Source: Verrucosispora sp. WMMD573
GTDB lineage: Bacteria > Actinomycetota > Actinomycetes > Mycobacteriales > Micromonosporaceae
Direction: 5' to 3'
Assembly: GCF_027497175.1 (NCBI RefSeq)
Contig: NZ_CP114901.1
Coordinates: 6,138,001 to 6,202,000 of the forward strand
Length of the DNA: 64,000 nt
Part shown: piece after piece, positions 1 to 64,000 of the stretch
Numbering within the stretch: position 1 is the stretch's first letter
Layout: each line of letters opens with the position of its first letter
Program-made: the position numbers and the translations under genes
The notes under the pieces: model-generated
Told to the model about the DNA's origin: nothing
The model's input: only the letters and a program-made list of their open reading frames with translations
Databases searched by the model: none

Positions 1-82
1 CCGGCCGGGGCGGCGTGTCGCGCGCACCACACCGACCGGTACGATCAGCCACGCAGCTACGAAGTGGGAGCCGTTGGAAGCC

Positions 83-163
83 ATGAGCGAGCACAACGAG
101 CGAATCAGGCTCAGTGCCATGGTGCCTCAGGACGGCACGAAGCGAAGCGGAGTGTCGGCATGA
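83..163 (+). CDS. Possible 26-codon upstream ORF coupled to the receiver gene
   Basis: An ATG ORF of 26 codons (MSEHNERIRL at the start) ends in a TGA that overlaps the ATG of the next gene as ATGA, an arrangement typical of translational coupling. A weak purine stretch (GGAAG) lies just upstream. The 5' end, ATGAGCGAGC, resembles the start of the short ORF at 11902, so this may be a dispersed repeat placed before genes and not a conserved peptide. No function is assigned. Confidence 0.3.
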   Translation: MSEHNERIRLSAMVPQDGTKRSGVSA

Positions 164-555
164 GCGACCGTCTGTGCACCGTCCTGCTCTACAGCGACGA
201 CCCGCAGGTGCGGGACCGGATGCGGCTCGCCGTCGGCACCCGCCCCGCGGCCGACCTACGGGTCGAGTTCGTCGAGGCGTCCAGCTACGCCGAGTGCGTC
301 CGACTTGTCGACGACTACGAGATCGACCTGATGCTGCTCGACGGCGAGGCGACCCCCGGCGGCGGCATCGGCATCGCCCGGCAGATCAAGGACGACCGTG
401 ACGACGCCCCGCCGACCTGCGTGGTGATCGCCCGCGCCGCTGACCGCTGGCTGGCGTCCTTCGCCGAGGTCGACGCCACTCTGGTGCACCCGCTCGACCC
501 GGTCACCACCGCCGCCACCGTAACCGAGCTGCTGCGCGCGGGCGCACCCGCCTGA
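160..555 (+). CDS. Atypical response-regulator receiver-domain protein
   Basis: A 131-residue stand-alone protein with a receiver (CheY-like) fold pattern. There is a hydrophobic strand followed by an acidic pair (SDD, residues 12-14), and a second strand ends in the candidate phospho-acceptor Asp61 (LMLLDGEA). The usual switch Thr/Ser after strand 4 (here VVIARA) and the conserved Lys after strand 5 (here VHPLDP) are not present, so it may not be phosphorylated in the standard way. There is no DNA-binding or output domain. It lies directly upstream of trpD on the same strand. The start at 160 was chosen because the receiver homology begins there; an in-frame start at 64 would add 32 unrelated residues. 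The target is unknown. Confidence 0.75.
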   Translation: MSDRLCTVLLYSDDPQVRDRMRLAVGTRPAADLRVEFVEASSYAECVRLVDDYEIDLMLLDGEATPGGGIGIARQIKDDRDDAPPTCVVIARAADRWLASFAEVDATLVHPLDPVTTAATVTELLRAGAPA

Positions 556-639
556 CGTCCCACTCCGGCACCGCCGCGGCGCCGGGCGAGCCGGCGCCGG
601 TCCCGTCCCACCCGTAACCGTCTGCTCGGGAGGCCCACC

Positions 640-1686
640 ATGGGCGATCGGACCTGGCCGCACCTGCTCACCGCGCTGCTGCGCGGCGAGGAACTATCCG
701 CCGCCGACACCGCGTGGGCGATGGGCGAGATCATGTCGGGGTCGGCCGGACCGGCCCAGATCGCCGGCTTCGCCGTCGCGCTGCGGGCCAAGGGCGAGAC
801 CCCGGCCGAGGTGACCGGGCTGGTCGAGGCGATGCTCAGCCGGGCCGTCCCGGTCGAGCTGCCCGAGGAGGTACGCGCCGAGGCGCTCGACGTGGTCGGC
901 ACCGGTGGCGACCTCGCGCACACGGTCAACATCTCCACGATGACGGCGCTGGTCGTGGCCGGGGCCGGCGTACGCGTGGTCAAGCACGGCAACCGGGCCG
1001 CCTCGTCCTCCTGCGGCACCGCCGACCTGCTGGAGTTCCTCGGCATTCCACTGGATCTCGGGCCCGATCAGGTGGCCCGCTGTGTCGCCGAGGCCGGGAT
1101 CGGCTTCTGCTTCGCCGCCCGGTTCCACCCCGGCATGCGCCACGCCGGTCCGGTCCGCCGTGAGCTGGGGGTGCCGACCGCGTTCAACTTCCTCGGCCCG
1201 CTGACCAATCCGGGCCGTCCCCGCTCGGGCGCCGTCGGCTGCTTCGACGCCACGATGGCGCCGGTGATGGCGGCCGTCTTCGCGGCCCGGGGCGACTCGG
1301 TGCTGGTGATGCGCGGCGAGGATGGGCTGGACGAGTTCACCACCGCCGCCGCGACCCGGTTCTGGATCGCCCAGCACGGGGCCGTCAGGGAGACCGTGGT
1401 GGACGCGGTCGACCTTGGCGTACCCCGGGCCACCATCGCCGACCTGCGCGGCGGCGACGCGGCCCACAACGCCGACGTGGCCCGGCGTCTGCTCGCCGGC
1501 GAGCCGGGGCCGGTGCGCGACGCCGTCCTGGTCAACGCGGCGGCGGCCCTGGCCACCCAGGGGCCCCTGGACGGCGACCTGACCGACGCGCTCCGCGCCG
1601 GCCTGGGCCGCGCCGCCGAGTCGATCGACTCCGGCGCGGCCGCCCGCACCCTGGACCGCTGGATCGAGGTCGCCCGCACCGTCTGA
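640..1686 (+). CDS. trpD: Anthranilate phosphoribosyltransferase
   Basis: Transfers the phosphoribosyl group of PRPP to anthranilate, the second step of tryptophan synthesis, in the cytoplasm. The 348-residue length is normal for TrpD. Diagnostic motifs are the PRPP-binding GTGGD (about residue 88), the NIST segment, the KHGNRAASS loop followed by CGTADLLE, and [12 protein letters not shown] good ribosome site (GGGAGG) sits 8 bases before the ATG. In M. tuberculosis the gene likewise lies beside the cytochrome oxidase genes, away from the other trp genes. Confidence 0.97.
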
Positions 1687-1791
1687 TCCCGTCCGATGCT
1701 CGACGCGGGTATGTCGGAGTGCCGTGGGAAACTACAAACGAGTAGTTCCGGCGATGCCCAGCGACCGGCCGCCGAGCGGGAGGAGAGGTCC

Positions 1792-1989
1792 GTGACGGAG
1801 CGCGAGCTGCACTGCGACACCTGCGGCAGCAATCAGCCGTTCGAGACGCCGCCCTGCGTCGACGGCCACGGCGCCGACTGCCCCGAGCGGGCCTGCACCG
1901 GCTGCGGGGCGGCGATCATCACCTTCGTCCTCAGCCCACCACGCCGGTCCACCCGTCGCCGCGCGGCGGTCCGACATCGCGCCGCCTGA
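1792..1989 (+). CDS. Small zinc-ribbon-like protein
   Basis: A 65-residue protein with the pattern CDTCG, a CVDGHGADCPERAC segment and CTGCG, spacings that suggest one or two bound metal ions. The C-terminal third is Arg-rich and basic (RRSTRRRAAVRHR). The GTG start at 1792 is chosen because it follows a strong ribosome site (GGGAGGAGAG) and begins just before the first Cys pair; an in-frame ATG at 1696 would add an unlikely leader. It ends before a convergent terminator. I do not recognise a named family. A nucleic-acid-binding or accessory metal protein is possible but unproven. Confidence 0.7.
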   Translation: MTERELHCDTCGSNQPFETPPCVDGHGADCPERACTGCGAAIITFVLSPPRRSTRRRAAVRHRAA

Positions 1990-2021
1990 ACCGGCCCACC
2001 CACTCGACACCGACGACGAAA

Positions 2022-2054
2022 GCGAGGGCCCGCCCCGGTGGGGCGGGCCCTCGC
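2022..2054. terminator. Bidirectional terminator hairpin
   Basis: A perfect 15-bp stem (GCGAGGGCCCGCCCC) closes on a 3-base GGT loop between the convergent small zinc protein and ctaF. No U-run follows on either strand, as is common for high-GC actinomycetes. Confidence 0.85.
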
Positions 2055-2066
2055 ACGTTCCGAGGC

Positions 2067-2495
2067 TCAGTGCTCGGCGGTGCGCCGAGTGCCGCTGTAG
2101 TACTCGAACAGCAGGCCGCAGGCGGCCAGGATCACGGCCACCGCACCGAGGCCGAGCAGCCAGAACTGCCAGAACACCAGGCCGAGGCCGGCGATCGCGG
2201 CGGCCAGGGCCAGCCCGAACGGCCAGTAGCTGCCCGGGCTGAAGAAGCCGATCTCGCCCGCGCCGTCGGCGATCTCGGCGTCCGGCCGATCCTCCGGGCG
2301 TAGGTCGATGCGGCGGGAGACGAACCAGAAGAAGCCGCCGCACATCGTGCAGAGCAGGAACGACAGCAGTAGGGCCACGGTGCCGATCCACTCGACCCGG
2401 CCGTCCGAGTCGGCCCACGTCCAGCCGCCGTACAGGAAGGTCGCGAAGAGCAGGAACCCGGCGATGATCAGGAAGATACGCCACTCGGTCTTCAT
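2067..2495 (-). CDS. ctaF: Cytochrome c oxidase subunit IV (actinobacterial type)
   Basis: A 142-residue membrane protein of the aa3-type cytochrome c oxidase, the subunit found in actinobacteria. It opens with MKTEWRIF and shows four hydrophobic segments (roughly residues 5-25, 38-60, 92-108 and 110-130), with the family's GEIGFFSPGSYWP signature before the third. The ATG at 2495 was chosen because the family begins with MKTE; the longer reading frame would run back over the end of ctaC. It lies 10 bases downstream of ctaC and is surely cotranscribed with it. The remaining oxidase and bc1 genes are not in this window. Confidence 0.93.
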   Translation of the reverse strand: MKTEWRIFLIIAGFLLFATFLYGGWTWADSDGRVEWIGTVALLLSFLLCTMCGGFFWFVSRRIDLRPEDRPDAEIADGAGEIGFFSPGSYWPFGLALAAAIAGLGLVFWQFWLLGLGAVAVILAACGLLFEYYSGTRRTAEH

Positions 2496-2505
2496 GCCGG
2501 TTGCC

Positions 2506-3477
2506 TCAGCTTCCCGTGCCGGCCGGAGCGGTGTCCGGGTTGAAGTTGCTCTCGGTCCGCCGCGTCTCGAACGGCCTCGTGGTGGTCGCGTACGGCTCCT
2601 CACCGATCGACGTCAACGCTTCCTGCGTCGAGGCGCCACCCTGCTTGGCGGCGAGGAAGCGGTCGAAGTTCTCCGGTGAGACGACCCGCAGCTCGAAGTT
2701 CATGAAGGCGTGGTAGCTGCCGCACAGCTCGGCGCAGCGGCCCACGTAGGCGCCTTCGCTCTCCAGCGAGGAGACCTCGAAGACGTTACGGATGCTGCCG
2801 GGCATTACGTCCCGCTTGAACAGCATCTCCGGCACCCAGAACGAGTGGATGACGTCGCGGCTGGTCTCCTCGAACCGGATGGACCGGTCGGTCGGCAGCA
2901 CCAGGATCGGGATGACCTCGCTGGTGCCGAGCACCGACGCGGTGGTCTCGGCGTCGACGCCCTGGCCGTCGCGATAGTTGAACTGCCAGTTCCACTTGAA
3001 GGCCACGACCTCGACGGTGACGTCGGGGTTGTTGGTGGTCTTCACCACGTCGGTCTGCACCACCGCGGTGTAGTAGAAGAGCACGGAGACGATAAGCACC
3101 GGCGCGATGGTGTAGAGGAACTCCATCGGCAGGTTGTAGCGGGTCTGCACCGGCAGCTCGTTGCCGCGCTTGCGGTAGCGCACCACGCACCAGAAGATCA
3201 GGCCCCAGACGAAGAAGCCGACCGCGAGCGCCGCGACGCACGAGGCGATCCACAGGTCGTACATCCGCCGGGCCTCGGGAGTGATGCCGCCCTGCGGCCA
3301 CCCGAAGCCCCCGAACGCCGCACCGACGTCACAGCCCGTGAGCAGGACCAGCAGCGCCGCCCCACTGAATCCGAGCCCGGCGAGACGCCCGGCACGACGC
3401 CCCCGCCGCCCACCGGCTCGCGGGGATGCGCTGCGCCGTACGGCCGTCGGCCGTACCTCCGAACTCCTTGCGACCAC
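2506..3477 (-). CDS. ctaC: Cytochrome c oxidase subunit II
   Basis: The CuA-bearing subunit that accepts electrons from cytochrome c at the outer face of the membrane. The 323-residue product has a lipoprotein-type signal ending in LLTGC (Cys near residue 49) and two transmembrane helices (about 75-97 and 117-140). It carries the CuA ligands HSFWVPE and CAELCGSYHAFM with downstream His and Met. The C-terminal tail (about 50 residues) is hydrophilic. The GTG start follows a GGGAGG ribosome site at suitable spacing. First gene of a ctaC-ctaF unit; its promoter lies between 3478 and about 3640, divergent from the desulfurase gene. Confidence 0.96.
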   Translation of the reverse strand: MVARSSEVRPTAVRRSASPRAGGRRGRRAGRLAGLGFSGAALLVLLTGCDVGAAFGGFGWPQGGITPEARRMYDLWIASCVAALAVGFFVWGLIFWCVVRYRKRGNELPVQTRYNLPMEFLYTIAPVLIVSVLFYYTAVVQTDVVKTTNNPDVTVEVVAFKWNWQFNYRDGQGVDAETTASVLGTSEVIPILVLPTDRSIRFEETSRDVIHSFWVPEMLFKRDVMPGSIRNVFEVSSLESEGAYVGRCAELCGSYHAFMNFELRVVSPENFDRFLAAKQGGASTQEALTSIGEEPYATTTRPFETRRTESNFNPDTAPAGTGS

Positions 3478-3656
3478 CTGGTCCTGCCTCCCTAGCGCGC
3501 CGCGGTGTCCTCGTTTCGGCCGGCTCCGCCGAGCGGAGCCGCCGCACCGGCGGCAAAGGCGTCACCGACGGTCGCAGATTACTCGACCATGACGGGCTGG
3601 ACCCGGTTGGGGTCGTTGTCCGCACCCGACGGGGGATCTTGTGCCGACCGAGGCGA

Positions 3657-3662
3657 TAGCGT
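3657..3662 (+). promoter_or_regulatory. Leaderless-type -10 box (TAGCGT)
   Basis: TAGCGT lies 8 bases before the GTG at 3671. This spacing places the transcription start at or next to the start codon and supports 3671 over the in-frame GTG at 3641. Confidence 0.5.
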
Positions 3663-3670
3663 GGGCAGAC

Positions 3671-4822
3671 GTGACTTCCTCCCCCGTCTACCTGGACGCG
3701 GCCACCGCCGCGCCGCTGCACCCGGTCGCCCGGCAGGCGCTGCTGGCCGCGCTCGACGACGGCTGGGCCGACCCCGACCGGCTCTACTCGCCGGCCCGGC
3801 GCGCCCGCCAGTTACTCGACGCCGCCCGCGAGGCCACGGCCGAGACCCTCGGTGTACGCCCCGACGAGCTGTCCTTCACCGCCAGTGGCACCACCGCCGC
3901 GCACACCGCGGTGCTCGGTGGGCTGCGTGGACGCCGACGGGCCGGCCAGGTCCTGGTGCACTCGGCGATCGAACACTCGGCCGTGCTGTACGCCGCCGAA
4001 CAGCACGTGGCCGGCGGTGGCACGGCCGTCGAGGTGCCGGTCGACCGCCTCGGCCGGCTGGACCTGGACGCCTGGTCGGCGGCGGTCACCGGGGCCCGGG
4101 TGGCGTCGGCCGCGCTGATCGCGGCCAGTCACGAGGTGGGCACCGTCCAGCCGGTCGAGGCCGCCGCCGCGGCCTGCGCCCGGGTCGGCGTGCCGCTCTA
4201 CGTCGACGCCGCGCAGCTGGTGGGCCGGGTACCGGTGCCGCCCGGCTGGTCGGTGCTGACCGCGAGTGCCCGCAAGTGGGGTGGCCCGCCCGGCGTCGGA
4301 CTACTCGTGGTCCGTAAGGGCACCCGCTGGGAGTCACCCTGGCCGACCGACGAGCGTGAGTCGGGGCGTACCCCCGGCACGTTGAACCTGCCGGCGGTGG
4401 TGGCGGCGGCGGCGAGCCTGCGCGCCGCGGCGGCCGACGCGACGGCCCAGGCGGCACGGCTGTCCGCGCTGGTGGACCGGATCCGGGCCCGGGTGGCGGC
4501 CGAGGTGCCGGACGTGGAGGTGGTCGGCGATCCGGAGCGCCGGCTACCACATCTGGTCACCTTCTCCTGCCTGTACGTCGACGGCGAGGCGCTGCTGCAC
4601 GCGCTGGACCGACGGGGCTTCGCCGTCTCGTCGGGCTCGTCCTGCACCTCGTCCACCCTGCGCCCGTCGCACGTGTTGGAGGCGATGGGGGTGCTCTCGC
4701 ACGGCAATGTCCGGGTCTCGCTGCACACCGGCAGCACCGAGGCCGAGGTGGAGCGCTTCCTCACCGAACTGCCCGGCATCGTCGCCGACCTGCGGGAACA
4801 GGCGGGAGTGACGGGACTGTGA
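3671..4822 (+). CDS. Cysteine desulfurase (NifS/IscS-like)
   Basis: A PLP-dependent class V aminotransferase-fold enzyme expected to release sulfur from cysteine as an enzyme-bound persulfide. It is 383 residues from GTG 3671 (MTSSPVYLDAATA). Motifs: YLDAATAAP near the N-terminus, ASHEVGTVQP for cofactor stacking, DAAQLVG, the PLP lysine in SARKWGGPPG, and the active-site Cys in SSGSSCTSS. A GTG 30 bases upstream is also in frame. The TusA-like gene overlaps its stop, so the two probably form a sulfur-relay pair, perhaps for tRNA thiolation or Fe-S assembly. The exact acceptor is not shown by the sequence. Confidence 0.9.
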   Translation: MTSSPVYLDAATAAPLHPVARQALLAALDDGWADPDRLYSPARRARQLLDAAREATAETLGVRPDELSFTASGTTAAHTAVLGGLRGRRRAGQVLVHSAIEHSAVLYAAEQHVAGGGTAVEVPVDRLGRLDLDAWSAAVTGARVASAALIAASHEVGTVQPVEAAAAACARVGVPLYVDAAQLVGRVPVPPGWSVLTASARKWGGPPGVGLLVVRKGTRWESPWPTDERESGRTPGTLNLPAVVAAAASLRAAAADATAQAARLSALVDRIRARVAAEVPDVEVVGDPERRLPHLVTFSCLYVDGEALLHALDRRGFAVSSGSSCTSSTLRPSHVLEAMGVLSHGNVRVSLHTGSTEAEVERFLTELPGIVADLREQAGVTGL

Positions 4823-5043
4823 CGACTCCCGACGAGGTGCTCGACTGCCTCGGTCAGCGGTGCCCGCTACCGGTGATCGCGCTGGCCCGGCGGCTGCCCG
4901 AACTCCCGGTCGGCGCGGTGCTGCGGGTACTGGCCGACGACCCGGCGGCGGCCGTCGACATCCCCGCCTGGTGCCGCATGCGCCAGCAGGACTACCTGGG
5001 CACCACCCCCGGCCCCGCCTACAACATCCGCCGCACCCACTAA
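4819..5043 (+). CDS. TusA-family sulfur-carrier protein
   Basis: A 74-residue protein with the TusA/SirA signature LDCLGQRCPLPVI near the N-terminus; the CPxP cysteine would carry the persulfide. The GTG start overlaps the desulfurase stop (GTGA), so translation is coupled and the desulfurase is the likely sulfur donor. The C-terminal half shows the DDPAAAVDIPAWC segment typical of the family. Its last codons sit just before a long convergent palindrome. Confidence 0.88.
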   Translation: MTTPDEVLDCLGQRCPLPVIALARRLPELPVGAVLRVLADDPAAAVDIPAWCRMRQQDYLGTTPGPAYNIRRTH

Positions 5044-5064
5044 CGGAAGGGCCTCTTACCGACA

Positions 5065-5158
5065 CCCGTTCCGAGATCCGCGCAACTTCAGGGATCCTGC
5101 TGCCTCAACCCCAAACGAGGCAGCAGGATCAGGGAAGTTGCGCGGATCTCGGAACGGG
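5065..5158. repeat. Long palindrome (94 bp) at a convergent gene junction
   Basis: Two 42-bp arms (5065-5106 and 5117-5158) pair with only three mismatches around a 10-base loop. It sits between tusA and the convergent kinase gene and probably acts as a two-way terminator. The loop-proximal stem (TGCTGCCTC/GAGGCAGCA) is shared, with one change, with the palindrome at 27566. Confidence 0.9.
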
Positions 5159-5167
5159 TAGGGGCGG

Positions 5168-6181
<1,014 letters not shown>

Positions 6182-6187
6182 CTACCG

Positions 6188-6258
6188 GCCCCGCCACCCC
6201 CGAGCGACCACCCCGCCACCCCCACCCCCACCCCACCCCGCCACCCACCCCCACCCCG
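6188..6258. repeat. C-rich tract flanking a palindrome
   Basis: Low-complexity CCCCAC/CCGCCACC run on the + strand immediately left of the 6269 palindrome. The complementary strand is G-run rich and could form G-quadruplexes. The same layout recurs at other copies of the element. Confidence 0.75.
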
Positions 6259-6268
6259 AAACCAACCC

Positions 6269-6329
6269 GTTGATCATGAGGTTGTTGTCAGCCGCACCGG
6301 CCTGGCACGACAACAACTTCATGATCGAC
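6269..6329. repeat. 61-bp TTGATCATGA palindrome (copy 1)
   Basis: Arms of 21 bp (6269-6289 and 6309-6329) with two mismatches; outer core GTTGATCATGA, inner GTTGTTGTC. Unlike most copies it lies between two genes on the same strand (erpA and the kinase). Confidence 0.9.
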
Positions 6330-6357
6330 CGTGGGGCGCCCGGGCCGGGATGCAGAG

Positions 6358-6401
6358 ACGCGGACGGCGGTACGGCTCATGGGCCGTACCGCCGTCCGCG
6401 T
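6358..6401 (-). terminator. Terminator hairpin downstream of erpA
   Basis: A perfect 19-bp stem (outer end ACGCGGACGG) with a 6-base loop lies just beyond the erpA stop codon on the minus strand. Confidence 0.85.
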
Positions 6402-6412
6402 GAAGTCCGGAC

Positions 6413-6781
6413 TCAGCTGAAGGAGTCTCCGCAGGCGCAGGAGTTGCCCGCGTTGGGGTTGTCGATCGTGAAGCCCTGGGCGTCGATCCGGTCGGCGAAG
6501 TCGATGGTGGCGCCGGCCAGGTAGGGGGCGCTCATCCGGTCGACGACGACCTCGACACCGTCATAGTCGGTGACGATGTCACCGTCGAGCGAACGCTCGT
6601 CGAAGAAGAGCTGGTACCGCAGGCCGGAGCAGCCGCCCGGCTGCACGGCGACCCGGAGCCGCAGGTCGTCGCGGCCCTCCTGCTCGATCAGGGCCTTGAC
6701 CTTCTGCGCCGCGACGTCGGTGAGGACGACGGACGTGGGGGCCTTGGCCTCGGTCGACTCGGTCTGCGCTGGCGTGGTCAC
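6413..6781 (-). CDS. erpA: Iron-sulfur cluster insertion protein (ErpA/HesB type)
   Basis: A-type Fe-S carrier of 122 residues. The three cluster-binding cysteines are in GGCSGLRY (about residue 50) and the C-terminal NSCACGDSF. It would deliver clusters to target enzymes. NadA, a 4Fe-4S enzyme, is encoded nearby, as is LipA further on. The GTG start follows an AGGGAG site. It corresponds in position to Rv2204c. Confidence 0.95.
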   Translation of the reverse strand: MTTPAQTESTEAKAPTSVVLTDVAAQKVKALIEQEGRDDLRLRVAVQPGGCSGLRYQLFFDERSLDGDIVTDYDGVEVVVDRMSAPYLAGATIDFADRIDAQGFTIDNPNAGNSCACGDSFS

Positions 6782-6933
6782 GTGGAATTCTCCCTGCGGC
6801 GCGTCGGTGTGGTCCTCCCCTGGCCAACGTCAGCCGCCGGTCAGCGATTCCCACAGTGGTCCAGTTCTTGATTGTAGGCCGCCGCCGGCCGCCTGACCCG
6901 GCGGCGTGACCAGGCACTCGGTGCAGACCCGGA

Positions 6934-8073
6934 TCAGCGGCTCCACTGCCGGGCCAGCCGGGCACCGAGCGCCCGCAGTCCCTCCGCCGGGCGCTCCAGC
7001 GCGGCGGCCAGCCCGCCGTGCTCCTCGCCGCCGAAGTGCTCCACCAGACTGTACGTGTCGGTCACCCCGACCGACGCCGCCTCCCGCCGCCCGGCGCTGA
7101 CCTGGCCGGCGAGCACGACGCAGGGTACGCCCCGGTCCCGGGCGGCACCGGCCACGCCGGCCACCACCTTGCCGCGCAGCGACTGGTGGTCGAACCGGCC
7201 CTCCCCGGTGACCACCAGATCGACCTCGTCGAGCACGGTCTCCAGCCCGACGGCCCGGCTGACCAGGCCGATGCCGGACTCGCACCGCCCGCCCAGGGCG
7301 AGCAGCGCGGCGCCGATGCCGCCGGCAGCACCGCCGCCGGGCAGCGCGCCCAGCCCGCTGGGGCAGCCGGCCAGGTCCCGCTCCAGCACCTCGGCCCACC
7401 GGGCGAGCGCGGCGTCCAGCAGCAGCACATCGGCCCGGTCGGCGCCCTTCTGCGGGCCGAAGACGTTGCTCGCGCCGTGCAGCCCGAGCAACGGGTTGTC
7501 GACGTCGGTGGCCGCGATCAGCCGGGCCTCACGCAACCGGGGCAGCCCGTCGAGCTTCGCCGCCGCGGCCAACGCCGCACCGCCGTACGGCAGGGCCGCG
7601 CCGGTGCCGTCGAGACCCACCGCACCCAGGGCGGCGAGCATCCCCGCGCCACCGTCGTTGGTCGCCGAGCCACCGAGCCCGACCACCACCGTGCGTGCGC
7701 CGGCCTCCACCGCGGCGGCGATCAGCAGACCCAGGCCGTACGACGTGGTGGCCAACGGATCACGCTCGGCGGCATCGAGCAGGTGCAGCCCGCAGGCCTG
7801 CGCGCTCTCCAGCCACGCGACCGCGCCGCCTTCGGTGAGCAGCATCTCACCGGTGGCCGGGCGGCCCAGCGGATCGGTCGTCGGCACCGGCACGCGCCGG
7901 CCGGGCAGCGCCTCCGCGAGCACGTCGAGGAAGCCCGGTCCCCCGTCGGCCAACGGTCTGACCAGCAGGTCGTCGCCGGGTGCCACCTCCCGCCAACCGT
8001 CGGCCACGGCAGCGGCGACCTGCGGGGCCGGCAGCGTACCGGCGAACTTGTCCGGGCAGAGCAGTACGCGCAT
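6934..8073 (-). CDS. Glycerate kinase (type I, GlxK/GarK family)
   Basis: ATP-dependent phosphorylation of D-glycerate to a phosphoglycerate. The 379-residue protein opens with MRVLLCPDKFAGTL, the hallmark start of the family. It contains PLADGGPGFLDVL, GLGGSATNDGGAGM and VTGEGRFDHQSLRGK, motifs of the active site and hinge. The ATG at 8073 is chosen because the family signature begins there; the longer reading frame extends over the nadA promoter. Divergent from nadA with 67 bases between the two starts. Position matches Rv2205c. Confidence 0.95.
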   Translation of the reverse strand: MRVLLCPDKFAGTLPAPQVAAAVADGWREVAPGDDLLVRPLADGGPGFLDVLAEALPGRRVPVPTTDPLGRPATGEMLLTEGGAVAWLESAQACGLHLLDAAERDPLATTSYGLGLLIAAAVEAGARTVVVGLGGSATNDGGAGMLAALGAVGLDGTGAALPYGGAALAAAAKLDGLPRLREARLIAATDVDNPLLGLHGASNVFGPQKGADRADVLLLDAALARWAEVLERDLAGCPSGLGALPGGGAAGGIGAALLALGGRCESGIGLVSRAVGLETVLDEVDLVVTGEGRFDHQSLRGKVVAGVAGAARDRGVPCVVLAGQVSAGRREAASVGVTDTYSLVEHFGGEEHGGLAAALERPAEGLRALGARLARQWSR

Positions 8074-8140
8074 GCCTGGCAGTGTGGCAGCCCACATCGG
8101 CACGGCCGGCACGACGGTCACGCTGTGGGACCATGGAGGC

Positions 8141-9316
8141 GTGACGTCGACCTGGGTAGAGCCCTCCAACACCGCCACTGCGCTGCTGCTCCTCGGCCGC
8201 GGCAGCGACCCCGCCACGGAACGTGGCGTGGAGTGTCCGGGTGACCTGCCGGCACCGAGCGACCCCGACCTGGTGGCCCGCGCGACGGCGGCCAAGGCCG
8301 CTCTCGGCGACCGGGTCTTCGTGCTGGGTCACCACTACCAGCGCGACGAGGTGATCCAGTTCGCCGACGTGACCGGCGACTCGTTCAAGCTGGCCCGCGA
8401 GGCCGCCGCCCGGCCGCAGGCCGAGTACATCGTCTTCTGCGGTGTGCACTTCATGGCCGAGAGCGCGGACATCCTCACCGCCGACACCCAGCAGGTCGTG
8501 CTGCCCGACCTGGCCGCCGGCTGCTCGATGGCGGACATGGCGGCGCTGCCGCAGGTCGAGAGCGCCTGGGACGTGCTCACCGAGCTGGGGCTGGCGGAGC
8601 ACACCGTCCCGGTCACCTACATGAACTCCTCGGCGGACATCAAGGGCTTCGTCGGGCGCAACGGCGGCGTGGTCTGCACCTCGTCGAACGCGAGGCGGGC
8701 CCTGGACTGGGCGTACGAGCAGGGTGAGAAGGTGCTCTTCCTGCCCGATCAGCACCTGGGCCGCAACACCGCCGTGCTGGAGATGGGCTTCTCCCTGGAC
8801 GACTGCGTCCTCTACGACCCGCACAAGCCCAACGGCGGGCTCACCGCGGAGCAGCTGCGCGGGGCGAAGATGATCCTCTGGCGCGGCCACTGCTCGGTGC
8901 ACGGCCGGTTCACCCTGGACAGCGTCAACGACGTCCGGCAGCGGGTGCCGGGGGTGAACGTGCTGGTGCACCCGGAGTGCCGGCACGAGGTGGTGCAGGC
9001 CGCCGACCTGGTCGGCTCGACGGAGTACATCATCAGGACCATCGAGGCCGCTCCGGCCGGCTCCGCGTGGGCCGTCGGCACCGAGCTGAACCTGGTCCGC
9101 CGGCTGGCGCTGGCCCACCCGGACAAGCAGATCATGTTCCTGGATCGGGCGGTCTGCTACTGCTCGACGATGAACCGGATCGATCTGCCGCACCTGGTCT
9201 GGGCACTGGAGGAGCTGGTCGCCGGTCGCGTGGTCAACCGGATCACGGTTGACGCCGACACCGCGCACCACGCTCGGGTGGCGCTGGACCAGATGCTCGC
9301 GCTGCCCGGGGCCTGA
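8141..9316 (+). CDS. nadA: Quinolinate synthase A
   Basis: Condenses iminoaspartate with dihydroxyacetone phosphate to quinolinate in NAD synthesis, using a 4Fe-4S cluster. The product is 391 residues, the long form common in actinomycetes. Seen: LGHHYQRDEVIQFAD, FCGVHFMAES (first cluster Cys), LVHPECRHEV (second), and AVCYCSTMNRID (third). The GTG at 8141 follows GGAGG closely. Neither nadB nor nadC follows; the next gene is murA after a terminator. Confidence 0.95.
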   Translation: MTSTWVEPSNTATALLLLGRGSDPATERGVECPGDLPAPSDPDLVARATAAKAALGDRVFVLGHHYQRDEVIQFADVTGDSFKLAREAAARPQAEYIVFCGVHFMAESADILTADTQQVVLPDLAAGCSMADMAALPQVESAWDVLTELGLAEHTVPVTYMNSSADIKGFVGRNGGVVCTSSNARRALDWAYEQGEKVLFLPDQHLGRNTAVLEMGFSLDDCVLYDPHKPNGGLTAEQLRGAKMILWRGHCSVHGRFTLDSVNDVRQRVPGVNVLVHPECRHEVVQAADLVGSTEYIIRTIEAAPAGSAWAVGTELNLVRRLALAHPDKQIMFLDRAVCYCSTMNRIDLPHLVWALEELVAGRVVNRITVDADTAHHARVALDQMLALPGA

Positions 9317-9321
9317 CCTCG

Positions 9322-9350
9322 ACCGTCCCTCACGCTCAGTGAGGGACGGT
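9322..9350 (+). terminator. Terminator hairpin after nadA
   Basis: Perfect 12-bp stem (ACCGTCCCTCAC) with a 5-base loop starting 5 bases after the nadA stop. Confidence 0.85.
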
Positions 9351-9380
9351 ATACGCGAAAGTGCCGGATCACCGATAAAT

Positions 9381-9425
9381 GCCCTCCGAGGCGGTGTGAC
9401 CGGATCCATTCTCATCACGGAGGGC
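9381..9425 (+). promoter_or_regulatory. Inverted repeat that could mask a ribosome site in the murA leader
   Basis: GCCCTCCG (9381-9388) can pair with CGGAGGGC (9418-9425). The second arm is the purine-rich stretch just before the in-frame ATG at 9427. The hairpin would hide that site and leave the TTG at 9544 as the usable start. A regulatory role is inferred. Confidence 0.4.
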
Positions 9426-9543
9426 TATGCTGCCGGGCGACGGCACACGCGGGCACGGGCGTTTGGGCGCGACCGCGTCCCGGGTAGCGGACCGGGTGGT
9501 GTCCATCCATCGAAACGGCAGCACGCACGCGCTGGAGGTTGCG

Positions 9544-10899
9544 TTGACCGACGACGTCCTGGTCGTACACGGAGGCACGCCGCTGCAAGGGCGGATCCGC
9601 GTGCGCGGCGCGAAGAATCTGGTTTCCAAGGCGATGGTCGCCGCGCTGCTCGGCGACAGCCCGAGCCGGCTGTTCGACGTACCGAAGATCCGCGACGTCG
9701 AGGTCGTCCGGGGTCTGCTCGGGCTGCACGGCGTCAAGGTCACCGACGGCGTCGAGGACGGTGAGCTGGTCTTCGACCCGGCCAACGTGGAAAGCGCCAG
9801 CACCGACCAGATCAACGTGCACGCCGGCTCCAGCCGGATCCCGATCCTGTTCTGCGGGCCGCTGCTGCACCGCCTCGGGCACGCCTTCATTCCGGACCTC
9901 GGCGGCTGCCACATCGGGCCCCGGCCGATCGACTTCCACCTGCAGGCGCTGCGCGAGTTCGGTGCGACTGTCGACAAGACCCCCGAAGGGCTGCACCTGT
10001 CCGCCCCGAACGGGCTGCACGGCACCAAGTTCGCGCTGCCCTACCCGAGTGTGGGCGCGACCGAGCAGGTGCTGCTGACCGCGGTGATGGCCGAGGGCGT
10101 CACCGAGCTGCGCAACGCGGCGGTGGAGCCGGAGATCGTCGACCTGATCTGTGTCCTGCAGAAGATGGGCGCGATCATCAAGGTGCACACCGACCGGGTG
10201 ATCGAGATCCAGGGCGTACCGAAGCTGCACGGTTACACCCACCGGCCCATCCCGGACCGGATCGAGGCGGCGAGTTGGGCGGCGGCGGCACTGGCCACCC
10301 GTGGCCACGTCGAGGTGCTCGGTGCGGAGCAGGCCGACATGATGACCTTCCTGAACGTCTTCCGCTCGGTCGGCGGCGAGTACGAGGTGACCGACACCCG
10401 TCCGCCCCGGCCCGGACAGCCGGGTCAGGAGGGCGGCATCCGCTTCTGGCACCCGGGCGGCGAACTCCAAGCCACCGCGCTGGAGACCGACGTGCACCCG
10501 GGCTTCATGACCGACTGGCAGCAACCGCTGGTGGTGGCCCTGACCCAGGCTCGCGGGCTGTCCATCGTCCACGAGACGGTCTACGAGCAGCGGCTCGGCT
10601 ACACCGAGGCGCTGAACTCGATGGGTGCGAACATCCAGGTCTACCGGGACTGCCTGGGCGGCACCCCGTGCCGCTTCGGCCGGCGTAACTTCAAGCACTC
10701 CGCCGTGATCGCCGGTCCGAGCAAGCTGCACGCCGCCGACCTGGTCATTCCCGACCTGCGGGCGGGCTTCAGCCACCTGATCGCCGCGCTGGCCGCCGAG
10801 GGCACCTCCCGGGTCTACGGCGTCGACCTGATCAACCGGGGGTACGAGGACTTCGAGGCCAAGCTCGCCGATCTGGGCGCGCAGGTGGAACGGCCGTAG
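9544..10899 (+). CDS. murA: UDP-N-acetylglucosamine 1-carboxyvinyltransferase
   Basis: First committed step of peptidoglycan precursor synthesis (enolpyruvyl transfer from PEP), cytoplasmic. 451 residues from TTG 9544, which has GGAGG five bases upstream and begins MTDDVLVVHGG; an in-frame ATG at 9427 would add 39 residues unlike the family. Catalytic residues: Lys-Asn in RGAKNLVSKAM, Cys in GGCHIGPRPID, Asp in MTDWQQPL, Arg in DLRAGFSHL. Having Cys and not the mycobacterial Asp at the active site predicts fosfomycin sensitivity. An insertion around residues 275-300 (rich in Pro/Gly) makes it longer than the usual 420. A second murA may exist elsewhere. Confidence 0.93.
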   Translation: MTDDVLVVHGGTPLQGRIRVRGAKNLVSKAMVAALLGDSPSRLFDVPKIRDVEVVRGLLGLHGVKVTDGVEDGELVFDPANVESASTDQINVHAGSSRIPILFCGPLLHRLGHAFIPDLGGCHIGPRPIDFHLQALREFGATVDKTPEGLHLSAPNGLHGTKFALPYPSVGATEQVLLTAVMAEGVTELRNAAVEPEIVDLICVLQKMGAIIKVHTDRVIEIQGVPKLHGYTHRPIPDRIEAASWAAAALATRGHVEVLGAEQADMMTFLNVFRSVGGEYEVTDTRPPRPGQPGQEGGIRFWHPGGELQATALETDVHPGFMTDWQQPLVVALTQARGLSIVHETVYEQRLGYTEALNSMGANIQVYRDCLGGTPCRFGRRNFKHSAVIAGPSKLHAADLVIPDLRAGFSHLIAALAAEGTSRVYGVDLINRGYEDFEAKLADLGAQVERP

Positions 10900-10964
10900 T
10901 CGGCTCGACGCCGCCGCCGCGCGTTCGCCTGCACCGCGATGTGCACCGGCCGCGCGGCGTTGGC

Positions 10965-10970
10965 TACCCT
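10965..10970 (+). promoter_or_regulatory. Leaderless-type -10 box (TACCCT)
   Basis: TACCCT is followed by 6 bases and then the GTG at 10977, deciding that start over the in-frame ATG at 10941. Confidence 0.5.
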
Positions 10971-10976
10971 TGCCGC

Positions 10977-11582
10977 GTGCCGTCGCTGTTTCGTCGCAAG
11001 TCCGCCGACCTCGCCGATCCCGCCACCGAGCCGCTGACCCCGGCGCAGGAGGAGGCGGCCGAGGCGGCACGGTCCCGTGCCTACACCCCGGCCAAGGGAC
11101 GGGAGACGCCGAAACGACCCGTCACCGGCCGTCGGCCCGCCGGGGCGACGAAGCCGCTGAGCAAGGACGAGGCGAAAGCGCAGCGCCGGCAACGACGCGC
11201 CGAGGCGGCTGCGGAGTTCCGGCGGGAGGGCGGTCCCCGTGACCGGGGTCCGGAGCGGTTGCTGGCCCGCAACGTCGTCGACTCCCGGCGTACCGTCGGC
11301 ACCTGGTTCTTTGGTGGCGCCCTGGTGGTGCTGATCGGCTCCAACCAGGCGATGCCGCCGGTGATCCGGCTGGCCTCGAACCTGCTCTGGGGCGCGCTGG
11401 CGCTGGGGGTGGTGGTCGACTCGGTGCTCATCTCGCGCAGGATCTCCAAGCTGGTCCGCGAGCGCTTCCCGAACTCCACCCAGCGGATGGGGTCGCTCTA
11501 CCTCTACGCGATCATGCGGTCGATCACCTTCCGCAAGCTGCGTACGCCGGAGCCGCGGGTCGCCATCGGCGACCAGGTCTGA
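10977..11582 (+). CDS. DUF3043 membrane protein
   Basis: A 201-residue protein of the actinobacterial DUF3043 family (Rv2206-like by sequence style and by location beside glycerate kinase). The first ~100 residues are charged and partly coiled (TPAQEEAAEAARSRAY; DEAKAQRRQRRAEAAAEF). Two transmembrane segments follow (about residues 108-122 and 135-155). The C-terminus is basic and cytoplasmic-looking. Function is unknown. The GTG start opens with VPSLFRRKS, typical of the family. Confidence 0.85.
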   Translation: MPSLFRRKSADLADPATEPLTPAQEEAAEAARSRAYTPAKGRETPKRPVTGRRPAGATKPLSKDEAKAQRRQRRAEAAAEFRREGGPRDRGPERLLARNVVDSRRTVGTWFFGGALVVLIGSNQAMPPVIRLASNLLWGALALGVVVDSVLISRRISKLVRERFPNSTQRMGSLYLYAIMRSITFRKLRTPEPRVAIGDQV

Positions 11583-11607
11583 CCGCGACCCCAGACGCGA
11601 CCGAGCA

Positions 11608-11635
11608 AGGTGCCAGGTCCGCGAACCGGGCACCT
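11608..11635 (+). terminator. Terminator hairpin after the DUF3043 gene
   Basis: An 11-bp stem (AGGTGCCAGGT with ACCGGGCACCT, one mismatch) on a 6-base loop, 26 bases after the stop codon. Confidence 0.65.
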
Positions 11636-11719
11636 CCGCCACGCTGGCGCTGTCCCGCCCCTCGGCGCGGCGGCCGCGACGGGCGGCTGACGGTGGGTGC
11701 AGCATCGTCGGAAGTCCGA

Positions 11720-11770
11720 TACCGGCATAGGGATAAATGTCCGGATCAATAGGATAACGTTTGGGTTGAT
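11720..11770. other. AT-rich island, probable promoter region
   Basis: This ~50-base stretch (ATAGGGATAAATG, AATAGGATAACGTTTGGG) is far more AT-rich than its surroundings and precedes the short ORFs that lead to the WG-repeat gene. TAGGAT (11750-11755) and TAACGT (11755-11760) are candidate -10 boxes for rightward transcription. The 11636-11719 bases around it show nothing gene-like. Confidence 0.4.
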
Positions 11771-11782
11771 GAGGGTGCCGCA

Positions 11783-11905
11783 GTGGCGGTGACCGAGCCC
11801 GCGCCGCTACCCTCCTTGCGCAGCCATTCGGTGCCCGGACGAGCGATTTTGCCGGCCTCCGGGGTGCCCAGCGCGACCATTTCCGACGAGGTGACATCGC
11901 CGTGA
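11783..11905 (+). CDS. Possible short ORF upstream of the WG-repeat gene
   Basis: A GTG ORF of 40 codons (begins VAVTEPAPLPSL) whose stop overlaps the GTG of the next short ORF as GTGA. It has no recognisable domain. The stop-start chain suggests it may be translated as part of a coupled leader, but conservation cannot be tested here. Confidence 0.3.
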   Translation: MAVTEPAPLPSLRSHSVPGRAILPASGVPSATISDEVTSP

Positions 11906-12093
11906 GCGAGCGGACGCGAGCCGACCACCGGGGCGCGACCGTGAGCGAGCGGGCGCCGGCCCTGGGTTCTGGCACGTGCCGGAGCGGCGGGCTCGATCAT
12001 TGCGGTTCCGCCGGGCGGGCTCGGCAGGTTCCTGTCGTGACTGGCGCCGCCGCCCGGCGGCGTCCCGGCCGCAGCGACAGGTCCGGCGGATGA
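11902..12093 (+). CDS. Possible short ORF coupled to the WG-repeat gene
   Basis: A 63-codon GTG ORF (MSERTRADHRGATVSERA at the start) that overlaps both neighbours: GTGA at its start and ATGA at its end, where the WG-repeat gene begins. The bases GTGAGCGAGCGG occur at its start and, as GTGAGCGAGCGGG, again at 11941, which suggests a small repeated element. No function is suggested. Confidence 0.35.
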   Translation: MSERTRADHRGATVSERAPALGSGTCRSGGLDHCGSAGRARQVPVVTGAAARRRPGRSDRSGG

Positions 12094-15000
12094 GTCGCGG
12101 CTACGCCGACCGGTGGCACGATCCCGCGGAGCCATCCTGGGTCGTCGAGCCGACGAGCGAGTGGCATCCGCAGTTCCCTGGCCAGCGTTATCCGGGTGAC
12201 ATCGGCGCCGAGCACCAGCCACCTTCCGTCAGAGGTCGAGCGAGCGCCGTCGGACGCGCCGAGGTGCCGCCGCTCGCGCCGACCCGACCCGACGGCACGT
12301 ACGTCGGCCGGTCCTGGGACGACGAGCCGGATGGCTGGCCGGGCCGGCACGAGGTACCCGGCCGGCGGGCCACCGACGGCCACGACGGTTCGCCACCGTA
12401 CGACCGGTCGTTGCCGCCCGACTCCCGGTCCGAACGGAGCCGGCCCGACAGACGACGCTCGCCGTACGGTGAGCCCGCCCGGGGTCGCGACGGGATCGTC
12501 TGGTCGGACGTCGGTCCGCAGGGTGCCGGCGCACCGCCGCGCCGCGACCAGCGCGAACCGGATCGGTACGTCGACCGACGCGACCAGCACGAACCCGACC
12601 GCTTTCCCGACCGACGCGACCCGGACCGCCGCCGTGACCAGCGTGACCCGGACCGGTACGCGCGACGCGCCCCCGAACGGCACGCCCGGCAGGAGCCCGA
12701 ACGGCGTGACCCGGACCGCCACGACAACCGATACCCGCGCCCCGAGCCAGAGCGACGGGGCCAGCGCGAACCCGCGCCGTACCCGGACCGGCAGCGCCGT
12801 CGCGCCGAGCCGGCTGGCCGCGACGACTACCGACGCGGGGCACCGGTGTCCCCGGCTCCCCGTCCAGAACCCGGCTGGGCTGCCGAGGTGGACGAGGAGA
12901 CGCGGCGGCCCGCCGCCGCAGACCGCCCGGTGGAGGGTGCCGACCGTCGGGCACCCGAGGACGCCCCGCGCCCTCGCTACCAGTGGAGCCACCACCCGGG
13001 GCAACCGAACCGCACCGACGGCCCGCTGGTGGACGGCTACCGCACCGACTTTGTCGGTGGCGACGATCCGGACGCCGCGCCGTACCCGGACGGCTTTGTC
13101 GACCATGAGCCGATTCCGGCCGCGTCCGACGAATGGGTCCGCCCGGATCGGGCGCCCCGTCGGAGACGCCCCGAGCAGCCGACACCGGATCAGCAGGCGT
13201 ATGGTGCCGCGCCGCGTGGCGACCTGCCGTGGCCCGCGCCCGGACCGCTGCGTCCGAGCAGCGGGCGGGACCACCGCGAGTACCAGCGGCCTGCACCGCA
13301 GGAGCAGGACGCCGACCGGCGACCGAGCGGCGCACCGGACGGTCCCGGCCCGGAACGGTTCGTCGAACGGCCCGCCGCCACGCTGCCCGACCCCGAGCGG
13401 CCGGTCTCCGCGGCACCCGACCAGGATCCACGCCGCCGTCACCTGTCGGTGGTGTCGGACCACCCCGTCTCCCCTGCTCCGGAACGGGATCGTCCGGTGT
13501 CTCCGGCAGCCGGCCGTGCCCGGCCCGTCTCCCCGGCTCCGCACCACCCCCAGCCGGAGATCGACCGCCCGCAACGGAGCCGCCCCGCCGCTGCCGGGGA
13601 CCGGAGCGACAGCTACCTGCCGGGCCAGGACCGTGGCCCCACCGGGCGTCCCGAGCGGAGCCGGTCCGACCTTCCCGGCCAGAACCGGGACCGGCCCGCC
13701 GTCGCCTCCGGTGCCGACCGGGCCCCGGTAGGGGACGCGGTCCGGCCGGCACCCCTGCACCAGCACGAGGTGCGTCCCGCGCCGTTGCACGAGCACCAGG
13801 TCCGGCCGGCACCCCTGCACGACCAGCCGGTCGTCGCCTCGCCACCACCGGCCCCGGCACCCTCGGTGGCCGCCACACCATCCGCCACCCCACCGCCGGC
13901 CCGCCCCGTCTCCGCCCCACCGACCCCCGCACCACTACCCCACCGGCCGGTCTCCGCACCGCCCACCCACCGGCCGGTCTCCGCACCGCCCACCCACCGG
14001 CCGGTCTCCGCACCGCCCACCCACCGGCCGGTCTCCGCGCCGCCAGCTCCACCGCCGGTCTCCGCACCGCCGATCCACCATTCGCCCGTTGACCCGGATC
14101 CGACGTCTGCCGCCGTCTCCGCACCACCCGAGTCGAACGTGCCTGCGCCCTCGGGGCGGAAGTCCTGGGGCGGCACCGGCCCGGTGCCGGTCGGACCAGC
14201 GCCGATGGGACACCCCGACCGAACCGGCCGCGATCCCGGGCTGCCGGACACACCGGCGGCCCGCCAGCCCAGCCGGTACGTTCCGCCAGCACCCGAGCCG
14301 CCCGCGCCCACCCGCCCCGCCGCTGAGGGACCGCAGAGCTGGTTCGGGCCCGCCGCCGAGCCGGCTGCTGCGACGCCCGCCGCCACACCGTCTGCGGCGC
14401 AGCCCGCAGCACCCGGCACCGCTCCGCTCGCCGATCCCGCGCCGGCATCGTCCACCCTCCCCGCGCCGAACCGCCCCGCCGCACCGAATCTCGCGCCGCT
14501 CGACGTCGACGCCCCCGAGCGGCCGATCTCGGCATCACCCGTCTCCGCACCGCCGCCAGCCGATCGGCCAGCCGTCACTCCACCGGCATCGGCGTCGCCG
14601 ATTCCGTCGCCTCCCGTCCCGACATCTCCCGTCTCCGCACCACCCGGTCACGCACCGTCCGGTCAAGCGGCACCCACCTCCGCACCCCCCGGCCACACAC
14701 CCCCCGGCCACACACCGGCCGGTCACGCGGCACCCGTCGCCGCGCCGCCCGCCGAGCCCGGCCCCGGCGTGCCGGTCTCGGCCGCGCCGGTGTCGGCACC
14801 GCCGGTCTCCCGGCCACCAGGCGACCCCGGCCCGTCGGATGACCAGGCTCAGGTCGGGCAGCGCATGGAGCCCGGCACCGGCGAAGGGATTGGCACCGAG
14901 GAATCCGGTGACGCCGCCGAGCCTCCGGCCGACACCTCGCCCGGTGACATCGGTGGCGGGACACCACCGGGTGATGACCCTGGCCCGCTCGACGCGACGC

Positions 15001-16385
15001 TCGCCACCCCCGCGGAATCCGGCCCACCCGCCGACGGCGAGCGGGGCACCGAGGACGCGGCGGACAGCGAGCCCGTACCCGAGCCGCCGACCGATCCCGA
15101 ACAGGTGTTGGCGAACTTCCGCTGGCGCCTCGACCCGGTGACCCTGCGTGAGATCGTGGACGACCCGGAGGAGCTGCGGGAGGTACGGGAGCGGCTCACC
15201 GAGAAGCTCGCCTCGGCGCTGGACAACCGATCCCGGGCCCGGCTGCTGAGTCTGCGCGCGGTGGCCTCACGGGTCCTCGACCACCTGGACGACGCGCTGG
15301 ACGACGGCCGGATGGCGCTCACCTACGCCGAGGCGACCGGGGAGTTGCGGCGGGCCGCGCTCGCCCAGGCCCGGTTGGCCCACGTGCTGCGCTGGCGGGG
15401 CGAGTTCGCCGAGGCCGATCGGCTGTTCGCGGAGGCCAACTCGGTCGAGCTACCCGACCGACTCCGCGCCGCGCTGCACGAGCACTCGGCCCGCTGCTGC
15501 TACGACCAGGGCCGGCTGATGGAGGCGTGCCATCACTTCGAGCGGGCTCTCGACCTGCGTGGCGAGCAGGATGCCGAGTTGCTGGCTCGGGTCCGTGCCG
15601 GCCTCGACGCGGTGGCCGCCCGCGCCGAGGAGCGCGGATTCGGGCCGTACCCGCGCAGTTGGGACGAGGTGTTGGAGCGTGACCGGGCGCCGGTGCCGGC
15701 ACGCGACGGCGACCAGGGCCTGTGGGGCTACGCGGACGCCGACGGCGACATGGTGGTGCCCGCCCGGTACGCGGAGGCACAGCCGTTCCGGGATGGCCTG
15801 GCCTGGGTACGCGGTCCGCAGAGCGACCGATGGTCGTTGATCAACCTGGCCGGCGAGACGGTGCTCGGGCCGACCTACCTGGCGGCCCGGCCGTTCTCCG
15901 ACGGCCTGGCGTGGGTGGTGCGGGACGAGAGCGGCTGGCACGCCGTCGACCCCACCGGTGCGGTGGCGGTACCGCCGGGTTTCGCCGACGTGCGGCCCTT
16001 CCACAAGGGCGTGGCCGTGGTACGCCGAGAGGGTTGGGGTGCCGTCGACCGCACCGGCCGGATCGTGGTCCCCACCCGCTACCACGGCTTCCACACCACG
16101 TTGGCCGACGGTCACTATGTCGACGGCTTCACCGAGGAGGGGCTGGCCGTGGTGGATCTGGCTGGCCGCAAGGGTGTGGTGGACCGTGGCGGGCAGGTGA
16201 TCGTCGCACCGGCGCATCCGGCGTTGTTGATTCACCCGGTCGCCTTCCTCGCCACCAACAGCGCCGGGAACTGGGGTGCCTTGGACCGGCGAGGCGAGTC
16301 GTTGATCGACCCGATGTTCCAGCACCCGAGCGCGGTCGTGGCCGAGATCGACGGGTTGCTCGCCGACGCCAATCCGGTGCTCTGA
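12090..16385 (+). CDS. Giant Pro-rich protein with TPR-like and WG-repeat C-terminus
   Basis: A 1431-residue protein in three parts. Residues 1 to ~1000 are disordered and rich in Arg/Asp/Pro at first (RDPDR, QREPDRY repeats) and then in Pro/Ala/Ser, with about twenty PVSAPP-type motifs. Residues ~1000-1190 form a helical TPR-like region (PEELREVRERLTEKLASAL; ARLAHVLRWRGEFAEADRLF). From ~1210 there are about six WG repeats (GLWGYADADGDMVVPARY, GWHAVDPTGAVAVPP, GWGAVDRTGRIVVPTRY, NWGALDRRGESLIDP). No signal peptide is evident at the ATG chosen, which begins MSRGYADRWHDP. WG repeats usually mediate protein or peptidoglycan contacts; the role here is unknown. Long antisense frames inside are artefacts of codon bias. 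Confidence 0.85.
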   Translation: MSRGYADRWHDPAEPSWVVEPTSEWHPQFPGQRYPGDIGAEHQPPSVRGRASAVGRAEVPPLAPTRPDGTYVGRSWDDEPDGWPGRHEVPGRRATDGHDGSPPYDRSLPPDSRSERSRPDRRRSPYGEPARGRDGIVWSDVGPQGAGAPPRRDQREPDRYVDRRDQHEPDRFPDRRDPDRRRDQRDPDRYARRAPERHARQEPERRDPDRHDNRYPRPEPERRGQREPAPYPDRQRRRAEPAGRDDYRRGAPVSPAPRPEPGWAAEVDEETRRPAAADRPVEGADRRAPEDAPRPRYQWSHHPGQPNRTDGPLVDGYRTDFVGGDDPDAAPYPDGFVDHEPIPAASDEWVRPDRAPRRRRPEQPTPDQQAYGAAPRGDLPWPAPGPLRPSSGRDHREYQRPAPQEQDADRRPSGAPDGPGPERFVERPAATLPDPERPVSAAPDQDPRRRHLSVVSDHPVSPAPERDRPVSPAAGRARPVSPAPHHPQPEIDRPQRSRPAAAGDRSDSYLPGQDRGPTGRPERSRSDLPGQNRDRPAVASGADRAPVGDAVRPAPLHQHEVRPAPLHEHQVRPAPLHDQPVVASPPPAPAPSVAATPSATPPPARPVSAPPTPAPLPHRPVSAPPTHRPVSAPPTHRPVSAPPTHRPVSAPPAPPPVSAPPIHHSPVDPDPTSAAVSAPPESNVPAPSGRKSWGGTGPVPVGPAPMGHPDRTGRDPGLPDTPAARQPSRYVPPAPEPPAPTRPAAEGPQSWFGPAAEPAAATPAATPSAAQPAAPGTAPLADPAPASSTLPAPNRPAAPNLAPLDVDAPERPISASPVSAPPPADRPAVTPPASASPIPSPPVPTSPVSAPPGHAPSGQAAPTSAPPGHTPPGHTPAGHAAPVAAPPAEPGPGVPVSAAPVSAPPVSRPPGDPGPSDDQAQVGQRMEPGTGEGIGTEESGDAAEPPADTSPGDIGGGTPPGDDPGPLDATLATPAESGPPADGERGTEDAADSEPVPEPPTDPEQVLANFRWRLDPVTLREIVDDPEELREVRERLTEKLASALDNRSRARLLSLRAVASRVLDHLDDALDDGRMALTYAEATGELRRAALAQARLAHVLRWRGEFAEADRLFAEANSVELPDRLRAALHEHSARCCYDQGRLMEACHHFERALDLRGEQDAELLARVRAGLDAVAARAEERGFGPYPRSWDEVLERDRAPVPARDGDQGLWGYADADGDMVVPARYAEAQPFRDGLAWVRGPQSDRWSLINLAGETVLGPTYLAARPFSDGLAWVVRDESGWHAVDPTGAVAVPPGFADVRPFHKGVAVVRREGWGAVDRTGRIVVPTRYHGFHTTLADGHYVDGFTEEGLAVVDLAGRKGVVDRGGQVIVAPAHPALLIHPVAFLATNSAGNWGALDRRGESLIDPMFQHPSAVVAEIDGLLADANPVL
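13941..14035 (+). repeat. 27-bp tandem repeat inside the WG-repeat gene
   Basis: About three and a half identical 27-bp units beginning CACCGGCCGGTCTCCGCACC, each coding the nine-residue unit PVSAPPTHR. The near-identity at DNA level suggests recent slippage. Confidence 0.85.
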
Positions 16386-16568
16386 GAGGGTCCTTCGCGG
16401 AGGCCAAGCCCTACTGCGCCGGCTCGGACGACGACCGGCCGGGCTGTCGCGACAGCACGGGCGTCGGCCAGGATCAGGCCGACGTCTTCGACCGCGTCCG
16501 GGCGTGGTGGGGCCGGGCCTGACCGGTCTTGGGTCCCCGCGACTCGTCCCAGCGGGTGCCGACGGCGC

Positions 16569-17093
16569 TCACGGCACTGGCCGGTGGGTCGGTTGGCCGG
16601 CGTGGCCGGTCGGCTGTTGACCGGGCGGCGGTCCCAGCAGCTCGATCCCGTGCCGCGCGGAGGCGTGTCCGAGCGCGGCCGGATCGATCGGCGCCGGGTC
16701 CGGCAGCCGGCGTTCGAGCGCCGGCACCCCGACGTCGGCGACGTACTCCTCGAAGCCGGCGGGGGTGGTCAGTTGCAGCACCCGCAGCGGTTCGTCGGGA
16801 CCGACCACGAAGGTGTGCGGCAGACCCGCCGGCAGCAGCACGAAGTCACCAGGTACGGCGGTCAGCACCGCTTCGCCGCAGTGGAACGTGGCGGTGCCGG
16901 ACAGCAGGTAGAACATCTCGTCCTCGACCTGGTGCCGGTGCAGTGGCGGAGCGAAGCCGGGCGGGTTGACGAACTCCACAGCGGTGAGCCGCCCACCGGT
17001 CTGCGCACCTGTCGCCTTGACGGTGACCAGATTGCCCAGGAACCAGTACGCCTCCCCCTCGTCGGACCGACGTACGAACGGATGGACGGACAT
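16569..17093 (-). CDS. Cupin-domain protein
   Basis: A 174-residue single-cupin protein. Motif 1 is PPLHRHQVEDEMFYLLSGTA (His, His, Glu metal ligands at about residues 52-58) and motif 2 is GDFVLLPAGLPHTFVV with the second His. It could be a small dioxygenase, an isomerase or a binding protein; the sequence does not decide. The ATG at 17093 follows GGGAGG by four bases. Divergent from a TetR regulator with operator-like palindromes between, so it is the probable target of that regulator. Confidence 0.85.
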   Translation of the reverse strand: MSVHPFVRRSDEGEAYWFLGNLVTVKATGAQTGGRLTAVEFVNPPGFAPPLHRHQVEDEMFYLLSGTATFHCGEAVLTAVPGDFVLLPAGLPHTFVVGPDEPLRVLQLTTPAGFEEYVADVGVPALERRLPDPAPIDPAALGHASARHGIELLGPPPGQQPTGHAGQPTHRPVP

Positions 17094-17132
17094 GACGCCT
17101 CCCAGGGACGACAGACTCAAGCGGACCACCAG

Positions 17133-17161
17133 CTATTGGATAGTTGTCAGCTATTCGATAG
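17133..17161. promoter_or_regulatory. Two CTAT-N3-ATAG palindromes, probable TetR operator
   Basis: CTATTGGATAG (17133-17143) and CTATTCGATAG (17151-17161) have centres 18 bases apart in the divergent cupin/TetR intergenic region. The second extends to AGCTATTCGATAGCT. They would cover the promoters of both genes. Confidence 0.65.
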
Positions 17162-17185
17162 CTGGGTGTCTAGTGAATACATTGC

Positions 17186-17191
17186 TAGTAT
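17186..17191 (+). promoter_or_regulatory. -10 box (TAGTAT) close to the TetR start
   Basis: TAGTAT lies 9 bases before the ATG at 17201, giving a leaderless or nearly leaderless message. Confidence 0.45.
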
Positions 17192-17200
17192 GACGACGCC

Positions 17201-17866
17201 ATGGATGAAGTCAAGGACGGAAAACCGACCCGGCCGTACCGGTCCCGGATCCGTGAGGAGAACGCCCGCCGCACCCGGCAGGCCGTGGTCGCGGCGGCGA
17301 CCGACCTCTTCGTCGCGCGGGGTTACACGGCCACCTCGCTGGCCGACGTGGCCGCCGCAGCGGGAGTGGCCAGGCCCACCGTGTTCGCCGCGTTCGGCTC
17401 CAAGGCGGCGCTGCTGCGTCAGGTGCTCGACGAGGCGCTCGCCGGCGACGACGAGCCGGTGCCGGTGGCGCAACGCCCTTGGTACCGGCCGGTCTGGGAG
17501 GCGACCACCGGGGGCGAGGTACTCGACGCCTACGCCGGGGTGTGCACCATGATCGGCGGACGGACCGCCCGGGTGTTCGAGACCGTGCGACGCGCCGCCG
17601 ACAGCGGCCCCGAGGTGGCCGAGGTCTGGCAGACGCTGCTCCGCAACCGTCGGCTCGGCGCCACGATGGTGGTCGAGCGGGTGTGCGCCCTGGGCGGGCC
17701 GCTGCGCCAGGGCGCCGACATCGAGGCCGCCATCGACGAGGTGTGGTTCTACAACGACCCGGCGCACTACGGCGCGCTGGTGTTGGCGCGTGGCTGGCCC
17801 GAGGAGGTTTTCCGGCACTGGCTCGGCCGCAGCCTGCGCCACGCGCTGTTGTCGCACCCCGACTGA
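17201..17866 (+). CDS. TetR-family transcriptional regulator
   Basis: A 221-residue regulator. The N-terminal HTH region spans about residues 22-70 (TRQAVVAAATDLFVARGY, TSLADVAAAAGVARPTVFAAF). The C-terminal ligand-binding part is all-helical with no recognised ligand signature. It is divergent from the cupin gene, and two palindromes between them are likely its operators. Followed after 45 bases by an aldo/keto reductase with its own promoter. Confidence 0.93.
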   Translation: MDEVKDGKPTRPYRSRIREENARRTRQAVVAAATDLFVARGYTATSLADVAAAAGVARPTVFAAFGSKAALLRQVLDEALAGDDEPVPVAQRPWYRPVWEATTGGEVLDAYAGVCTMIGGRTARVFETVRRAADSGPEVAEVWQTLLRNRRLGATMVVERVCALGGPLRQGADIEAAIDEVWFYNDPAHYGALVLARGWPEEVFRHWLGRSLRHALLSHPD

Positions 17867-17899
17867 TCACCGTCCCCTGCCGGGTGCACCCCGGCGGGC

Positions 17900-17905
17900 T
17901 AGGGT
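17900..17905 (+). promoter_or_regulatory. Leaderless-type -10 box (TAGGGT)
   Basis: TAGGGT is followed by 6 bases and the ATG at 17912. Confidence 0.55.
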
Positions 17906-17911
17906 CAGAGC

Positions 17912-18910
17912 ATGGAATTCCGACACCTGGGCCGCTCCGGCCTCATGGTCAGTGAGATCTCGTACGGCAACTGGATCACCCACGGTTCGCAGGTCGAGGA
18001 GGAAGCGGCGTTCGCCTGCGTGCGAGCCGCCCTCGACGCCGGCATCACCACCTTCGACACCGCCGACGTGTACGCCGGCACCCGCGCCGAGGATGTTCTC
18101 GGCCGGGCGCTTCAGCAGGAGCGACGCGAGGGTCTGGAGATCTTCACCAAGGTGTACTGGCCCACCGGGCCGGGTCGCAACGACCGGGGTCTGTCCCGGA
18201 AGCACATCATGGAGTCGATCAACGGATCGCTGCGCCGGCTGCGCACCGACTACGTGGACCTCTACCAGGCCCACCGGTACGACTACAGCACCCCGCTGGA
18301 AGAGACGATGGAGGCGTTCGCCGACGTCGTGCACTCCGGCAAGGCGCACTACATCGGCGTCTCCGAGTGGAAGGCATCGCAGATCCGCGAGGCGCACGGC
18401 CTCGCCCGGGAGCTGCGCATCCCGCTGGTCTCCAGCCAGCCGCAGTATTCGATGCTCTGGCGGGTCATCGAGAGCGAGGTCATCCCCACCAGCGAGGAGC
18501 TCGGCCTCGGGCAGATCGTCTGGTCGCCGATGGCCCAGGGCGTACTCTCCGGCAAGTACCTGCCCGGCCAGCCGCCACCGTCCGGTTCCCGGGCCACCGA
18601 CGAGAAGTCCGGTGCGGGCTTCATCGCCAAGTGGCTGACCGACGACGTGCTGACCCGGGTGCAGCAGCTCAAGCCGCTGGCCGACCAGGCTGGGCTGACC
18701 ATGGCCCAGTTGGCCATCGCCTGGGTGCTGCAGAACCCCAACGTGTCGTCGGCCATCATCGGGGCATCCCGCCCCGAGCAGGTGCACGACAACGTCAAGG
18801 CGGCCGGCGTGAAGCTCGACGCCGGTCTGCTCAAGGCGATCGACGAGATCGTCGACCCGGTCACCGAGCGGGATGCCGCCCGGACCGAGTCGCCGGCCGA
18901 ACGGCCCTGA
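17912..18910 (+). CDS. Aldo/keto reductase (potassium-channel beta-subunit type)
   Basis: An NADPH-dependent TIM-barrel oxidoreductase of 332 residues. The catalytic tetrad is visible: Asp/Tyr in FDTADVYAG (about residues 49-55), Lys in IFTKVYWP and His in LYQAHRYD. The sequence resembles the Kv-beta/YghZ group (MEFRHLGRSGLMVSE; VSEWKASQIREA; SPMAQGVLSGKY). Physiological substrate unknown. It ends at a terminator shared with the convergent protease gene. Confidence 0.93.
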   Translation: MEFRHLGRSGLMVSEISYGNWITHGSQVEEEAAFACVRAALDAGITTFDTADVYAGTRAEDVLGRALQQERREGLEIFTKVYWPTGPGRNDRGLSRKHIMESINGSLRRLRTDYVDLYQAHRYDYSTPLEETMEAFADVVHSGKAHYIGVSEWKASQIREAHGLARELRIPLVSSQPQYSMLWRVIESEVIPTSEELGLGQIVWSPMAQGVLSGKYLPGQPPPSGSRATDEKSGAGFIAKWLTDDVLTRVQQLKPLADQAGLTMAQLAIAWVLQNPNVSSAIIGASRPEQVHDNVKAAGVKLDAGLLKAIDEIVDPVTERDAARTESPAERP

Positions 18911-18916
18911 CCCGAC

Positions 18917-18953
18917 TCCGCCCGGTCGGCGTACCGCACGTCGGCCGGGCGGA
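18917..18953. terminator. Bidirectional terminator hairpin
   Basis: A 12-bp stem (TCCGCCCGGTCG with CGGCCGGGCGGA, one G-U) between the convergent aldo/keto reductase and M50 protease genes. Confidence 0.7.
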
Positions 18954-18971
18954 CGGGCGTCTCGACCGTGC

Positions 18972-19763
18972 TCAGCCCTGCCAGAAGCGGACGAGGTCCA
19001 GACCTGTCGCGTACAGCCACGGCGGCAGGCCGAGCGCATCGCCGACGGCGAAGACGGCGGTGAAGAACCAACCGCCGATCGTCGGGTTCCACAACAGGGC
19101 GAAGAGCAGGATGAACCCGTACGGCGCGAAGAGGTCGTACATCCGCCGGTACGGCGGGCTCAGCCACGGCTGGATCATGTTGCCGCCGTCCAACCCGGGC
19201 ACCGGCAGCAGGTTGAGCAGGCTCGCGGTGATCTGGAGGAAGGCCAGCAGGGCCACCGCCGCCCAGAACTCCACCGGCCCACCGCCGCTCGCGCCGAGCC
19301 GCAGCACCACCACCAGCACGAGCGCGAACAGCACGTTGGTGGCGGGTCCGGCGAGGCTGACCAGGGTGTGCCGTAACCGCCCCGGGATGACGTGCCGGTC
19401 CACCCAGACCGCGCCACCGGGCAGGCCGATCCCGCCGAGCAGCACCACCACCACCGGCAGCGCGATGGACAGCAGCGGGTGGCTGTACTTCAACGGGTTC
19501 AGCGTCAGGTAACCGCGGTGGGCCACCCCCCGGTCGCCACTGCGGTACGCCACCACGGCGTGGGCGTACTCGTGCAGGCACAGCGAGACCAGCCAGCCGG
19601 AGACGACGAAGCCGAACACGGTGAGCCGGACGTTGCCGATTCCGTGCCAGGTCAACACGGCGCTGGTCGCCAGCAGGGCGACCAGCGCCAGGAAGACCGG
19701 GCTGGGCCGGAAGGCCGCCCGGGGCACCCCGAGCACCAGCGGCTCGGAGTCCCGGGGCGTCAT
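18972..19763 (-). CDS. Site-2-protease family (M50) membrane metalloprotease
   Basis: A 263-residue integral membrane protein with about six hydrophobic segments. The zinc site is LHEYAHAVVAY (HExxH, near residue 64) plus the distal NLLPVPGLDGGNM, where the Asp is the third ligand. This is the short rhomboid-independent S2P type (no PDZ domain). Intramembrane cleavage of a regulatory protein is the family role; the substrate is unknown. Its ATG overlaps the stop of the upstream 66-residue gene (TGATG), so the two are cotranscribed. Confidence 0.92.
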   Translation of the reverse strand: MTPRDSEPLVLGVPRAAFRPSPVFLALVALLATSAVLTWHGIGNVRLTVFGFVVSGWLVSLCLHEYAHAVVAYRSGDRGVAHRGYLTLNPLKYSHPLLSIALPVVVVLLGGIGLPGGAVWVDRHVIPGRLRHTLVSLAGPATNVLFALVLVVVLRLGASGGGPVEFWAAVALLAFLQITASLLNLLPVPGLDGGNMIQPWLSPPYRRMYDLFAPYGFILLFALLWNPTIGGWFFTAVFAVGDALGLPPWLYATGLDLVRFWQG

Positions 19764-19963
19764 CACTCGGCCACGGGCTGCAGGCTCATCCGGTACTCCA
19801 CCCGATCGTCTTCCAGGAGCGCGACCGAGGTGACGCCGGACGCCGCGAGTTCCCGCCAGGTCTGACCGATCCAGGACTCGGCATCCGCCTGGCTGCCGAA
19901 CGACTCGGCCGGCCCGTCGACCGACTCGCCGTTCGCGCCCTCGTACCGCCAGCTCCACGCCAT
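19763..19963 (-). CDS. Small conserved-type protein upstream of the M50 gene
   Basis: A 66-residue acidic protein beginning MAWSWRYEGANG, with FGSQADAESWIGQTWREL in the middle and a DDRVEYRMSL end. It looks like a small single domain; I do not recognise a named family. The start has a GGGGAG ribosome site, and the stop overlaps the protease start, so the pair is an operon. Confidence 0.7.
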   Translation of the reverse strand: MAWSWRYEGANGESVDGPAESFGSQADAESWIGQTWRELAASGVTSVALLEDDRVEYRMSLQPVAE

Positions 19964-20180
19964 GTGCGCGTCTCCCCTCGCCGCTGCTGCCCCCTTGGGA
20001 CGGACCTCCGCCAGCGTAGTCGTACCGCAGGGCCGACGGCCGGGCCACGGGCGTCGATCGGCGGCCGGCACCGAGCCGGGCGGCGTGCTCTCCGGCCGGC
20101 ACCGGCGGTGTCGCCCGGCCGCGACTGACCCCGCCGGGGCGGGGTATGTCCTTCAGCAACCCGACGCACAGGAGGCGACG

Positions 20181-20387
20181 ATGACGACACCGATCCCACA
20201 GATGGACACGGCGGAGCTGCGCGACATCGCGGTACGCGGCGGAATCGAGGGGGCCCGGGACATGAACCGGGAGGACCTGATCGACGCCCTCCAGGCCCGA
20301 CCCGGCGAGGGTGCCTGGCAGGAGGATCCGAAGCCGGCGAACGTCAACCCCAACGACTTCCGGTACCAGGCCCCCGAGCGGCACTGA
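20181..20387 (+). CDS. Small protein with a Rho-N/SAP-like helical motif
   Basis: A 68-residue protein with a strong ribosome site (GGAGG, five bases before ATG). The central TAELRDIAVRGG and MNREDLIDALQ helices match the helix-extended-helix pattern of Rho N-terminal/SAP-like domains, which often bind nucleic acid. The C-terminus (DPKPANVNPNDFRYQ) is polar. The 19964-20180 gap upstream shows no gene. Function unknown. Confidence 0.75.
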   Translation: MTTPIPQMDTAELRDIAVRGGIEGARDMNREDLIDALQARPGEGAWQEDPKPANVNPNDFRYQAPERH

Positions 20388-20449
20388 TCCCGACGCGGGG
20401 CAGCGGTGCGGTGGTCGCACCTGCGGTGCCCCGGCCGCCCCGCTGGACG

Positions 20450-20455
20450 TAAGGT
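20450..20455 (+). promoter_or_regulatory. Leaderless-type -10 box (TAAGGT)
   Basis: TAAGGT is followed by 7 bases and the ATG at 20463, deciding that start over the in-frame start at 20406. Confidence 0.55.
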
Positions 20456-20462
20456 ACGCAGC

Positions 20463-22394
20463 ATGTCCCATGACGGGTGGAACACGCTTCTGGTCCTCGG
20501 TGGCATCCGGTCCGGCAAGTCGGAGTTCGCCGAGTCCCTGGTCGCCGACGCGCCCACGGTCCGCTACCTGGCCACCGCCGCCGACCCGGGCGACGACCCC
20601 GAGTGGGCCGCGCGACTCGCCGCGCACCGCGCCCGCCGGCCCGGGGCCTGGAGTACGGAGGAGACCGCGACCGACCCGCGTCGTCTCGCGGACGTGATCT
20701 CCACCGCCCGGCCCGAGGAGACACTGCTCGTCGACGACCTCGGCGGCTGGGTGACCGTCCTGCTCGACCCGGCTCACCAGCCGGCCGACGACACCGCCAC
20801 CGTGGCGGAACTGGCCGCCGCCGTGCGGTCCTGCGCCGCCCGGCTGGTGCTGGTCAGCCCCGAGGTCGGGCTCTCCCTGGTGCCCACCACACCGCTGGGC
20901 CGGGCGTTCACCGACGCCCTCGGCGCGGTCAACCGCGCCGTCGCGGACGCCTGCGACACGGTGGTTCTGGTGGTGGCCGGTCAGCCGTGCCGGTTGAAGC
21001 CCGCCGCCGTCCAGGCCGCCACCACCGACGCGGCACCGGCCGCTCCCGCCCCGGCTTCGGCCCCGGTGCCTGCGCAGGCCGGCCCGGCCGCCGCCCCGGT
21101 GCCCGCACAGGCCGGCCCGACCGGTCAGTCACCGGTCGCCCCCGATGCGCCACCGCTGCCCGGCTCACCGCCGGTGACCACCCCGCAGGTGCCCGCCGAG
21201 CCGGGCACCGAAGCTGGCGGCACCGGTTGGACGGCGCCCACCATGGCTCTCCCGGTGGTCGCGACCGGCCTGGTCATCCAGCCCGGCATGGAACTGCCCA
21301 TGCCCGACGAGGACGCCGGACCGCAGGCCGTCGAGCGGCTGGCGGGCCTGGACGTGCCGGGCACCGGGCTCGGCGCGCTGGAACAGGTGATCTCGTTCGC
21401 CGCCGCCACCCAGGGCACTCCCACCCCGACGCCGTGGCGGTCGGTGCGGGTGCTGCTGGTGCACGGCGACCACACCGGCGGGGTGGCCGCCGGCACGGTG
21501 GGCGGTGAGTCGGACCGGCGGGCCGGGCAGGCCCGAGCCGGGCGGGGCGTGCTCGCCCGGCTGGCGGCCGAGAGCGGCGCGAGCCTCCAGGTGGTGGACG
21601 CACCCGCCGCCGCGCCGATCGAGCACGGCCCGGCGCTGGACGCCGAGCAGGTGGACTCGGCCCTGCGCTACGGCTGGCGGCTGGCCGAGGAGGCGGCGGA
21701 TGCGGGCGTACAGCTGCTGGTGCTGGCCGCCTGCGGCGCCGGCACGGCGGCCACCGCCGCGGCGGTGCTGGCCGCGACCGCCGGCGCCGAACCGCCCGCG
21801 GTGCTCGCCCGGGTGGTCACCGCGGGCGGCGAGATCGACGACGTGGCCTGGATGGCGCGCTGCGCCGCGGTCCGCGACGCCCTGCACCGCACCCGTCGCG
21901 CCTCCCGGGACGCCGTGAACGTGCTCGCCGAGTTGGGCGGCGGGGACATCGCCGTCGCCACCGGCATCCTGCTGGGCGCGACCGCCCGCCGGCTGCCGGT
22001 GCTGCTGGACGGGCCGGTCGGGGTGGCCGCCGCGCTGATCAGCCGGGACCTGGCCGGGCAGGCCCGGCACTGGTGCCTGTTGGCCGACGACGGCGGTCAT
22101 CCGGCCGTCCGGCTGGCCGCCGAGGTGCTCGGCCTGGATCCGTTGACCCAGCTGCGGCTCGACCTCGGCGAGGGGGCGAACGCGCTCACCGTCCTGCCGC
22201 TGCTGCGCTCGGCGCTGGCTCTGTCCGCCGCGCTGCCGTCCCGCCCTGAGGGCGACGACAGCGAGGGTGACGGGCCGGGCCCGGTCGAGGAGGCGGAGCC
22301 CGACTTCCACGAGCCGGAGCCCGAGGGGCCCGGCCCGACCACCACCGGGCCGGCCGCCGAGCCGGCGGAGACCTCCGCCGCACGTGCCGGCTGA
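20463..22394 (+). CDS. cobU-cobT: CobU-CobT fusion: cobinamide kinase/guanylyltransferase plus CobT-like domain
   Basis: A 643-residue fusion for nucleotide-loop assembly of cobalamin. Residues 1 to ~180 are CobU: P-loop GGIRSGKSEFAES, the guanylylated His in RLAAHRARRP, and the closing VVAGQPCRLK. Residues ~185-260 are an Ala/Pro linker with a repeated PVPAQAGPAAA unit. From ~265 on comes a CobT domain (phosphoribosyl transfer to the lower ligand). Its catalytic Glu seems kept (DLGEGANALT), but the GNTT motif reads GTAAT (CGAGTAATAAA), so activity of the CobT half is uncertain. cobS starts inside its 3' end. Confidence 0.87.
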   Translation: MSHDGWNTLLVLGGIRSGKSEFAESLVADAPTVRYLATAADPGDDPEWAARLAAHRARRPGAWSTEETATDPRRLADVISTARPEETLLVDDLGGWVTVLLDPAHQPADDTATVAELAAAVRSCAARLVLVSPEVGLSLVPTTPLGRAFTDALGAVNRAVADACDTVVLVVAGQPCRLKPAAVQAATTDAAPAAPAPASAPVPAQAGPAAAPVPAQAGPTGQSPVAPDAPPLPGSPPVTTPQVPAEPGTEAGGTGWTAPTMALPVVATGLVIQPGMELPMPDEDAGPQAVERLAGLDVPGTGLGALEQVISFAAATQGTPTPTPWRSVRVLLVHGDHTGGVAAGTVGGESDRRAGQARAGRGVLARLAAESGASLQVVDAPAAAPIEHGPALDAEQVDSALRYGWRLAEEAADAGVQLLVLAACGAGTAATAAAVLAATAGAEPPAVLARVVTAGGEIDDVAWMARCAAVRDALHRTRRASRDAVNVLAELGGGDIAVATGILLGATARRLPVLLDGPVGVAAALISRDLAGQARHWCLLADDGGHPAVRLAAEVLGLDPLTQLRLDLGEGANALTVLPLLRSALALSAALPSRPEGDDSEGDGPGPVEEAEPDFHEPEPEGPGPTTTGPAAEPAETSAARAG

Positions 22395-23157
22395 GCCCCG
22401 GCTCGGCGACGGAGCGCGGCTGGCGCTGACCACCCTCACCATCCTGCCGCTGCGCGTCGGCCGGATCGACCGGGCCACCGCCGGTACGGCGATGACGCTC
22501 GCCCCGGCGGTCGGCGTGCTGCTCGGTCTGCCGCTGGCCGGCGTACTGCTGTTGCTGGAGGCCGGCACCGCGCCGCTGGTCGCCGCCGGGGTGACCGTCG
22601 CGGTGGCCGCCCTGCTCACCCGGGGGCTGCACCTGGACGGGCTGGCCGACACCGTGGACGCGCTCGGGTCGTACCGGCGCGGACCGGCCGCTCTGGAGAT
22701 CATGAAGAAGCCCGACGTGGGGCCCTTCGGCGTGGTCGCCCTGGTCCTCGTCCTGCTGGTGCAGGCCGCGACGCTGGCCGAGCTGGCCGGTCGGTCCCGC
22801 CCGGCGGTGTTCGCGGCGGTGCTGACGGCCACCGCGGCGGGGCGGCTCGGGGTGACGCTGGCCTGCCGCCGGGGGGTGCCGGCGGCGCGTCCGGAGGGAC
22901 TGGGTGCGCTGGTCGCCGGCAGCGTCGGGCCGGTCGCGCTGGCCGTCGCCACCGCCGTCGTCGTGCTGCTGTCGGTCGCGGCGGTGCCGCACCGGCCGTG
23001 GCAGGGCCCGCTGGTCGTCCTGGCGGCGCTCGCCGTCGCGGCCGGGCTGCTGCGGCATGTGGTACGCCGGCTCGGCGGGATCACCGGAGACGTGCTCGGC
23101 GCGACCGTCGAGCTGGTCACCACGCTCGTCTACCTGGGACTGGTGCTGTCCGCCTGA
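22384..23157 (+). CDS. cobS: Adenosylcobinamide-GDP ribazoletransferase
   Basis: Joins GDP-cobinamide to alpha-ribazole (phosphate), the last step of cobalamin assembly, in the membrane. 257 residues with six or more hydrophobic segments. It carries the family motif HLDGLADTVDALGS (Mg-binding Asp residues, about 82-95) and the N-terminal ARLALTTLTILPL. The GTG start lies 11 bases inside the end of the CobU-CobT gene, which suggests translational coupling and a two-gene operon. Confidence 0.95.
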   Translation: MPAEPRLGDGARLALTTLTILPLRVGRIDRATAGTAMTLAPAVGVLLGLPLAGVLLLLEAGTAPLVAAGVTVAVAALLTRGLHLDGLADTVDALGSYRRGPAALEIMKKPDVGPFGVVALVLVLLVQAATLAELAGRSRPAVFAAVLTATAAGRLGVTLACRRGVPAARPEGLGALVAGSVGPVALAVATAVVVLLSVAAVPHRPWQGPLVVLAALAVAAGLLRHVVRRLGGITGDVLGATVELVTTLVYLGLVLSA

Positions 23158-23224
23158 GTCGGTGGCCCGGCGCCGGGTAGCGTACCTGCGACGACTGCAC
23201 CGGCGCGGCCACCCGGGGGACGAC

Positions 23225-24514
23225 ATGCTCATCACCGACGACTTCCTGCCCGTTCCGGTCCCGGAGTCGCTCAGTGCGACCTATCTGGTGCCGACGGTGG
23301 GGCTGCCGTCGGTGACGGCCCGGACGGCCGTCGGAAAGCTGGCCGGCCGGCTCGCCGAACCGGTGTACGGGCTGGCCCGGCAGATGCTGGACAGTCCGCT
23401 GATGAGCGTCGACATCCGGCCGGTCGGCGAGTTTCCCGAGCTGCCGCCGGACCTGCTCACCGCGTTCGGGGCCAGCGAGGCGCAGCTGGACCGGCTGGCC
23501 GCGGCGACCCACCTGGTGGTGGTGCAGGCAGAGTACCGGCCGGGCTGGCCGCCCGCCCACGAGTGGGCCGCCCGGGCGGTGGCCGCGGCGGTCGCCGAGG
23601 CAGTGGATGGCGATGTGGTGGACGTCTTCGGCCTGCAGTTCCTGGACCCGGCCGCGGCGCTGCGCTCGCTGCCCGACGCGCAGGGCCGGGTCCGGCTGGT
23701 CGACTGGGTGCTGGTGCCCTACTCGTCGGACGCCGAGGGGCTCTGGTTCACCACCAAGGGGCTGCGCCGCTTCGGCCTGCTGGAGTTGCAGACCCAGGGG
23801 GTGCCCGACCATCTCACCCGGGCCTGGGGCGCGGTGATGACCGGTGCCGCCCGACGCCTGCTGCGGGACTGGACCGACGGGCTGGCTGGCGAGGAGGTGC
23901 CGGCCTTCGTGCAGCTACCGGTGCTGGCCACGGTGACCGGGCACGACATCGCGGTGGCGTACGGCAATCCGGAGCAGCACGGGGCGACCGCGCCGGTGCT
24001 GCTGCGCCTGGAGCTGGACCCGGCCACCGACCCGGACGCCGACTCCTTCCTCAGCCTGCGCCCGCCGGCCGGGCATCCCGGCCCGGCCGGACGCTACTTC
24101 GCCAACGCCTGCGCCACGCTCTTCTCCGGGATCCAGCCCGACGTGCGGTACGCCCGCTCCGGGGACGCGATGAGCCGGGCGATCGCCACCGCCCGCGCCG
24201 GCCTGGCGGACATCCGGGCCCGGTTCCGCGACGGTCAGCTGCCCCCGGAGACGCAGCTGGTCGTGAAGTACGGGCTGCCGGGCGACGACGGGCCGGAGTA
24301 CGTCTGGGCCGGCGTGACGGAGTGGGATTCCCCGGACCGGATCGTCGGTGCCAGCGCCAGCGACGCCAACACCGACCCCACCGTACGGATCGGCTCCCCC
24401 GTCGTCGTGGAGGTCGCCGACATCGTCGACTGGGCAGTCCTCAACACCAGCGGCGTCATCGAGGGCGGCTGGACCCAGGCCGTCCTGGACGCCGGCCAAC
24501 CCCCCACCCCCTAA
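23225..24514 (+). CDS. DUF2314-domain protein
   Basis: A 429-residue soluble protein. The last ~80 residues match DUF2314: EYVWAGVTEWDSPDRIVG, then a segment that keeps GSPVVVEVADIVDW. The N-terminal ~330 residues have alternating helices and strands with no motif I recognise. The ATG at 23225 has a GGGGGA ribosome site five bases upstream. It follows cobS by 67 bases and ends in a C-rich tract that continues past the stop codon into a palindrome. Function unknown. Confidence 0.75.
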   Translation: MLITDDFLPVPVPESLSATYLVPTVGLPSVTARTAVGKLAGRLAEPVYGLARQMLDSPLMSVDIRPVGEFPELPPDLLTAFGASEAQLDRLAAATHLVVVQAEYRPGWPPAHEWAARAVAAAVAEAVDGDVVDVFGLQFLDPAAALRSLPDAQGRVRLVDWVLVPYSSDAEGLWFTTKGLRRFGLLELQTQGVPDHLTRAWGAVMTGAARRLLRDWTDGLAGEEVPAFVQLPVLATVTGHDIAVAYGNPEQHGATAPVLLRLELDPATDPDADSFLSLRPPAGHPGPAGRYFANACATLFSGIQPDVRYARSGDAMSRAIATARAGLADIRARFRDGQLPPETQLVVKYGLPGDDGPEYVWAGVTEWDSPDRIVGASASDANTDPTVRIGSPVVVEVADIVDWAVLNTSGVIEGGWTQAVLDAGQPPTP

Positions 24515-24540
24515 CCCCCACCCCCACCCCGCATCACCTC

Positions 24541-24601
24541 GTTGATCATGAGGTTAGCGGCACTTTTCGATCTTCAAACTGCCGCCAACCTCATGATCAA
24601 C
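24541..24601. repeat. 61-bp TTGATCATGA palindrome (copy 2)
   Basis: Arms of 22 bp (24541-24562 and 24580-24601) with one mismatch, between convergent genes. A C-rich tract (about 24500-24531) lies to the left and a GGGTGGGTGGG tract (24608-24635) to the right, so the flanks could also pair. Confidence 0.92.
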
Positions 24602-24633
24602 GCGAACAGGGGTGGGTGGGTGGGTGGGTGGGG

Positions 24634-25758
24634 TTATTTGACGGAGGGGTGGATGAAAGGGGGGCGGGATAGGTGGGCGGGGGTGCGGCGGTTGCGGATG
24701 TCGATGTGTAGCTCGGCGCCGTCGGGGAGGGCGGGGGCGGTGTCGATCAGCGCGAGGGCGATGCCCTGCTTCCGGGTCGGGCTGAAGGTGCCGCTGGTCA
24801 CGGTGCCGACGCGGGTATCGCCGGCATAGACCGCCATGCCGGGGCGGGGAATGGCACGTTCGACGGCGACCAGGCCGCGCAGCGTACGCGCCGGACCGGC
24901 GGCCTTCTCCGCGACCAGCGCGTCGCGGCCCCAGAAGGTCGGCTTGTCCCAGCCGACCGCCCAACCGGAGCGGGCCTGCACCGGTGTGATCTCCAGCGAG
25001 AGGTCCTGCCCGTGCAGCGGATACCCCATCTCGGTGCGCAGCGTGTCCCGGGCGGCCAGCCCGCACGCCTGCGGCGTCGGCTCGGCGGCGAACAACGCGT
25101 CCCACACCGCGACCGCGTCCCCGGCCGGGACCACCAGCTCGTAGCCCAGTTCGCCGGTGTAGCCGGTACGGCACACGGTCAGCTCGACCGGGCCGAGCGC
25201 CGCCCGGGTGAAACTCATGTACCCGTGCTCGGTGGGCAGACCGAGCCCGCTCAGCAGTTCCGCAGACCGGGGCCCCTGCACCGCAAGTACGGCGTACCCC
25301 TCGTGCTCGTCGGTGATGGTGACCTGCGGCGGCGCGGCGGCGCGCAGCCGGCGTGCCACCTCGGCGCTGTTCGCCGCGTTCGGGATGAGGAAGACGTGGT
25401 CGTCGGCGTGCAGGTAGGCGATGATGTCGTCCACCACCCCACCGGTCGCCTCGTCGCAGCACAGGGTGTACTGCGCCCGACCCGGCCCGATGCGGTCCAG
25501 GTCGTTGCTGAGGCAGGCGTTGACGAACTCCGCCGCCCCCGTGCCGGTCACCCGCACCTTGCCCAGGTGTGACACGTCGAACACCCCGACGCCGGTACGC
25601 ACCGCGGTGTGCTCGCGCAGCACCCCGCCACCGGCGTACTCAAGGGGCATCTCCCAGCCGCCGAACGGAGCGAACTTGGCGCCGAGCGCGGTGTGCCGGC
25701 CGCCCAGCGGAGAACGACGCAGCCGGGTCGCGGCGGCGTCGGTGGTCACCTCGGTCAT
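24634..25758 (-). CDS. gcvT: Aminomethyltransferase (glycine cleavage T-protein)
   Basis: Transfers the aminomethyl carbon from lipoyl-H protein to tetrahydrofolate. 374 residues. Family features: [19 protein letters not shown] at the start, [22 protein letters not shown] for folate binding, [13 protein letters not shown] and [12 protein letters not shown] near the end. The ATG at 25758 gives the usual MTEV-type start; no clear ribosome site precedes it. gcvP and gcvH are not adjacent. Its position before pepA matches Rv2211c. Confidence 0.95.
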
Positions 25759-25920
25759 GGGTGGCAACTTACCGGGACGCACCGGGCTGGTTAGCATCGG
25801 CGGGACCGCCGGATGACCCGGCGGGGCAGCAATGACGTCCGGCGGGTAATCATCCGCCGGGGAACTCCATCGCCGGTACGCCACCACGCGACCGGCCCGG
25901 CCCGCCCGGGAGCAGCCTCC

Positions 25921-27492
25921 GTGACATCGCCCAGCACCACCCTGAGCCTGGTCGACACCGACCCCGCCGAGCTCGCCGTCGACGCGATCGTGATCGGCGT
26001 GCACAGTACGACCGGCGAGCAGGACGCCACCAGCGGCCTCGCCGGCACCCTGCTGCTCGCCAGCGGCGCCGAGAGCATCGCCGCCGCCTTCGACGGCAAG
26101 CTGACCGAGACGCTGGCATTGCTCGGCGCGACCGGCGGCCCGGGCGAGGTGATCAAGTTGGCGACGCTGGGCACGGTCACCGCGCCGGTGCTGGCCGCCG
26201 TCGGTCTCGGCCCGGAGCCCAGTGGCGCGGCACCCGCCCCGGAGACGCTGCGCCGGGCGGCGGGCGCCGCCGTGCGTGCCCTGGCCGGCGCGGCCCGGGT
26301 GGCGATGACGCTGCCACTGCCGGACGACGCCGACGCCGACGCCGCGCTGCGCGCGGTCGCTGAGGGCGCGCTGCTGGGCGGTTACCGCTTCGCCGGGTAC
26401 AAGACCCGTCCGCAGCCGGCCCGCCGCGAGCCGGTCGCCGAGGTGCTCGTCGCCGTGCCGGACGCCGCAGACGCCGCAGCGCAGCGCGAGGTGACCCGGG
26501 CCCGGACGGTGGCCGGCGCGGTCCGGCGCACCCGCGACTGGGTGAACATCGCCCCGAACGAGCTGCGCCCGCCGGCCTTCGCCGACGCGGTCGCCGAGGC
26601 GGGTCGGGCTGCTGGTCTCGAGGTCGAGGTGCTCGACGAGGTCGCCCTGCGCGAGGGCGGCTACGGCGGCATCGTCGCCGTCGGTCAGGGCTCGGAGGCC
26701 CCGCCGCGACTGGTCAAGCTGACCTACACCCCGGACGGTGGCGGCACCGGTAAGCGGGTCGCCCTGGTCGGCAAGGGCATCACCTTCGACACCGGTGGCA
26801 TCTCGATCAAACCGGCGCAGGGCATGTGGGAGATGAAGTCGGACATGGCCGGGGCGGCGGCGGTGGCGGCCACCATGCTGGCGGTGGCCGAGCTGAAGCC
26901 GTCGGTGGCGGTGACCGGGTACGTGCCGATGGCGGAGAACATGCCGTCGGGGACCTCGTACCGGCCGGGTGACGTGATCACCATGTTCAACGGCAAGAAG
27001 GTGGAGGTGCTCAACACCGACGCCGAGGGCCGGATGATCCTCGGTGACGCGATGGCCCGGGCCTGCGCCGACGGCTGCGACTACCTGTTCGAGACCTCCA
27101 CCCTGACCGGCGGTCAGGTCGTCTCGCTGGGCAAGCGGATCTCCGGCGTGATGGGTACCGCCGAGCTGTGCGAGCGGGTCCGCGGCGCCGGTGACGCGGT
27201 CGGCGAGCCCGCCTGGCCGATGCCGTTGCCGGACGACGTGCGCAAGGGCATGGACTCGGACGTCGCCGACATCTCTCAGGTGAACGCGGGCATGGACCGG
27301 GCCGGCCACATGCTCCAGGGCGGTGTCTTCCTGCGTGAGTTCGTCACCGACGACGTCGCCTGGGCGCACATCGACATCGCCGGCCCCTCGTACCACGCGG
27401 GCGAGGCGACCGGCTACTGGACCAAGGGCGGCACCGGCGTCCCGGTCCGCACCCTGCTGCACCTGATCGACGACGTGGCCGCCAACGGCTGA
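25921..27492 (+). CDS. pepA: Leucyl aminopeptidase (M17)
   Basis: A cytosolic dizinc aminopeptidase that removes N-terminal residues from peptides, 523 residues. The catalytic domain shows [27 protein letters not shown] and the signature [14 protein letters not shown] (about residue 365), with [10 protein letters not shown] supplying metal ligands. The GTG start ([12 protein letters not shown]) is preferred over an in-frame ATG at 25813 whose extra residues are unlike the family. It corresponds to Rv2213. Confidence 0.95.
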
Positions 27493-27495
27493 GCC

Positions 27496-27555
27496 CTGCG
27501 CGGACTGCGCGGACTGCGCGGACTGCGCGGACTGCGCGGACTGCGCGGACTGCGC
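27496..27555 (+). repeat. 9-bp tandem repeat after pepA
   Basis: Six exact copies of CTGCGCGGA plus a partial seventh begin right after the pepA stop and run into the next palindrome. Confidence 0.95.
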
Positions 27556-27565
27556 AAGATTCGAT

Positions 27566-27623
27566 CAGTTTCGGGGAAGTTGCTGTCTCGACGCGCCGGG
27601 AGGCAGCAACTTCCCCGAAACTG
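27566..27623. repeat. 58-bp palindrome at a convergent gene junction
   Basis: Arms of 24 bp (27566-27589 and 27600-27623) with one mismatch and a 10-base loop, between pepA and a convergent hypothetical gene. The loop-proximal stem (CTGTCTC/GAGGCAG) resembles the one at 5065-5158, suggesting a second palindrome class. Confidence 0.9.
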
Positions 27624-27695
27624 CTGGCCCCCGGCGCGCAGGGCGCGGCACGCAGGGCGCGGCGTGGGAGCGGGTGTCCCCGGCGTGGGAGCGGG

Positions 27696-28025
27696 TCAGT
27701 ACTGCTCGGGGCGGCGTTTGCGGCGCTCGTTGTAGTCGCGCATGCGTTGCGGGTAGCCCATCAGCGCCACGTCGTAGATCGGGATGCTCAGCCGGTACGC
27801 GAACCGCCGCGCGCCGTCCGGCCCGTCGATCCGGCGTCGGGTCCACTCGCCGTCGTCGGCGATCAAGATCACAGTGGTCTCGGTGACTGTGGTACGCGGT
27901 TCGATGTACGCCTCGACGCCCTTTCGGGTACGGACGAAGTTCTCAAGGTGCTCCAGATCGGCACGATTGGCCGTACGGTCAGGGTCAGCCGCACGTGATC
28001 GCTTGCTTCGCCGGAACAGTCCCAC
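27696..28025 (-). CDS. Hypothetical 109-residue protein
   Basis: Begins MGLFRRSKRSRAADPD at a GTG with a GGGGAG ribosome site. A charged N-terminus is followed by a compact alpha/beta segment (ENFVRTRKGVEAYIEP, VTETTVILIADDGEW, RRFAYRLSIPIYDVALMGYP) and a basic tail. The pattern is that of a conserved actinobacterial protein, but I cannot name the family. The reading frame extends further upstream without a good start. Divergent from lpd. Confidence 0.75.
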   Translation of the reverse strand: MGLFRRSKRSRAADPDRTANRADLEHLENFVRTRKGVEAYIEPRTTVTETTVILIADDGEWTRRRIDGPDGARRFAYRLSIPIYDVALMGYPQRMRDYNERRKRRPEQY

Positions 28026-28204
28026 CGAGCCGTCTCCCCAGTCGTGGCGTATCGAAGGCAGAGCCAAGGGTACGTGGCGGCAACGTGTCGTTGGGCACCT
28101 CGGTACGCGGGTGCGACGCGGTGGTGACAAGATGGCCGAGGTGGGGTGTGTCCGTGTTACCCCGCCGTGACCCCCGATGCAGCGAAGCGACCTGGGAGTT
28201 GGAC

Positions 28205-29596
28205 GTGAGCGAGCCGAACGACACAACCTTCGACATCGTCATCCTCGGAGGTGGTAGCGGCGGTTACGCGACCGCCCTGCGCGCCGCCCAGCTGGGCCTT
28301 TCCGTGGCGTTGGTGGAGAAGGGCAAGCTCGGGGGCACCTGCCTGCACAACGGTTGCATCCCGACCAAGGCGCTGCTGCACGCGGCCGAGATCGCCGACC
28401 AGACCCGCGAGTCGGAGCAGTTCGGTGTCAAGGCCGAGCTGGTCGGCATCGACATGGCGGGGGTCAACTCGTACAAGGACGGCGTGATCTCGCGGCTCTA
28501 CAAGGGCCTGCAGGGGCTGGTCAACGGCAACAAGTCGATCACCTTCGTCGAGGGGCATGGCCGGTTGGTCGCCCCGAACGCGGTCGAGGTGGACGGCAAG
28601 CGGTACACCGGCCGCAACGTGGTGCTGGCCTCCGGGTCGTACGCCAAGAGCCTGCCGGGCCTGGAGATCGACGGCGAGCGGGTCATCACCAGCGACCACG
28701 CCCTGACCCTGGACCGGGTCCCCGCCTCGGCGATCGTGCTCGGCGGCGGCGTGATCGGCGTCGAGTTCGCCAGCGTGTGGAAGTCCTTCGGGGTGGACGT
28801 GACGATCGTCGAGGCGCTGCCCCGGCTGGTCGCCGCGGAGGACGAGGAGTCGTCGAAGGCGCTGGAGCGCGCCTTCCGCAAGCGGAAGATCAACTTCAAG
28901 GTCGGCAAGCCGTTCGAGAAGGTCGAGAAGACCGACAACGGCGTGAGGGTGACCATCGCCGGCGGCGACACCGTCGAGGCCGAGCTGCTGCTGGTCGCGG
29001 TCGGCCGGGGCCCGAACACCGCCGACCTCGGCTACGAGGAGCAGGGCGTCAAGGTCGACCGGGGCTACGTGCTGACCGACGAGCGGCTGCGCACCAACGT
29101 GCCGAACGTCTACGCCGTGGGCGACATCGTGCCCGGTCTCCAGCTCGCCCACCGCGGTTTCCAGCAGGGCATCTTCGTCGCCGAGGAGATCGCCGGCCAG
29201 AACCCGGCGGTGATCGACGAGGCGGGCATCCCCCGGGTCACCTACAGCGACCCGGAGCTGGCGTCGGTCGGCCTCACCGAGGCGAAGGCCAAGGAGCAGT
29301 ACGGCAACGACAAAATCAAGACCTACAACTACAACCTCGGCGGCAACGGCAAGAGCCAGATCCTCAAGACGGCCGGTTTCGTGAAGCTGGTGCGGGTCGA
29401 GGACGGTCCGGTGGTCGGCGTGCACATGGTCGGCGCGCGGGTCGGCGAGCTGGTCGGCGAGGCGCAGCTGATCTACAACTGGGAGGCGTACCCGGGCGAG
29501 GTGGCGCAGCTCGTGCACGCCCACCCGACGCAGAACGAGGCCCTGGGCGAGGCGCACCTGGCGCTCGCCGGCAAGCCGCTGCACGCGCACGCCTGA
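28205..29596 (+). CDS. lpdA: Dihydrolipoamide dehydrogenase (E3)
   Basis: FAD/NAD enzyme that reoxidises dihydrolipoyl groups of 2-oxoacid dehydrogenase and glycine cleavage complexes. 463 residues. Seen: the FAD-binding VILGGGSGGYATALRA, the redox disulfide GGTCLHNGCIPTKALL, the NAD-binding VLGGGVIGVEFASV, and the C-terminal catalytic His-Glu in HAHPTQNEAL. The GTG at 28205 (MSEPNDTTFD) has GGGAG seven bases upstream; a longer in-frame start at 27995 would overlap the divergent gene. The E2 gene follows 72 bases later, as an operon. Confidence 0.96.
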   Translation: MSEPNDTTFDIVILGGGSGGYATALRAAQLGLSVALVEKGKLGGTCLHNGCIPTKALLHAAEIADQTRESEQFGVKAELVGIDMAGVNSYKDGVISRLYKGLQGLVNGNKSITFVEGHGRLVAPNAVEVDGKRYTGRNVVLASGSYAKSLPGLEIDGERVITSDHALTLDRVPASAIVLGGGVIGVEFASVWKSFGVDVTIVEALPRLVAAEDEESSKALERAFRKRKINFKVGKPFEKVEKTDNGVRVTIAGGDTVEAELLLVAVGRGPNTADLGYEEQGVKVDRGYVLTDERLRTNVPNVYAVGDIVPGLQLAHRGFQQGIFVAEEIAGQNPAVIDEAGIPRVTYSDPELASVGLTEAKAKEQYGNDKIKTYNYNLGGNGKSQILKTAGFVKLVRVEDGPVVGVHMVGARVGELVGEAQLIYNWEAYPGEVAQLVHAHPTQNEALGEAHLALAGKPLHAHA

Positions 29597-29668
29597 CCAC
29601 GACGTACCCGCGGCGTCCGGCGACGGGCGACGCTCCCCCCACCAGGGAAATGAAGGAGTCTGGAGAAC

Positions 29669-31504
29669 ATGCCGGTATCGGTCACCATGCCCCGGCTCGG
29701 CGAGAGCGTCACCGAGGGCACCGTCACGCGCTGGCTCAAGCAGGAGGGCGACACCGTCGAGGTCGACGAGCCGCTGCTCGAGGTTTCCACCGACAAGGTC
29801 GACACCGAGATCCCGTCCCCGGCGGCCGGGGTGCTGACCCGGATCGTGGTGGGCGAGGACGAGACGGCCGAGGTCGGCAGCGAGCTGGCGGTGATCTCCG
29901 GCGAGGGCGAGTCGGCCGGCGGCGGAGCCGCCCCGCAGCAGCAGGAGGCCCCCGCCGAGCAGGCCGCCGAGGCCGCGGCGGAGCCCGAGGCCGAGGCGGA
30001 GCAGCCCGCCGTCGAGGAGCCGGCCGAGCAGGCGGCCCCGACGGCGTCGGGTGAGGGCACCCCGGTGCAGATGCCGGCCCTGGGCGAGAGCGTCACCGAA
30101 GGTACGGTCACCCGTTGGCTCAAGCAGGTCGGCGAGACCGTCGAGGTCGACGAGCCGCTGCTGGAGGTTTCCACCGACAAGGTCGACACGGAGATCCCCT
30201 CGCCGGTCGCCGGTACCGTGCTGGAGATCAAGGTCGCCGAGGACGAGACCGCCGAGGTCGGCGCGACCCTGGCCGTGGTCGGCGCCGCCGGTGGCGCGCC
30301 GGCCGAGGCGAAGCCGGAGCCCGAGGCGAAGCCGGAACCCGAGGCCAAGCCCGAGGCAGCGGCCAAGCCCGAGGCAGAGACGAAGCCCGAGCCCGAGGCC
30401 AAGCCCGAGCCGAAGGTGTCCGAGCCGACGCCCGGCATGTCGTACAACGAGCCGGCCGCCGAGGCCGAGACCGCTCAGGAGCCGGTCAAGGCCGAGCAGG
30501 CCGCGCAGCCAGCGGCTCCCGCCCCGCAGCGCGCGGCAGCGTCCAACGGCGGCGAGCAGGCGGCCGGTTACGTGACGCCGCTGGTACGCAAGCTGGCCAG
30601 CGAGCACAACGTGGACCTCGCCTCGGTCAACGGCACCGGGGTCGGCGGTCGGATCCGCAAGCAGGACGTGCTGGACGCGGCGGAGAAGGCGCGCGCCGCC
30701 AAGGCCGCTCCCGCCCCGGCGGCAGCCCAGCCGGCGGCCGGTGCACCGGCCAAGCCGGCCGCCAGGCCGCAGCCGAGCGCCAAGCGCGGCACCACCGAGA
30801 AGCTGCCGCGCATCCGTGCGGCGATCGCCAAGCGGATGCTGTCGTCGCTGCACGAGATGGCGCAGCTGACCACGGTGGTCGAGGTGGACGTCACCAAGGT
30901 CGCCAAGCTGCGGGCGCAGGCCAAGGAGTCGTTCCAGCAGCGGCACGGCGTCAAGTTGTCGTTCCTGCCGTTCTTCGCCCTCGCGGCCATCGAGGCGCTT
31001 CAGGCGTACCCGATCGTCAACGCCAGCATGGACCTGGACGGTGGGACGATCACCTACCCGGACGCCGAGAACCTCGGCATCGCGGTGGACACCGAGCGGG
31101 GCCTGCTGGTGCCGGTCATCCACAACGCCGGTGACCTGAACCTCGGCGGTATCGCCAAGCGGGTCGCCGACCTGGCCGAGCGGACCCGGACCAACAAGAT
31201 CAGCCCGGACGAGATCGCCGGGGCGACCTTCACGCTTACCAACACCGGCAGCCGGGGTGCCCTCTTCGACACCCCGATCGTGCCGTCGCCGCAGTCGGCG
31301 ATGCTGGGTACGGGTGCCGTGGTGAAGCGCCCGGTCGTGGTGAACGACCCGGATCTGGGCGAGGTCATCGCCGTACGCCAGATGGTCTACCTGGCCCTGT
31401 CGTACGACCACCGGCTGATCGACGGCGCCGACGCCGCCCGCTTCCTGACGGCGGTCAAGGAGCGCCTGGAAGCCGGCAACTTCGAAGCCGAACTGGGCTT
31501 GTAA
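29669..31504 (+). CDS. sucB: Dihydrolipoamide acyltransferase E2 (DlaT/SucB)
   Basis: Core E2 of a 2-oxoacid dehydrogenase complex, 611 residues. There are two lipoyl domains (about 1-76 and 132-208), each with the lipoylated Lys in [15 protein letters not shown] Pro/Glu/Lys linker ([10 protein letters not shown] repeats) follows. A peripheral-subunit-binding domain lies at about 300-340 ([28 protein letters not shown]). The catalytic domain runs from ~375 and ends with the active-site [12 protein letters not shown]. Annotated as succinyltransferase in many actinomycetes; in mycobacteria the homologue DlaT serves pyruvate dehydrogenase. Partners lipA and lipB lie downstream in the window. Confidence 0.95.
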
Positions 31505-31519
31505 CCCCAGCGCACAAAG

Positions 31520-31547
31520 GGCGCCCCGGCCCCCAGACCGGGGCGCC
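31520..31547 (+). terminator. Terminator hairpin after the E2 gene
   Basis: A 10-bp stem (GGCGCCCCGG/CCGGGGCGCC) with an 8-base loop, 15 bases after the stop codon. Confidence 0.8.
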
Positions 31548-31610
31548 CCCTCCCCTCCCTCCCTCCCCCCTCCCCCTCCTCCCCCTCCTCCCCCTCCTCC
31601 CCCTCCCCCG
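31548..31610. repeat. Polypyrimidine tract (CCCCTCCTC repeats)
   Basis: About 60 bases of almost pure C/T with a repeated CCCCCTCCT unit, immediately left of palindrome copy 3. A homopurine/homopyrimidine mirror tract of this kind can form triplex DNA. Confidence 0.9.
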
Positions 31611-31614
31611 GAGG

Positions 31615-31675
31615 GTTGATCATGAAGTTGTTGTCGCCGGGTTCGGCGTGGCGCGACAACAACTTCATGATCAAC
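31615..31675. repeat. 61-bp TTGATCATGA palindrome (copy 3)
   Basis: Perfect 23-bp arms (31615-31637 and 31653-31675) between convergent E2 and SDR genes, the best-conserved copy in the window. A purine-rich GGGGATCAGGGG stretch follows. Confidence 0.93.
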
Positions 31676-31698
31676 GGCGAGATCCGGGGATCAGGGGA

Positions 31699-32643
31699 TC
31701 AGGGGGTGGGGGTTTGGGTGCTGAGCTGCCAGAGGCGCTGGGCGGATTCGGGGTCTTGGGCGTAGTCGGCTACGCCGGTGCGGGTGTTGGGTTGGTGGGG
31801 GGCGGCCTGCTGGCAGTCCTCGAAGTAGCGGCCGCCGACGCCGTCGAGCAGCGGCGAGGTGGCGACCAGCACCGAGGTGGCGGCACCCTGCTCCGGGGTC
31901 TTCCAGGACGGCGCGGCCGGGCCGCTCTGGGCGCGCATCCGAGCCAGCTCCTCCTCGGTCACGTAGCGCTGGAGGTTGGTGCGGATCCCGCCGGGGTGTA
32001 GCGCGTTGGCCAGGATGCCGTCGTCGGCCCAGCGCCGGCTCGCCTCGACCGCGAAGAGGATGTTGGCGGTCTTGGACTGCCCGTACGCGGCCCACGGCTC
32101 GTAGTCCCGGCGCTCGAAGTGGATGTCGTCGAAGACGACAGGCGAGCGCAGGTGCGCGGCCGAGCTGACCGAGACGATCCGGGCGCCCTGCGCGGCGGCG
32201 AGGGCCGGGTACAGTCCGGTGGCGAGCGCGAAATGCCCCAGGTGGTTGGTGGCGAACTGCATCTCCCAGCCCTGCGGGGTACGCAGCTCCGGCGAGGCCA
32301 TCATGCCGGCGTTGTTGACCAGGATGTGCAGCGGCCCGTCCCAGTTCGCCACGAAGGCGGCCACCGAGGCCGGATCGGCCAGGTCGAGCGGGGCCACGGT
32401 GACCCGGTCGTTGCCGGTCGTACCGATGATCTCCGCCGCCGCCCGGTCGCCCTGCTCGGGCTTGCGAACCGCGAGGGTGACGTCGGCACCGGCGGACGCG
32501 AGCGCCCGGGCGGTCTCCACGCCGATGCCCGACCCGCCGCCGGTCACGACGACCCGACGCCCGGTGAGGTCGATACCCGCGACGACCTCCATCGCGGTGG
32601 ACTGCGCGGTGAACGGGGTGCTGACAGGTGTGCCGATGGTCAT
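31699..32643 (-). CDS. Short-chain dehydrogenase/reductase
   Basis: An NAD(P)-dependent oxidoreductase, 314 residues, of the retinol-dehydrogenase/WWOX-like extended group. Rossmann motif VVTGGGSGIGVETARAL (TGxxxGIG) at about 32, NNAG in LVNNAGMMAS, catalytic Ser in VSVSSAAHL, and the YxxxK in AYGQSKTANILF. Divergent from a TetR regulator with two matching palindromes between them, so it is probably the controlled gene. The substrate cannot be inferred. Confidence 0.93.
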   Translation of the reverse strand: MTIGTPVSTPFTAQSTAMEVVAGIDLTGRRVVVTGGGSGIGVETARALASAGADVTLAVRKPEQGDRAAAEIIGTTGNDRVTVAPLDLADPASVAAFVANWDGPLHILVNNAGMMASPELRTPQGWEMQFATNHLGHFALATGLYPALAAAQGARIVSVSSAAHLRSPVVFDDIHFERRDYEPWAAYGQSKTANILFAVEASRRWADDGILANALHPGGIRTNLQRYVTEEELARMRAQSGPAAPSWKTPEQGAATSVLVATSPLLDGVGGRYFEDCQQAAPHQPNTRTGVADYAQDPESAQRLWQLSTQTPTP

Positions 32644-32695
32644 GATCCATCCTTGTCTCAGATGTGCGGCGGGTCGGTCCGCCGCTACGATGAGA

Positions 32696-32741
32696 AACGG
32701 AGGCTCCTCCGTTACTGCCAGGCTAACCGGAGGACCCTCCG
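32696..32741. promoter_or_regulatory. Paired AACGGAGG-N2-CCTCCGTT operators
   Basis: AACGGAGG-CT-CCTCCGTT (32696-32713) and a second site with CGGAGG-AC-CCTCCG (32728-32741, right flank TT, left flank imperfect) lie 30 bases apart between the divergent SDR and TetR genes. This is a strong candidate binding site for the TetR protein. Confidence 0.75.
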
Positions 32742-32780
32742 TTTGCCAACCGGACGGAGGCCGACTGTCAGGAGGAGTAC

Positions 32781-33359
32781 GTGCCGGAGCAGCCATCCCG
32801 ACCGTTGCGCGCCGACGCGCTGCGCAACCGCCAACGGTTGCTGGAGGCGGCCGTCCGGGCGTTTTCCCAGGCCGGCACGGAAGTAACCCTGGAGCAGATC
32901 GCCCGCGACGCGGCGGTGGGCATCGGCACCCTCTACCGGCACTTCCCCACCCGGGAGGCGTTGGTCGAAGCCGCCTACCGCAACGAGTTGGAGCGCCTCT
33001 GCGACTCCGCCGCCGAACTACTCGGACAACTGCCACCCGAGGCGGCGACCCGGGCCTGGATGGACCACTTCATCGACTACCTCGCCACCAAGCGTGAGAT
33101 GGCCGACGCGCTGCGCCTGGTGATCGCCGCCGGCACCAACCCGTTCGCGCAGAGCCGGGACCGGCTGCTCGCAGCCGTGACCAGACTGCTGGCGGCGGGC
33201 GCGGCGGCCGGCACGATGCGCTCGGACGTGGAGCCCGGCGACGTCCTCGCCGGGCTCAGCGGGGTGTCGCTCGCCGCCGGTGGCCGGGAACAGCGCGACC
33301 AGGCCCGACGCCTGCTCGACCTGCTGATGGACGGTCTGCGATACCGCCGGCCTGACTGA
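32781..33359 (+). CDS. TetR-family transcriptional regulator
   Basis: 192 residues with the HTH at about 13-58 (NRQRLLEAAVRAFSQAG, TLEQIARDAAVGIGTLYRHF) and a helical C-terminal sensor domain like that of SbtR/TetR_C type regulators. The GTG start has a strong GGAGGAG site. Divergent from the SDR gene; the two palindromes between them are its likely operators, controlling both genes. Confidence 0.94.
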   Translation: MPEQPSRPLRADALRNRQRLLEAAVRAFSQAGTEVTLEQIARDAAVGIGTLYRHFPTREALVEAAYRNELERLCDSAAELLGQLPPEAATRAWMDHFIDYLATKREMADALRLVIAAGTNPFAQSRDRLLAAVTRLLAAGAAAGTMRSDVEPGDVLAGLSGVSLAAGGREQRDQARRLLDLLMDGLRYRRPD

Positions 33360-33404
33360 TCGGAAACGGGCGTACGCCCAGGTCGCCGCTGCCAGACTCA
33401 GCCC

Positions 33405-34730
33405 GTGGGCGACGTGGGCTGGCGGGGGCGGCTCGGGCCGGCCGTCGGCATCGCACCCGGCGCCCGGGTCGACAAGTTCGAGATCTTCTTCGACCTGGTC
33501 TTCGTCTTCTCGTTCTTCATCATCACCCGGGCCACCGCCGCCAACATCAGCGGCCGCCAACTGCTGCACGCCGCGCTGGTGCTGGCGGTGCTCTGGTGGT
33601 GCTGGGTGGTGCACACGGTGGTGGCCACCCGGATCCGTATCGGCGAAGGTTTCGTGCCGGTGCTGATGGTCGTCGGGATGGCCGCGCTGTTCTGCTTCGC
33701 CATCGCCCTGCCGCAGGCGTTCATGGACCCGCAGACCAGCGAGGCCGGGCCGATCGTCGTCGCGGTCAGCTATGTGGTCATCCGCGCGGTGCATCTCGCA
33801 CTGTTTCTGCACATCGTCCGCGACAATCCGGCAGAGCGCCGGCAACTGCTCCGCTACGCCCCCGAGCTGACGCTGAGCACCATGCTGCTGCTGGTCGCCG
33901 CGCTGCTGCCCGGACACATCCCCGACCCTGGGATGGCCGAGCTCGTCCGGGACGCGCTCTGGGTCGCCGTGGTGCTGCTCCAGTACGGCACCGGCCTGCT
34001 GGCCCGCACCTGGGGCTGGCAGGTGACCTCGGCTGAGCACTGGACCGAACGGTACGACCTGATCCTGATCATCGCGCTCGGCGAGTCGGTGATCTCCGTC
34101 GGTGTCGGCAGCAACCTGCTCGGTCAGGCGCCGACCTGGCCCGGGGTGACCGCCGCCGTGCTCGGGATCGTCTTCACCGCCGCCCTCTGGTGGGTGCACT
34201 ACGACCTGATCGGCCCGGCCGCCCGGATCGCCCTGCACGCCACCCTCGGCCGCACCCGGGTGCTGATGGCCCGCGACGCCTACGCCTACCTCTACCTGCC
34301 GATGATCGCCGGGATCATCCTGTTCGCCCTCGGCGCCGAGGGCATCGTGCACGACATCGCCGAACCCGGCGTACCGGTCGCCGAGCCGGCCCACGGGGCG
34401 AAAGTGCCGATGCTGTTCGGCGGGGTATTCCTCTACCTGCTCGGCAACATGGCCTTTCAGCTCCGTACCCTGCACACACTGAGCTGGACCCGGGTCGCCA
34501 CCCTGGTCGTACTGCTCGCCGCCATCCCGGTCGCCATGCCGATGCCCGGGCTGGTCGCGCTCGGGCTGCTCACCGCGATCTGCGTCGGCCTGGTCTTCGC
34601 CGAGGTCGTCTTCATGTCCGAGGCCCGGCACACGCTGCGCGCGGTGGTATTCGAGGAACGCACCGCCCACGAGACCAACGAGGCCGCCTACCGCGCTCGC
34701 TGGCACGGCCAACCCCCCGGCACAACCTGA
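33405..34730 (+). CDS. Low temperature requirement A (LtrA) family membrane protein
   Basis: A 441-residue multipass protein with about 11-12 hydrophobic segments. The LtrA signature RVDKFEIFFDLVFVFSF lies near residue 21 and RYDLILIIALGESVI in the middle. LtrA was named from a Listeria cold-growth mutant, but its biochemical activity is not established. GTG start at 33405; CAGACT six bases before it is a weak leaderless-type box. Confidence 0.88.
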   Translation: MGDVGWRGRLGPAVGIAPGARVDKFEIFFDLVFVFSFFIITRATAANISGRQLLHAALVLAVLWWCWVVHTVVATRIRIGEGFVPVLMVVGMAALFCFAIALPQAFMDPQTSEAGPIVVAVSYVVIRAVHLALFLHIVRDNPAERRQLLRYAPELTLSTMLLLVAALLPGHIPDPGMAELVRDALWVAVVLLQYGTGLLARTWGWQVTSAEHWTERYDLILIIALGESVISVGVGSNLLGQAPTWPGVTAAVLGIVFTAALWWVHYDLIGPAARIALHATLGRTRVLMARDAYAYLYLPMIAGIILFALGAEGIVHDIAEPGVPVAEPAHGAKVPMLFGGVFLYLLGNMAFQLRTLHTLSWTRVATLVVLLAAIPVAMPMPGLVALGLLTAICVGLVFAEVVFMSEARHTLRAVVFEERTAHETNEAAYRARWHGQPPGTT

Positions 34731-34863
34731 CCGCCCGAGACGGCCAGTCGAGGCGACTGATCGGCACGACTTGCGGCATCATGGCCGGTTCCCGGCGATG
34801 GAAGGCGCGAAATGCGGCATCCTCGTGAACAGGCTCGGCCATCGGCCAGGTGCAGTCAGCGCG

Positions 34864-34895
34864 CTTGACTTCGAGTGTGCTCCAACCGCGACGCT
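34864..34895 (+). promoter_or_regulatory. Possible MerR-type promoter/operator
   Basis: TTGACT followed by an imperfect dyad (CTTCGAG-TGTG-CTCCAAC) lies 8 or so bases before the region upstream of the aldo/keto reductase start. MerR regulators bind such dyads between -35 and -10. No merR gene is adjacent. Confidence 0.4.
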
Positions 34896-34902
34896 TGGCG
34901 GC

Positions 34903-35910
34903 ATGACGACGACACGGAAACTGGGTCGCAGCGGGATCGAGGTCAGCGCGATCGGCATGGGGTGCTGGGCGATCGGCGGGCCGCTGTGGGGCGACGACCG
35001 GCAGCCGCTGGGCTGGGGCGAGGTGGACGACGAGGAGTCGGTACGGGCCGTGCACGCGGCGCTGGAGCACGGGGTGACCTTCTTCGACACGGCCAGCAAC
35101 TACGGGGCCGGGCACAGCGAGCGGGTGCTCGGTCGGGCGCTGACCGGCCGTCGCGACCGGGTGGTGATCGCCACCAAGTTCGGCTTCACCTCCGAGGAGG
35201 CGACCCGCCGGGCCACCGGCGAGGACCACCGTCCCGAGTACGCGGCGGCGAGTCTGGAGGCGTCGCTGCGCCGGCTCGGCACCGATCACGTCGACCTGTT
35301 GCAACTGCACCTGAACGACCTGGCGCCGGCGCTCGCGCTCGACCTGGTCGACACGCTGGAGAGCATGGTCACCCAGGGCAAGATCCGGGCGTACGGGTGG
35401 AGCACCGACCACCCCGACTCGGCCGCCGCCTTCGCCCCGGCCGCCCCGCACTGCACGGCGATCCAGCACGACCAGTCCGTGCTGCGGGACAACGCCGAGA
35501 TGCTGGCGGTCTGCGACACGTACGACCTGGCCAGTATCAACCGGGGGCCGCTGGCGATGGGGCTGCTCACCGCCGCCACCCGGTCGCTGGGCGACGACGA
35601 CGTGCGGGGACGGGCACCGGAGTGGTTGCGCTGGTTCACCGACGGCAAGCCGGCACCGCAGTGGGCGCAGCGGGTGGCTCAGGTACGCGCGGCGCTCACC
35701 GCCGACGGCCGTACCCTCGCTCAGGGCGCGCTCGGCTGGCTGCTGGCCCGCAGCCCGCGTACGGTGCCGATTCCCGGGTTCCGCACGGTGGCCCAGGTCG
35801 AGGAGAACACCCGGGTGCTCACCCTCGGGCCGCTGCCCGCCGACGCCTACGACGAGGTCGAGCGGCACCTGTCGGAGCTGCGTAGGGACGAGGCCGCCAC
35901 ACGGGCGTGA
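34903..35910 (+). CDS. Aldo/keto reductase
   Basis: A 335-residue NADPH-dependent oxidoreductase. The catalytic Asp/Tyr are in FFDTASNYGAGHSERV, Lys in VIATKFGFT and His in LLQLHLND; cofactor site near PIPGFRTVAQVEEN. Different subfamily from the reductase at 17912 (closer to general stress or YajO-like types). The ATG at 34903 begins MTTTRKLGRSGIEV, the usual family start; an in-frame start at 34771 is unlikely. The next gene can start at a GTG that overlaps its stop. Confidence 0.93.
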   Translation: MTTTRKLGRSGIEVSAIGMGCWAIGGPLWGDDRQPLGWGEVDDEESVRAVHAALEHGVTFFDTASNYGAGHSERVLGRALTGRRDRVVIATKFGFTSEEATRRATGEDHRPEYAAASLEASLRRLGTDHVDLLQLHLNDLAPALALDLVDTLESMVTQGKIRAYGWSTDHPDSAAAFAPAAPHCTAIQHDQSVLRDNAEMLAVCDTYDLASINRGPLAMGLLTAATRSLGDDDVRGRAPEWLRWFTDGKPAPQWAQRVAQVRAALTADGRTLAQGALGWLLARSPRTVPIPGFRTVAQVEENTRVLTLGPLPADAYDEVERHLSELRRDEAATRA

Positions 35911-35957
35911 CCGACTCGACGCGGCCGGGTCGCCGCGCGTACCCGAAGATGGAGGGC

Positions 35958-36863
35958 ATGCGGATCCTCATGGCCGGCGCTTCCGGCTTCCTCGGCACCC
36001 GGCTGGTCGACCTGCTCGTCGCCGACGGGCACCAGGTGACCCGGCTGGTACGACGACCGCCGCGCGCCGCCGACGAGCGACGATGGTCGCCGTCGGCGGC
36101 GCAGTTGGACCCGGCGGTGGTCGCCGAGGCCGACGCGGTGATCAACCTGGCGGGCGCCGGTGTCGGCGACCGGCGCTGGAACGACAGGTACCGGCAGCTG
36201 ATCCGGTCCAGCCGGGTGGACACCACCACCACCCTGGCCACCACGATCGCCGGGCTACCGGTGGCCGACCGGCCGGAGGTGCTGCTGAACGCCTCGGCGA
36301 TCGGCTGGTACGGCAACACCGGCGACCGGGTGGTCGAGGAGGACGCGCCGGCCGGCGAGGGTTTCCTCGCCGACGTGGCCCGGGTGTGGGAGGCGGCCAC
36401 CCGGCCGGCCGAGGATGCCGGGGTACGGGTGGTGCGGCTGCGTACCGGGCTGCCGCTGCACCGCGACGGTGGGCTGCTGAAGCCGCAGCTGCTGCCGTTC
36501 AAGCTGGGCATCGCCGGCCGGCTCGGCAGCGGCCGGCAGTGGATTCCGTGGATCTCGATGACCGACTGGCTCAACGCCACCACGTTCCTGCTGGCCCGGG
36601 CCGATCTCGCCGGGCCGGTGAACGTGGTCGGCCCGGCCTCGGTCACCAACGCCGAGTTCACCCGGGAACTGGCCCGCCAGCTGAACCGCCCCGCGGTCAT
36701 CCCGATCCCCGCGCTGGCCCTGAAGGTGGCCCTCGGCGGCTTCGCCCAGGAGGCGTTGACCAGCACCCGCGTCCTCCCCGGCGTCCTCAACCGCGCCCAG
36801 TTCACTTTCCGCCACCCCGACCTCCCCACCGCCCTCCACGCCGCCCTCCACCCCGCCCCCTAG
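35958..36863 (+). CDS. TIGR01777-family NAD-dependent epimerase-like protein
   Basis: An atypical extended SDR of 301 residues from ATG 35958. It has the N-terminal GASGFLGTRLVDLL dinucleotide site, then INLAGAGVGDRRW, NASAIGWYGNTGDRVV and RTGLPLHRDGG. These are the hallmarks of the YfcH/TIGR01777 group, as in Rv2216, whose location between dlaT and lipB is the same. Function in cells is poorly known; a cell-division-related role has been suggested for some relatives. An alternative GTG at 35907 overlaps the previous stop as GTGA. The 3' end runs into a C-rich tract. Confidence 0.9.
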   Translation: MRILMAGASGFLGTRLVDLLVADGHQVTRLVRRPPRAADERRWSPSAAQLDPAVVAEADAVINLAGAGVGDRRWNDRYRQLIRSSRVDTTTTLATTIAGLPVADRPEVLLNASAIGWYGNTGDRVVEEDAPAGEGFLADVARVWEAATRPAEDAGVRVVRLRTGLPLHRDGGLLKPQLLPFKLGIAGRLGSGRQWIPWISMTDWLNATTFLLARADLAGPVNVVGPASVTNAEFTRELARQLNRPAVIPIPALALKVALGGFAQEALTSTRVLPGVLNRAQFTFRHPDLPTALHAALHPAP

Positions 36864-36866
36864 CCT

Positions 36867-36927
36867 GTCGATCATGAGGTTGACGGCAGAGTTGATCTCT
36901 AAAACTGCCGCCAACCTCATGATCAAC
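36867..36927. repeat. 61-bp TTGATCATGA palindrome (copy 4)
   Basis: Arms of 23 bp (36867-36889 and 36905-36927) with two mismatches, between convergent epimerase and esterase genes. Left C-rich and right G-rich flanks are present. Confidence 0.92.
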
Positions 36928-36962
36928 GCGGGTGTGGCGGGGTCGGGGGCCTGGTGGGTGGG

Positions 36963-38216
36963 TCAGCAGCCGATGGTCCAGTGGTTGGGGGCGGTCTGGC
37001 GCAGGGTGGTGGTGTAGAAGGTGTTGTAGAGGCCCATCCGCTGGTTGGAGCCGTTGGCGTAGGCGTAGCCGCCGGAGTGGTAGGCGCGGCCGGCGGCGAC
37101 GTGGGCGTAGTTGCTGGCGGTGACGCAGGTCGGGGTGCTGGTCGGGGTCGGGGTCGGGCTCGCGGTCGGGGTGGGTGACGCGGTCGGGGTCGGGCTGGTC
37201 GTGGGGCTCGCGGTCGGGGTCGGGGTCGGGGTCGCGCCGCCGTTCAGGCCGAAGAAGAGCGCGTCGTGGTACGTCGAGCAGATGGTGTCCAGGAAGTACG
37301 CGGCGGCGGTACCGCACTGGTCCGCGCCCGAGCCCGGGTCGACGGGGGTGCCGTGCCCCATGCCGGAGACCCGGTGCACCCGGACCACATCGTTGCCGTA
37401 GACCTCGACGCTGGTGCCGGCCGGCAGTTGCCGGGTACTGGTGGGCGTCTGCGAGACACCGAGCACGTTGGTCCACTGGTCGCGGGACTCGGTGGCGTTG
37501 GCCGTCGCCACCGTGTAGTCGCTGGTGCCGTGCCAGATGGCCACCTTCGGGCGGGCGCCGGAGTAGCCGGGGTAGGCGTTGCGGACGAGGTCGCCCCACT
37601 GCGCGGGGGTCTTGTCCACACCCGGGCTCATGCAGGAGAACGCGTTGATCATGCTGGTGGCGCAGCGGTGCGGCAGCCCGGCGATGATCGAGCCACCGGC
37701 GAAGACGTCCGGGTAGGTGGCGAGCATCGCGGCGCTCATCGCTCCGCCGCCCGACAGCCCGCTGACGTACACCCGGTTGGCGGCCGTGCCGTACGCCGAC
37801 TTGGCGTGGTCGACCATCTGCTTGATGGAGAGCGCCTCGCCCTGCCCCCGCGCCGTGTCGCCGGTCTCGAACCAGTTGAAGCAGGAGCTGGAGTTGTTGG
37901 CCGAACGTTGCTCGGGCACGATCAGCGCGAACCGCCACTGGTCGGCGTACTTCCTCCAGCCGGAGTTGGCGAAGTAGCCGCTGGCGTTCTGGGCGCAGCC
38001 GTGCAGCAGCACCACGGCCGGGGCGCCGGAGGGCAGGTTGTCCGGCCGGTACGCGTACATGGCGAGGTTGCCGGGGTTGGAGCCGAAGCCGGTGACCTGG
38101 GTGAGGGACGCGGCCTGGGCGGGCGCGGCGACGGCCACCAGGGCGGTGGCGGCCAGGGCCAGCCCGGCCAGCGCACCGGCGAGCCGGGTACGGGTGCGGC
38201 GCACGAGAGCCTCCAT
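36963..38216 (-). CDS. Secreted PHB-depolymerase-type esterase
   Basis: An extracellular alpha/beta hydrolase of the polyhydroxybutyrate depolymerase/feruloyl esterase family, 417 residues. A Tat/Sec-like signal (RRTRTRLAGALAGLALAAT) ends in APAQAA. The catalytic domain has oxyanion LLHGCAQNASGY, nucleophile VSGLSGGGAMSA, Asp in HGTSDYTVA and His in SGMGHGTPVD. A PTPTPTAS linker (about 33 residues) leads to a ~55-residue C-terminal module starting CVTASNYAHVAAGRAYHSGG and ending in a Cys, probably a substrate-binding or disulfide-closed domain. Start chosen at ATG 38216; GTG 38237 is possible. Confidence 0.9.
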   Translation of the reverse strand: MEALVRRTRTRLAGALAGLALAATALVAVAAPAQAASLTQVTGFGSNPGNLAMYAYRPDNLPSGAPAVVLLHGCAQNASGYFANSGWRKYADQWRFALIVPEQRSANNSSSCFNWFETGDTARGQGEALSIKQMVDHAKSAYGTAANRVYVSGLSGGGAMSAAMLATYPDVFAGGSIIAGLPHRCATSMINAFSCMSPGVDKTPAQWGDLVRNAYPGYSGARPKVAIWHGTSDYTVATANATESRDQWTNVLGVSQTPTSTRQLPAGTSVEVYGNDVVRVHRVSGMGHGTPVDPGSGADQCGTAAAYFLDTICSTYHDALFFGLNGGATPTPTPTASPTTSPTPTASPTPTASPTPTPTSTPTCVTASNYAHVAAGRAYHSGGYAYANGSNQRMGLYNTFYTTTLRQTAPNHWTIGC

Positions 38217-38372
38217 GGTTGTGAGCTGGATCACCAATGATTGCCGCGACGTTACGCAGTCGTGTCACACCGATGACATGGTGGCCGTGCACACATTCGT
38301 CGATGTCCGGGTGTGGCGGAGCGGGCCGACGCCTACCTGCCGGGTCTGACCGGCGTGTCCCGGTGCGGTTGG

Positions 38373-38378
38373 TAACGT
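38373..38378 (+). promoter_or_regulatory. Leaderless-type -10 box (TAACGT)
   Basis: TAACGT is followed by 7 bases and the GTG at 38386. Confidence 0.55.
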
Positions 38379-38385
38379 CCGCTAG

Positions 38386-40206
38386 GTGCCCACCTCCCCG
38401 TCCGTGGCGTCCGCGCCCGCCTCACCGTCGCCGTCACGGATCACTAGCGACCGCCGCGCCGACCTGACCGTGGCGCTTGTCGCGTTGGCACTCGCCGTCT
38501 GGGTGACCAGCGGGCTGTGGATCGACCCGAACGGGCGGGCGATCACCGTCAACTCCAGCGACCAGGCGCTGTTCGAATGGTTGCTGGCCTTCGGCGGGCA
38601 CGCGCTGACCCATGGCGACAACCCGCTCTTCACCTATCTGATCAACGTCCCGGACGGGGTCAACCTCGCGGTCAACACCTCGATCACGGTGTACGCGGCG
38701 GTCTTTGCCCCGCTGACGTACCTGATCGGCCCGTCGGCCACCTTCCTGGTGATCCTCACCCTCAACCTGGCCGCCACCGCGGTCGCCTGGTACTGGCTGC
38801 TCTCCCGGCACCTGGTCCGCAGCCCGCTCGCCGCCGCCGTCGGCGGACTGTTCATCGGCTTCTCCCCCGGGATGGTCTCGCACGCGAACGCCCACCTGAA
38901 CTGGACCGCCGGCTGGCTGGTGCCACTGCTGGTGTGGCGGCTGTTCGCGCTGCGCCGGCCGGGTCACTGGCTGCGCGACGGCGTCATCCTCGGCGTACTC
39001 GTCGCGGTCGCCTTCTCGATCGCCGCCGAAGGACTCTTCTTCACCGCGCTGGCGCTCGGTCTCTTCGTCGCCGTCTGGGCCCTGCATCCGGCCAACCGGG
39101 CCGAGGCACGCGCCGTCCTGCCCTCGTTCCTGCGCGGGCTCGCGGTGACCGCGGTGGTCGCCGGGGTGCTGCTGTCCTACCCGCTGTGGCTGCACTTCGC
39201 CGGGCCGCAACGATTCCACGGCACCGGCTTCGACGCAGTGATCCACTCCGAGGACATCGCCGCGTACGCCGCGTATCCACGCCGCTCACTGGGCGGCGAG
39301 GCCGGGTTCGGCACCTCGCTGGCGCCGAACCCCACCGAGGAGAACTCCTTCTTCGGGCTGCCACTGCTGGTGCTCGCCGTCGGCTGTTTCGTGCTGCTGT
39401 GGCGCGGCGGTGACACACGTCGACGGGCCACCCTGTGGGCCCTCGGGATCGTCGCGGTGGTGTTCACCGCGCTCTCCTTCGGGCCGGTCGCCAAGGTCGA
39501 CGGCCAGCGCACCGACCTGCCGATGCCCTTCGACCTGCTCGGGCACCTGCCGGTGGTGAACGCCGCGCTGCCCGCCCGGTTCGCGCTGGTGGTGACGCCG
39601 GTGATCGGCCTGCTGCTGGCGTACGCGGTGGACCAGCTACGCCGACGCCCGCCGTCGCGCCCGGCGGCAGTGGCCTGGACGGTCGGCTTCGCGGTGGCCC
39701 TGGTGCCGCTGCTCCCCACTCCCCTGCTGACCAGCGAACGTGAGCCGATCCCCCGCTTCATCACCTCCGGCGCCTGGCGGGACTACGTCTCCCCGGGCGG
39801 GGTGCTGACTCCGGCACCGCTCACCCTTGACGTCTACCCCGACGGCCAGCGCTGGCAGGCGTACGCGCTGGCGCACCGGCAGGGCGAGTTCGCCATCCCG
39901 TCCGGTTTCTTCCTCGGCCCCGGCGGCCCCGACGACCGGGGGCGCATCGGCCCGGTGCCGCGCCCGTTCGGCGCGCTGCTGGACCAGGCCGCCCGCAGCG
40001 GTCTACCGCCGATCGTCACCGAGGGCACCCGCGAGGAGGTCCGGGCCGACCTGGAGCACTGGCGGATCGAGACGGTGGTGCTCGCCGACCAGGTGCACGG
40101 CGCCAAATGGCCGGTCGACGAGGAGGCCATCCGTCGCACCCTGGTCCTGCTCTTCGGCGAACCGGAGCGGGTCGAGGACGCCTGGGTATGGCAGGTCCGG
40201 CGGTGA
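38386..40206 (+). CDS. Multipass membrane protein, GT-C glycosyltransferase-like
   Basis: 606 residues with about 11 transmembrane segments up to residue ~450, then a soluble C-terminal part of ~150 residues. The first periplasmic loop contains SSDQALFEWLL and LFTYLINVPDGVNLAVNTS, in the place where GT-C enzymes keep acidic catalytic residues; PAEGLFFTAL-type helices follow. The layout resembles polyprenyl-phosphate-sugar-dependent transferases but no family-defining motif is certain. Likely role is in cell-envelope glycan assembly (inferred). Confidence 0.7.
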   Translation: MPTSPSVASAPASPSPSRITSDRRADLTVALVALALAVWVTSGLWIDPNGRAITVNSSDQALFEWLLAFGGHALTHGDNPLFTYLINVPDGVNLAVNTSITVYAAVFAPLTYLIGPSATFLVILTLNLAATAVAWYWLLSRHLVRSPLAAAVGGLFIGFSPGMVSHANAHLNWTAGWLVPLLVWRLFALRRPGHWLRDGVILGVLVAVAFSIAAEGLFFTALALGLFVAVWALHPANRAEARAVLPSFLRGLAVTAVVAGVLLSYPLWLHFAGPQRFHGTGFDAVIHSEDIAAYAAYPRRSLGGEAGFGTSLAPNPTEENSFFGLPLLVLAVGCFVLLWRGGDTRRRATLWALGIVAVVFTALSFGPVAKVDGQRTDLPMPFDLLGHLPVVNAALPARFALVVTPVIGLLLAYAVDQLRRRPPSRPAAVAWTVGFAVALVPLLPTPLLTSEREPIPRFITSGAWRDYVSPGGVLTPAPLTLDVYPDGQRWQAYALAHRQGEFAIPSGFFLGPGGPDDRGRIGPVPRPFGALLDQAARSGLPPIVTEGTREEVRADLEHWRIETVVLADQVHGAKWPVDEEAIRRTLVLLFGEPERVEDAWVWQVRR

Positions 40207-40241
40207 GCCGGCTCACCGCCGGTGACCAGCGGGTACGGGTC

Positions 40242-40247
40242 TAGGCT
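40242..40247 (+). promoter_or_regulatory. Leaderless-type -10 box (TAGGCT)
   Basis: TAGGCT is followed by 6 bases and the GTG at 40254. Confidence 0.6.
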
Positions 40248-40253
40248 GGACAC

Positions 40254-40898
40254 GTGACCGTGACGACCTCCGGCCTGACGGCCGTACGCGCCGGTGTCCT
40301 CGACTATGCCGCCGCCTGGGACGAGCAGCGTCGCCTGCACGAGGCGGTGGTCAGCGGCGGACAGGGTGACACCGTGCTGCTGCTGGAGCACCCGAGCGTG
40401 TACACCGCCGGCAAGCGCACCGAACCGTGGGACCGCCCGGTCGACGGCACCCCGGTGATCGACGTGGACCGCGGCGGCAAAATCACCTGGCACGGCCCGG
40501 GCCAGTTGGTGGGCTACCCGATCGTGCGTCTGCCCGACCCGGTCGACGTGGTCGCGTACGTCCGGCGGGTCGAGCAACTGCTGATCGACGTGTGCGCCGA
40601 GTTCGACCTGGCCGCAGGCCGGGTCGAGGGACGCAGCGGGGTGTGGGTTCCGGCCGACGAGCGGGGCCCCGAGCGCAAGGTCGCGGCGATCGGCATCCGG
40701 GTAGCCCGAGGCGTCACCCTGCACGGCTTCTCCATCAACTGCGACTGCGACCTGGCGCACTTCGACCGGATCGTGCCGTGCGGCATCCGCGACGCCGGCG
40801 TCACCTCGCTCACCGCCGAGCTCGGCCGCCCCATCACCGTCGCCGACGTCCTCCCCGCAGTCGAACGCCACCTCCCCACCCTCCTCCCCACCCCCTAA
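40254..40898 (+). CDS. lipB: Octanoyltransferase
   Basis: Moves octanoyl groups from acyl carrier protein to lipoyl domains, first step of de novo lipoylation. 214 residues. The motif [17 protein letters not shown] lies near residue 75, the catalytic Lys in KVAAIGIRV and the acyl-accepting Cys in [15 protein letters not shown]. The C-terminal ~10 codons lie in the C-rich tract that continues to palindrome copy 5. lipA lies beyond the convergent aspS gene; in M. tuberculosis lipB and lipA are adjacent, so aspS is an insertion. Confidence 0.96.
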
Positions 40899-40936
40899 AC
40901 CCCCTCCCACACGTCCAGCCCACGCTCCAGCCCCGC

Positions 40937-40999
40937 GTTGATCAAGAAGTTTGCGTCGACTTCGCCGGCGCGGATCCCGACGCAAACTTCTTGGTCAAC
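40937..40999. repeat. 63-bp TTGATCAAGA palindrome (copy 5)
   Basis: Arms of 22 bp (40937-40958 and 40978-40999), one mismatch, between convergent lipB and aspS. Core altered to GTTGATCAAGAAG. A C-rich left flank and GGGGGCGGGGG right flank are present. Confidence 0.92.
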
Positions 41000-41031
41000 T
41001 TGGGCGGAGGGTGTGGGGGCGGGGGTTGGGT

Positions 41032-42318
41032 TTAGGGGGCTAGGCGGTGGAGGTCGCGGGGGAAGGGGGTCACCTCGCGGATGTTGGAAGCGCCGGTGAG
41101 GCGGGCGACCAGGCGTTCCAGGCCGATGGCGAAGCCGCCGTGCGGTGGCATGCCGTGACGGAACGCGTCGACGTAGCCGGCGTACGGTTCCACCGGCTCC
41201 CCCCGGTCGGCCAGCGCGGCCAGATAGTCGACGTGCCGGTGCAGTCGCTGGCCACCGGTGACCAGTTCGAGCCCCCGGAACAGCAGGTCGAAGCCGTTGG
41301 AGTAGCCCGGCCGCGCCGGGTCCGGATGGGTGTAGAACGGCCGCTTCGCCATCGGGTATCCGGTGACGAAGAGGAATTCCGACCCGTGCTCGCGCCGGGC
41401 CCACTCCCCCAGCGCCCGTTCGTGCGCCGGGGCGAGGTCCGGTTCGTCGGCAGGGGCGTTGGCGATCCGCAGCGCGTCGGTGAAGTGCACCGCCGGGATC
41501 TGCGCGGGCACCGGTGGTGGCGTGACACCGAGGGTGGCCAACGCGACGGCGGCCCGGTCACCGACCGAGTCGAGCATCCCGGCGAGGGTGTCCCGCAGTA
41601 CCGTCATCATGTCCCGATGGTCGGTGACGAAGCCCAGCTCGACATCGAGCGAGGTGTACTGCGCCAGGTGCCGCACGGTGTCGTGTGGCTCGGCCCGGAA
41701 CACCGGCCCGACCTCGTAGACGCGCTCGAAAACGCCGACCATGAGCTGCTTGTAGAACTGTGGCGACTGGGCCAGGTACGCGGGCCGACCGAACCAGTCC
41801 AGGGCGAAGACGTTCGCCCCGCTCTCCGTGGCGGACGCGACCACCTTCGGTGTGTGGATCTCCACGAATCGGCGGGCGTCCAGCGCGGCCCGGAAACCGG
41901 CCACCGCCGCCGCCGAGATCCGCAACGCGGCCGATCGGGTCGGGTGACGCAGGGCGACCGGGGCGTGGTCCAGCTGGGTCGGCAGGGTGGCGGCCAGCTC
42001 GGGTCGGTAGAGGTCGAACGGGGGCGGCACAGCGGGCGGGCCGAGCGGTCGTACCGTCGGGTTGGTCAGCTCCAACCCACCGGGCGCCGCCGCGTTGGTG
42101 ACCACGGTGGCCACCACCTCGACGACGGTCTCCTCGGGTAGCGCCGCCACCTCGGCACGCACCGCGGGGTCGGTGACGACCACCTGGGCGAGGCCGGCGG
42201 CGTCCCGGACGATCAGGAAGGCCACCGACTTGAGCAGGCGGCGGCGGTGGACCCAGCCGGCGATCCGGACGGTACGCCCGGTGTACGGCGTGAGCTGGTC
42301 GGACAGGATGCGTTGCAT
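41032..42318 (-). CDS. aspS: Archaeal/eukaryotic-type aspartyl-tRNA synthetase
   Basis: Class IIb synthetase of 428 residues, far shorter than the ~590-residue bacterial AspRS and without its GAD insertion. An OB-fold anticodon domain comes first (GRTVRIAGWVHRRRLLKS). The catalytic domain has FRAEPHDTVRHLAQYTS (motif 2), GGFAIGLERLVARL (motif 3) and the C-terminal PFPRDLHRLAP typical of archaeal AspRS. It may be non-discriminating (charging tRNA-Asn too, for the amidotransferase route) or a second, inducible enzyme. The ATG at 42318 has GGAGG five bases upstream, which can be masked by the T-box leader. It sits between lipB and lipA, so it is an insertion into conserved order. Confidence 0.93.
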   Translation of the reverse strand: MQRILSDQLTPYTGRTVRIAGWVHRRRLLKSVAFLIVRDAAGLAQVVVTDPAVRAEVAALPEETVVEVVATVVTNAAAPGGLELTNPTVRPLGPPAVPPPFDLYRPELAATLPTQLDHAPVALRHPTRSAALRISAAAVAGFRAALDARRFVEIHTPKVVASATESGANVFALDWFGRPAYLAQSPQFYKQLMVGVFERVYEVGPVFRAEPHDTVRHLAQYTSLDVELGFVTDHRDMMTVLRDTLAGMLDSVGDRAAVALATLGVTPPPVPAQIPAVHFTDALRIANAPADEPDLAPAHERALGEWARREHGSEFLFVTGYPMAKRPFYTHPDPARPGYSNGFDLLFRGLELVTGGQRLHRHVDYLAALADRGEPVEPYAGYVDAFRHGMPPHGGFAIGLERLVARLTGASNIREVTPFPRDLHRLAP

Positions 42319-42631
42319 GGCTACCTCCTCGATCAGTCGCAACGCGATCCCCGGGAGGTGTGGGCGAGCGGGAACCTCGCGGTGCCACCACACCTTCGCT
42401 CCCGTCGAGACGGGAGCCTCGTTCGTCGCCTTTTGACCGGGGCCAGCCGGGCGGGGTCTACTGGGCGCGGATGCCGGCTCGCCCCCGCTGCACCAGGGCC
42501 GTCACCGCACGCTGTTCTTCCCGCAGCTCGGGAGGGTCTTCGCGGCCCCGGCGCCAGACCGCCTCGCAGCAACCGGCGGCTCTCTTCAACTGGCGGATCG
42601 GTGCCCTACTCGGCTCCGTCGTCGCTTCGTG
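42319..42631 (-). ncRNA. T-box riboswitch leader (Asp, translational type) of aspS
   Basis: Read on the minus strand, all T-box parts are present. Stem I base GGAG/CTCC (42617-42614 with 42534-42531) and the AGTA side of the specifier loop (42610-42607). The specifier GAC (42538-42536) sits after GAA. Stem CGCCAG/CTGGCG, an AGAGA bulge (42585-42581), and GCCGCC/GGCGGT close on the loop GGTTGCTGCGA (42574-42564). Stem III is GCTCCCGTC/GACGGGAGC (42417-42398). The T-box TGGCACCGCG lies at 42387-42378. TGGC matches the GCCA end of tRNA-Asp/Asn (G73). AGGTGTGG/CCACACCT makes the antisequestrator, while ACCTCC (42359-42354) can instead pair with the ribosome site GGAGGT (42328-42323). Confidence 0.93.
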
Positions 42632-42637
42632 CCGGGC

Positions 42638-42643
42638 ACGCTA
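42638..42643 (-). promoter_or_regulatory. -10 box (TAGCGT) for the T-box leader
   Basis: TAGCGT on the minus strand would start transcription near 42631, giving a leader of about 310 bases. Confidence 0.45.
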
Positions 42644-42756
42644 ACATCCGATCGCGTCGTCCTGTTACGTGTTTCTTGCGGCTTCGGTGTCCGGCGTCAC
42701 AGGATTTCCGGGGTGACGGCCGTCGCCCGCTGTTCATCGACCGCCGCCGTCCGGCG

Positions 42757-42762
42757 TAGGCT
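42757..42762 (+). promoter_or_regulatory. Leaderless-type -10 box (TAGGCT)
   Basis: TAGGCT is followed by 6 bases and the GTG at 42769. Confidence 0.6.
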
Positions 42763-42768
42763 CGTTTT

Positions 42769-43761
42769 GTGACGATCGAGCACTCCGCGCCGACGACCGG
42801 CCAGGCCGCGAGTACCGCGACGCCCGCCCCCGAGGGGCGGCGACTGCTGCGGATCGAGGCACGCAACGCCGAGACGCCGATCGAGCGCAAACCTCCGTGG
42901 ATCAAGGTCAAGGCCAAGATGGGCCCCGAGTACACCCAGCTGCGTGGGCTGGTCGCCCGCGAAGGGCTGCACACCGTGTGCCAGGAGGCCGGCTGCCCCA
43001 ACATCTACGAATGTTGGGAGGACCGCGAGGCCACCTTCCTCATCGGCGGTGACCAGTGCACCCGCCGCTGCGACTTCTGCCAGATCGACACCGGCAAGCC
43101 GGCCGAGTTCGACGCCGACGAGCCACGCCGGGTTGCCGAGTCGGTGGTGTCGATGGGGCTGCGGTACGCCACCATCACCGGCGTGGCCCGCGACGACCTG
43201 CCCGACGGCGGCGCCTGGCTGTACGCCGAGACGGTGCGGCAGATCCACGCCCTGCAGCCCGGTTGCGGTGTCGAGCTGCTGATCCCCGACTTCAACGCGG
43301 TACCCGAGCAACTCGCCGAGGTCTTCGGTGCCAGGCCGGAGGTGCTCGCGCACAACGTGGAGACGGTCCCCCGGATCTTCAAGCGGATCCGGCCGGCCTT
43401 CCGCTACGAGCGGTCCCTGGACGTCATCTCGCAGGCACGCGCCGACGGTCTGGTCACCAAGAGCAACCTGATCCTGGGCATGGGCGAGGAGCGCTCGGAG
43501 ATCTCCCAGGCCCTACGCGACCTGCACGCCGCCGGCTGTGAGCTGATCACCATCACCCAGTACCTGCGTCCCTCTCCCCGGCACCACCCGGTGGAACGCT
43601 GGGTCAAGCCGGAGGAGTTCGTCGAGCTGCGTGAGGAGGCCGAGGAGATCGGCTTCGCCGGCGTGATGAGCGGCCCCCTGGTCCGCTCCTCCTACCGCGC
43701 CGGCCGCCTCTACCAGCAGGCCCTCGCCGCCCGCGAACCCGCAACCCTGGCCACCCACTAA
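42769..43761 (+). CDS. lipA: Lipoyl synthase
   Basis: Radical SAM enzyme inserting two sulfurs into protein-bound octanoyl chains. 330 residues. The auxiliary cluster is ligated by [12 protein letters not shown], the SAM cluster by CTRRCDFC, and the closing Ser by the C-terminal RSSYRAG. The family's [12 protein letters not shown] start region is present. It acts after lipB and serves the E2, GcvH and other lipoyl proteins. Its end is followed at once by a CCCCCG repeat and a palindrome. Confidence 0.97.
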
Positions 43762-43766
43762 CCCAC

Positions 43767-43810
43767 CGCCCCCGCCCCCGCCCCCGCCCCCGCCCCCGCC
43801 CCCGCCCCCG
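43767..43810. repeat. (CCCCCG)n microsatellite
   Basis: About seven copies of CCCCCG between lipA and palindrome copy 6. The opposite strand has repeated GGGGG runs and should form G-quadruplexes. Confidence 0.95.
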
Positions 43811-43881
43811 GCGATCATGCAGTTGTGGTCGTTGTTCTGCGGCATGAAGGGCATATGTCCACGACCACGACTGCATGATCG
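43811..43881. repeat. 71-bp CGATCATGCA palindrome (copy 6)
   Basis: Arms of 21 bp (43812-43832 and 43861-43881), one mismatch, between convergent lipA and the LuxR-type gene. The loop is 28 bases, larger than in other copies; core CGATCATGCAGTTG. Confidence 0.88.
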
Positions 43882-43896
43882 GCGCAATTCGGGGCG

Positions 43897-46788
43897 TCAG
43901 GGGTCGGTGAGCAGGTTGAGGCGGTGGGCGAGGGCGGCGGCCTCGACGCGGTTGGTCACGTCGAGCTTCGCGATGATCCGGGAGACGTGCACGCTCGCCG
44001 TCTTGGGCGAGATGAACAGCTGCTCGGCGATGCGGCTGTTGCTGTGTCCCGCGGCGACCAGACGTAACACCTCACGCTCCCGCTCGGTCAGCAGATCCGC
44101 GCCGGGTCGACCGTTGCCGGCACCACGTAGGCCCACGCGGCGGGCCAGGGTGGCGGCCCGTTCGGCGAGCCGTACCGCGCCGAGCCCATCGGCCAGCCTC
44201 GCCGCCTCACTCACCGCCGCGCCGACCTCGTCGCGCTCCCCCGCTCCCGCCGCCGCCTCGGCGTAGCCCAGCAGCACCCGCGCCAGCTCTCCGGGCTGAC
44301 CGGCGGTCCGCCAGGCCGCGACCGCCGTCCGCCAGGCGGCGAGCGTCTCGGCACCGGAGGCTCCGCAGGCGACCACCTCGGCGGCGTACGCCCGCTCGGC
44401 GGGAAACCGGGCCGCGACGCCGCCGGCCAGCGCGGCGACCTCGACGGCCAGCGCCTCGTCGCCGACGTGCCGGGCGACCCGGGCCGCCGCGGCCAGCACC
44501 GGCCAGCTGTACCGGGGATAGTCGACGATCGCCGCATCGGTCAGGCACGCCTGTGCCGCCCGCAGCGCCTCGACCCGGTCGTCGGTCGCCAGCGCCGTCT
44601 CCAGCCGCAGCAGGTGCAGCGGAAGCCGGTTGTGCGGATGCAGGTACGGCTTGGTGAGGAAGCTCAGCGCCCGAGCGACGGTCTCGTCGGCACGGGGATG
44701 CCCCTGCGCCAGTCGCAACACGGCCCGCAGTTGCAGCCAGTGCAGGCCGGAGACGCCCGGCGGGTCGAGCCGGGCCGCCTCGGCGCATACCTGGTCGGCC
44801 TCCGCCCAACGGCCCAGCGCCAGCAGCGCCTCCGCCCGGTTCGAGAGCAGGTACGCCCCGGTGGAGCGGCTGATGCCGACCCGACGCGCCTCGCTCACCC
44901 CGTCGGCCGCAGCCTGCGCCGACTCGTCGTACCGGCCCAGCTCGAACAGCACGTCGGAGATGTGCACCAGGGCGCTGACCAGCGCCGGCGCCTCCCCGGC
45001 GGTACGCGCCAACGCCTCGCACCGGCGCAGCTCGGCCAGCCCGAGATCCCCCGCTCCCTCCCGGCGTCTCAGCACCGCCAGCTGCACCAGCAGCAGGGCC
45101 CCTTCGGTGTCGGCTGCCTGCGCCGCGGTCACCACCTCGGCGGCGATCCGGGCCGCGTCGGCATGATCGATGCGGGCCAGGTGATCGGCGAGGTCGGCGA
45201 GCAGCCGCAGTCGGTCCGGGCCGTCCGACACCCCGGACACCAGCCGGTACGCCTCCCGCAGCTCGGCCGCGCCGTCGCTCTTGCCGAGCATGGCCAGCAT
45301 CCGGCCGCGCCGGTCCAGCAGCCGCGCCGCGCGCAGCGGCTGCTCACCGGTGTCCACCTCGGCCAGCGCGGCCCGGGTCAGGGTCAACGCACGCTGGTAG
45401 TCACCGGCGGTGGTTGCCGCGCTGAGCGTCTCCTCCAACAACGCGAGGTGGTCCATGCCGAGCCGGTCGGCGGCGTCGGGCACCAGTTCCCACAGCTCCA
45501 GCACCCGTTCCAGCAGCCGGGTCTGCTCCGCGTAGGCGTACCGGTCGGCGGCGGCGCAGGCGGCCACCCGGGCGGTCACCAGGGCCCGGGGATGGTCGTG
45601 GGCGGCGTACCAGTGGTGGGCGATCTCGGCCGGCGCCCGGCCGGCGGCGACCAGGTGCGGCTGCGCCTCGATGGCGGCGGCGAACCGGGCGTGCAGCCGG
45701 GCGTGTTCGCCGGGCAGCAACTCGTCGTGGACCGCCTCACGGACCAACGCGTGACGAAACTCGTAGTCGCCGTCCGGGTCGGCGACCAGCAGCTGCGCGG
45801 CGACGGCGGCTCGCAGGGCGTCGTCCAGTTCCCCTTCGGGCAGGCCGGCGACCTCGGCGAGCAGTTGGTGTGCCAGGCGATTGCCGCCGGCGGCGGCGAT
45901 CCGCAGCACCCGCTGGGCCGTCTCGGGTAGCCGGTCCACCCGGGCCAGCAGCAGATCGCGCAGCGTCTCCGGCAGCGCGGCGCAGCCGATCGGGCTGCCG
46001 GCGGCGGCGAGCTCCTCGATGAACAGGGGATTGCCCTGCGTACGGTCGTGGATGTCATCGACCGCGCGGGAGGCCGGCTCGGCACCGAGCAGCCCAGCGA
46101 GGACCGCCCCGGTGCCGTCGCGCTCCAACCGGGACAGCTCGATCCGCTCGACGCCCCGGGCCCGGTCCAGCTCCGCCAGGAAGGGCCGCAACGGATGCCC
46201 CCGGTGCAGTTCGTCGGTGCGGTAGGTGCAGACCAGCAGCAGCCGCCCGGTGCGGGCCGCCCGCACCAGGAAGCCGATGAGGTCGCGGGTGGACCGGTCC
46301 GCCCAGTGCAGATCCTCGATCACCAGGATCAGCGGCTGCGCGGCGGCGAGCCGGCCGAACAGCTGGGCGACCAGTTCGAACAGGTAGCCCCGGGGGGCGT
46401 CCGAGGGCGGTCCGGCGGCGGGCGCGGTGGCACCGGCCGGCCGGGCCAGCTCCGGCAGCAGGCGGGCGAACTCGGCGTCGTACCCGTCGAGGACGCCGGT
46501 GCCGTCGCGGCGCAGCACCGCCCGCAGCACCGCGGCGAACGGGGCGAACGGCAGGCCGGCCTCGCCGAGTTCCAGGCACTGCCCGACCAGCAGGCGGGCG
46601 TCGTCGCCGACGGCGCGGCCGAACTCCTCCAGCAGGCGGGTCTTGCCGACCCCGGCCTCGCCACCGACCAGGACGGTGACCGGCTCCCCGGCGCGGGCGC
46701 GGCCGGCCGCCGCACGTAGTCGCGCCATCTCACGCTGGCGGCCGACGAGGACGGTGCTGGTGGGGCGGACGGTCACGGCACCGAGCAT
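43897..46788 (-). CDS. LuxR-family ATPase regulator (LAL/MalT type)
   Basis: A 963-residue STAND-type regulator. The N-terminal NTPase has Walker A GGEAGVGKTRLLEEF (about residue 42) and Walker B ILVIEDLHWADRST (about 160). A long helical TPR-like region spans roughly 400-880, and a C-terminal LuxR HTH follows (LLTEREREVLRLVAAGHSNS, ISPKTASVHVSRIIAKLD). Such LAL proteins act as activators, often of secondary-metabolite or sugar genes; the inducer and targets are not evident. The GTG at 46776 is an alternative start. A 56-residue gene lies upstream on the same strand. Confidence 0.93.
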   Translation of the reverse strand: MLGAVTVRPTSTVLVGRQREMARLRAAAGRARAGEPVTVLVGGEAGVGKTRLLEEFGRAVGDDARLLVGQCLELGEAGLPFAPFAAVLRAVLRRDGTGVLDGYDAEFARLLPELARPAGATAPAAGPPSDAPRGYLFELVAQLFGRLAAAQPLILVIEDLHWADRSTRDLIGFLVRAARTGRLLLVCTYRTDELHRGHPLRPFLAELDRARGVERIELSRLERDGTGAVLAGLLGAEPASRAVDDIHDRTQGNPLFIEELAAAGSPIGCAALPETLRDLLLARVDRLPETAQRVLRIAAAGGNRLAHQLLAEVAGLPEGELDDALRAAVAAQLLVADPDGDYEFRHALVREAVHDELLPGEHARLHARFAAAIEAQPHLVAAGRAPAEIAHHWYAAHDHPRALVTARVAACAAADRYAYAEQTRLLERVLELWELVPDAADRLGMDHLALLEETLSAATTAGDYQRALTLTRAALAEVDTGEQPLRAARLLDRRGRMLAMLGKSDGAAELREAYRLVSGVSDGPDRLRLLADLADHLARIDHADAARIAAEVVTAAQAADTEGALLLVQLAVLRRREGAGDLGLAELRRCEALARTAGEAPALVSALVHISDVLFELGRYDESAQAAADGVSEARRVGISRSTGAYLLSNRAEALLALGRWAEADQVCAEAARLDPPGVSGLHWLQLRAVLRLAQGHPRADETVARALSFLTKPYLHPHNRLPLHLLRLETALATDDRVEALRAAQACLTDAAIVDYPRYSWPVLAAAARVARHVGDEALAVEVAALAGGVAARFPAERAYAAEVVACGASGAETLAAWRTAVAAWRTAGQPGELARVLLGYAEAAAGAGERDEVGAAVSEAARLADGLGAVRLAERAATLARRVGLRGAGNGRPGADLLTEREREVLRLVAAGHSNSRIAEQLFISPKTASVHVSRIIAKLDVTNRVEAAALAHRLNLLTDP

Positions 46789-46868
46789 GCCACGCCCGCT
46801 GTCGCCCGCCCGCCGCCCGCTGTCCTCCCGGCCTCCGGCTCCCCGGTCGTCTGCTCCCGGGTCGGCGC

Positions 46869-47039
46869 TCAGTGGCGTGCCTCGTCGGTACGCGCCCGAT
46901 GGTGCCGGCGGTTCAGCCAGCCGCGTGCCGGGCGGTGCGGCAGCGACCGGGCCAGCCGGTCCTGGGCGGCCTCGGCCCGCAGCTCCGCGGCGTGCGTACG
47001 GTAGAGGGTGAGCATGAGGTTGGCGTCGTGACCGAACAT
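46869..47039 (-). CDS. Small basic protein upstream of the LuxR-type gene
   Basis: A 56-residue protein beginning MFGHDANLMLTLYRTHA, with a helical AELRAEAAQDRLARSL and an Arg/His-rich tail. Ribosome site AGGGAG seven bases before the ATG. Similar short proteins opening with a hydrophobic helix and ending in RR-rich tails are frequent in this group of organisms, but I know no function. It could form a unit with the regulator, 80 bases downstream. Confidence 0.6.
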   Translation of the reverse strand: MFGHDANLMLTLYRTHAAELRAEAAQDRLARSLPHRPARGWLNRRHHRARTDEARH

Positions 47040-47222
47040 GGCGCGCTCCCTGCGAATCGTCGTCAACTGGTGACTTCGACTCTGCTCGCGAAGGTGCCGC
47101 CGGGGCATGGGCACCGCGCCTGATCTGTGCCCACTCGCCCTCCTTACGCCGGGTCGCCGGCGGCATAGCGGGCTCGTAAGGTACTCAGCCGGCCGCAGAT
47201 CAACGGTGCGGCAGGCGACCAC

Positions 47223-47228
47223 TAGACT
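47223..47228 (+). promoter_or_regulatory. Leaderless-type -10 box (TAGACT)
   Basis: TAGACT is followed by 7 bases and the ATG at 47236, deciding that start. Confidence 0.6.
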
Positions 47229-47235
47229 CGACGGC

Positions 47236-47925
47236 ATGGCAAAGCCCCAGGAGAAGGTCTCGTTCGGCCAGCGGCTGAAGCAGATCGGGTTGGTGTTCCG
47301 GTTCACCGCCAAGCAGGACAAGTGGTTCGCCCCCTTGGCCACCGGTGCGGTGCTGATCCCGCTTGCGCTGACCGTGGTCGCGGTCGCGCTCTGGGGCTGG
47401 CTGTGGTTGCCGCTGGGCATTCTGCTCGCCCTGCTCTGCCTGCTGATCGTGCTCAACCTCCGGTCGAACCGGGCGATGATGAACGCGGCCGAGGGGCAGC
47501 CGGGCGCCGCCGCGCAGATCATGGAGAACATGCGCGGTGACTGGCGGGTCTCCCCGGCGGTCAGCTCGACCACCCAGATGGACATGGTGCACCTGGTCAT
47601 CGGGCGGCCCGGCGTGATCCTGCTGGCGGAGGGCAACCCGCAGCGGGTGCGCGGCCTGCTCGGCCAGGAGAAGCGTCGGCTGGCCAAGGTGATCGGCAAC
47701 GCCCCGCTCTACGACTACGTCATCGGGCAGGAGGAAGGCGAGCTGCCGATCCGCAAGCTGCGGATGACGCTGATGCGGCTGCCCCGCAACCTCAGCGGCA
47801 AGGACGTCAACTCGCTGGACAAGCGCCTCAAGGCGCTCACCTCCCGGCCCCAGATGCCCAAGGGCGCCATCCCCAAGAACCTCCGCCCGCCGCGCGGCGC
47901 GTCCCGCCAGATGCGCGGCCGCTGA
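47236..47925 (+). CDS. DUF4191 membrane protein
   Basis: 229 residues, matching the DUF4191 family (Rv2219-like, found between lipA and glnA in actinobacteria). Two adjacent transmembrane helices (about residues 33-75) follow a basic N-terminus (KPQEKVSFGQRLKQIG). A cytoplasmic domain then carries the conserved MVHLVIGRPGVILLAEG and RKVIGN-like segments. The tail is basic. The biochemical role is not known. Convergent with the RDD gene. Confidence 0.9.
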   Translation: MAKPQEKVSFGQRLKQIGLVFRFTAKQDKWFAPLATGAVLIPLALTVVAVALWGWLWLPLGILLALLCLLIVLNLRSNRAMMNAAEGQPGAAAQIMENMRGDWRVSPAVSSTTQMDMVHLVIGRPGVILLAEGNPQRVRGLLGQEKRRLAKVIGNAPLYDYVIGQEEGELPIRKLRMTLMRLPRNLSGKDVNSLDKRLKALTSRPQMPKGAIPKNLRPPRGASRQMRGR

Positions 47926-48088
47926 GCCCAGCGAACCCGCGAGCGGCCGGTCCGGTGCACGAGGGCCCGCGGCAGGGCGCCCGGGCGGGGCCGGCCCTCC
48001 GAATGGCTCGGTGTCGTCCGCCATCTGGGCATTCGTTCGGCGCGCCGCCGAGTCAGTGTGCAGGCGCGGGCTCGCGCGGGAGGGCGGA

Positions 48089-48487
48089 TCAGCGCGGTGC
48101 GGGGGTGACGACCGAGCCGGTGAGGCGGTCGTGCAGGCCACGCCGGTGCTGGTCCATCAGCAGGGCCGGCACGACCAGGGCCAGCAGCACACCCCGCAGC
48201 AGCGCCCGGAGCAGACCGATCCGGCCGCCGTCGGTCCAGTCGACGCACCGGATCCGGGTCAGGTACATGCCGGGGGTCTGGGCGAACAGGCCCAGGAAGA
48301 CGCCGTACAGCAGGATCAGCACCAGCACGGGCGCCCAGGCGTCCCTCGTGGGGCTGGCGAACAGGCCCGACGCGAGCAGGCAGAGAATCCAGTCGATGAC
48401 CAGCGCCCCGAACCGGCGGCCCAGGTCGGCCGGGACGAAGGCGGGATCCGCGGCGGGGGGTGGCAAGGGGCTCGGCTGGGTGGTCAC
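48089..48487 (-). CDS. RDD-family membrane protein
   Basis: 132 residues with the RDD opening LGRRFGALVIDWILCLL (Arg-Asp pattern) after a Pro-rich N-terminus, and two to three transmembrane helices. RDD proteins are poorly characterised and some affect ion transport. It corresponds to Rv2219A by position next to glnA. GTG start with a leaderless promoter; the longer in-frame ATG start is not supported. Confidence 0.88.
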   Translation of the reverse strand: MTTQPSPLPPPAADPAFVPADLGRRFGALVIDWILCLLASGLFASPTRDAWAPVLVLILLYGVFLGLFAQTPGMYLTRIRCVDWTDGGRIGLLRALLRGVLLALVVPALLMDQHRRGLHDRLTGSVVTPAPR

Positions 48488-48494
48488 CCGCACG

Positions 48495-48500
48495 AGCCTA
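48495..48500 (-). promoter_or_regulatory. Leaderless-type -10 box (TAGGCT)
   Basis: On the minus strand TAGGCT is followed by 7 bases and the GTG at 48487. Confidence 0.6.
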
Positions 48501-48686
48501 GTCAGCGCGGCAGCCGGCGCGGTGCAGGCCCGGGGTCTGGCGGCAACCGGACCGGCGCCGGGCGCGCCGACGCGGAGCGCCAAAAAGGACCAATCTCATC
48601 AAGCTTCACTACACTGGCACAGCCGGACCCGTTCCTCGGGTTGAGGTGTCCGGGTCAGGCGCCCGGGGTGACCCAACGCGAGGGAC

Positions 48687-48702
48687 GTAACACGGCAGAA
48701 AC
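48687..48702 (+). promoter_or_regulatory. GlnR-box-like site upstream of glnA
   Basis: GTAAC, six bases (ACGGCA), then GAAAC: an exact match to the half-site pair bound by the actinobacterial nitrogen regulator GlnR. It lies 80 bases before the glnA start codon. A weaker GTGAC at 48668 may belong to a second half-site. Confidence 0.75.
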
Positions 48703-48781
48703 ACTGGAGACATGGCCGGGCAACCGCACGGCCATAGCGTCGCCAGGAGCCTAGCTATCCGTGGACGTGCCAGGAGGACGA

Positions 48782-50206
48782 GTGTTCGCCAATCCCGAGG
48801 AACTCCTGCGTTACCTCAAGAACGAGGACGTGAAGTTCGTCGACGTTCGTTTCTGTGACCTGCCCGGCGTCATGCAGCACTTCAACCTGCCGGTGGAGTC
48901 CGTCGACGACGACTTCTTCACCAACGGTCTCGCTTTCGACGGGTCGTCGATCCGCGGCTTCCAGGCGATCCACGAGTCGGACATGCTCCTGCTCCCGGAC
49001 GTCGCCACCGCCTTCATCGACCCGTTCCGCGCGCAGAAGACCCTCGCGCTGAACTTCTTCATCCACGACCCGTTCACCCGCGAGGCGTACTCGCGTGACC
49101 CGCGTAACGTGGCGAAGAAGGCCGAGGCCTTCCTGGCCGCCAGCGGCATCGCCGACACCGCCTACTTCGGCCCGGAGGCGGAGTTCTACATCTTCGACTC
49201 CATCCGCCACGAGACCTCCGCGAACCAGGCCTACTACTACATCGACTCGATCGAGGGCGCCTGGAACACCGGCCGTGAGGAGGAGGGCGGCAACCGCGGC
49301 TACAAGACCGCGTACAAGGGTGGTTACTTCCCGGTGCCGCCGGTCGACCACTACGCCGACCTGCGTGACCAGATCGTCCGCCGACTGATCGACACCGGAT
49401 TCACCGTGGAGCGCTCGCACCACGAGGTCGGCACCGCCGGCCAGGCGGAGATCAACTACAAGTTCTCCACCCTGCTGCACGCCGGTGACCAGCTCCAGCT
49501 CTTCAAGTACATCGTGAAGAACACCGCCTGGGCAGCCGGCAAGACCGCCACCTTCATGCCCAAGCCGCTCTTCGGCGACAACGGCTCCGGCATGCACACC
49601 CACCAGAGCCTCTGGCTGGGCGGCGAGCCGCTCTTCTACGACGAGACCGGCTACGCCGGCCTGTCCGACACCGCCCGCTGGTACATCGGCGGTCTGCTGC
49701 ACCACGCGCCGTCGCTGCTGGCCTTCACCAACCCGACGGTCAACTCGTACCGTCGCCTGGTCCCGGGCTTCGAGGCGCCGGTCAACCTGGTCTACTCGCA
49801 GCGCAACCGCTCCGCCTGTACCCGCATCCCGGTCACCGGCAGCAACCCGAAGGCCAAGCGGGTCGAGTTCCGGGTGCCGGACCCGTCGGCCAACGTCTAC
49901 CTCGCCTTCTCGGCGATGCTGATGGCCGGCCTGGACGGCATCAAGAGCAAGATCGAGCCGCCAGCGCCGATCGACAAGGACCTCTACGACCTCCCGCCGG
50001 AGGAGTGGGGCGACGTCAAGCAGGTGCCGGGCTCCCTGCCGGCCGTGCTCGACTCGCTGGAGGCCGACCACGACTACCTGCTCGACGGTGGCGTCTTCAC
50101 CCCAGACCTGATCTCCACCTGGATCGACTGGAAGCGGGCCAACGAGGTCGACCCGGTGCGTCTGCGCCCGACCCCGCACGAGTTCGCGATGTACTTCGAC
50201 TGCTGA
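48782..50206 (+). CDS. glnA: Glutamine synthetase type I
   Basis: ATP-dependent glutamine formation from glutamate and ammonia; dodecameric. 474 residues from GTG 48782, giving [19 protein letters not shown], with AGGAGG upstream. Seen: [15 protein letters not shown], the ATP site [18 protein letters not shown], the [17 protein letters not shown] flap, and the adenylylation site [10 protein letters not shown] with Tyr at about 402. The modifying enzyme GlnE is encoded 7 kb downstream. A GlnR box lies in the promoter. An in-frame GTG at 48761 is less likely because it would precede the ribosome site. Confidence 0.97.
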
Positions 50207-50224
50207 TCTCACTCAGCGCCGTCC

Positions 50225-50255
50225 GGGCCGGCTCCGCACCACGCGGAGCCGGCCC
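50225..50255 (+). terminator. Terminator hairpin after glnA
   Basis: Perfect 13-bp stem (GGGCCGGCTCCGC) with a 5-base loop, 18 bases after the stop. Confidence 0.88.
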
Positions 50256-50290
50256 GCGGCGTTTCGGCAAACCGATACCTTCGCGTCCGA

Positions 50291-50296
50291 TATATT
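50291..50296 (+). promoter_or_regulatory. Leaderless-type -10 box (TATATT) of the PadR gene
   Basis: TATATT is followed by 6 bases and the GTG at 50303. The surrounding CGATAC-N11-GATATAT stretch is a candidate self-operator. Confidence 0.55.
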
Positions 50297-50302
50297 GAGG
50301 GC

Positions 50303-50662
50303 GTGGACACTCCGCTACGCGAACCCACCTTCCTCATCCTGACCGCGCTCGCCCGCGAGCCGATGCACGGCTACGCGATCATCGGCGAGGTCGCGGCCCT
50401 CTCCGACGGGCGGCTCTCGCTACGCCCCGGCACCCTCTACGGCGCGCTGGACCGGCTCACCGATGCCGGCCTGGTCGAACTGGACCGGGAGGAGACCGTC
50501 GACGGGCGGTTACGCCGCTACTACCGCCTCTCCCCCACCGGTGACGCCACGCTGGCCGTCGAGACCGAACGGCTACGGCGCAACGTCGAGGCGGCCACCG
50601 CCAGGCTGCGCGCCCGTGCGGTGCGCCCGCTCGCACCGCGTACCGCCGGAGGTATGGCATGA
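50303..50662 (+). CDS. PadR-family transcriptional regulator
   Basis: 119 residues with the PadR winged helix: FLILTALAREPMHGYAII, LRPGTLYGALDRLTDAGL and the wing RRYYRLSPTGDATL. Short (PadR-s1-like) C-terminal helix. Its stop overlaps the ATG of a membrane protein gene (ATGA), a common arrangement in which PadR controls its operon partner. Confidence 0.93.
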   Translation: MDTPLREPTFLILTALAREPMHGYAIIGEVAALSDGRLSLRPGTLYGALDRLTDAGLVELDREETVDGRLRRYYRLSPTGDATLAVETERLRRNVEAATARLRARAVRPLAPRTAGGMA

Positions 50663-51627
50663 GCAAGCTGGAGCGCCGATACCGGCATCTGCTGCGGGCG
50701 TACCCGCCGGACTACCGCCACGACCGGGGCGACGAGATCGTCGGGACGTACCTCGACCTGGCGGAACCGCGACGGCGCTGGCCCTCCCTCGCGGACGCCG
50801 CCGACCTCGTGCGGGGTGGCCTCCGCCAGCGGCTGCGGGCCGCCGGCGCCACCGACCTGATTCCCGGGGTACGCCTCGCGGCGCTGCTCGCGCTGACCAC
50901 CGCCGCCTTCCTTGCCGGCTTCTGGACGATCGTCGAGCAGAGCCCACCGCCTGCCGAGGCGGGCGTGCCGGTGCTCGACCCGTTCGTGTCGACCGGCATC
51001 GTCGCGTGGCTGGCGTGGCTGGTGGCGGCGGTCCTCGTGCTCGTGGCACCGGGCCGACCGACTTGGGTCGCCATCGCGGTGGCGGTGGTGGCGACCGTGG
51101 CGGTTCTCCTGGCGAGCCCGCTCGCGGGCCTGCCCAGACCTCCGCTGCTGGTGCTGGTGCCACAGGCCGCCCTCGGTGTGCTGGCGCTCGCGGTCGACGG
51201 TCACCTGCCGTTGCCGGCTCGGGCTCTGCCGATCGTGGCAGCAGCGGGTGGCTACGTGTTCGGGCATGGCTTCTACTGGGACGCGTACCGGTGGAGCGCC
51301 GAACAGTTGCTACCGGCGACCGGGGCGGTGTTGCTGGGGGTTGCGGTGCTGCTCGCCGTCGGGTTGGCCATGCGGCGGGACTGGCGGGGTGGCTGGGCGG
51401 TGGTCGCCCTGCTCACCCCGGTCGGGCTGCTCAGCGTGCACATCCTGGCCGGGGCGGTGGACGGCCTCGGCGGCGCCCCGCGCCCGACCTACCCGACGCT
51501 TGTCGGTGCCGCTCTCACCGTCGGGTTGCTCGGGCCGGCCCTGCTGCCAGCCGCCGTCGCCCTGCGCCGTCGCATCGGCCGCAGCAACCCCGGCGAGCCC
51601 TGCCCCACCTGCGGCACCCGCCGCTGA
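50659..51627 (+). CDS. Multipass membrane protein in a PadR operon
   Basis: 322 residues. The first ~60 resemble the cytoplasmic helical lead of PadR-linked proteins (ERRYRHLLRAYPPDYRHDRG, EIVGTYLDLAEPRRRWPS). Eight or so transmembrane segments follow, and the end has a CPTCGTRR Cys pair. No transporter or enzyme motif is seen. Starts within the PadR stop codon. Its stop codon falls in the first unit of a 20-bp tandem repeat. Confidence 0.8.
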   Translation: MSKLERRYRHLLRAYPPDYRHDRGDEIVGTYLDLAEPRRRWPSLADAADLVRGGLRQRLRAAGATDLIPGVRLAALLALTTAAFLAGFWTIVEQSPPPAEAGVPVLDPFVSTGIVAWLAWLVAAVLVLVAPGRPTWVAIAVAVVATVAVLLASPLAGLPRPPLLVLVPQAALGVLALAVDGHLPLPARALPIVAAAGGYVFGHGFYWDAYRWSAEQLLPATGAVLLGVAVLLAVGLAMRRDWRGGWAVVALLTPVGLLSVHILAGAVDGLGGAPRPTYPTLVGAALTVGLLGPALLPAAVALRRRIGRSNPGEPCPTCGTRR

Positions 51628-51720
51628 CCGGCCCCGCCACCGCCGACCCGGCCCCACCACCGCCGACCCGGCCCCACCACCGCCGACCCGGCCCCGCCAC
51701 CGCCGACCCGGCCCCGCCAC
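51621..51720. repeat. 20-bp tandem repeat array (5 units)
   Basis: Five 20-bp units, the last four reading CGCCGACCCGGCCCC(A/G)CCAC and the first a diverged copy that holds the stop codon of the preceding gene. The remaining 51721-51911 bases hold a 9-bp inverted repeat (GTGGCAGTG at 51771, CACTGCCAC at 51813) and no gene. Confidence 0.93.
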
Positions 51721-51911
51721 CCCGACGCGAAGAGCCCGCACTGAGGACCCGCTCGGCAGGCCGAGCGACTGTGGCAGTGCAGCAGTCTTCGCACCGGCGT
51801 GTCGAGCGGCTTCACTGCCACGCTACGGCCGCGCAACCGCGCGCCCCAGGAGAGGGCAGATGGGCGGATCAGTTACGACTCGTCTGAGGAGTTAATGGGC
51901 AGTGCCGCCGG

Positions 51912-53639
51912 TCAGGGTGGGGTCGATCGCCGGGGTCGGCGGCGGGAGAGGGACCAGAGGAGCGCGGCTAGGACCAGTGTCGTCATCACAATCGCACCCG
52001 GGGCCTTGGTCAGCCGGGCCACGTTGGTGCCGTCCGGCAGGGCGAGGAACGACGCCAACGCACACGGCGCCACGAACCAGGCGGTCCGGGTCGCCACCAC
52101 CGCGAGCACCGCCAGCGGCCAGGTCGCGTACCAGGGATGAAACACCGGTGCGAGCACCACAGTGGCCACCAACCCCACCCCCGCACCCCCCAACCCCACC
52201 CCACCCCAACCCCCACCCCAACCCCCCGCCCAACCCCCCACCCAACCCCCAGCCGGGCTGATCATGAGGTTATTGCCCCGGTAAGCGCTTACCAAGGGCA
52301 ACAACTTCATGATCAACCCATCGGAGCCGGGTGGAGGTGGGGGGTGGAGGGTGGAGAGGGTGCGGAGCCAGAGGAGGGGGAGCAGGGCTGCCAGGAGGAG
52401 CAGGGCGGCTACGCGGGTCAGCGGGACGGCGTCGGGGTGGTGGCCGAAAAGTTCGCCGACGTAGTCGACGAGCATGCCGATGGCGGTCGGCGGCGAGGTC
52501 CACTGCACGGTGTCGCCGCTGCGGCCCAGCCCACCGAGCCAGCCGAGCCCGAGACCGGTCAGCAGCGAGGGGACCAGCAGCCCGCCGACGGCACCGATGG
52601 TCAGCAGGCCACCGTCGCGCAGCAGCGTGCGCACGACGGGCCGGCCCCGCACGGCGGCCAACGCCGCGAACGGCAGCACCACCACGGCGGTCGCCTTCAC
52701 CGACACCGCCAGTCCGATCAGCACCCCGGCCACCAGCAGCACACCGACCGAACGCAACGATCCGAGCCGGCCCGGACGGGCGAACAGCAGCAGCAGGGCC
52801 GGCAGGAGCAGGCCGAGCATCACCGCGTCGTTGTGCGCCCCGGCCACCAGGTGCACGCCGACCAGCGGGCAGGCCAGCAGCAGCCAGGTCGCCCGCCGAG
52901 GCGGCACGCCGGCTGCCCGGGCCAGGCCGGGCAGGCAGGCCGCCGCCGCCAGTACGCCCGCGAGCGCCAGCAGCCGCAGCAGCAGCACCGTGCCGAGCAG
53001 CCCACCACCGAGCAGCCCACCGCCGAGCACCACGGCCAGCGCGGCTAGCAACACGAAGACCGGCCCGTACGGGGCCGGGGTGTCCCGCCAGACCGGCGCG
53101 ACCGCCTCGACCCAGGGGCAGCCGGCCGCGGCCACCCCGGTGGCGTACGGATCACCACCGCCGGCGTAGATCCAGCCCTGGCAGGCGTACGAGTAGACGT
53201 CCCGGCTGCCCAGCGGGGCGGTGACCAGCAACGGCAACGTCCACCACCCAGCGGTGACGTACGCCCACCTGGTCGACGGGGCACCGTCGCGCAGTGCCCA
53301 CCAGGCGCCCACCATGGCGATCGTGCCGAGCAGCCACAACGCGACGGTCAGCGGACCGCCGTCGGGGGCGGTGGTGGCATCGGGCAACGCGCCGCCGAGG
53401 TACCCGACGACCGCCAGCAGCAGCGCCCCCACCAGCCCGACGTACCGGGCGACCCGGTCCCGCGTGCCCACCGCCCGGGCATCGGGATCCCGCCCGAGTC
53501 CCCGATCCCGCCCGAGTCCCCGATCCCGCCCGAGTTCCCGGTCGCACGCGGGGCCCGGATCGGGCCGGAGACCCGGATCACTGCCGTCGCCGGACGCGGA
53601 GCGGGGCTCGGGATGGGGACGGGCGCCGGGATCGGACAC
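51912..53639 (-). CDS. MptB/GT87-like membrane mannosyltransferase with an inserted repeat
   Basis: 575 residues, about 12 transmembrane segments, homologous to the next gene. GT-C features: SRDVYSYACQGWIYAGGGDPY, WRDTPAPYGPVFVLL and HLVAGAHNDAVMLG, as in polyprenyl-phosphate-mannose-dependent alpha-mannosyltransferases. The N-terminus has a GRDRGL repeat. Between WLRTL and VATVVLAPVFHPWY there is a foreign stretch: Pro-rich, then LIMKLLPLVSAYRGNNLMI encoded by a palindrome, then [13 protein letters not shown] residues. The paralogue has only ~14 residues there. The frame stays open, but function may be impaired. Confidence 0.85.
   Translation of the reverse strand: MSDPGARPHPEPRSASGDGSDPGLRPDPGPACDRELGRDRGLGRDRGLGRDPDARAVGTRDRVARYVGLVGALLLAVVGYLGGALPDATTAPDGGPLTVALWLLGTIAMVGAWWALRDGAPSTRWAYVTAGWWTLPLLVTAPLGSRDVYSYACQGWIYAGGGDPYATGVAAAGCPWVEAVAPVWRDTPAPYGPVFVLLAALAVVLGGGLLGGGLLGTVLLLRLLALAGVLAAAACLPGLARAAGVPPRRATWLLLACPLVGVHLVAGAHNDAVMLGLLLPALLLLFARPGRLGSLRSVGVLLVAGVLIGLAVSVKATAVVVLPFAALAAVRGRPVVRTLLRDGGLLTIGAVGGLLVPSLLTGLGLGWLGGLGRSGDTVQWTSPPTAIGMLVDYVGELFGHHPDAVPLTRVAALLLLAALLPLLWLRTLSTLHPPPPPGSDGLIMKLLPLVSAYRGNNLMISPAGGWVGGWAGGWGGGWGGVGLGGAGVGLVATVVLAPVFHPWYATWPLAVLAVVATRTAWFVAPCALASFLALPDGTNVARLTKAPGAIVMTTLVLAALLWSLSRRRPRRSTPP
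52160..52256. repeat. C-rich tract inside the mannosyltransferase gene
   Basis: CCCCAACCCC/CCCACCC-type run, translated on the minus strand as Gly/Trp repeats. It is the left flank of palindrome copy 7. Confidence 0.9.
52257..52317. repeat. 61-bp TGATCATGA palindrome (copy 7), within a coding sequence
   Basis: Arms of 22 bp (52257-52278 and 52296-52317) with a few mismatches and an inner GGTAAGCGCTTACC palindrome. It lies inside the open reading frame of the mannosyltransferase-like gene. Confidence 0.92.
53486..53539. repeat. 18-bp direct repeat, three units
   Basis: Three near-identical units GATCCCGCCCGAGTCCCC code for the six-residue repeat in the disordered N-terminus of the mannosyltransferase-like protein. 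Confidence 0.9.
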
Positions 53640-53719
53640 CGGCGGTACCTCTCCTCAGGTGCGGGGTCCAGGGACGCCTCGCCGGAACTGGTCCAGGGGG
53701 TGCCTCCGGGAGACACGGC

Positions 53720-55141
53720 CTAATCGGCAGGCACCGGTTGACGGGCCGCCGCCCGGGCCTCCTTCGCCGACCGTACCAACCGGAGCGCCACCACGATCAC
53801 GAACAGCGTCATCAGCGGCGCACCAACCGTCTTGGTGTAGCGGGGCAGGCCGGTGCCGTCGGCCAGCACCAGAAACGCGGCGTAGACGGTCACCGCGCTG
53901 AACCACCAGGTGCGCCGCGCGGTGGCGGCGAGCAGCGCCAGCGGCCAGAACCAGTACCAGGGGTGGAACAGCGGGGCGAGCGCGACCGTCGCGGTCAACG
54001 CCAGCGCGGCGTGCCAGAGCGGTTCCCGGTGCCGGGCCCGGAACCACAGCCACACCAGCAACGCCGCCAGCACCAGCACCGCGATGCCCCGGGTCACCGG
54101 CAGCGTGTCGATGTGCAGGCCGAACGGCAGCACCAGGTAGCCGACGGTCTGCCCGACGGCGGTCGGCGGCGATGTCCAGGCGACCACCTCGTTGCCGTGC
54201 GACAGCCCGGTGATCCAGCCGAGGTCGAGCCCGGCGGCGAGGGTCGTCCCGAACAGCGTGGCCACGGTACCGCCGACCACCGGCGTACCGTGGCGCAGCA
54301 GCGCGCGCAGCGAGTAGCCGCCGGTGATCGCGGCGAGCGCCGCGAACGGCACCACCACCAGCGCGGTGACCTTGATGCCGGCGGCCAGGCCGAGGACGAC
54401 GCCGCCGGCCAGCAGCGGCCAGGGCCGTCCGGGGCGACTGACCACCACGGCCAGACCGGCCACCAACAGCCCGACCATCAGTGCGTCGTTGTGTACGCCG
54501 GAGATCAGGTGCACCCCGACCAGCGGGCTGGCCAGGGCGAGCCAGAGGGTCCGGCCGACCGGCACGCCACAGCGGCGGGCCAGCACCGGCAGGCAGGCCG
54601 CCGTCAGCACCACGCCGGCCACCGCGAGCACCCGGAACAGCGCGATGCTGCCGATCAGAGAACCCGTCGCCGCGACCACCGCACCGGAGAGCACCACGAA
54701 CAGCGGCCCGTACGGCGCCGGGGTGTCCCGCCAGATGTACGACATGGTGTCCAGCCACGGGCAGGGCAGCGTCGAGACGCCGTACTCGTACGGGCTGATG
54801 CCGCCCGCGTAGCTTGCCCCCTGGCAGGCGTACGCGTAGGCGTCCCGGCTGCCCAGCGGCGGGGTGAGCAGGAACGGCAGCGCCCACAGCCCGGCGGTGA
54901 CCAACGCCCACCGGGCCGACGGCACCCGGTCCCGCAGCGTCCACCAGGCCACCGCCATGGCCGCGGTGCCGACCAGCCACAGCCCGATGATCAGCGGCCC
55001 GTTCGGCCCCAGCCAGATCTTGACCGGGTTGGGTCGCAGATCGCCGTCGGGCAGGGCGCCGCCGAGGAACGCCGCCACGGCGAGCATGATCGATCCGGCC
55101 AGTCCGGTCCAGCGCACGAGGTGATGGGGCACGTCGGACAT
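53720..55141 (-). CDS. MptB/GT87-like membrane mannosyltransferase
   Basis: 473 residues, tandem paralogue of the preceding gene and probably the intact ancestral form. SRDAYAYACQGASYAGGISPY, WRDTPAPYGPLFVVLSG, HLISGVHNDALMVG and APLFHPWYWFWPLAL are conserved between the two. It would add mannose from polyprenyl-phosphate-mannose to an envelope glycan such as a lipomannan-like core (inferred from the MptB family). ATG 55141 (MSDVPHHLVRW) is preferred; TACGGT lies nine bases before it. Confidence 0.85.
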   Translation of the reverse strand: MSDVPHHLVRWTGLAGSIMLAVAAFLGGALPDGDLRPNPVKIWLGPNGPLIIGLWLVGTAAMAVAWWTLRDRVPSARWALVTAGLWALPFLLTPPLGSRDAYAYACQGASYAGGISPYEYGVSTLPCPWLDTMSYIWRDTPAPYGPLFVVLSGAVVAATGSLIGSIALFRVLAVAGVVLTAACLPVLARRCGVPVGRTLWLALASPLVGVHLISGVHNDALMVGLLVAGLAVVVSRPGRPWPLLAGGVVLGLAAGIKVTALVVVPFAALAAITGGYSLRALLRHGTPVVGGTVATLFGTTLAAGLDLGWITGLSHGNEVVAWTSPPTAVGQTVGYLVLPFGLHIDTLPVTRGIAVLVLAALLVWLWFRARHREPLWHAALALTATVALAPLFHPWYWFWPLALLAATARRTWWFSAVTVYAAFLVLADGTGLPRYTKTVGAPLMTLFVIVVALRLVRSAKEARAAARQPVPAD

Positions 55142-55318
55142 GCTGCCAGTACCGTACGGCGCGCTACCGAGGTGGGCATCACGCGGCAACCACGCGCCGG
55201 CGGCCGCTCACCGCCGGCCGTGGAACCCGCCGCCGGCCGGACGCTGCCCCGCCGAGTCCACCTCGGCGAGGCAACCGGCAAGGTGGAGCGCTCACCGCCG
55301 GCCGTGGAGCGCCCGCCG

Positions 55319-56947
55319 TCAGCCGGGCGGGCAGTGGCCGGCGGGCCGCAGGCTGCTCGTGACCTCGAAGGTTCCCGCGGTTCGGGCCCGTACCGTGACC
55401 CATTCGTCCGGGGTGGCGCTCAGGCACCCGTCTCCCGCGGACAACGACAGCCAACGGGACCACCGGACCCGGACGAGCACATCGGCGGGGGCGTCGACGG
55501 TGAATCGCACCCCCGCGTCGTCGGAGGTGACGAGTTGAGCCGGAGGGGAGACGAGTGGTGCCGGATCGAGCACCTGGTACAGGCGCCACTGCCCGGGGCG
55601 GCCGACCTCCCGCAGGTACGGCTGACCGGCCAGCACGAGCGTCGCCTCGTCCTGGCCGTACCGGTCGAGGGCCGCGTCCGGCGCGATGGCGACGTAGCTG
55701 ACGGCGTTGCGGCGCAGCCATTCGCCGTACCGGCCGGCATCGAGGCTGCCGTCGTAGAAGAGCGGGTTACGTCCCACGTCGACCTGCCGCTCCCAGCCCC
55801 GGGCCAGTGGTACGGCGGCGGCCACGAAGGCGCTCTCCCAGTGGTCCCGCAGCGGCACCACCTCGATCCGGCCCACCGGTCCCCGCCGCTCCAGGTCGTT
55901 CAGCAGAGGTTCGTGGAAGGCGGCGTACGCCGGCGCCGCCCCACGCCGGGCGATGTCGTTGGTCATCACCGGGGACTGCCACCAGAACAACGCGACGAGC
56001 AGCGCGGCCAGCCAGCGCCGGCCCAGTCCGACGTACGCCGCGACGATCGGCAGGGCGAAGAGCATCGGCAGGCGCAACGCGTTCGAACCGATCGGGCTGG
56101 GCAGGTGGTAGGCCGCGACCAGGAGCAGCGCGGTGAGCGCGGCACCGACCCGCAGTGCCCGGACCGGTACGAGCGCGAGCACCACCACGGCAAGGGCGAG
56201 GTTGATCCGCAGTGATTCGGCGCTGAACGGTTGCCGCCCCCCGTTACCGAAGAGCGCCGCCATCGGCGCCACCGTCACCAGCGGCGCGAGGCACAGAACC
56301 AGCGCGGCGGTTCCGGGTCGCCGGTCCCGCCAGACGTCGAGGACCAACAGGGCACCGCCGGCGAGGCCGAGGAAGAGGCCGGCCACCGGGCTGGCAGCCG
56401 TCGCGAGCACCGCCGCCGCACCGGCCGCCGCCAGCCGCCACCAACGCGTCCCCCGGGGCCACGCCACCAGGCAGAGCGCGAGCAGCGCCCACATCAGGCC
56501 GACGGCGAAGGTGATCCGACCACTGGCCAGGTTCCCCACCAGGACGATCGCACCCAGCAGGCCGCCGAGCAGCGGACGGCGAGCGCCGGTCAGCACCAGC
56601 AGCCAGGCCAGTGCCACGGCGGAGACGACCGCCGCGACCGCACCGACCGGACGCACCCCGACAAGCGCACCGAGCATCTGGGTGTAGAGGCTGTAGCCGA
56701 ACTGGTTGACCCCGCCGTACCAGGAGAAGTCGAGCGGGGCGAGACCGTTGCGCCCGGCGAAACCCGCGCGGGCCACCTGCGCGGAGAGGTCGGTCCCCAT
56801 GGGCCGGGCCAGCAGGAACGCGACCGCCAGCAGCAGCGACACCAGCAGCGAACCCAGAACGGGGTACGCCGGCCCGGGTGCACCGGCACCCGACGCAGCT
56901 TCGGCGGCCTCCCCTTCCGGGAGGGAAGCGTGGGTCGATGTCGGCAC
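55319..56947 (-). CDS. Multipass membrane protein, possible GT-C glycosyltransferase
   Basis: 542 residues: about ten transmembrane segments to residue ~330, then a ~200-residue soluble domain. The first outer loop has FSWYGGVNQFGYSLYTQ, the place where catalytic acids sit in GT-C enzymes, though no typical Asp-Asp pair is seen. LRDHWESAFVA and NPLFYDGSLDAGRYGEWL begin the soluble part. Clustered with two mannosyltransferase-like genes and so perhaps in the same glycan pathway. The 55142-55318 gap upstream of its neighbour shows nothing gene-like. Confidence 0.7.
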   Translation of the reverse strand: MPTSTHASLPEGEAAEAASGAGAPGPAYPVLGSLLVSLLLAVAFLLARPMGTDLSAQVARAGFAGRNGLAPLDFSWYGGVNQFGYSLYTQMLGALVGVRPVGAVAAVVSAVALAWLLVLTGARRPLLGGLLGAIVLVGNLASGRITFAVGLMWALLALCLVAWPRGTRWWRLAAAGAAAVLATAASPVAGLFLGLAGGALLVLDVWRDRRPGTAALVLCLAPLVTVAPMAALFGNGGRQPFSAESLRINLALAVVVLALVPVRALRVGAALTALLLVAAYHLPSPIGSNALRLPMLFALPIVAAYVGLGRRWLAALLVALFWWQSPVMTNDIARRGAAPAYAAFHEPLLNDLERRGPVGRIEVVPLRDHWESAFVAAAVPLARGWERQVDVGRNPLFYDGSLDAGRYGEWLRRNAVSYVAIAPDAALDRYGQDEATLVLAGQPYLREVGRPGQWRLYQVLDPAPLVSPPAQLVTSDDAGVRFTVDAPADVLVRVRWSRWLSLSAGDGCLSATPDEWVTVRARTAGTFEVTSSLRPAGHCPPG

Positions 56948-57006
56948 CGAGCAGTCGTACCACGATCAGTGACCGGCCCGGGTGGCGGGTCACCGGGACG
57001 TCGGCG

Positions 57007-60000
57007 TCACATCTCCAGGACGCGTTCGGTGGCCGAGCGGGAACGGCGGCCGGTGCGCAGGTACTCGTCGAGGAACTCGCCCGGGTCGTCGCGGCCGAGC
57101 AGCCGGACCACGCCGGCCAGTTCCACGCCGTGCCGGGGCAGTTGGTCGCCGGCGCGGCCCCGGACCAGCATCAGCGCGTTGCGGACCAGCGCGGCGAGCG
57201 TCCAGCCAGCCGCCATCGCCTCGGCGTCCGCCGGATCGACCAGGCCGGCTTCCCGGGCGGCGGCGAGCGCGTCGAGGGTACGCGTGCCGCGCAGCTGCGG
57301 GTACGCGCCGGCGTGGCGCAGTTGGAGCAGCTGCACCGCCCACTCCACGTCGGCCAGGCCGCCCCGGCCCAGTTTGGTGTGGGTGGCCGGGTCGGCGCCC
57401 CGGGGCAGCCGCTCGGTCTCCACCCGCACCTTGATCCGGCGGATCTCGATGACCTGCTCCCGGGTCAGCCCCTCGGCCGGGTACCGGATCGGGTCGACCA
57501 TCTGCTCGAACCGGGTGCCCAGTTCGGCGTCGCCGCAGACGCAGCGGGCGCGCAGCAGCGCCTGCGCCTCCCACACCCGCGACCAGCGGGCGTAGTACTG
57601 CTGGTAGGCGGCGAGACTGCGGACCAGCGGCCCCTGCCGGCCCTCGGGACGCAGGTCGGCGTCGACGCCGAGCGGTGGGTCGGGTGCGGGCATGCCGAGC
57701 AGCCGCCGTAGCTCCTCGGCGATGGCGTGCGCGGCGGCACTTGCAGCGCTCTCGCTTACCCCTTCCGGCGGGTCGTAGACGAAGAGCACGTCGGCGTCGG
57801 AGAGATAGTTCGACTCGTACCCGCCGAGCCGACCCATCCCGATCACCGCGAAGGTGAGTCCCGGCATGGCCGGCTGGGCGGCCCGGGCGGTCCGTAGCGC
57901 GGCGGCGAGGGTCGCATCGGTGACGTCGGAGAGCGCGGTGCCGACCGCGGTGATGTCGGACAGGGCGGGCGTGGTCCGGCCGCCGTCGGGACGGGCCGGG
58001 GCCAGCGAACCGGCCCGGCTGAGCACGTCGGCGCAGGCGAGGCGGAGCAGTTCGCGGCGGCGCAGCGCGCGTACCGCCCGGGTCGCCTCGACCGGGTCGG
58101 AGTGCCGGGCCGCGGCGGCGGTGAAACCGTCGAAGAGGACCTCGCGCGGGCGCGGACTCAGCTCGCTCTCCTCGGCCAGCAGGCGCAGCGCCTCCGGCTC
58201 GCGGGTCAGCAGGTCCGCGACGTACCGGGAGGAGGAGAGCACCCGGGCCAGCCGGCGGGCCACCGGCCCGGAGTCGCGCAGCAGCCGCAGGTACCAGGGG
58301 GTGCTGCCGAGGGAGTCGGAGACCTGGCGGTAGTTGAGCAGGCCCCGGTCCGGCTCGGGGGCGTCGGCGAACTCGCTGAGCAGCACCGGCAGCAGGGTGC
58401 GTTGGATGGCGGCGGTACGGCTCACTCCGCCGGTGAGGGCCTGGAGGTGACGCAGCGCCCCGGCCGGGTCGGCGAAGCCGAGGATCTCCAGGCGGTTGCG
58501 GGCCGCCTGCGGGGTCAGTCGCAGCCCGTCGGCCGGTACCCGGGCCACCGACTCCAGCAACGGCCGGTAGAGCAGTTTGGCGTGCAGTCGGCGTACCTCC
58601 GAGGCGTGGGTGACCCACTCGGCGCGGAACTCCTCGACGGCGCTGCGCCCGGGTCCGGCGGTGTAGCCGAGCGCGGTGGCGAGCCAACGCAACGCGCCGG
58701 GTTCGGTCGGCACCGTGTGGGTACGCCGCAGGCCCTGGAGTTGCAGCCGGTGCTCGACGCTGCGCAGGAACCGGTAGCCGCGCAGCAGCGCCTCGCCGTC
58801 GGCGCGGCCGACGTAGCCGCCGGTGACCAGCGCGCGCAGGGCGGGGATGGTGCCGGGTGCCCGCAACGTCTCGTCGCCTCGGCCGTGCACCAGTTGCAAC
58901 AACTGCACGGCGAACTCGATGTCGCGCAGCCCGCCGGGGCCACGTTTGATCTCGCGTTCCAGTTCCTTCGGCGGAATGTGATCAATGATCTTGCGCCGCA
59001 TCGCCCGGACGTCCTCGACCGCCTCAGGGCGTTCGGCCGCCTGCCAGAGCAGCGGTGCCAACGCGTCGATCCACTCCTGGCCGAGCGCCAGGTCACCGGC
59101 GGCCGGACGGGCCTTGAGCAGCGCCTGGAACTCCCAGGTTCGGGCCCAGCGTCGGTAGTAGGCCAGATGGCTCGCGAGGGTCCGCACCAACGGTCCCCGG
59201 TTGCCCTCGGGGCGCAGGGCCGCGTCGACCGGCCAGGCGACCAGCCCGCAGATGTGGATCAGCCGAGTGGCCACGGTGGTGGCGGCGGTCAGATCGTCGT
59301 CCTCGGCCGCCACGAAGATCACATCGACGTCGGAGACGTAGTTCAGCTCGCCGCCGCCGCACTTGCCCATCGCGACCACGCTCAGTCGCGGTTCCCGGGT
59401 GCCCTCGGGCAGCTCCGCCACGGCGATCTGGTACGCGGCCGACAGCGTGGCGTCGGCAAGCGCCGAGAGCGCGGCCATGGTCTGTTCCAGGCCGCGCCCG
59501 CCGGTCAGATCGGCCGCCGCGACCCGCAGCAACGCCAGCCGGTACGCCCGCCGCAGCACCGCTACGGGGTTGCCCTCGCCGGACCTGTCGAGCCGGCCGT
59601 CGGCGGTCGGGGCGAGGCCGTCCGGTTCGGTACGCAGCACCAGCCACTGGTCGGGGTTGGCCACCAGGTGGTCCCCGAGCGCCGAGGAGGCGCCCAGCAC
59701 GGCGAACAGCCGACGACGCAGCCCCGGATCGTCGTGCAGCGCGGCGAGCAGGGCCGAGCCCGCTCCGATGCCGCCGCCGGCCGCAGTGGTGCCCTGACTC
59801 CCGGCGGCACGGTCACGTCCGGTGCTGCCGCCGTTGCCGGCGGCCCCCTCGCTCCCGGCCGTACCCTCGCTCCCGGCGCCACCGGCACCCCCGCTCCCGG
59901 TGGAGCCGCCCTGGGCGGTGGCGGTCGCCGTGACGCGGCCGGGCCCGGCACCCCGCTGCCGCACCGCCGCGCCCGGGCCGACGGCGCCGTTCGGGCCAGC

Positions 60001-60246
60001 CGTCGCTCGGTGCTCCGCCTCGATCAGTCGGTGCAGCTGACGCAGCGCCAGATCCGGGTCGGCGGCCCGGGACAGCGCGGTGAGCAACTCCTGGGCCTGC
60101 TCGCCGGTGGGTTCCTGCGTCTGCGCACGCCACAGGTCGAGACCGTCCGGTCCGAGCAGATCCGCGGCGCGGGCCCCCGCGTCGTCGTCGGTGACGCCGA
60201 AGCCGTAGCGGGCGAGCCGGCCCGTGGCGCTGGTCGGCCGGCCCAT
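57007..60246 (-). CDS. glnE: Bifunctional [glutamine synthetase] adenylyltransferase/adenylyl-removing enzyme
   Basis: Adds or removes AMP on the GlnA tyrosine. 1079 residues, somewhat longer than usual (~1000). Two nucleotidyltransferase units are seen: GGGELNYVSDVDVIFVA (removal half) and GRLGGYESNYLSDADVLF (transfer half), each followed by a helical bundle (RGPGGLRDIEFAVQLLQL; KLGRGGLADVEWAVQLL). A Gly/Ala/Ser-rich insertion at about residues 80-155 (AGSEGAAGNGGSTG) is unlike the family. The ATG overlaps the upstream amidotransferase stop (TGATG). Lies between glnA and glnA2, as in mycobacteria. Confidence 0.96.
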   Translation of the reverse strand: MGRPTSATGRLARYGFGVTDDDAGARAADLLGPDGLDLWRAQTQEPTGEQAQELLTALSRAADPDLALRQLHRLIEAEHRATAGPNGAVGPGAAVRQRGAGPGRVTATATAQGGSTGSGGAGGAGSEGTAGSEGAAGNGGSTGRDRAAGSQGTTAAGGGIGAGSALLAALHDDPGLRRRLFAVLGASSALGDHLVANPDQWLVLRTEPDGLAPTADGRLDRSGEGNPVAVLRRAYRLALLRVAAADLTGGRGLEQTMAALSALADATLSAAYQIAVAELPEGTREPRLSVVAMGKCGGGELNYVSDVDVIFVAAEDDDLTAATTVATRLIHICGLVAWPVDAALRPEGNRGPLVRTLASHLAYYRRWARTWEFQALLKARPAAGDLALGQEWIDALAPLLWQAAERPEAVEDVRAMRRKIIDHIPPKELEREIKRGPGGLRDIEFAVQLLQLVHGRGDETLRAPGTIPALRALVTGGYVGRADGEALLRGYRFLRSVEHRLQLQGLRRTHTVPTEPGALRWLATALGYTAGPGRSAVEEFRAEWVTHASEVRRLHAKLLYRPLLESVARVPADGLRLTPQAARNRLEILGFADPAGALRHLQALTGGVSRTAAIQRTLLPVLLSEFADAPEPDRGLLNYRQVSDSLGSTPWYLRLLRDSGPVARRLARVLSSSRYVADLLTREPEALRLLAEESELSPRPREVLFDGFTAAAARHSDPVEATRAVRALRRRELLRLACADVLSRAGSLAPARPDGGRTTPALSDITAVGTALSDVTDATLAAALRTARAAQPAMPGLTFAVIGMGRLGGYESNYLSDADVLFVYDPPEGVSESAASAAAHAIAEELRRLLGMPAPDPPLGVDADLRPEGRQGPLVRSLAAYQQYYARWSRVWEAQALLRARCVCGDAELGTRFEQMVDPIRYPAEGLTREQVIEIRRIKVRVETERLPRGADPATHTKLGRGGLADVEWAVQLLQLRHAGAYPQLRGTRTLDALAAAREAGLVDPADAEAMAAGWTLAALVRNALMLVRGRAGDQLPRHGVELAGVVRLLGRDDPGEFLDEYLRTGRRSRSATERVLEM

Positions 60247-61010
60247 CAGTGCCCGAGCAGGGGCAGGCTGCGCCGGGACCCCTCGTCCAGCTCGCCGAGG
60301 GCGAGTGCGGCGAACCGTGCCGCGAACGGCTGCCAGACCTCCTCGACGTCGGCCATCACCGCATCGCACGCGGAGATCACCAGCTGCGGGTCGTAGCCCA
60401 GCTCGGCCAGCAGCGCCGACTCGGTGGCCCATTCGGTGATCATCGCGGTGTCGCACTCGATGTGGAACTGCAACCCCCAGGCCCGGTCGCCGAGGCGGAA
60501 CGCCTGGTGCGGATAGCGGGTGGAGGCGGCCAGCAGGGTGGCGCCGGCGGGCAGCTCGGTGATCTCGTCGGCGTGCCACTGCAACACGTCGGGGATCAGC
60601 GGCACGTACCGGAAGAGCGGGTCGGACTCGGCCGCGTCACGCCGGCCGACCACTGCGGGCCCGACCTCCGGCCCGGACGGGCTGCGCACGACCGTGCCGG
60701 CGTGGGCGGTGGCGAGCAGCTGCGCACCGAGGCAGACGCCCAGGGTCGGCAGCCGGTGCCGCACCGCCTTACGGAGCAGCTTCTCCACCGCCGGGAACCA
60801 GGCGGCCGCCGGCACCCCGTCGACAAGCGGGTAGGCCTGCTGATCACCGCCGAGCACCACCAGGGCGGCGTATCCCTCCAGGTCGGCGGGAACGGCCTCG
60901 CCCGCGTGCGGGCGGACCACCGCCAGCTCCAGCCCGGCCTCGGTCAGCCACTCCCCCAGCCGGCGCGGGTCGTCGGTCGGGTCGTTTTCGATCACCAACG
61001 CGGTTGCCAC
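60246..61010 (-). CDS. Class I glutamine amidotransferase
   Basis: 254 residues with the GATase triad: Cys in LGVCLGAQLLATAH, His in GLQFHIECD, Glu two residues on. The N-terminal ALVIENDPTDDPRRLGEW is like GuaA-related stand-alone amidotransferases (YfeJ/GMP synthase-like group). The amino acceptor is unknown; cotranscription with glnE suggests a link to glutamine use, for example removing a gamma-glutamyl group. GTG start with a leaderless promoter. Confidence 0.9.
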   Translation of the reverse strand: MATALVIENDPTDDPRRLGEWLTEAGLELAVVRPHAGEAVPADLEGYAALVVLGGDQQAYPLVDGVPAAAWFPAVEKLLRKAVRHRLPTLGVCLGAQLLATAHAGTVVRSPSGPEVGPAVVGRRDAAESDPLFRYVPLIPDVLQWHADEITELPAGATLLAASTRYPHQAFRLGDRAWGLQFHIECDTAMITEWATESALLAELGYDPQLVISACDAVMADVEEVWQPFAARFAALALGELDEGSRRSLPLLGH

Positions 61011-61017
61011 ATCGTCG

Positions 61018-61023
61018 AGGCTA
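61018..61023 (-). promoter_or_regulatory. Leaderless-type -10 box (TAGCCT)
   Basis: On the minus strand TAGCCT is followed by 7 bases and the GTG at 61010; likely promoter of the amidotransferase-glnE operon. Confidence 0.6.
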
Positions 61024-61102
61024 TCCGGTCCGGCCGACCGGGCCGGCGCGAGGGATCGGCGCGGTGTCCGGCAACGTCGAAAGGTTTCGCTGGCCACCAC
61101 AG

Positions 61103-61108
61103 TAGGCT
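61103..61108 (+). promoter_or_regulatory. Leaderless-type -10 box (TAGGCT)
   Basis: TAGGCT is followed by 8 bases and the GTG at 61117. Confidence 0.55.
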
Positions 61109-61116
61109 CTGCCGCT

Positions 61117-62058
61117 GTGTCCGACCGCAGCACGCCCGACGACGTCGTCCGCCCACCCGCCCTGCGTCCCGGCGACACGGTGATGCTGGTGTCGCCGTCC
61201 GGACCGACCCGCCCGGAACGGGTGGCCCGGGGCGTGGAGCTGCTCACCGGCTGGGGACTGCGGCCGGTGCTCGCGCCCAACGCCTACGCCCGGCAGGGCT
61301 ACCTGGCGGGCGCGGACGCGCTACGGGCGGCCGACCTCGACACCGCGTTCGCCGATCCGCAGGTGCGTGGGGTGATCTGCACCCGGGGCGGATACGGGGC
61401 GCAGCGGGTGGTGGACGCGATCGACATGGCGGCGGTACGCCGTGACCCGAAGGTGGTGGCCGGATTCTCCGACATCACCGCGCTGCACCTGGCGCTCTGG
61501 CGGGGCGCCCGGTTGGCGGGGGTGCACGGTCCCGGGGCGGCCTGGCGCGACGAGCGCACCCCGGTGGCCTCGGCCGAGTCCCTGCACGCGGCGATGACCA
61601 GCACCGAGCCGGTCACCGTACGCGCCGTCGAGGGCGAGGAGACCTTCGGCGTACGCGTCGGGGGGCGGGCCACCGGCCGGCTGTTGGGCGGCAACCTCTG
61701 CCTGGTCGTGGCCTCGCTCGGCACCCCGGACATGCCCGACCTGACCGGCGCGGTGCTGTTGCTGGAGGACGTGCAGGAACCGCCGTACAAGGTCGACCGG
61801 ATGCTGACCCAGCTCCGCCGGGCCGGCGTGCTGGACGGGTTGGCCGGGGTGGCGGTGGGGCAGTTCACCGACTGCGCGGACGGCTGGGACACCACGGTGG
61901 CCGACGTGCTCGTCGAGCGCCTCGGCGACCTGGGCGTACCGGTGCTGGGTGGTCTGCCGATCGGTCACGGCCCCGGGCAGCTCACCGTCCCCGTCGGTAC
62001 CCGGGCGACCCTCGACGCCGACGCCGGCACTCTCAGCGTGGTCGCCGCCGTCCGGTGA
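61117..62058 (+). CDS. LD-carboxypeptidase (S66, muramoyltetrapeptide carboxypeptidase)
   Basis: 313 residues. The S66 family pattern is clear: N-terminal PGDTVMLVSPSGP, GVICTRGGYGAQRV, nucleophile Ser in VAGFSDITALH, and the downstream Glu/His in LLLEDVQEPPYKVDRML and GLPIGHGPGQLT. It would cleave the terminal D-Ala from murein tetrapeptides in recycling, in the cytoplasm; relatives also act on microcin C-type compounds. Divergent from the amidotransferase gene. Confidence 0.92.
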   Translation: MSDRSTPDDVVRPPALRPGDTVMLVSPSGPTRPERVARGVELLTGWGLRPVLAPNAYARQGYLAGADALRAADLDTAFADPQVRGVICTRGGYGAQRVVDAIDMAAVRRDPKVVAGFSDITALHLALWRGARLAGVHGPGAAWRDERTPVASAESLHAAMTSTEPVTVRAVEGEETFGVRVGGRATGRLLGGNLCLVVASLGTPDMPDLTGAVLLLEDVQEPPYKVDRMLTQLRRAGVLDGLAGVAVGQFTDCADGWDTTVADVLVERLGDLGVPVLGGLPIGHGPGQLTVPVGTRATLDADAGTLSVVAAVR

Positions 62059-62187
62059 CTCTTTGTCGGACACGTCCGGAATGCTGGCCCGGATTGCCAG
62101 CTCGCTGACAGCTTCGCCATGGTTCCCGCCCAGCCGGGTTCGTCACTGTCGGTGACGTCATCGCATCACCGACGAGTTGGAGGACCG

Positions 62188-62727
62188 ATGTCTCGCACGA
62201 TTTCGACAAGGCACCTGCTGGCCGGCCTGGCCGCGGCGGGCGTGCTCGGCGTGGGGATCGCCGCTCCCACCGTGGCGCTCGCCGACGACAAGGCCACCCC
62301 GAGCGCCAGCGCGAGCAGCGAGCCGCAGGGCGACCGGCAGGAACAGCGGGCCGCTCGGCACGCGCAGTTCACCGAGGCGCTGGCCGAGGAGTTGGGCGTG
62401 CCCACCGAGAAGGTGACCGAGGCGCTGGAGAAGCTCCGCGAGCAGCACCAGCCGCAGGGCCGGCCGGACGGTGAGGGCCGCCGGGGCCTCACGGGCCGCG
62501 GCGAGGGCCGCATGGGCGGCGACGGCGGCGAGGGCGAGCGGCGGACGCCGCCGTCGGCCGAGGAGCGCCAGGAGGCGCTGGCCGAGCGGCTCGCGCAGGC
62601 GGTCGAGGACGGCAAGCTCACCCAGGAGCAGGCCGACGCCATCACCGCCGCCGTCGAGGCCGGGGTGTTCGGCGGCTGGGGCGGCCCCGGCGCTCGTGGC
62701 GGCGAGGGCGACACCGCCGGCAAGTGA
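62188..62727 (+). CDS. Small secreted protein
   Basis: 179 residues with a signal peptide (RHLLAGLAAAGVLGVGIAAP, cleavage after VALA). A helical region with AQFTEALAEELGVPTEKV is followed by a Gly/Arg-rich linker and a second similar helix pair (RLAQAVEDGKLTQEQADAI). The two helical halves look like internal repeats of the type seen in exported proteins of unknown function. GGAGG six bases before the ATG. Followed by a strong terminator. Confidence 0.8.
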   Translation: MSRTISTRHLLAGLAAAGVLGVGIAAPTVALADDKATPSASASSEPQGDRQEQRAARHAQFTEALAEELGVPTEKVTEALEKLREQHQPQGRPDGEGRRGLTGRGEGRMGGDGGEGERRTPPSAEERQEALAERLAQAVEDGKLTQEQADAITAAVEAGVFGGWGGPGARGGEGDTAGK

Positions 62728-62806
62728 CACCCCGGCCGGCCTCACGCACGCGCACCGCGTGCCGAGCGGTCCCGGCTCATCCGCCGGCCCGGGCTGACGT
62801 ACCACG

Positions 62807-62851
62807 CCGCGTGGGCGGCCCCGCTCCACTCCTGCGGGGCCGCCCACGCGG
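62807..62851. terminator. Bidirectional terminator hairpin
   Basis: Perfect 18-bp stem (CCGCGTGGGCGGCCCCGC) with a 9-base loop between the convergent secreted-protein and DUF350 genes. The rest of 62728-62998 shows no gene. Confidence 0.9.
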
Positions 62852-62998
62852 CTGTACCCAACCCACCGCCACGACCGGCCCACGACATGCGGCAGGTCGC
62901 GGTATCCGGGAGCCCGGGAAGGCCCGACTTGCCGCATCCGGCGACCGCCGGCGGCGCGGGCCCGGGAACCGGGTCGTGGGCGGGCGGACCGGGTGCGG

Positions 62999-63424
62999 TC
63001 AGGCGATACAGGCGCAGACGATCAGCGCGGCGCCGAAGTGGCTGGCGGCGCTGACCCGGGCCACCGGGTGCGGCTCGTCGGCGCAGATGACCTCGCCGAG
63101 CTTGCCCGGGGTGATCAGGTCCAGCACGAAGAAGGCCAGCGCCATGATGCCCAGACCGATCAGCCCGAAGATCACCGTCGAGGCCAGCCCCTTGGCGAAG
63201 TCGCTGTAGCTGGTCAGGATCGCGGTGAAGACGATGCCGGCGACGCCGAGCTGATTCGCGGCGAGCAGCAGCCCGGCGTTGGCGTTGCGGCGTACCCAGA
63301 TCAGGTCCCGCAGTTTGCCCGGGGTGAGCAGGTCGACCAGGACGAAGCCGGCGGCCATCAGGCCAACACCGACGACCCCGAACACCACGCTCTGCCAGGC
63401 TCCGCTGAGCAGATCCTCCAGCAC
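62999..63424 (-). CDS. DUF350 membrane protein
   Basis: 141 residues with four transmembrane helices in two similar halves, each ending in DLLTPGKL or DLITPGKL, the DUF350 repeat. The start GTG 63424 follows GGGAGG. DUF350 proteins are often encoded with glutathionylspermidine-synthase-like or phage-shock genes; here the neighbour is glnA2. Function unknown. Upstream in-frame codons to 63799 are not supported. Confidence 0.88.
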   Translation of the reverse strand: MLEDLLSGAWQSVVFGVVGVGLMAAGFVLVDLLTPGKLRDLIWVRRNANAGLLLAANQLGVAGIVFTAILTSYSDFAKGLASTVIFGLIGLGIMALAFFVLDLITPGKLGEVICADEPHPVARVSAASHFGAALIVCACIA

Positions 63425-63582
63425 CGACTGCCTCCCGACGAGTCTCCGGCCGGCGGGTGCCGGCACGGTGATCGAGACGATAGCGGCACCGGGCAACGCC
63501 CGGCAGCCCGGCGGCGGGCCGGTGCCGGCGGACCTGCCCGGAGCAGCGGCTAGAACGTCGGGCAGGCCCGCCACAGCGGCGG

Positions 63583-64000
63583 CTACAGCGACAGGTAGTG
63601 CTGGCGCTCGTAGGGCGTGACCTCGCGGCGGTACTGCTCCCACTCGGCCCGCTTGTTGCGCAGGAAGAAGTCGAAGACGTGCTCGCCGAGCACCTCGGCG
63701 ACCAGTTCCGAACCCGCCATCACGTCGATCGCCTCGGACAGGTTCTCCGGCAGCTGTTCGTACCCCATCGCCCGCCGCTCGGCGCTGGTCAGTGCCCACA
63801 CGTCGTCCTCGGCGCCGGGCGGCAGCTCGTACCCCTCCTCGATGCCCTTCATCCCGGCGCCGAGCAGCACCGCGAAGGCGAGGTACGGGTTGGCGGCCGA
63901 GTCGGGCGAGCGGATCTCAACCCGGGCCGAGTTCGGCTTGCCGTACGCCGGGACCCGGACCAGCGCGGAGCGGTTCAGGTGCCCCCAGCAGACGTACGCG
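63583..64000 (-). CDS. glnA2: Glutamine synthetase (GlnA2-like), C-terminal part
   Basis: The last 138 codons of a gene that runs off the right edge. The visible part has YVCWGHLNRSALVRVPAYG, SPDSAANPYLAFAVLLGAG and the end REVTPYERQHYLSL, matching glnA2-type synthetases that lie next to glnE in actinobacteria (Rv2222c). The [12 protein letters not shown] adenylylation site of GlnA is absent in this portion (ELPPGAEDDVW in the equivalent place), so this enzyme is probably not controlled by GlnE. Some GlnA-like relatives use polyamines or ethanolamine; that cannot be settled from the fragment. Confidence 0.92.
   Translation of the reverse strand, partial: AYVCWGHLNRSALVRVPAYGKPNSARVEIRSPDSAANPYLAFAVLLGAGMKGIEEGYELPPGAEDDVWALTSAERRAMGYEQLPENLSEAIDVMAGSELVAEVLGEHVFDFFLRNKRAEWEQYRREVTPYERQHYLSL

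Follow-up and report, generated by a model that had tools for sequence, protein, structure and literature searches.

A probable tRNA-Asp-specific translational T-box ahead of an accessory archaeal-type aspartyl-tRNA synthetase gene in Micromonosporaceae

Translational T-boxes at ileS were reportedly described from Actinobacteria by Sherwood in 2015, and Saad is said to have reported in 2012 and 2013 a T-box on the aspS2-gatCAB operon of Clostridium acetobutylicum, which acts on transcription and reads tRNA-Asn and tRNA-Glu. According to the relevant passages of the literature, the T-boxes of Actinobacteria had been detected at ileS alone, where they mask the ribosome site (Seliverstov, 2005; PMC1262725), translational T-boxes mostly have a shorter stem I, with a few long ones (PMC7583486), and Actinobacteria were scanned for TBDB with a class II model (PMC7778990); excerpts of PMC9437257 belong to the same background. 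In the Firmicutes, as the pertinent section of PMC2494555 has it, multi-copy synthetases carry a T-box on just one copy in 58% of cases. Extra, second AspRSs like the one described here are placed by the sections of PMC4206432 at hand chiefly in Actinomycetales and mostly in genomes without AsnRS, and the T-box is mentioned there merely through the titles of two references, one on C. acetobutylicum and one on T-box binding. No aspS T-box from Actinobacteria was named in the titles or abstracts among the open-literature matches listed; an undiscussed entry may exist in the TBDB tables. The leader described below is a known kind of switch and apparently an undescribed member of it.

With the actinobacterial ileS T-boxes, this leader shares the T-box bulge, an antisequestrator set against a masked ribosome site, the absence of a terminator, and stem II. 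The ileS T-box of the same genome carries AUC, TGGT and an ultrashort stem I (judged by eye), whereas the aspS2 leader carries GAC, TGGC and a long stem I, and precedes the gene of an accessory AspRS. The C. acetobutylicum leader is likewise a T-box on an additional AspRS, but unlike that of the Firmicute the present one is translational by prediction, is directed to tRNA-Asp, and has no gatCAB adjacent to it. A further likeness exists within Micromonosporaceae, where a second-type ileS (L153, L155) is also a second synthetase gene under a long-stem-I T-box; it differs from aspS2 in its amino acid, isoleucine, and in that its product is nearer to MupA/MupB than the ileS product of the window genome, far below their cut-offs, and of putative function. 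The leaders of L153-L157 combine a long stem I with AUC, whereas the ileS leaders of L161 and of the window genome are ultrashort.

The leader and its gene lie on the minus strand of the window, that is, the whole 64,000-nucleotide stretch of DNA analysed, with aspS2 located between lipB and lipA. Their features were assigned as follows.

41032..42318, minus strand: aspS2, archaeal-type AspRS of 428 aa, start ATG at 42318 (NF003483, 521.6 bits against a cut-off of 353)
42343..42633, minus strand: T-box leader as modelled by covariance model R1 (RF00230 match 42631-42357; alignment and pair counts)
42525..42626, minus strand: stem I (helices 1-5 of the pair count; K-turn base recognised from the sequence by eye)
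42610-42607, minus strand: AGTA of stem I (sequence position)
42585-42581, minus strand: AGAGA of stem I (sequence position)
42574-42564, minus strand: distal loop of stem I, GGTTGCTGCGA (sequence position)
42538-42536, minus strand: specifier GAC, preceded by GAA (sequence position)
42451..42524, minus strand: stem II, with S-turn-like GGGAAGAAC / AGTAGA (sequence; helix 6 of the pair count)
42420..42451, minus strand: stem IIA/B region, a possible pseudoknot (read by eye; sequence suggestive)
42398..42417, minus strand: stem III (helix 7, 82.8% of cells paired)
42356..42395, minus strand: antisequestrator, comprising A1 helix, bulge and A2 helix (helices 8 and 9, 99.6% and 100% of cells paired)
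42395-42388 with 42363-42356, minus strand: A1 helix, AGGTGTGG with CCACACCT (sequence and pair count)
42387-42381, minus strand: bulge TGGCACC, between the A1 and A2 helices
42380-42376 and 42368-42364, minus strand: A2 helix, GCGAG/CTCGC (sequence and pair count)
42323..42359, minus strand: predicted sequestrator, ACCTCC 42359-42354 with ribosome site GGAGGT 42328-42323 (fold of a shorter piece; lineage-matched complementarity)
42638..42643, minus strand: -10-like box TAGCGT (possible -35, GTAACA 42668-42663)

The initial annotation had called the gene an archaeal-type AspRS, and the profile searches agreed. In addition to its score above the NF003483 cut-off, the compact product (AspRS2) matched only PF00152 and PF01336 in Pfam, with no match to a GAD domain, and its closest solved relative was T. 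thermophilus AspRS2 (1n9w, E 4.9e-111); against TIGR00458 it reached 331.4 bits, below the cut-off of 368.4. The second, bacterial AspRS that the same reading led one to expect was found elsewhere in the genome (C1:3625382-3627121, 713.7 bits), and the whole-genome search with RF00230 gave no T-box match at this housekeeping aspS. Downstream, where aspS2 and lipB converge, an inverted repeat (GTTGATCAAGAAGTTTGCGTCG / CGACGCAAACTTCTTGGTCAAC, window 40937-40999) lies between the two genes and is perhaps a two-way terminator.

At the Rfam gathering score, no match was obtained in the window. Under permissive settings, RF00230 aligned end to end with 42631-42357 at 34.2 bits (E 6e-6 in 581 bases; E 1.6e-5 when the whole 6.5 Mb genome was searched), which lies below the gathering score (93 bits), a value that serves curation and describes no anatomical trait. 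The only other RF00230 matches in the genome were two copies of the ileS leader, at 28.1 bits also below 93, and since a leader of known kind scores so low, the low score at aspS2 reflects the model at least partly. The Infernal search proposed at the outset accordingly returned a T-box match, and every element that had been named in claiming a complete minus-strand T-box was located at its position. Stem II, which was absent from the original list of elements, is present as well, and the span first given, 42319-42643, additionally takes in the -10-like box (42643-42638) and the ribosome site. All 105 leaders examined for it have a TANNNT box 5-30 nt ahead of them, against an average of 8.1 of 105 in letter shuffles; a strict sigma-70 promoter scan detected no promoter at the leader. 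The two ileS copies, one close to each end of the contig (G000, C1:4065-7222 and 6491369-6494526; L007, L008), point the same way, probably because the assembly left a circular overlap of some 8.5 kb unclosed.

To follow these elements among protein relatives, the best 80 of 361 encoding stretches were fetched from their genomes. TGG[CT]ACC was in position in 78 of these 80 leaders (73 with C, 5 with T, none with A or G), an intact TGGNACC being missing in the other two, and GAAGAC was present in 74. The six leaders without GAAGAC were L014, where the leader is gone, L045, L047 and L074, where stem I is lost, and L083 and L085, which have different stem I forms. Both motifs were found together in all 31 further Micromonosporaceae loci (L093 and the 30 best-scoring, L123-L152), part of which may be the same species. 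Conservation of GAC and TGG[CT] in homologous aspS2 leaders, on which the first reading had staked itself, therefore held in most of them. Seven Actinoplanes-type leaders (L076, L080-L082, L084, L086, L129) pass from stem I straight to stem III, without stem II and IIA/B. A palindromic element (AAGGAAGGGCCCCCT...TTAACGC...) stands in or near the aspS2 leader at at least 10 of the 80 loci (L010, L014, L015, L018, L028, L045, L047, L066, L072 and L074; nine by pattern, L047 by eye), and in L014, L045, L047 and L074 stem I is missing beside it, so that these loci resemble natural knock-outs.

For the alignment, 105 of 112 candidates carried all landmarks (7 skipped); 22 leaders exceeding 265 nt were removed, though the window leader (291 nt) was retained, and the rest were thinned at 90% identity, which left 31. 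Across these 31 leaders, 51 pairs in nine helices gave 1484 cells, of which 94.8% were paired, against 37.6-50.1% when the partners were slid, although the structure counted was derived from the window and its relatives and hence leans towards them. Two-sided changes occurred at 26 pairs (102 cells), and 0 of 500 shuffles reached any of the five measures. Compensatory changes included GGTGTGG/CCACACC to GGTGCGG/CCGCACC in A1 and GCGAG/CTCGC to GGGAG/CTCCC in A2; the covariation support for stem II was small because its pairs scarcely vary in this alignment. Model R1, built from the same 31 relatives, scored the window leader at 198.7 bits, and as the window is itself one of those 31, the independent evidence consists of the Rfam match, the conservation and the pair counts.

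The assignment of GAC as specifier was upheld in the Rfam alignment, in the register of the Ile leaders and in the truncated leader L167. GAC is the triplet adjoining the CUCC-GAGC helix, ileS leaders have AUC at an equal distance, and L167, with its truncated stem I, retains GAC in the same position (GGAG-CA-GAC-A-CTCC). A threonine specifier (GAA-G-ACC by 5' spacing) was discarded in view of the Rfam alignment and the 3' anchoring on the CUCC-GAGC helix, and also of the Ile leaders and the truncated-stem-I Asp leader, all of which give the GAC register. The idea that two tRNAs are read in turn, by GAA and then by GAC, was rejected too, GAA also standing before AUC in second-ileS leaders and being missing in L167. 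As for the bulge, TGGC had been matched to a tRNA-Asp with G73, and the tRNA-Asp of the window genome (one found, by exact pattern) does end in ...CAGGACC-G, with G73. The tRNA-Ile of the genome (one found, by exact pattern) has A73, and the ileS leaders examined have TGGT. Bacterial tRNA-Asn likewise has G73, as given in the part of PMC9976931 that concerns it; TGGC therefore suits both tRNA-Asp and tRNA-Asn, and the specifier decides.

No terminator-like site was found in 42200-42800, and the ACCTCC in the 3' strand of A1 (42359-42354) could base-pair with GGAGGT (42328-42323), the ribosome site before the aspS2 start. The ACCT at 42359-42356, earlier read as shared between two helices, was confirmed in this position as part of both the A1 3' strand and the anti-ribosome-site ACCTCC. 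The leader thus shows the trait of translational (class II) T-boxes, namely an absent terminator and a predicted ribosome-site helix that would exclude A1 through this overlap. The pairing with the ribosome site was compared in 127 leaders (L013, L014, L074 and L167 skipped). For 26 distinct A1 tails, own-lineage pairing gave -11.55 kcal/mol against -10.36 for permuted pairing (sd 0.33), 1 of 1000 permutations being as good, and for 76 distinct pairs 0 of 1000 permutations were as good, results that are not clean probabilities since the leaders share ancestry. When 30 leaders were folded (L013, in which no ribosome site was located, being left out), forcing A1 came at no cost in 15, the window leader included, and at 0.1-6.3 kcal/mol in the other 15; as the A1-formed fold is the minimum in the former, the masked OFF state is not their computed default. 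A slightly shorter piece of the window folds with the ribosome site masked. The predicted control at the level of translation is therefore supported, not proved: the missing terminator and the lineage-matched pairing speak for it, whereas the energies leave the default fold unsettled.

We consider it very likely that the aspS2 leader is a translational, tRNA-Asp-specific T-box on an inducible accessory AspRS, on the basis of its RNA anatomy, the covariation, the match to the genome's own tRNA-Asp and the co-occurrence of the two enzymes. By analogy with the T-box family, the leader would bind tRNA, sense its charging and switch accordingly. Stem I would read the anticodon of tRNA-Asp via GAC, and probably also the tRNA elbow, and when tRNA-Asp is uncharged, the TGGC bulge would pair with its free GCCA end, by which the antisequestrator would be stabilised and the ribosome site freed. 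Charged tRNA-Asp would be unable to pair with the bulge, and ACCTCC would then mask GGAGGT. Since AspRS2 coexists with a housekeeping bacterial AspRS, the device would turn on a spare enzyme when the charging of tRNA-Asp drops. Such a switch would extend the translational T-boxes of Actinobacteria from ileS to aspartate, and because stem I varies from long to minimal among its relatives, all on a single gene, these leaders are useful for studying the purpose of stem I.

A bacterial AspRS was present in 200 of 200 Micromonosporaceae genomes sampled and an archaeal-type AspRS over the cut-off in 159 of 200, probably a lower bound because the best match of genome G316, apparently below the cut-off (E 6.7e-84), is the gene with leader L159. 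The search with R1 covered 101 of the 200 genomes, with 20 candidates scored in each and stricter filters. Of the 72 archaeal-type genes with listed coordinates, 71 had an R1 match within 500 nt upstream, with scores down to 32.1 bits; for the sole gene without a match, in G342, a contig end is 428 nt away. In L160 (G308, 41.3 bits), a long stem I is not visible.

Wider sampling returned an archaeal-type gene over the cut-off in 9 of 296 genomes of the phylum sample, two of them Micromonospora, and in 40 of 394 of the class sample, four of them Micromonospora. The comparison outside Micromonospora was made with the 36 class-sample genomes and with 4 phylum-sample genomes not among them. Both AspRSs, with an R1 match just upstream of the archaeal-type gene, were found in 18 genomes outside the family (28.8-186.9 bits; L163-L170, L172-L180, L183; the match of L172 is partial, covering only model positions 199-240). 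Another 18, comprising 17 genomes of family f8 and G204, had the archaeal type with neither a bacterial AspRS over the cut-off nor an upstream R1 match. Four exceptions had both AspRSs with no leader found (G215, G034, G057, G498), in one of which, G498 (L199), aspS2 is seemingly interrupted by recombinase-like DNA (by eye). Among the actinomycetes sampled, the T-box mostly accompanies aspS2 where it is a spare and is unseen where it is the sole AspRS, a pattern that fits an inducible spare. The original suggestion of a back-up enzyme gains from the bacterial AspRS in all 200 family genomes sampled and from both groups of 18, the four exceptions running against it, and it is from this distribution that we infer a spare role for AspRS2. 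The rule of a switch if spare and none if sole enzyme offers a testable principle for duplicated synthetases. A full stem I occurs outside the family in Nonomuraea loci, family f79 and G607, and in family f7, G594, G771 and a Rhodococcus plasmid it is reduced to a minimal hairpin whose loop carries UGAC (by eye).

Two side observations concern these genomes. In G784, G804, G838, G708 and 13 more f8 genomes, the archaeal-type AspRS has apparently replaced the bacterial one, whereas G594, also of f8, has both types. The DNA abutting the middle of aspS2 in L199 resembles a site-specific recombinase gene, judged by eye, as though inserted there.

What the switch responds to in nature can be read in several ways. 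Inhibition of AspRS may be the natural trigger, and aspS2 could then confer self-induced resistance: natural products blocking the bacterial-type AspRS would leave tRNA-Asp uncharged, the T-box would fire, and an insensitive AspRS2 would take over, much as second IleRSs take over under mupirocin. A resistance role is plausible but unproven, and the scheme in full strikes us as possible though somewhat doubtful. The archaeal-type enzyme is accessory and patchy in the family, and the second-type ileS of Micromonosporaceae is also under a long-stem-I T-box. Over the same 474 residues, this second ileS scored 446.7 bits against MupB and 440.1 against MupA, nearer than the ileS of the window genome (368.1 and 337.1); the scores of the second ileS are far below the MupA/MupB cut-offs of 1900 bits, and the case for a MupA-like second ileS is weakened in that the window genome's ileS matches MupA/MupB too, about 80-100 bits lower. 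Archaeal-type AspRSs are also borne on plasmids (18 records), with R1 matches on the copies of S. cattleyicolor (170.3 bits) and Rhodococcus (70.7 bits), but no clear biosynthetic cluster was seen alongside the S. cattleyicolor copy, and the window aspS2, flanked by lipB and lipA, is not in a biosynthetic cluster either. The archaeal-type AspRS of G215 does stand beside AMP-binding/carrier, glycosyltransferase and aminotransferase genes, and that of a Macrococcus plasmid beside genes for a methyltransferase, an MFS pump and an S51 peptidase; these are, however, distant homologues (34% and 32% identical, respectively), and the G215 gene is without a leader. To our knowledge, none of these species has yielded an AspRS inhibitor. 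An extension of the same idea is that T-box and aspS2 form a mobile cassette that moves with its own switch between actinomycetes, also on plasmids, and by inducing itself gives immunity to natural inhibitors of bacterial AspRS, and that its abundance in Micromonosporaceae points to undescribed AspRS-targeting antibiotics there; this is speculative and in our judgement unlikely. The switch rule is also a pointer to possible AspRS inhibitors.

The remaining readings dispense with an inhibitor. General homeostasis under aspartate starvation, with no special threat and a second AspRS that merely adds charging capacity, is a tentative candidate that we lean against: it parallels the Firmicutes in which one of two synthetases is under a T-box (PMC2494555, section cited above), but a housekeeping aspS with no T-box match would be odd if only supply mattered. 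AspRS2 could instead be non-discriminating and supply Asp-tRNA-Asn to transamidation, with the T-box tuning it to aspartate supply. No AsnRS above the cut-off was found in the window genome, NCBIfam names NF003483 aspartate--tRNA(Asn) ligase, the closest solved relative (1n9w) is listed as non-discriminating, and the association of extra AspRSs with AsnRS-less genomes in the sections of PMC4206432 points the same way; against this, the specifier in the leaders examined is GAC (Asp) rather than AAC, and family genomes without the archaeal type would need the bacterial AspRS for tRNA-Asn if they are AsnRS-less like the window genome, and we hold this role to be unlikely. Decay of the T-box, with regulation lost in the window species, is suggested by relatives without stem I (L045, L047, L074) or without the entire leader (L014), yet it is very improbable given that the named elements of the window copy are all intact and compensatory changes occur among its relatives.

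Apart from these readings, the gene group on the Macrococcus plasmid (L193, 6711-13219) may have a role of its own. Closely spaced on one strand, it comprises the methyltransferase, the MFS pump, a 455-aa protein without a Pfam match, the archaeal-type AspRS and the S51 peptidase, and it could represent a small toxin cluster together with its immunity.
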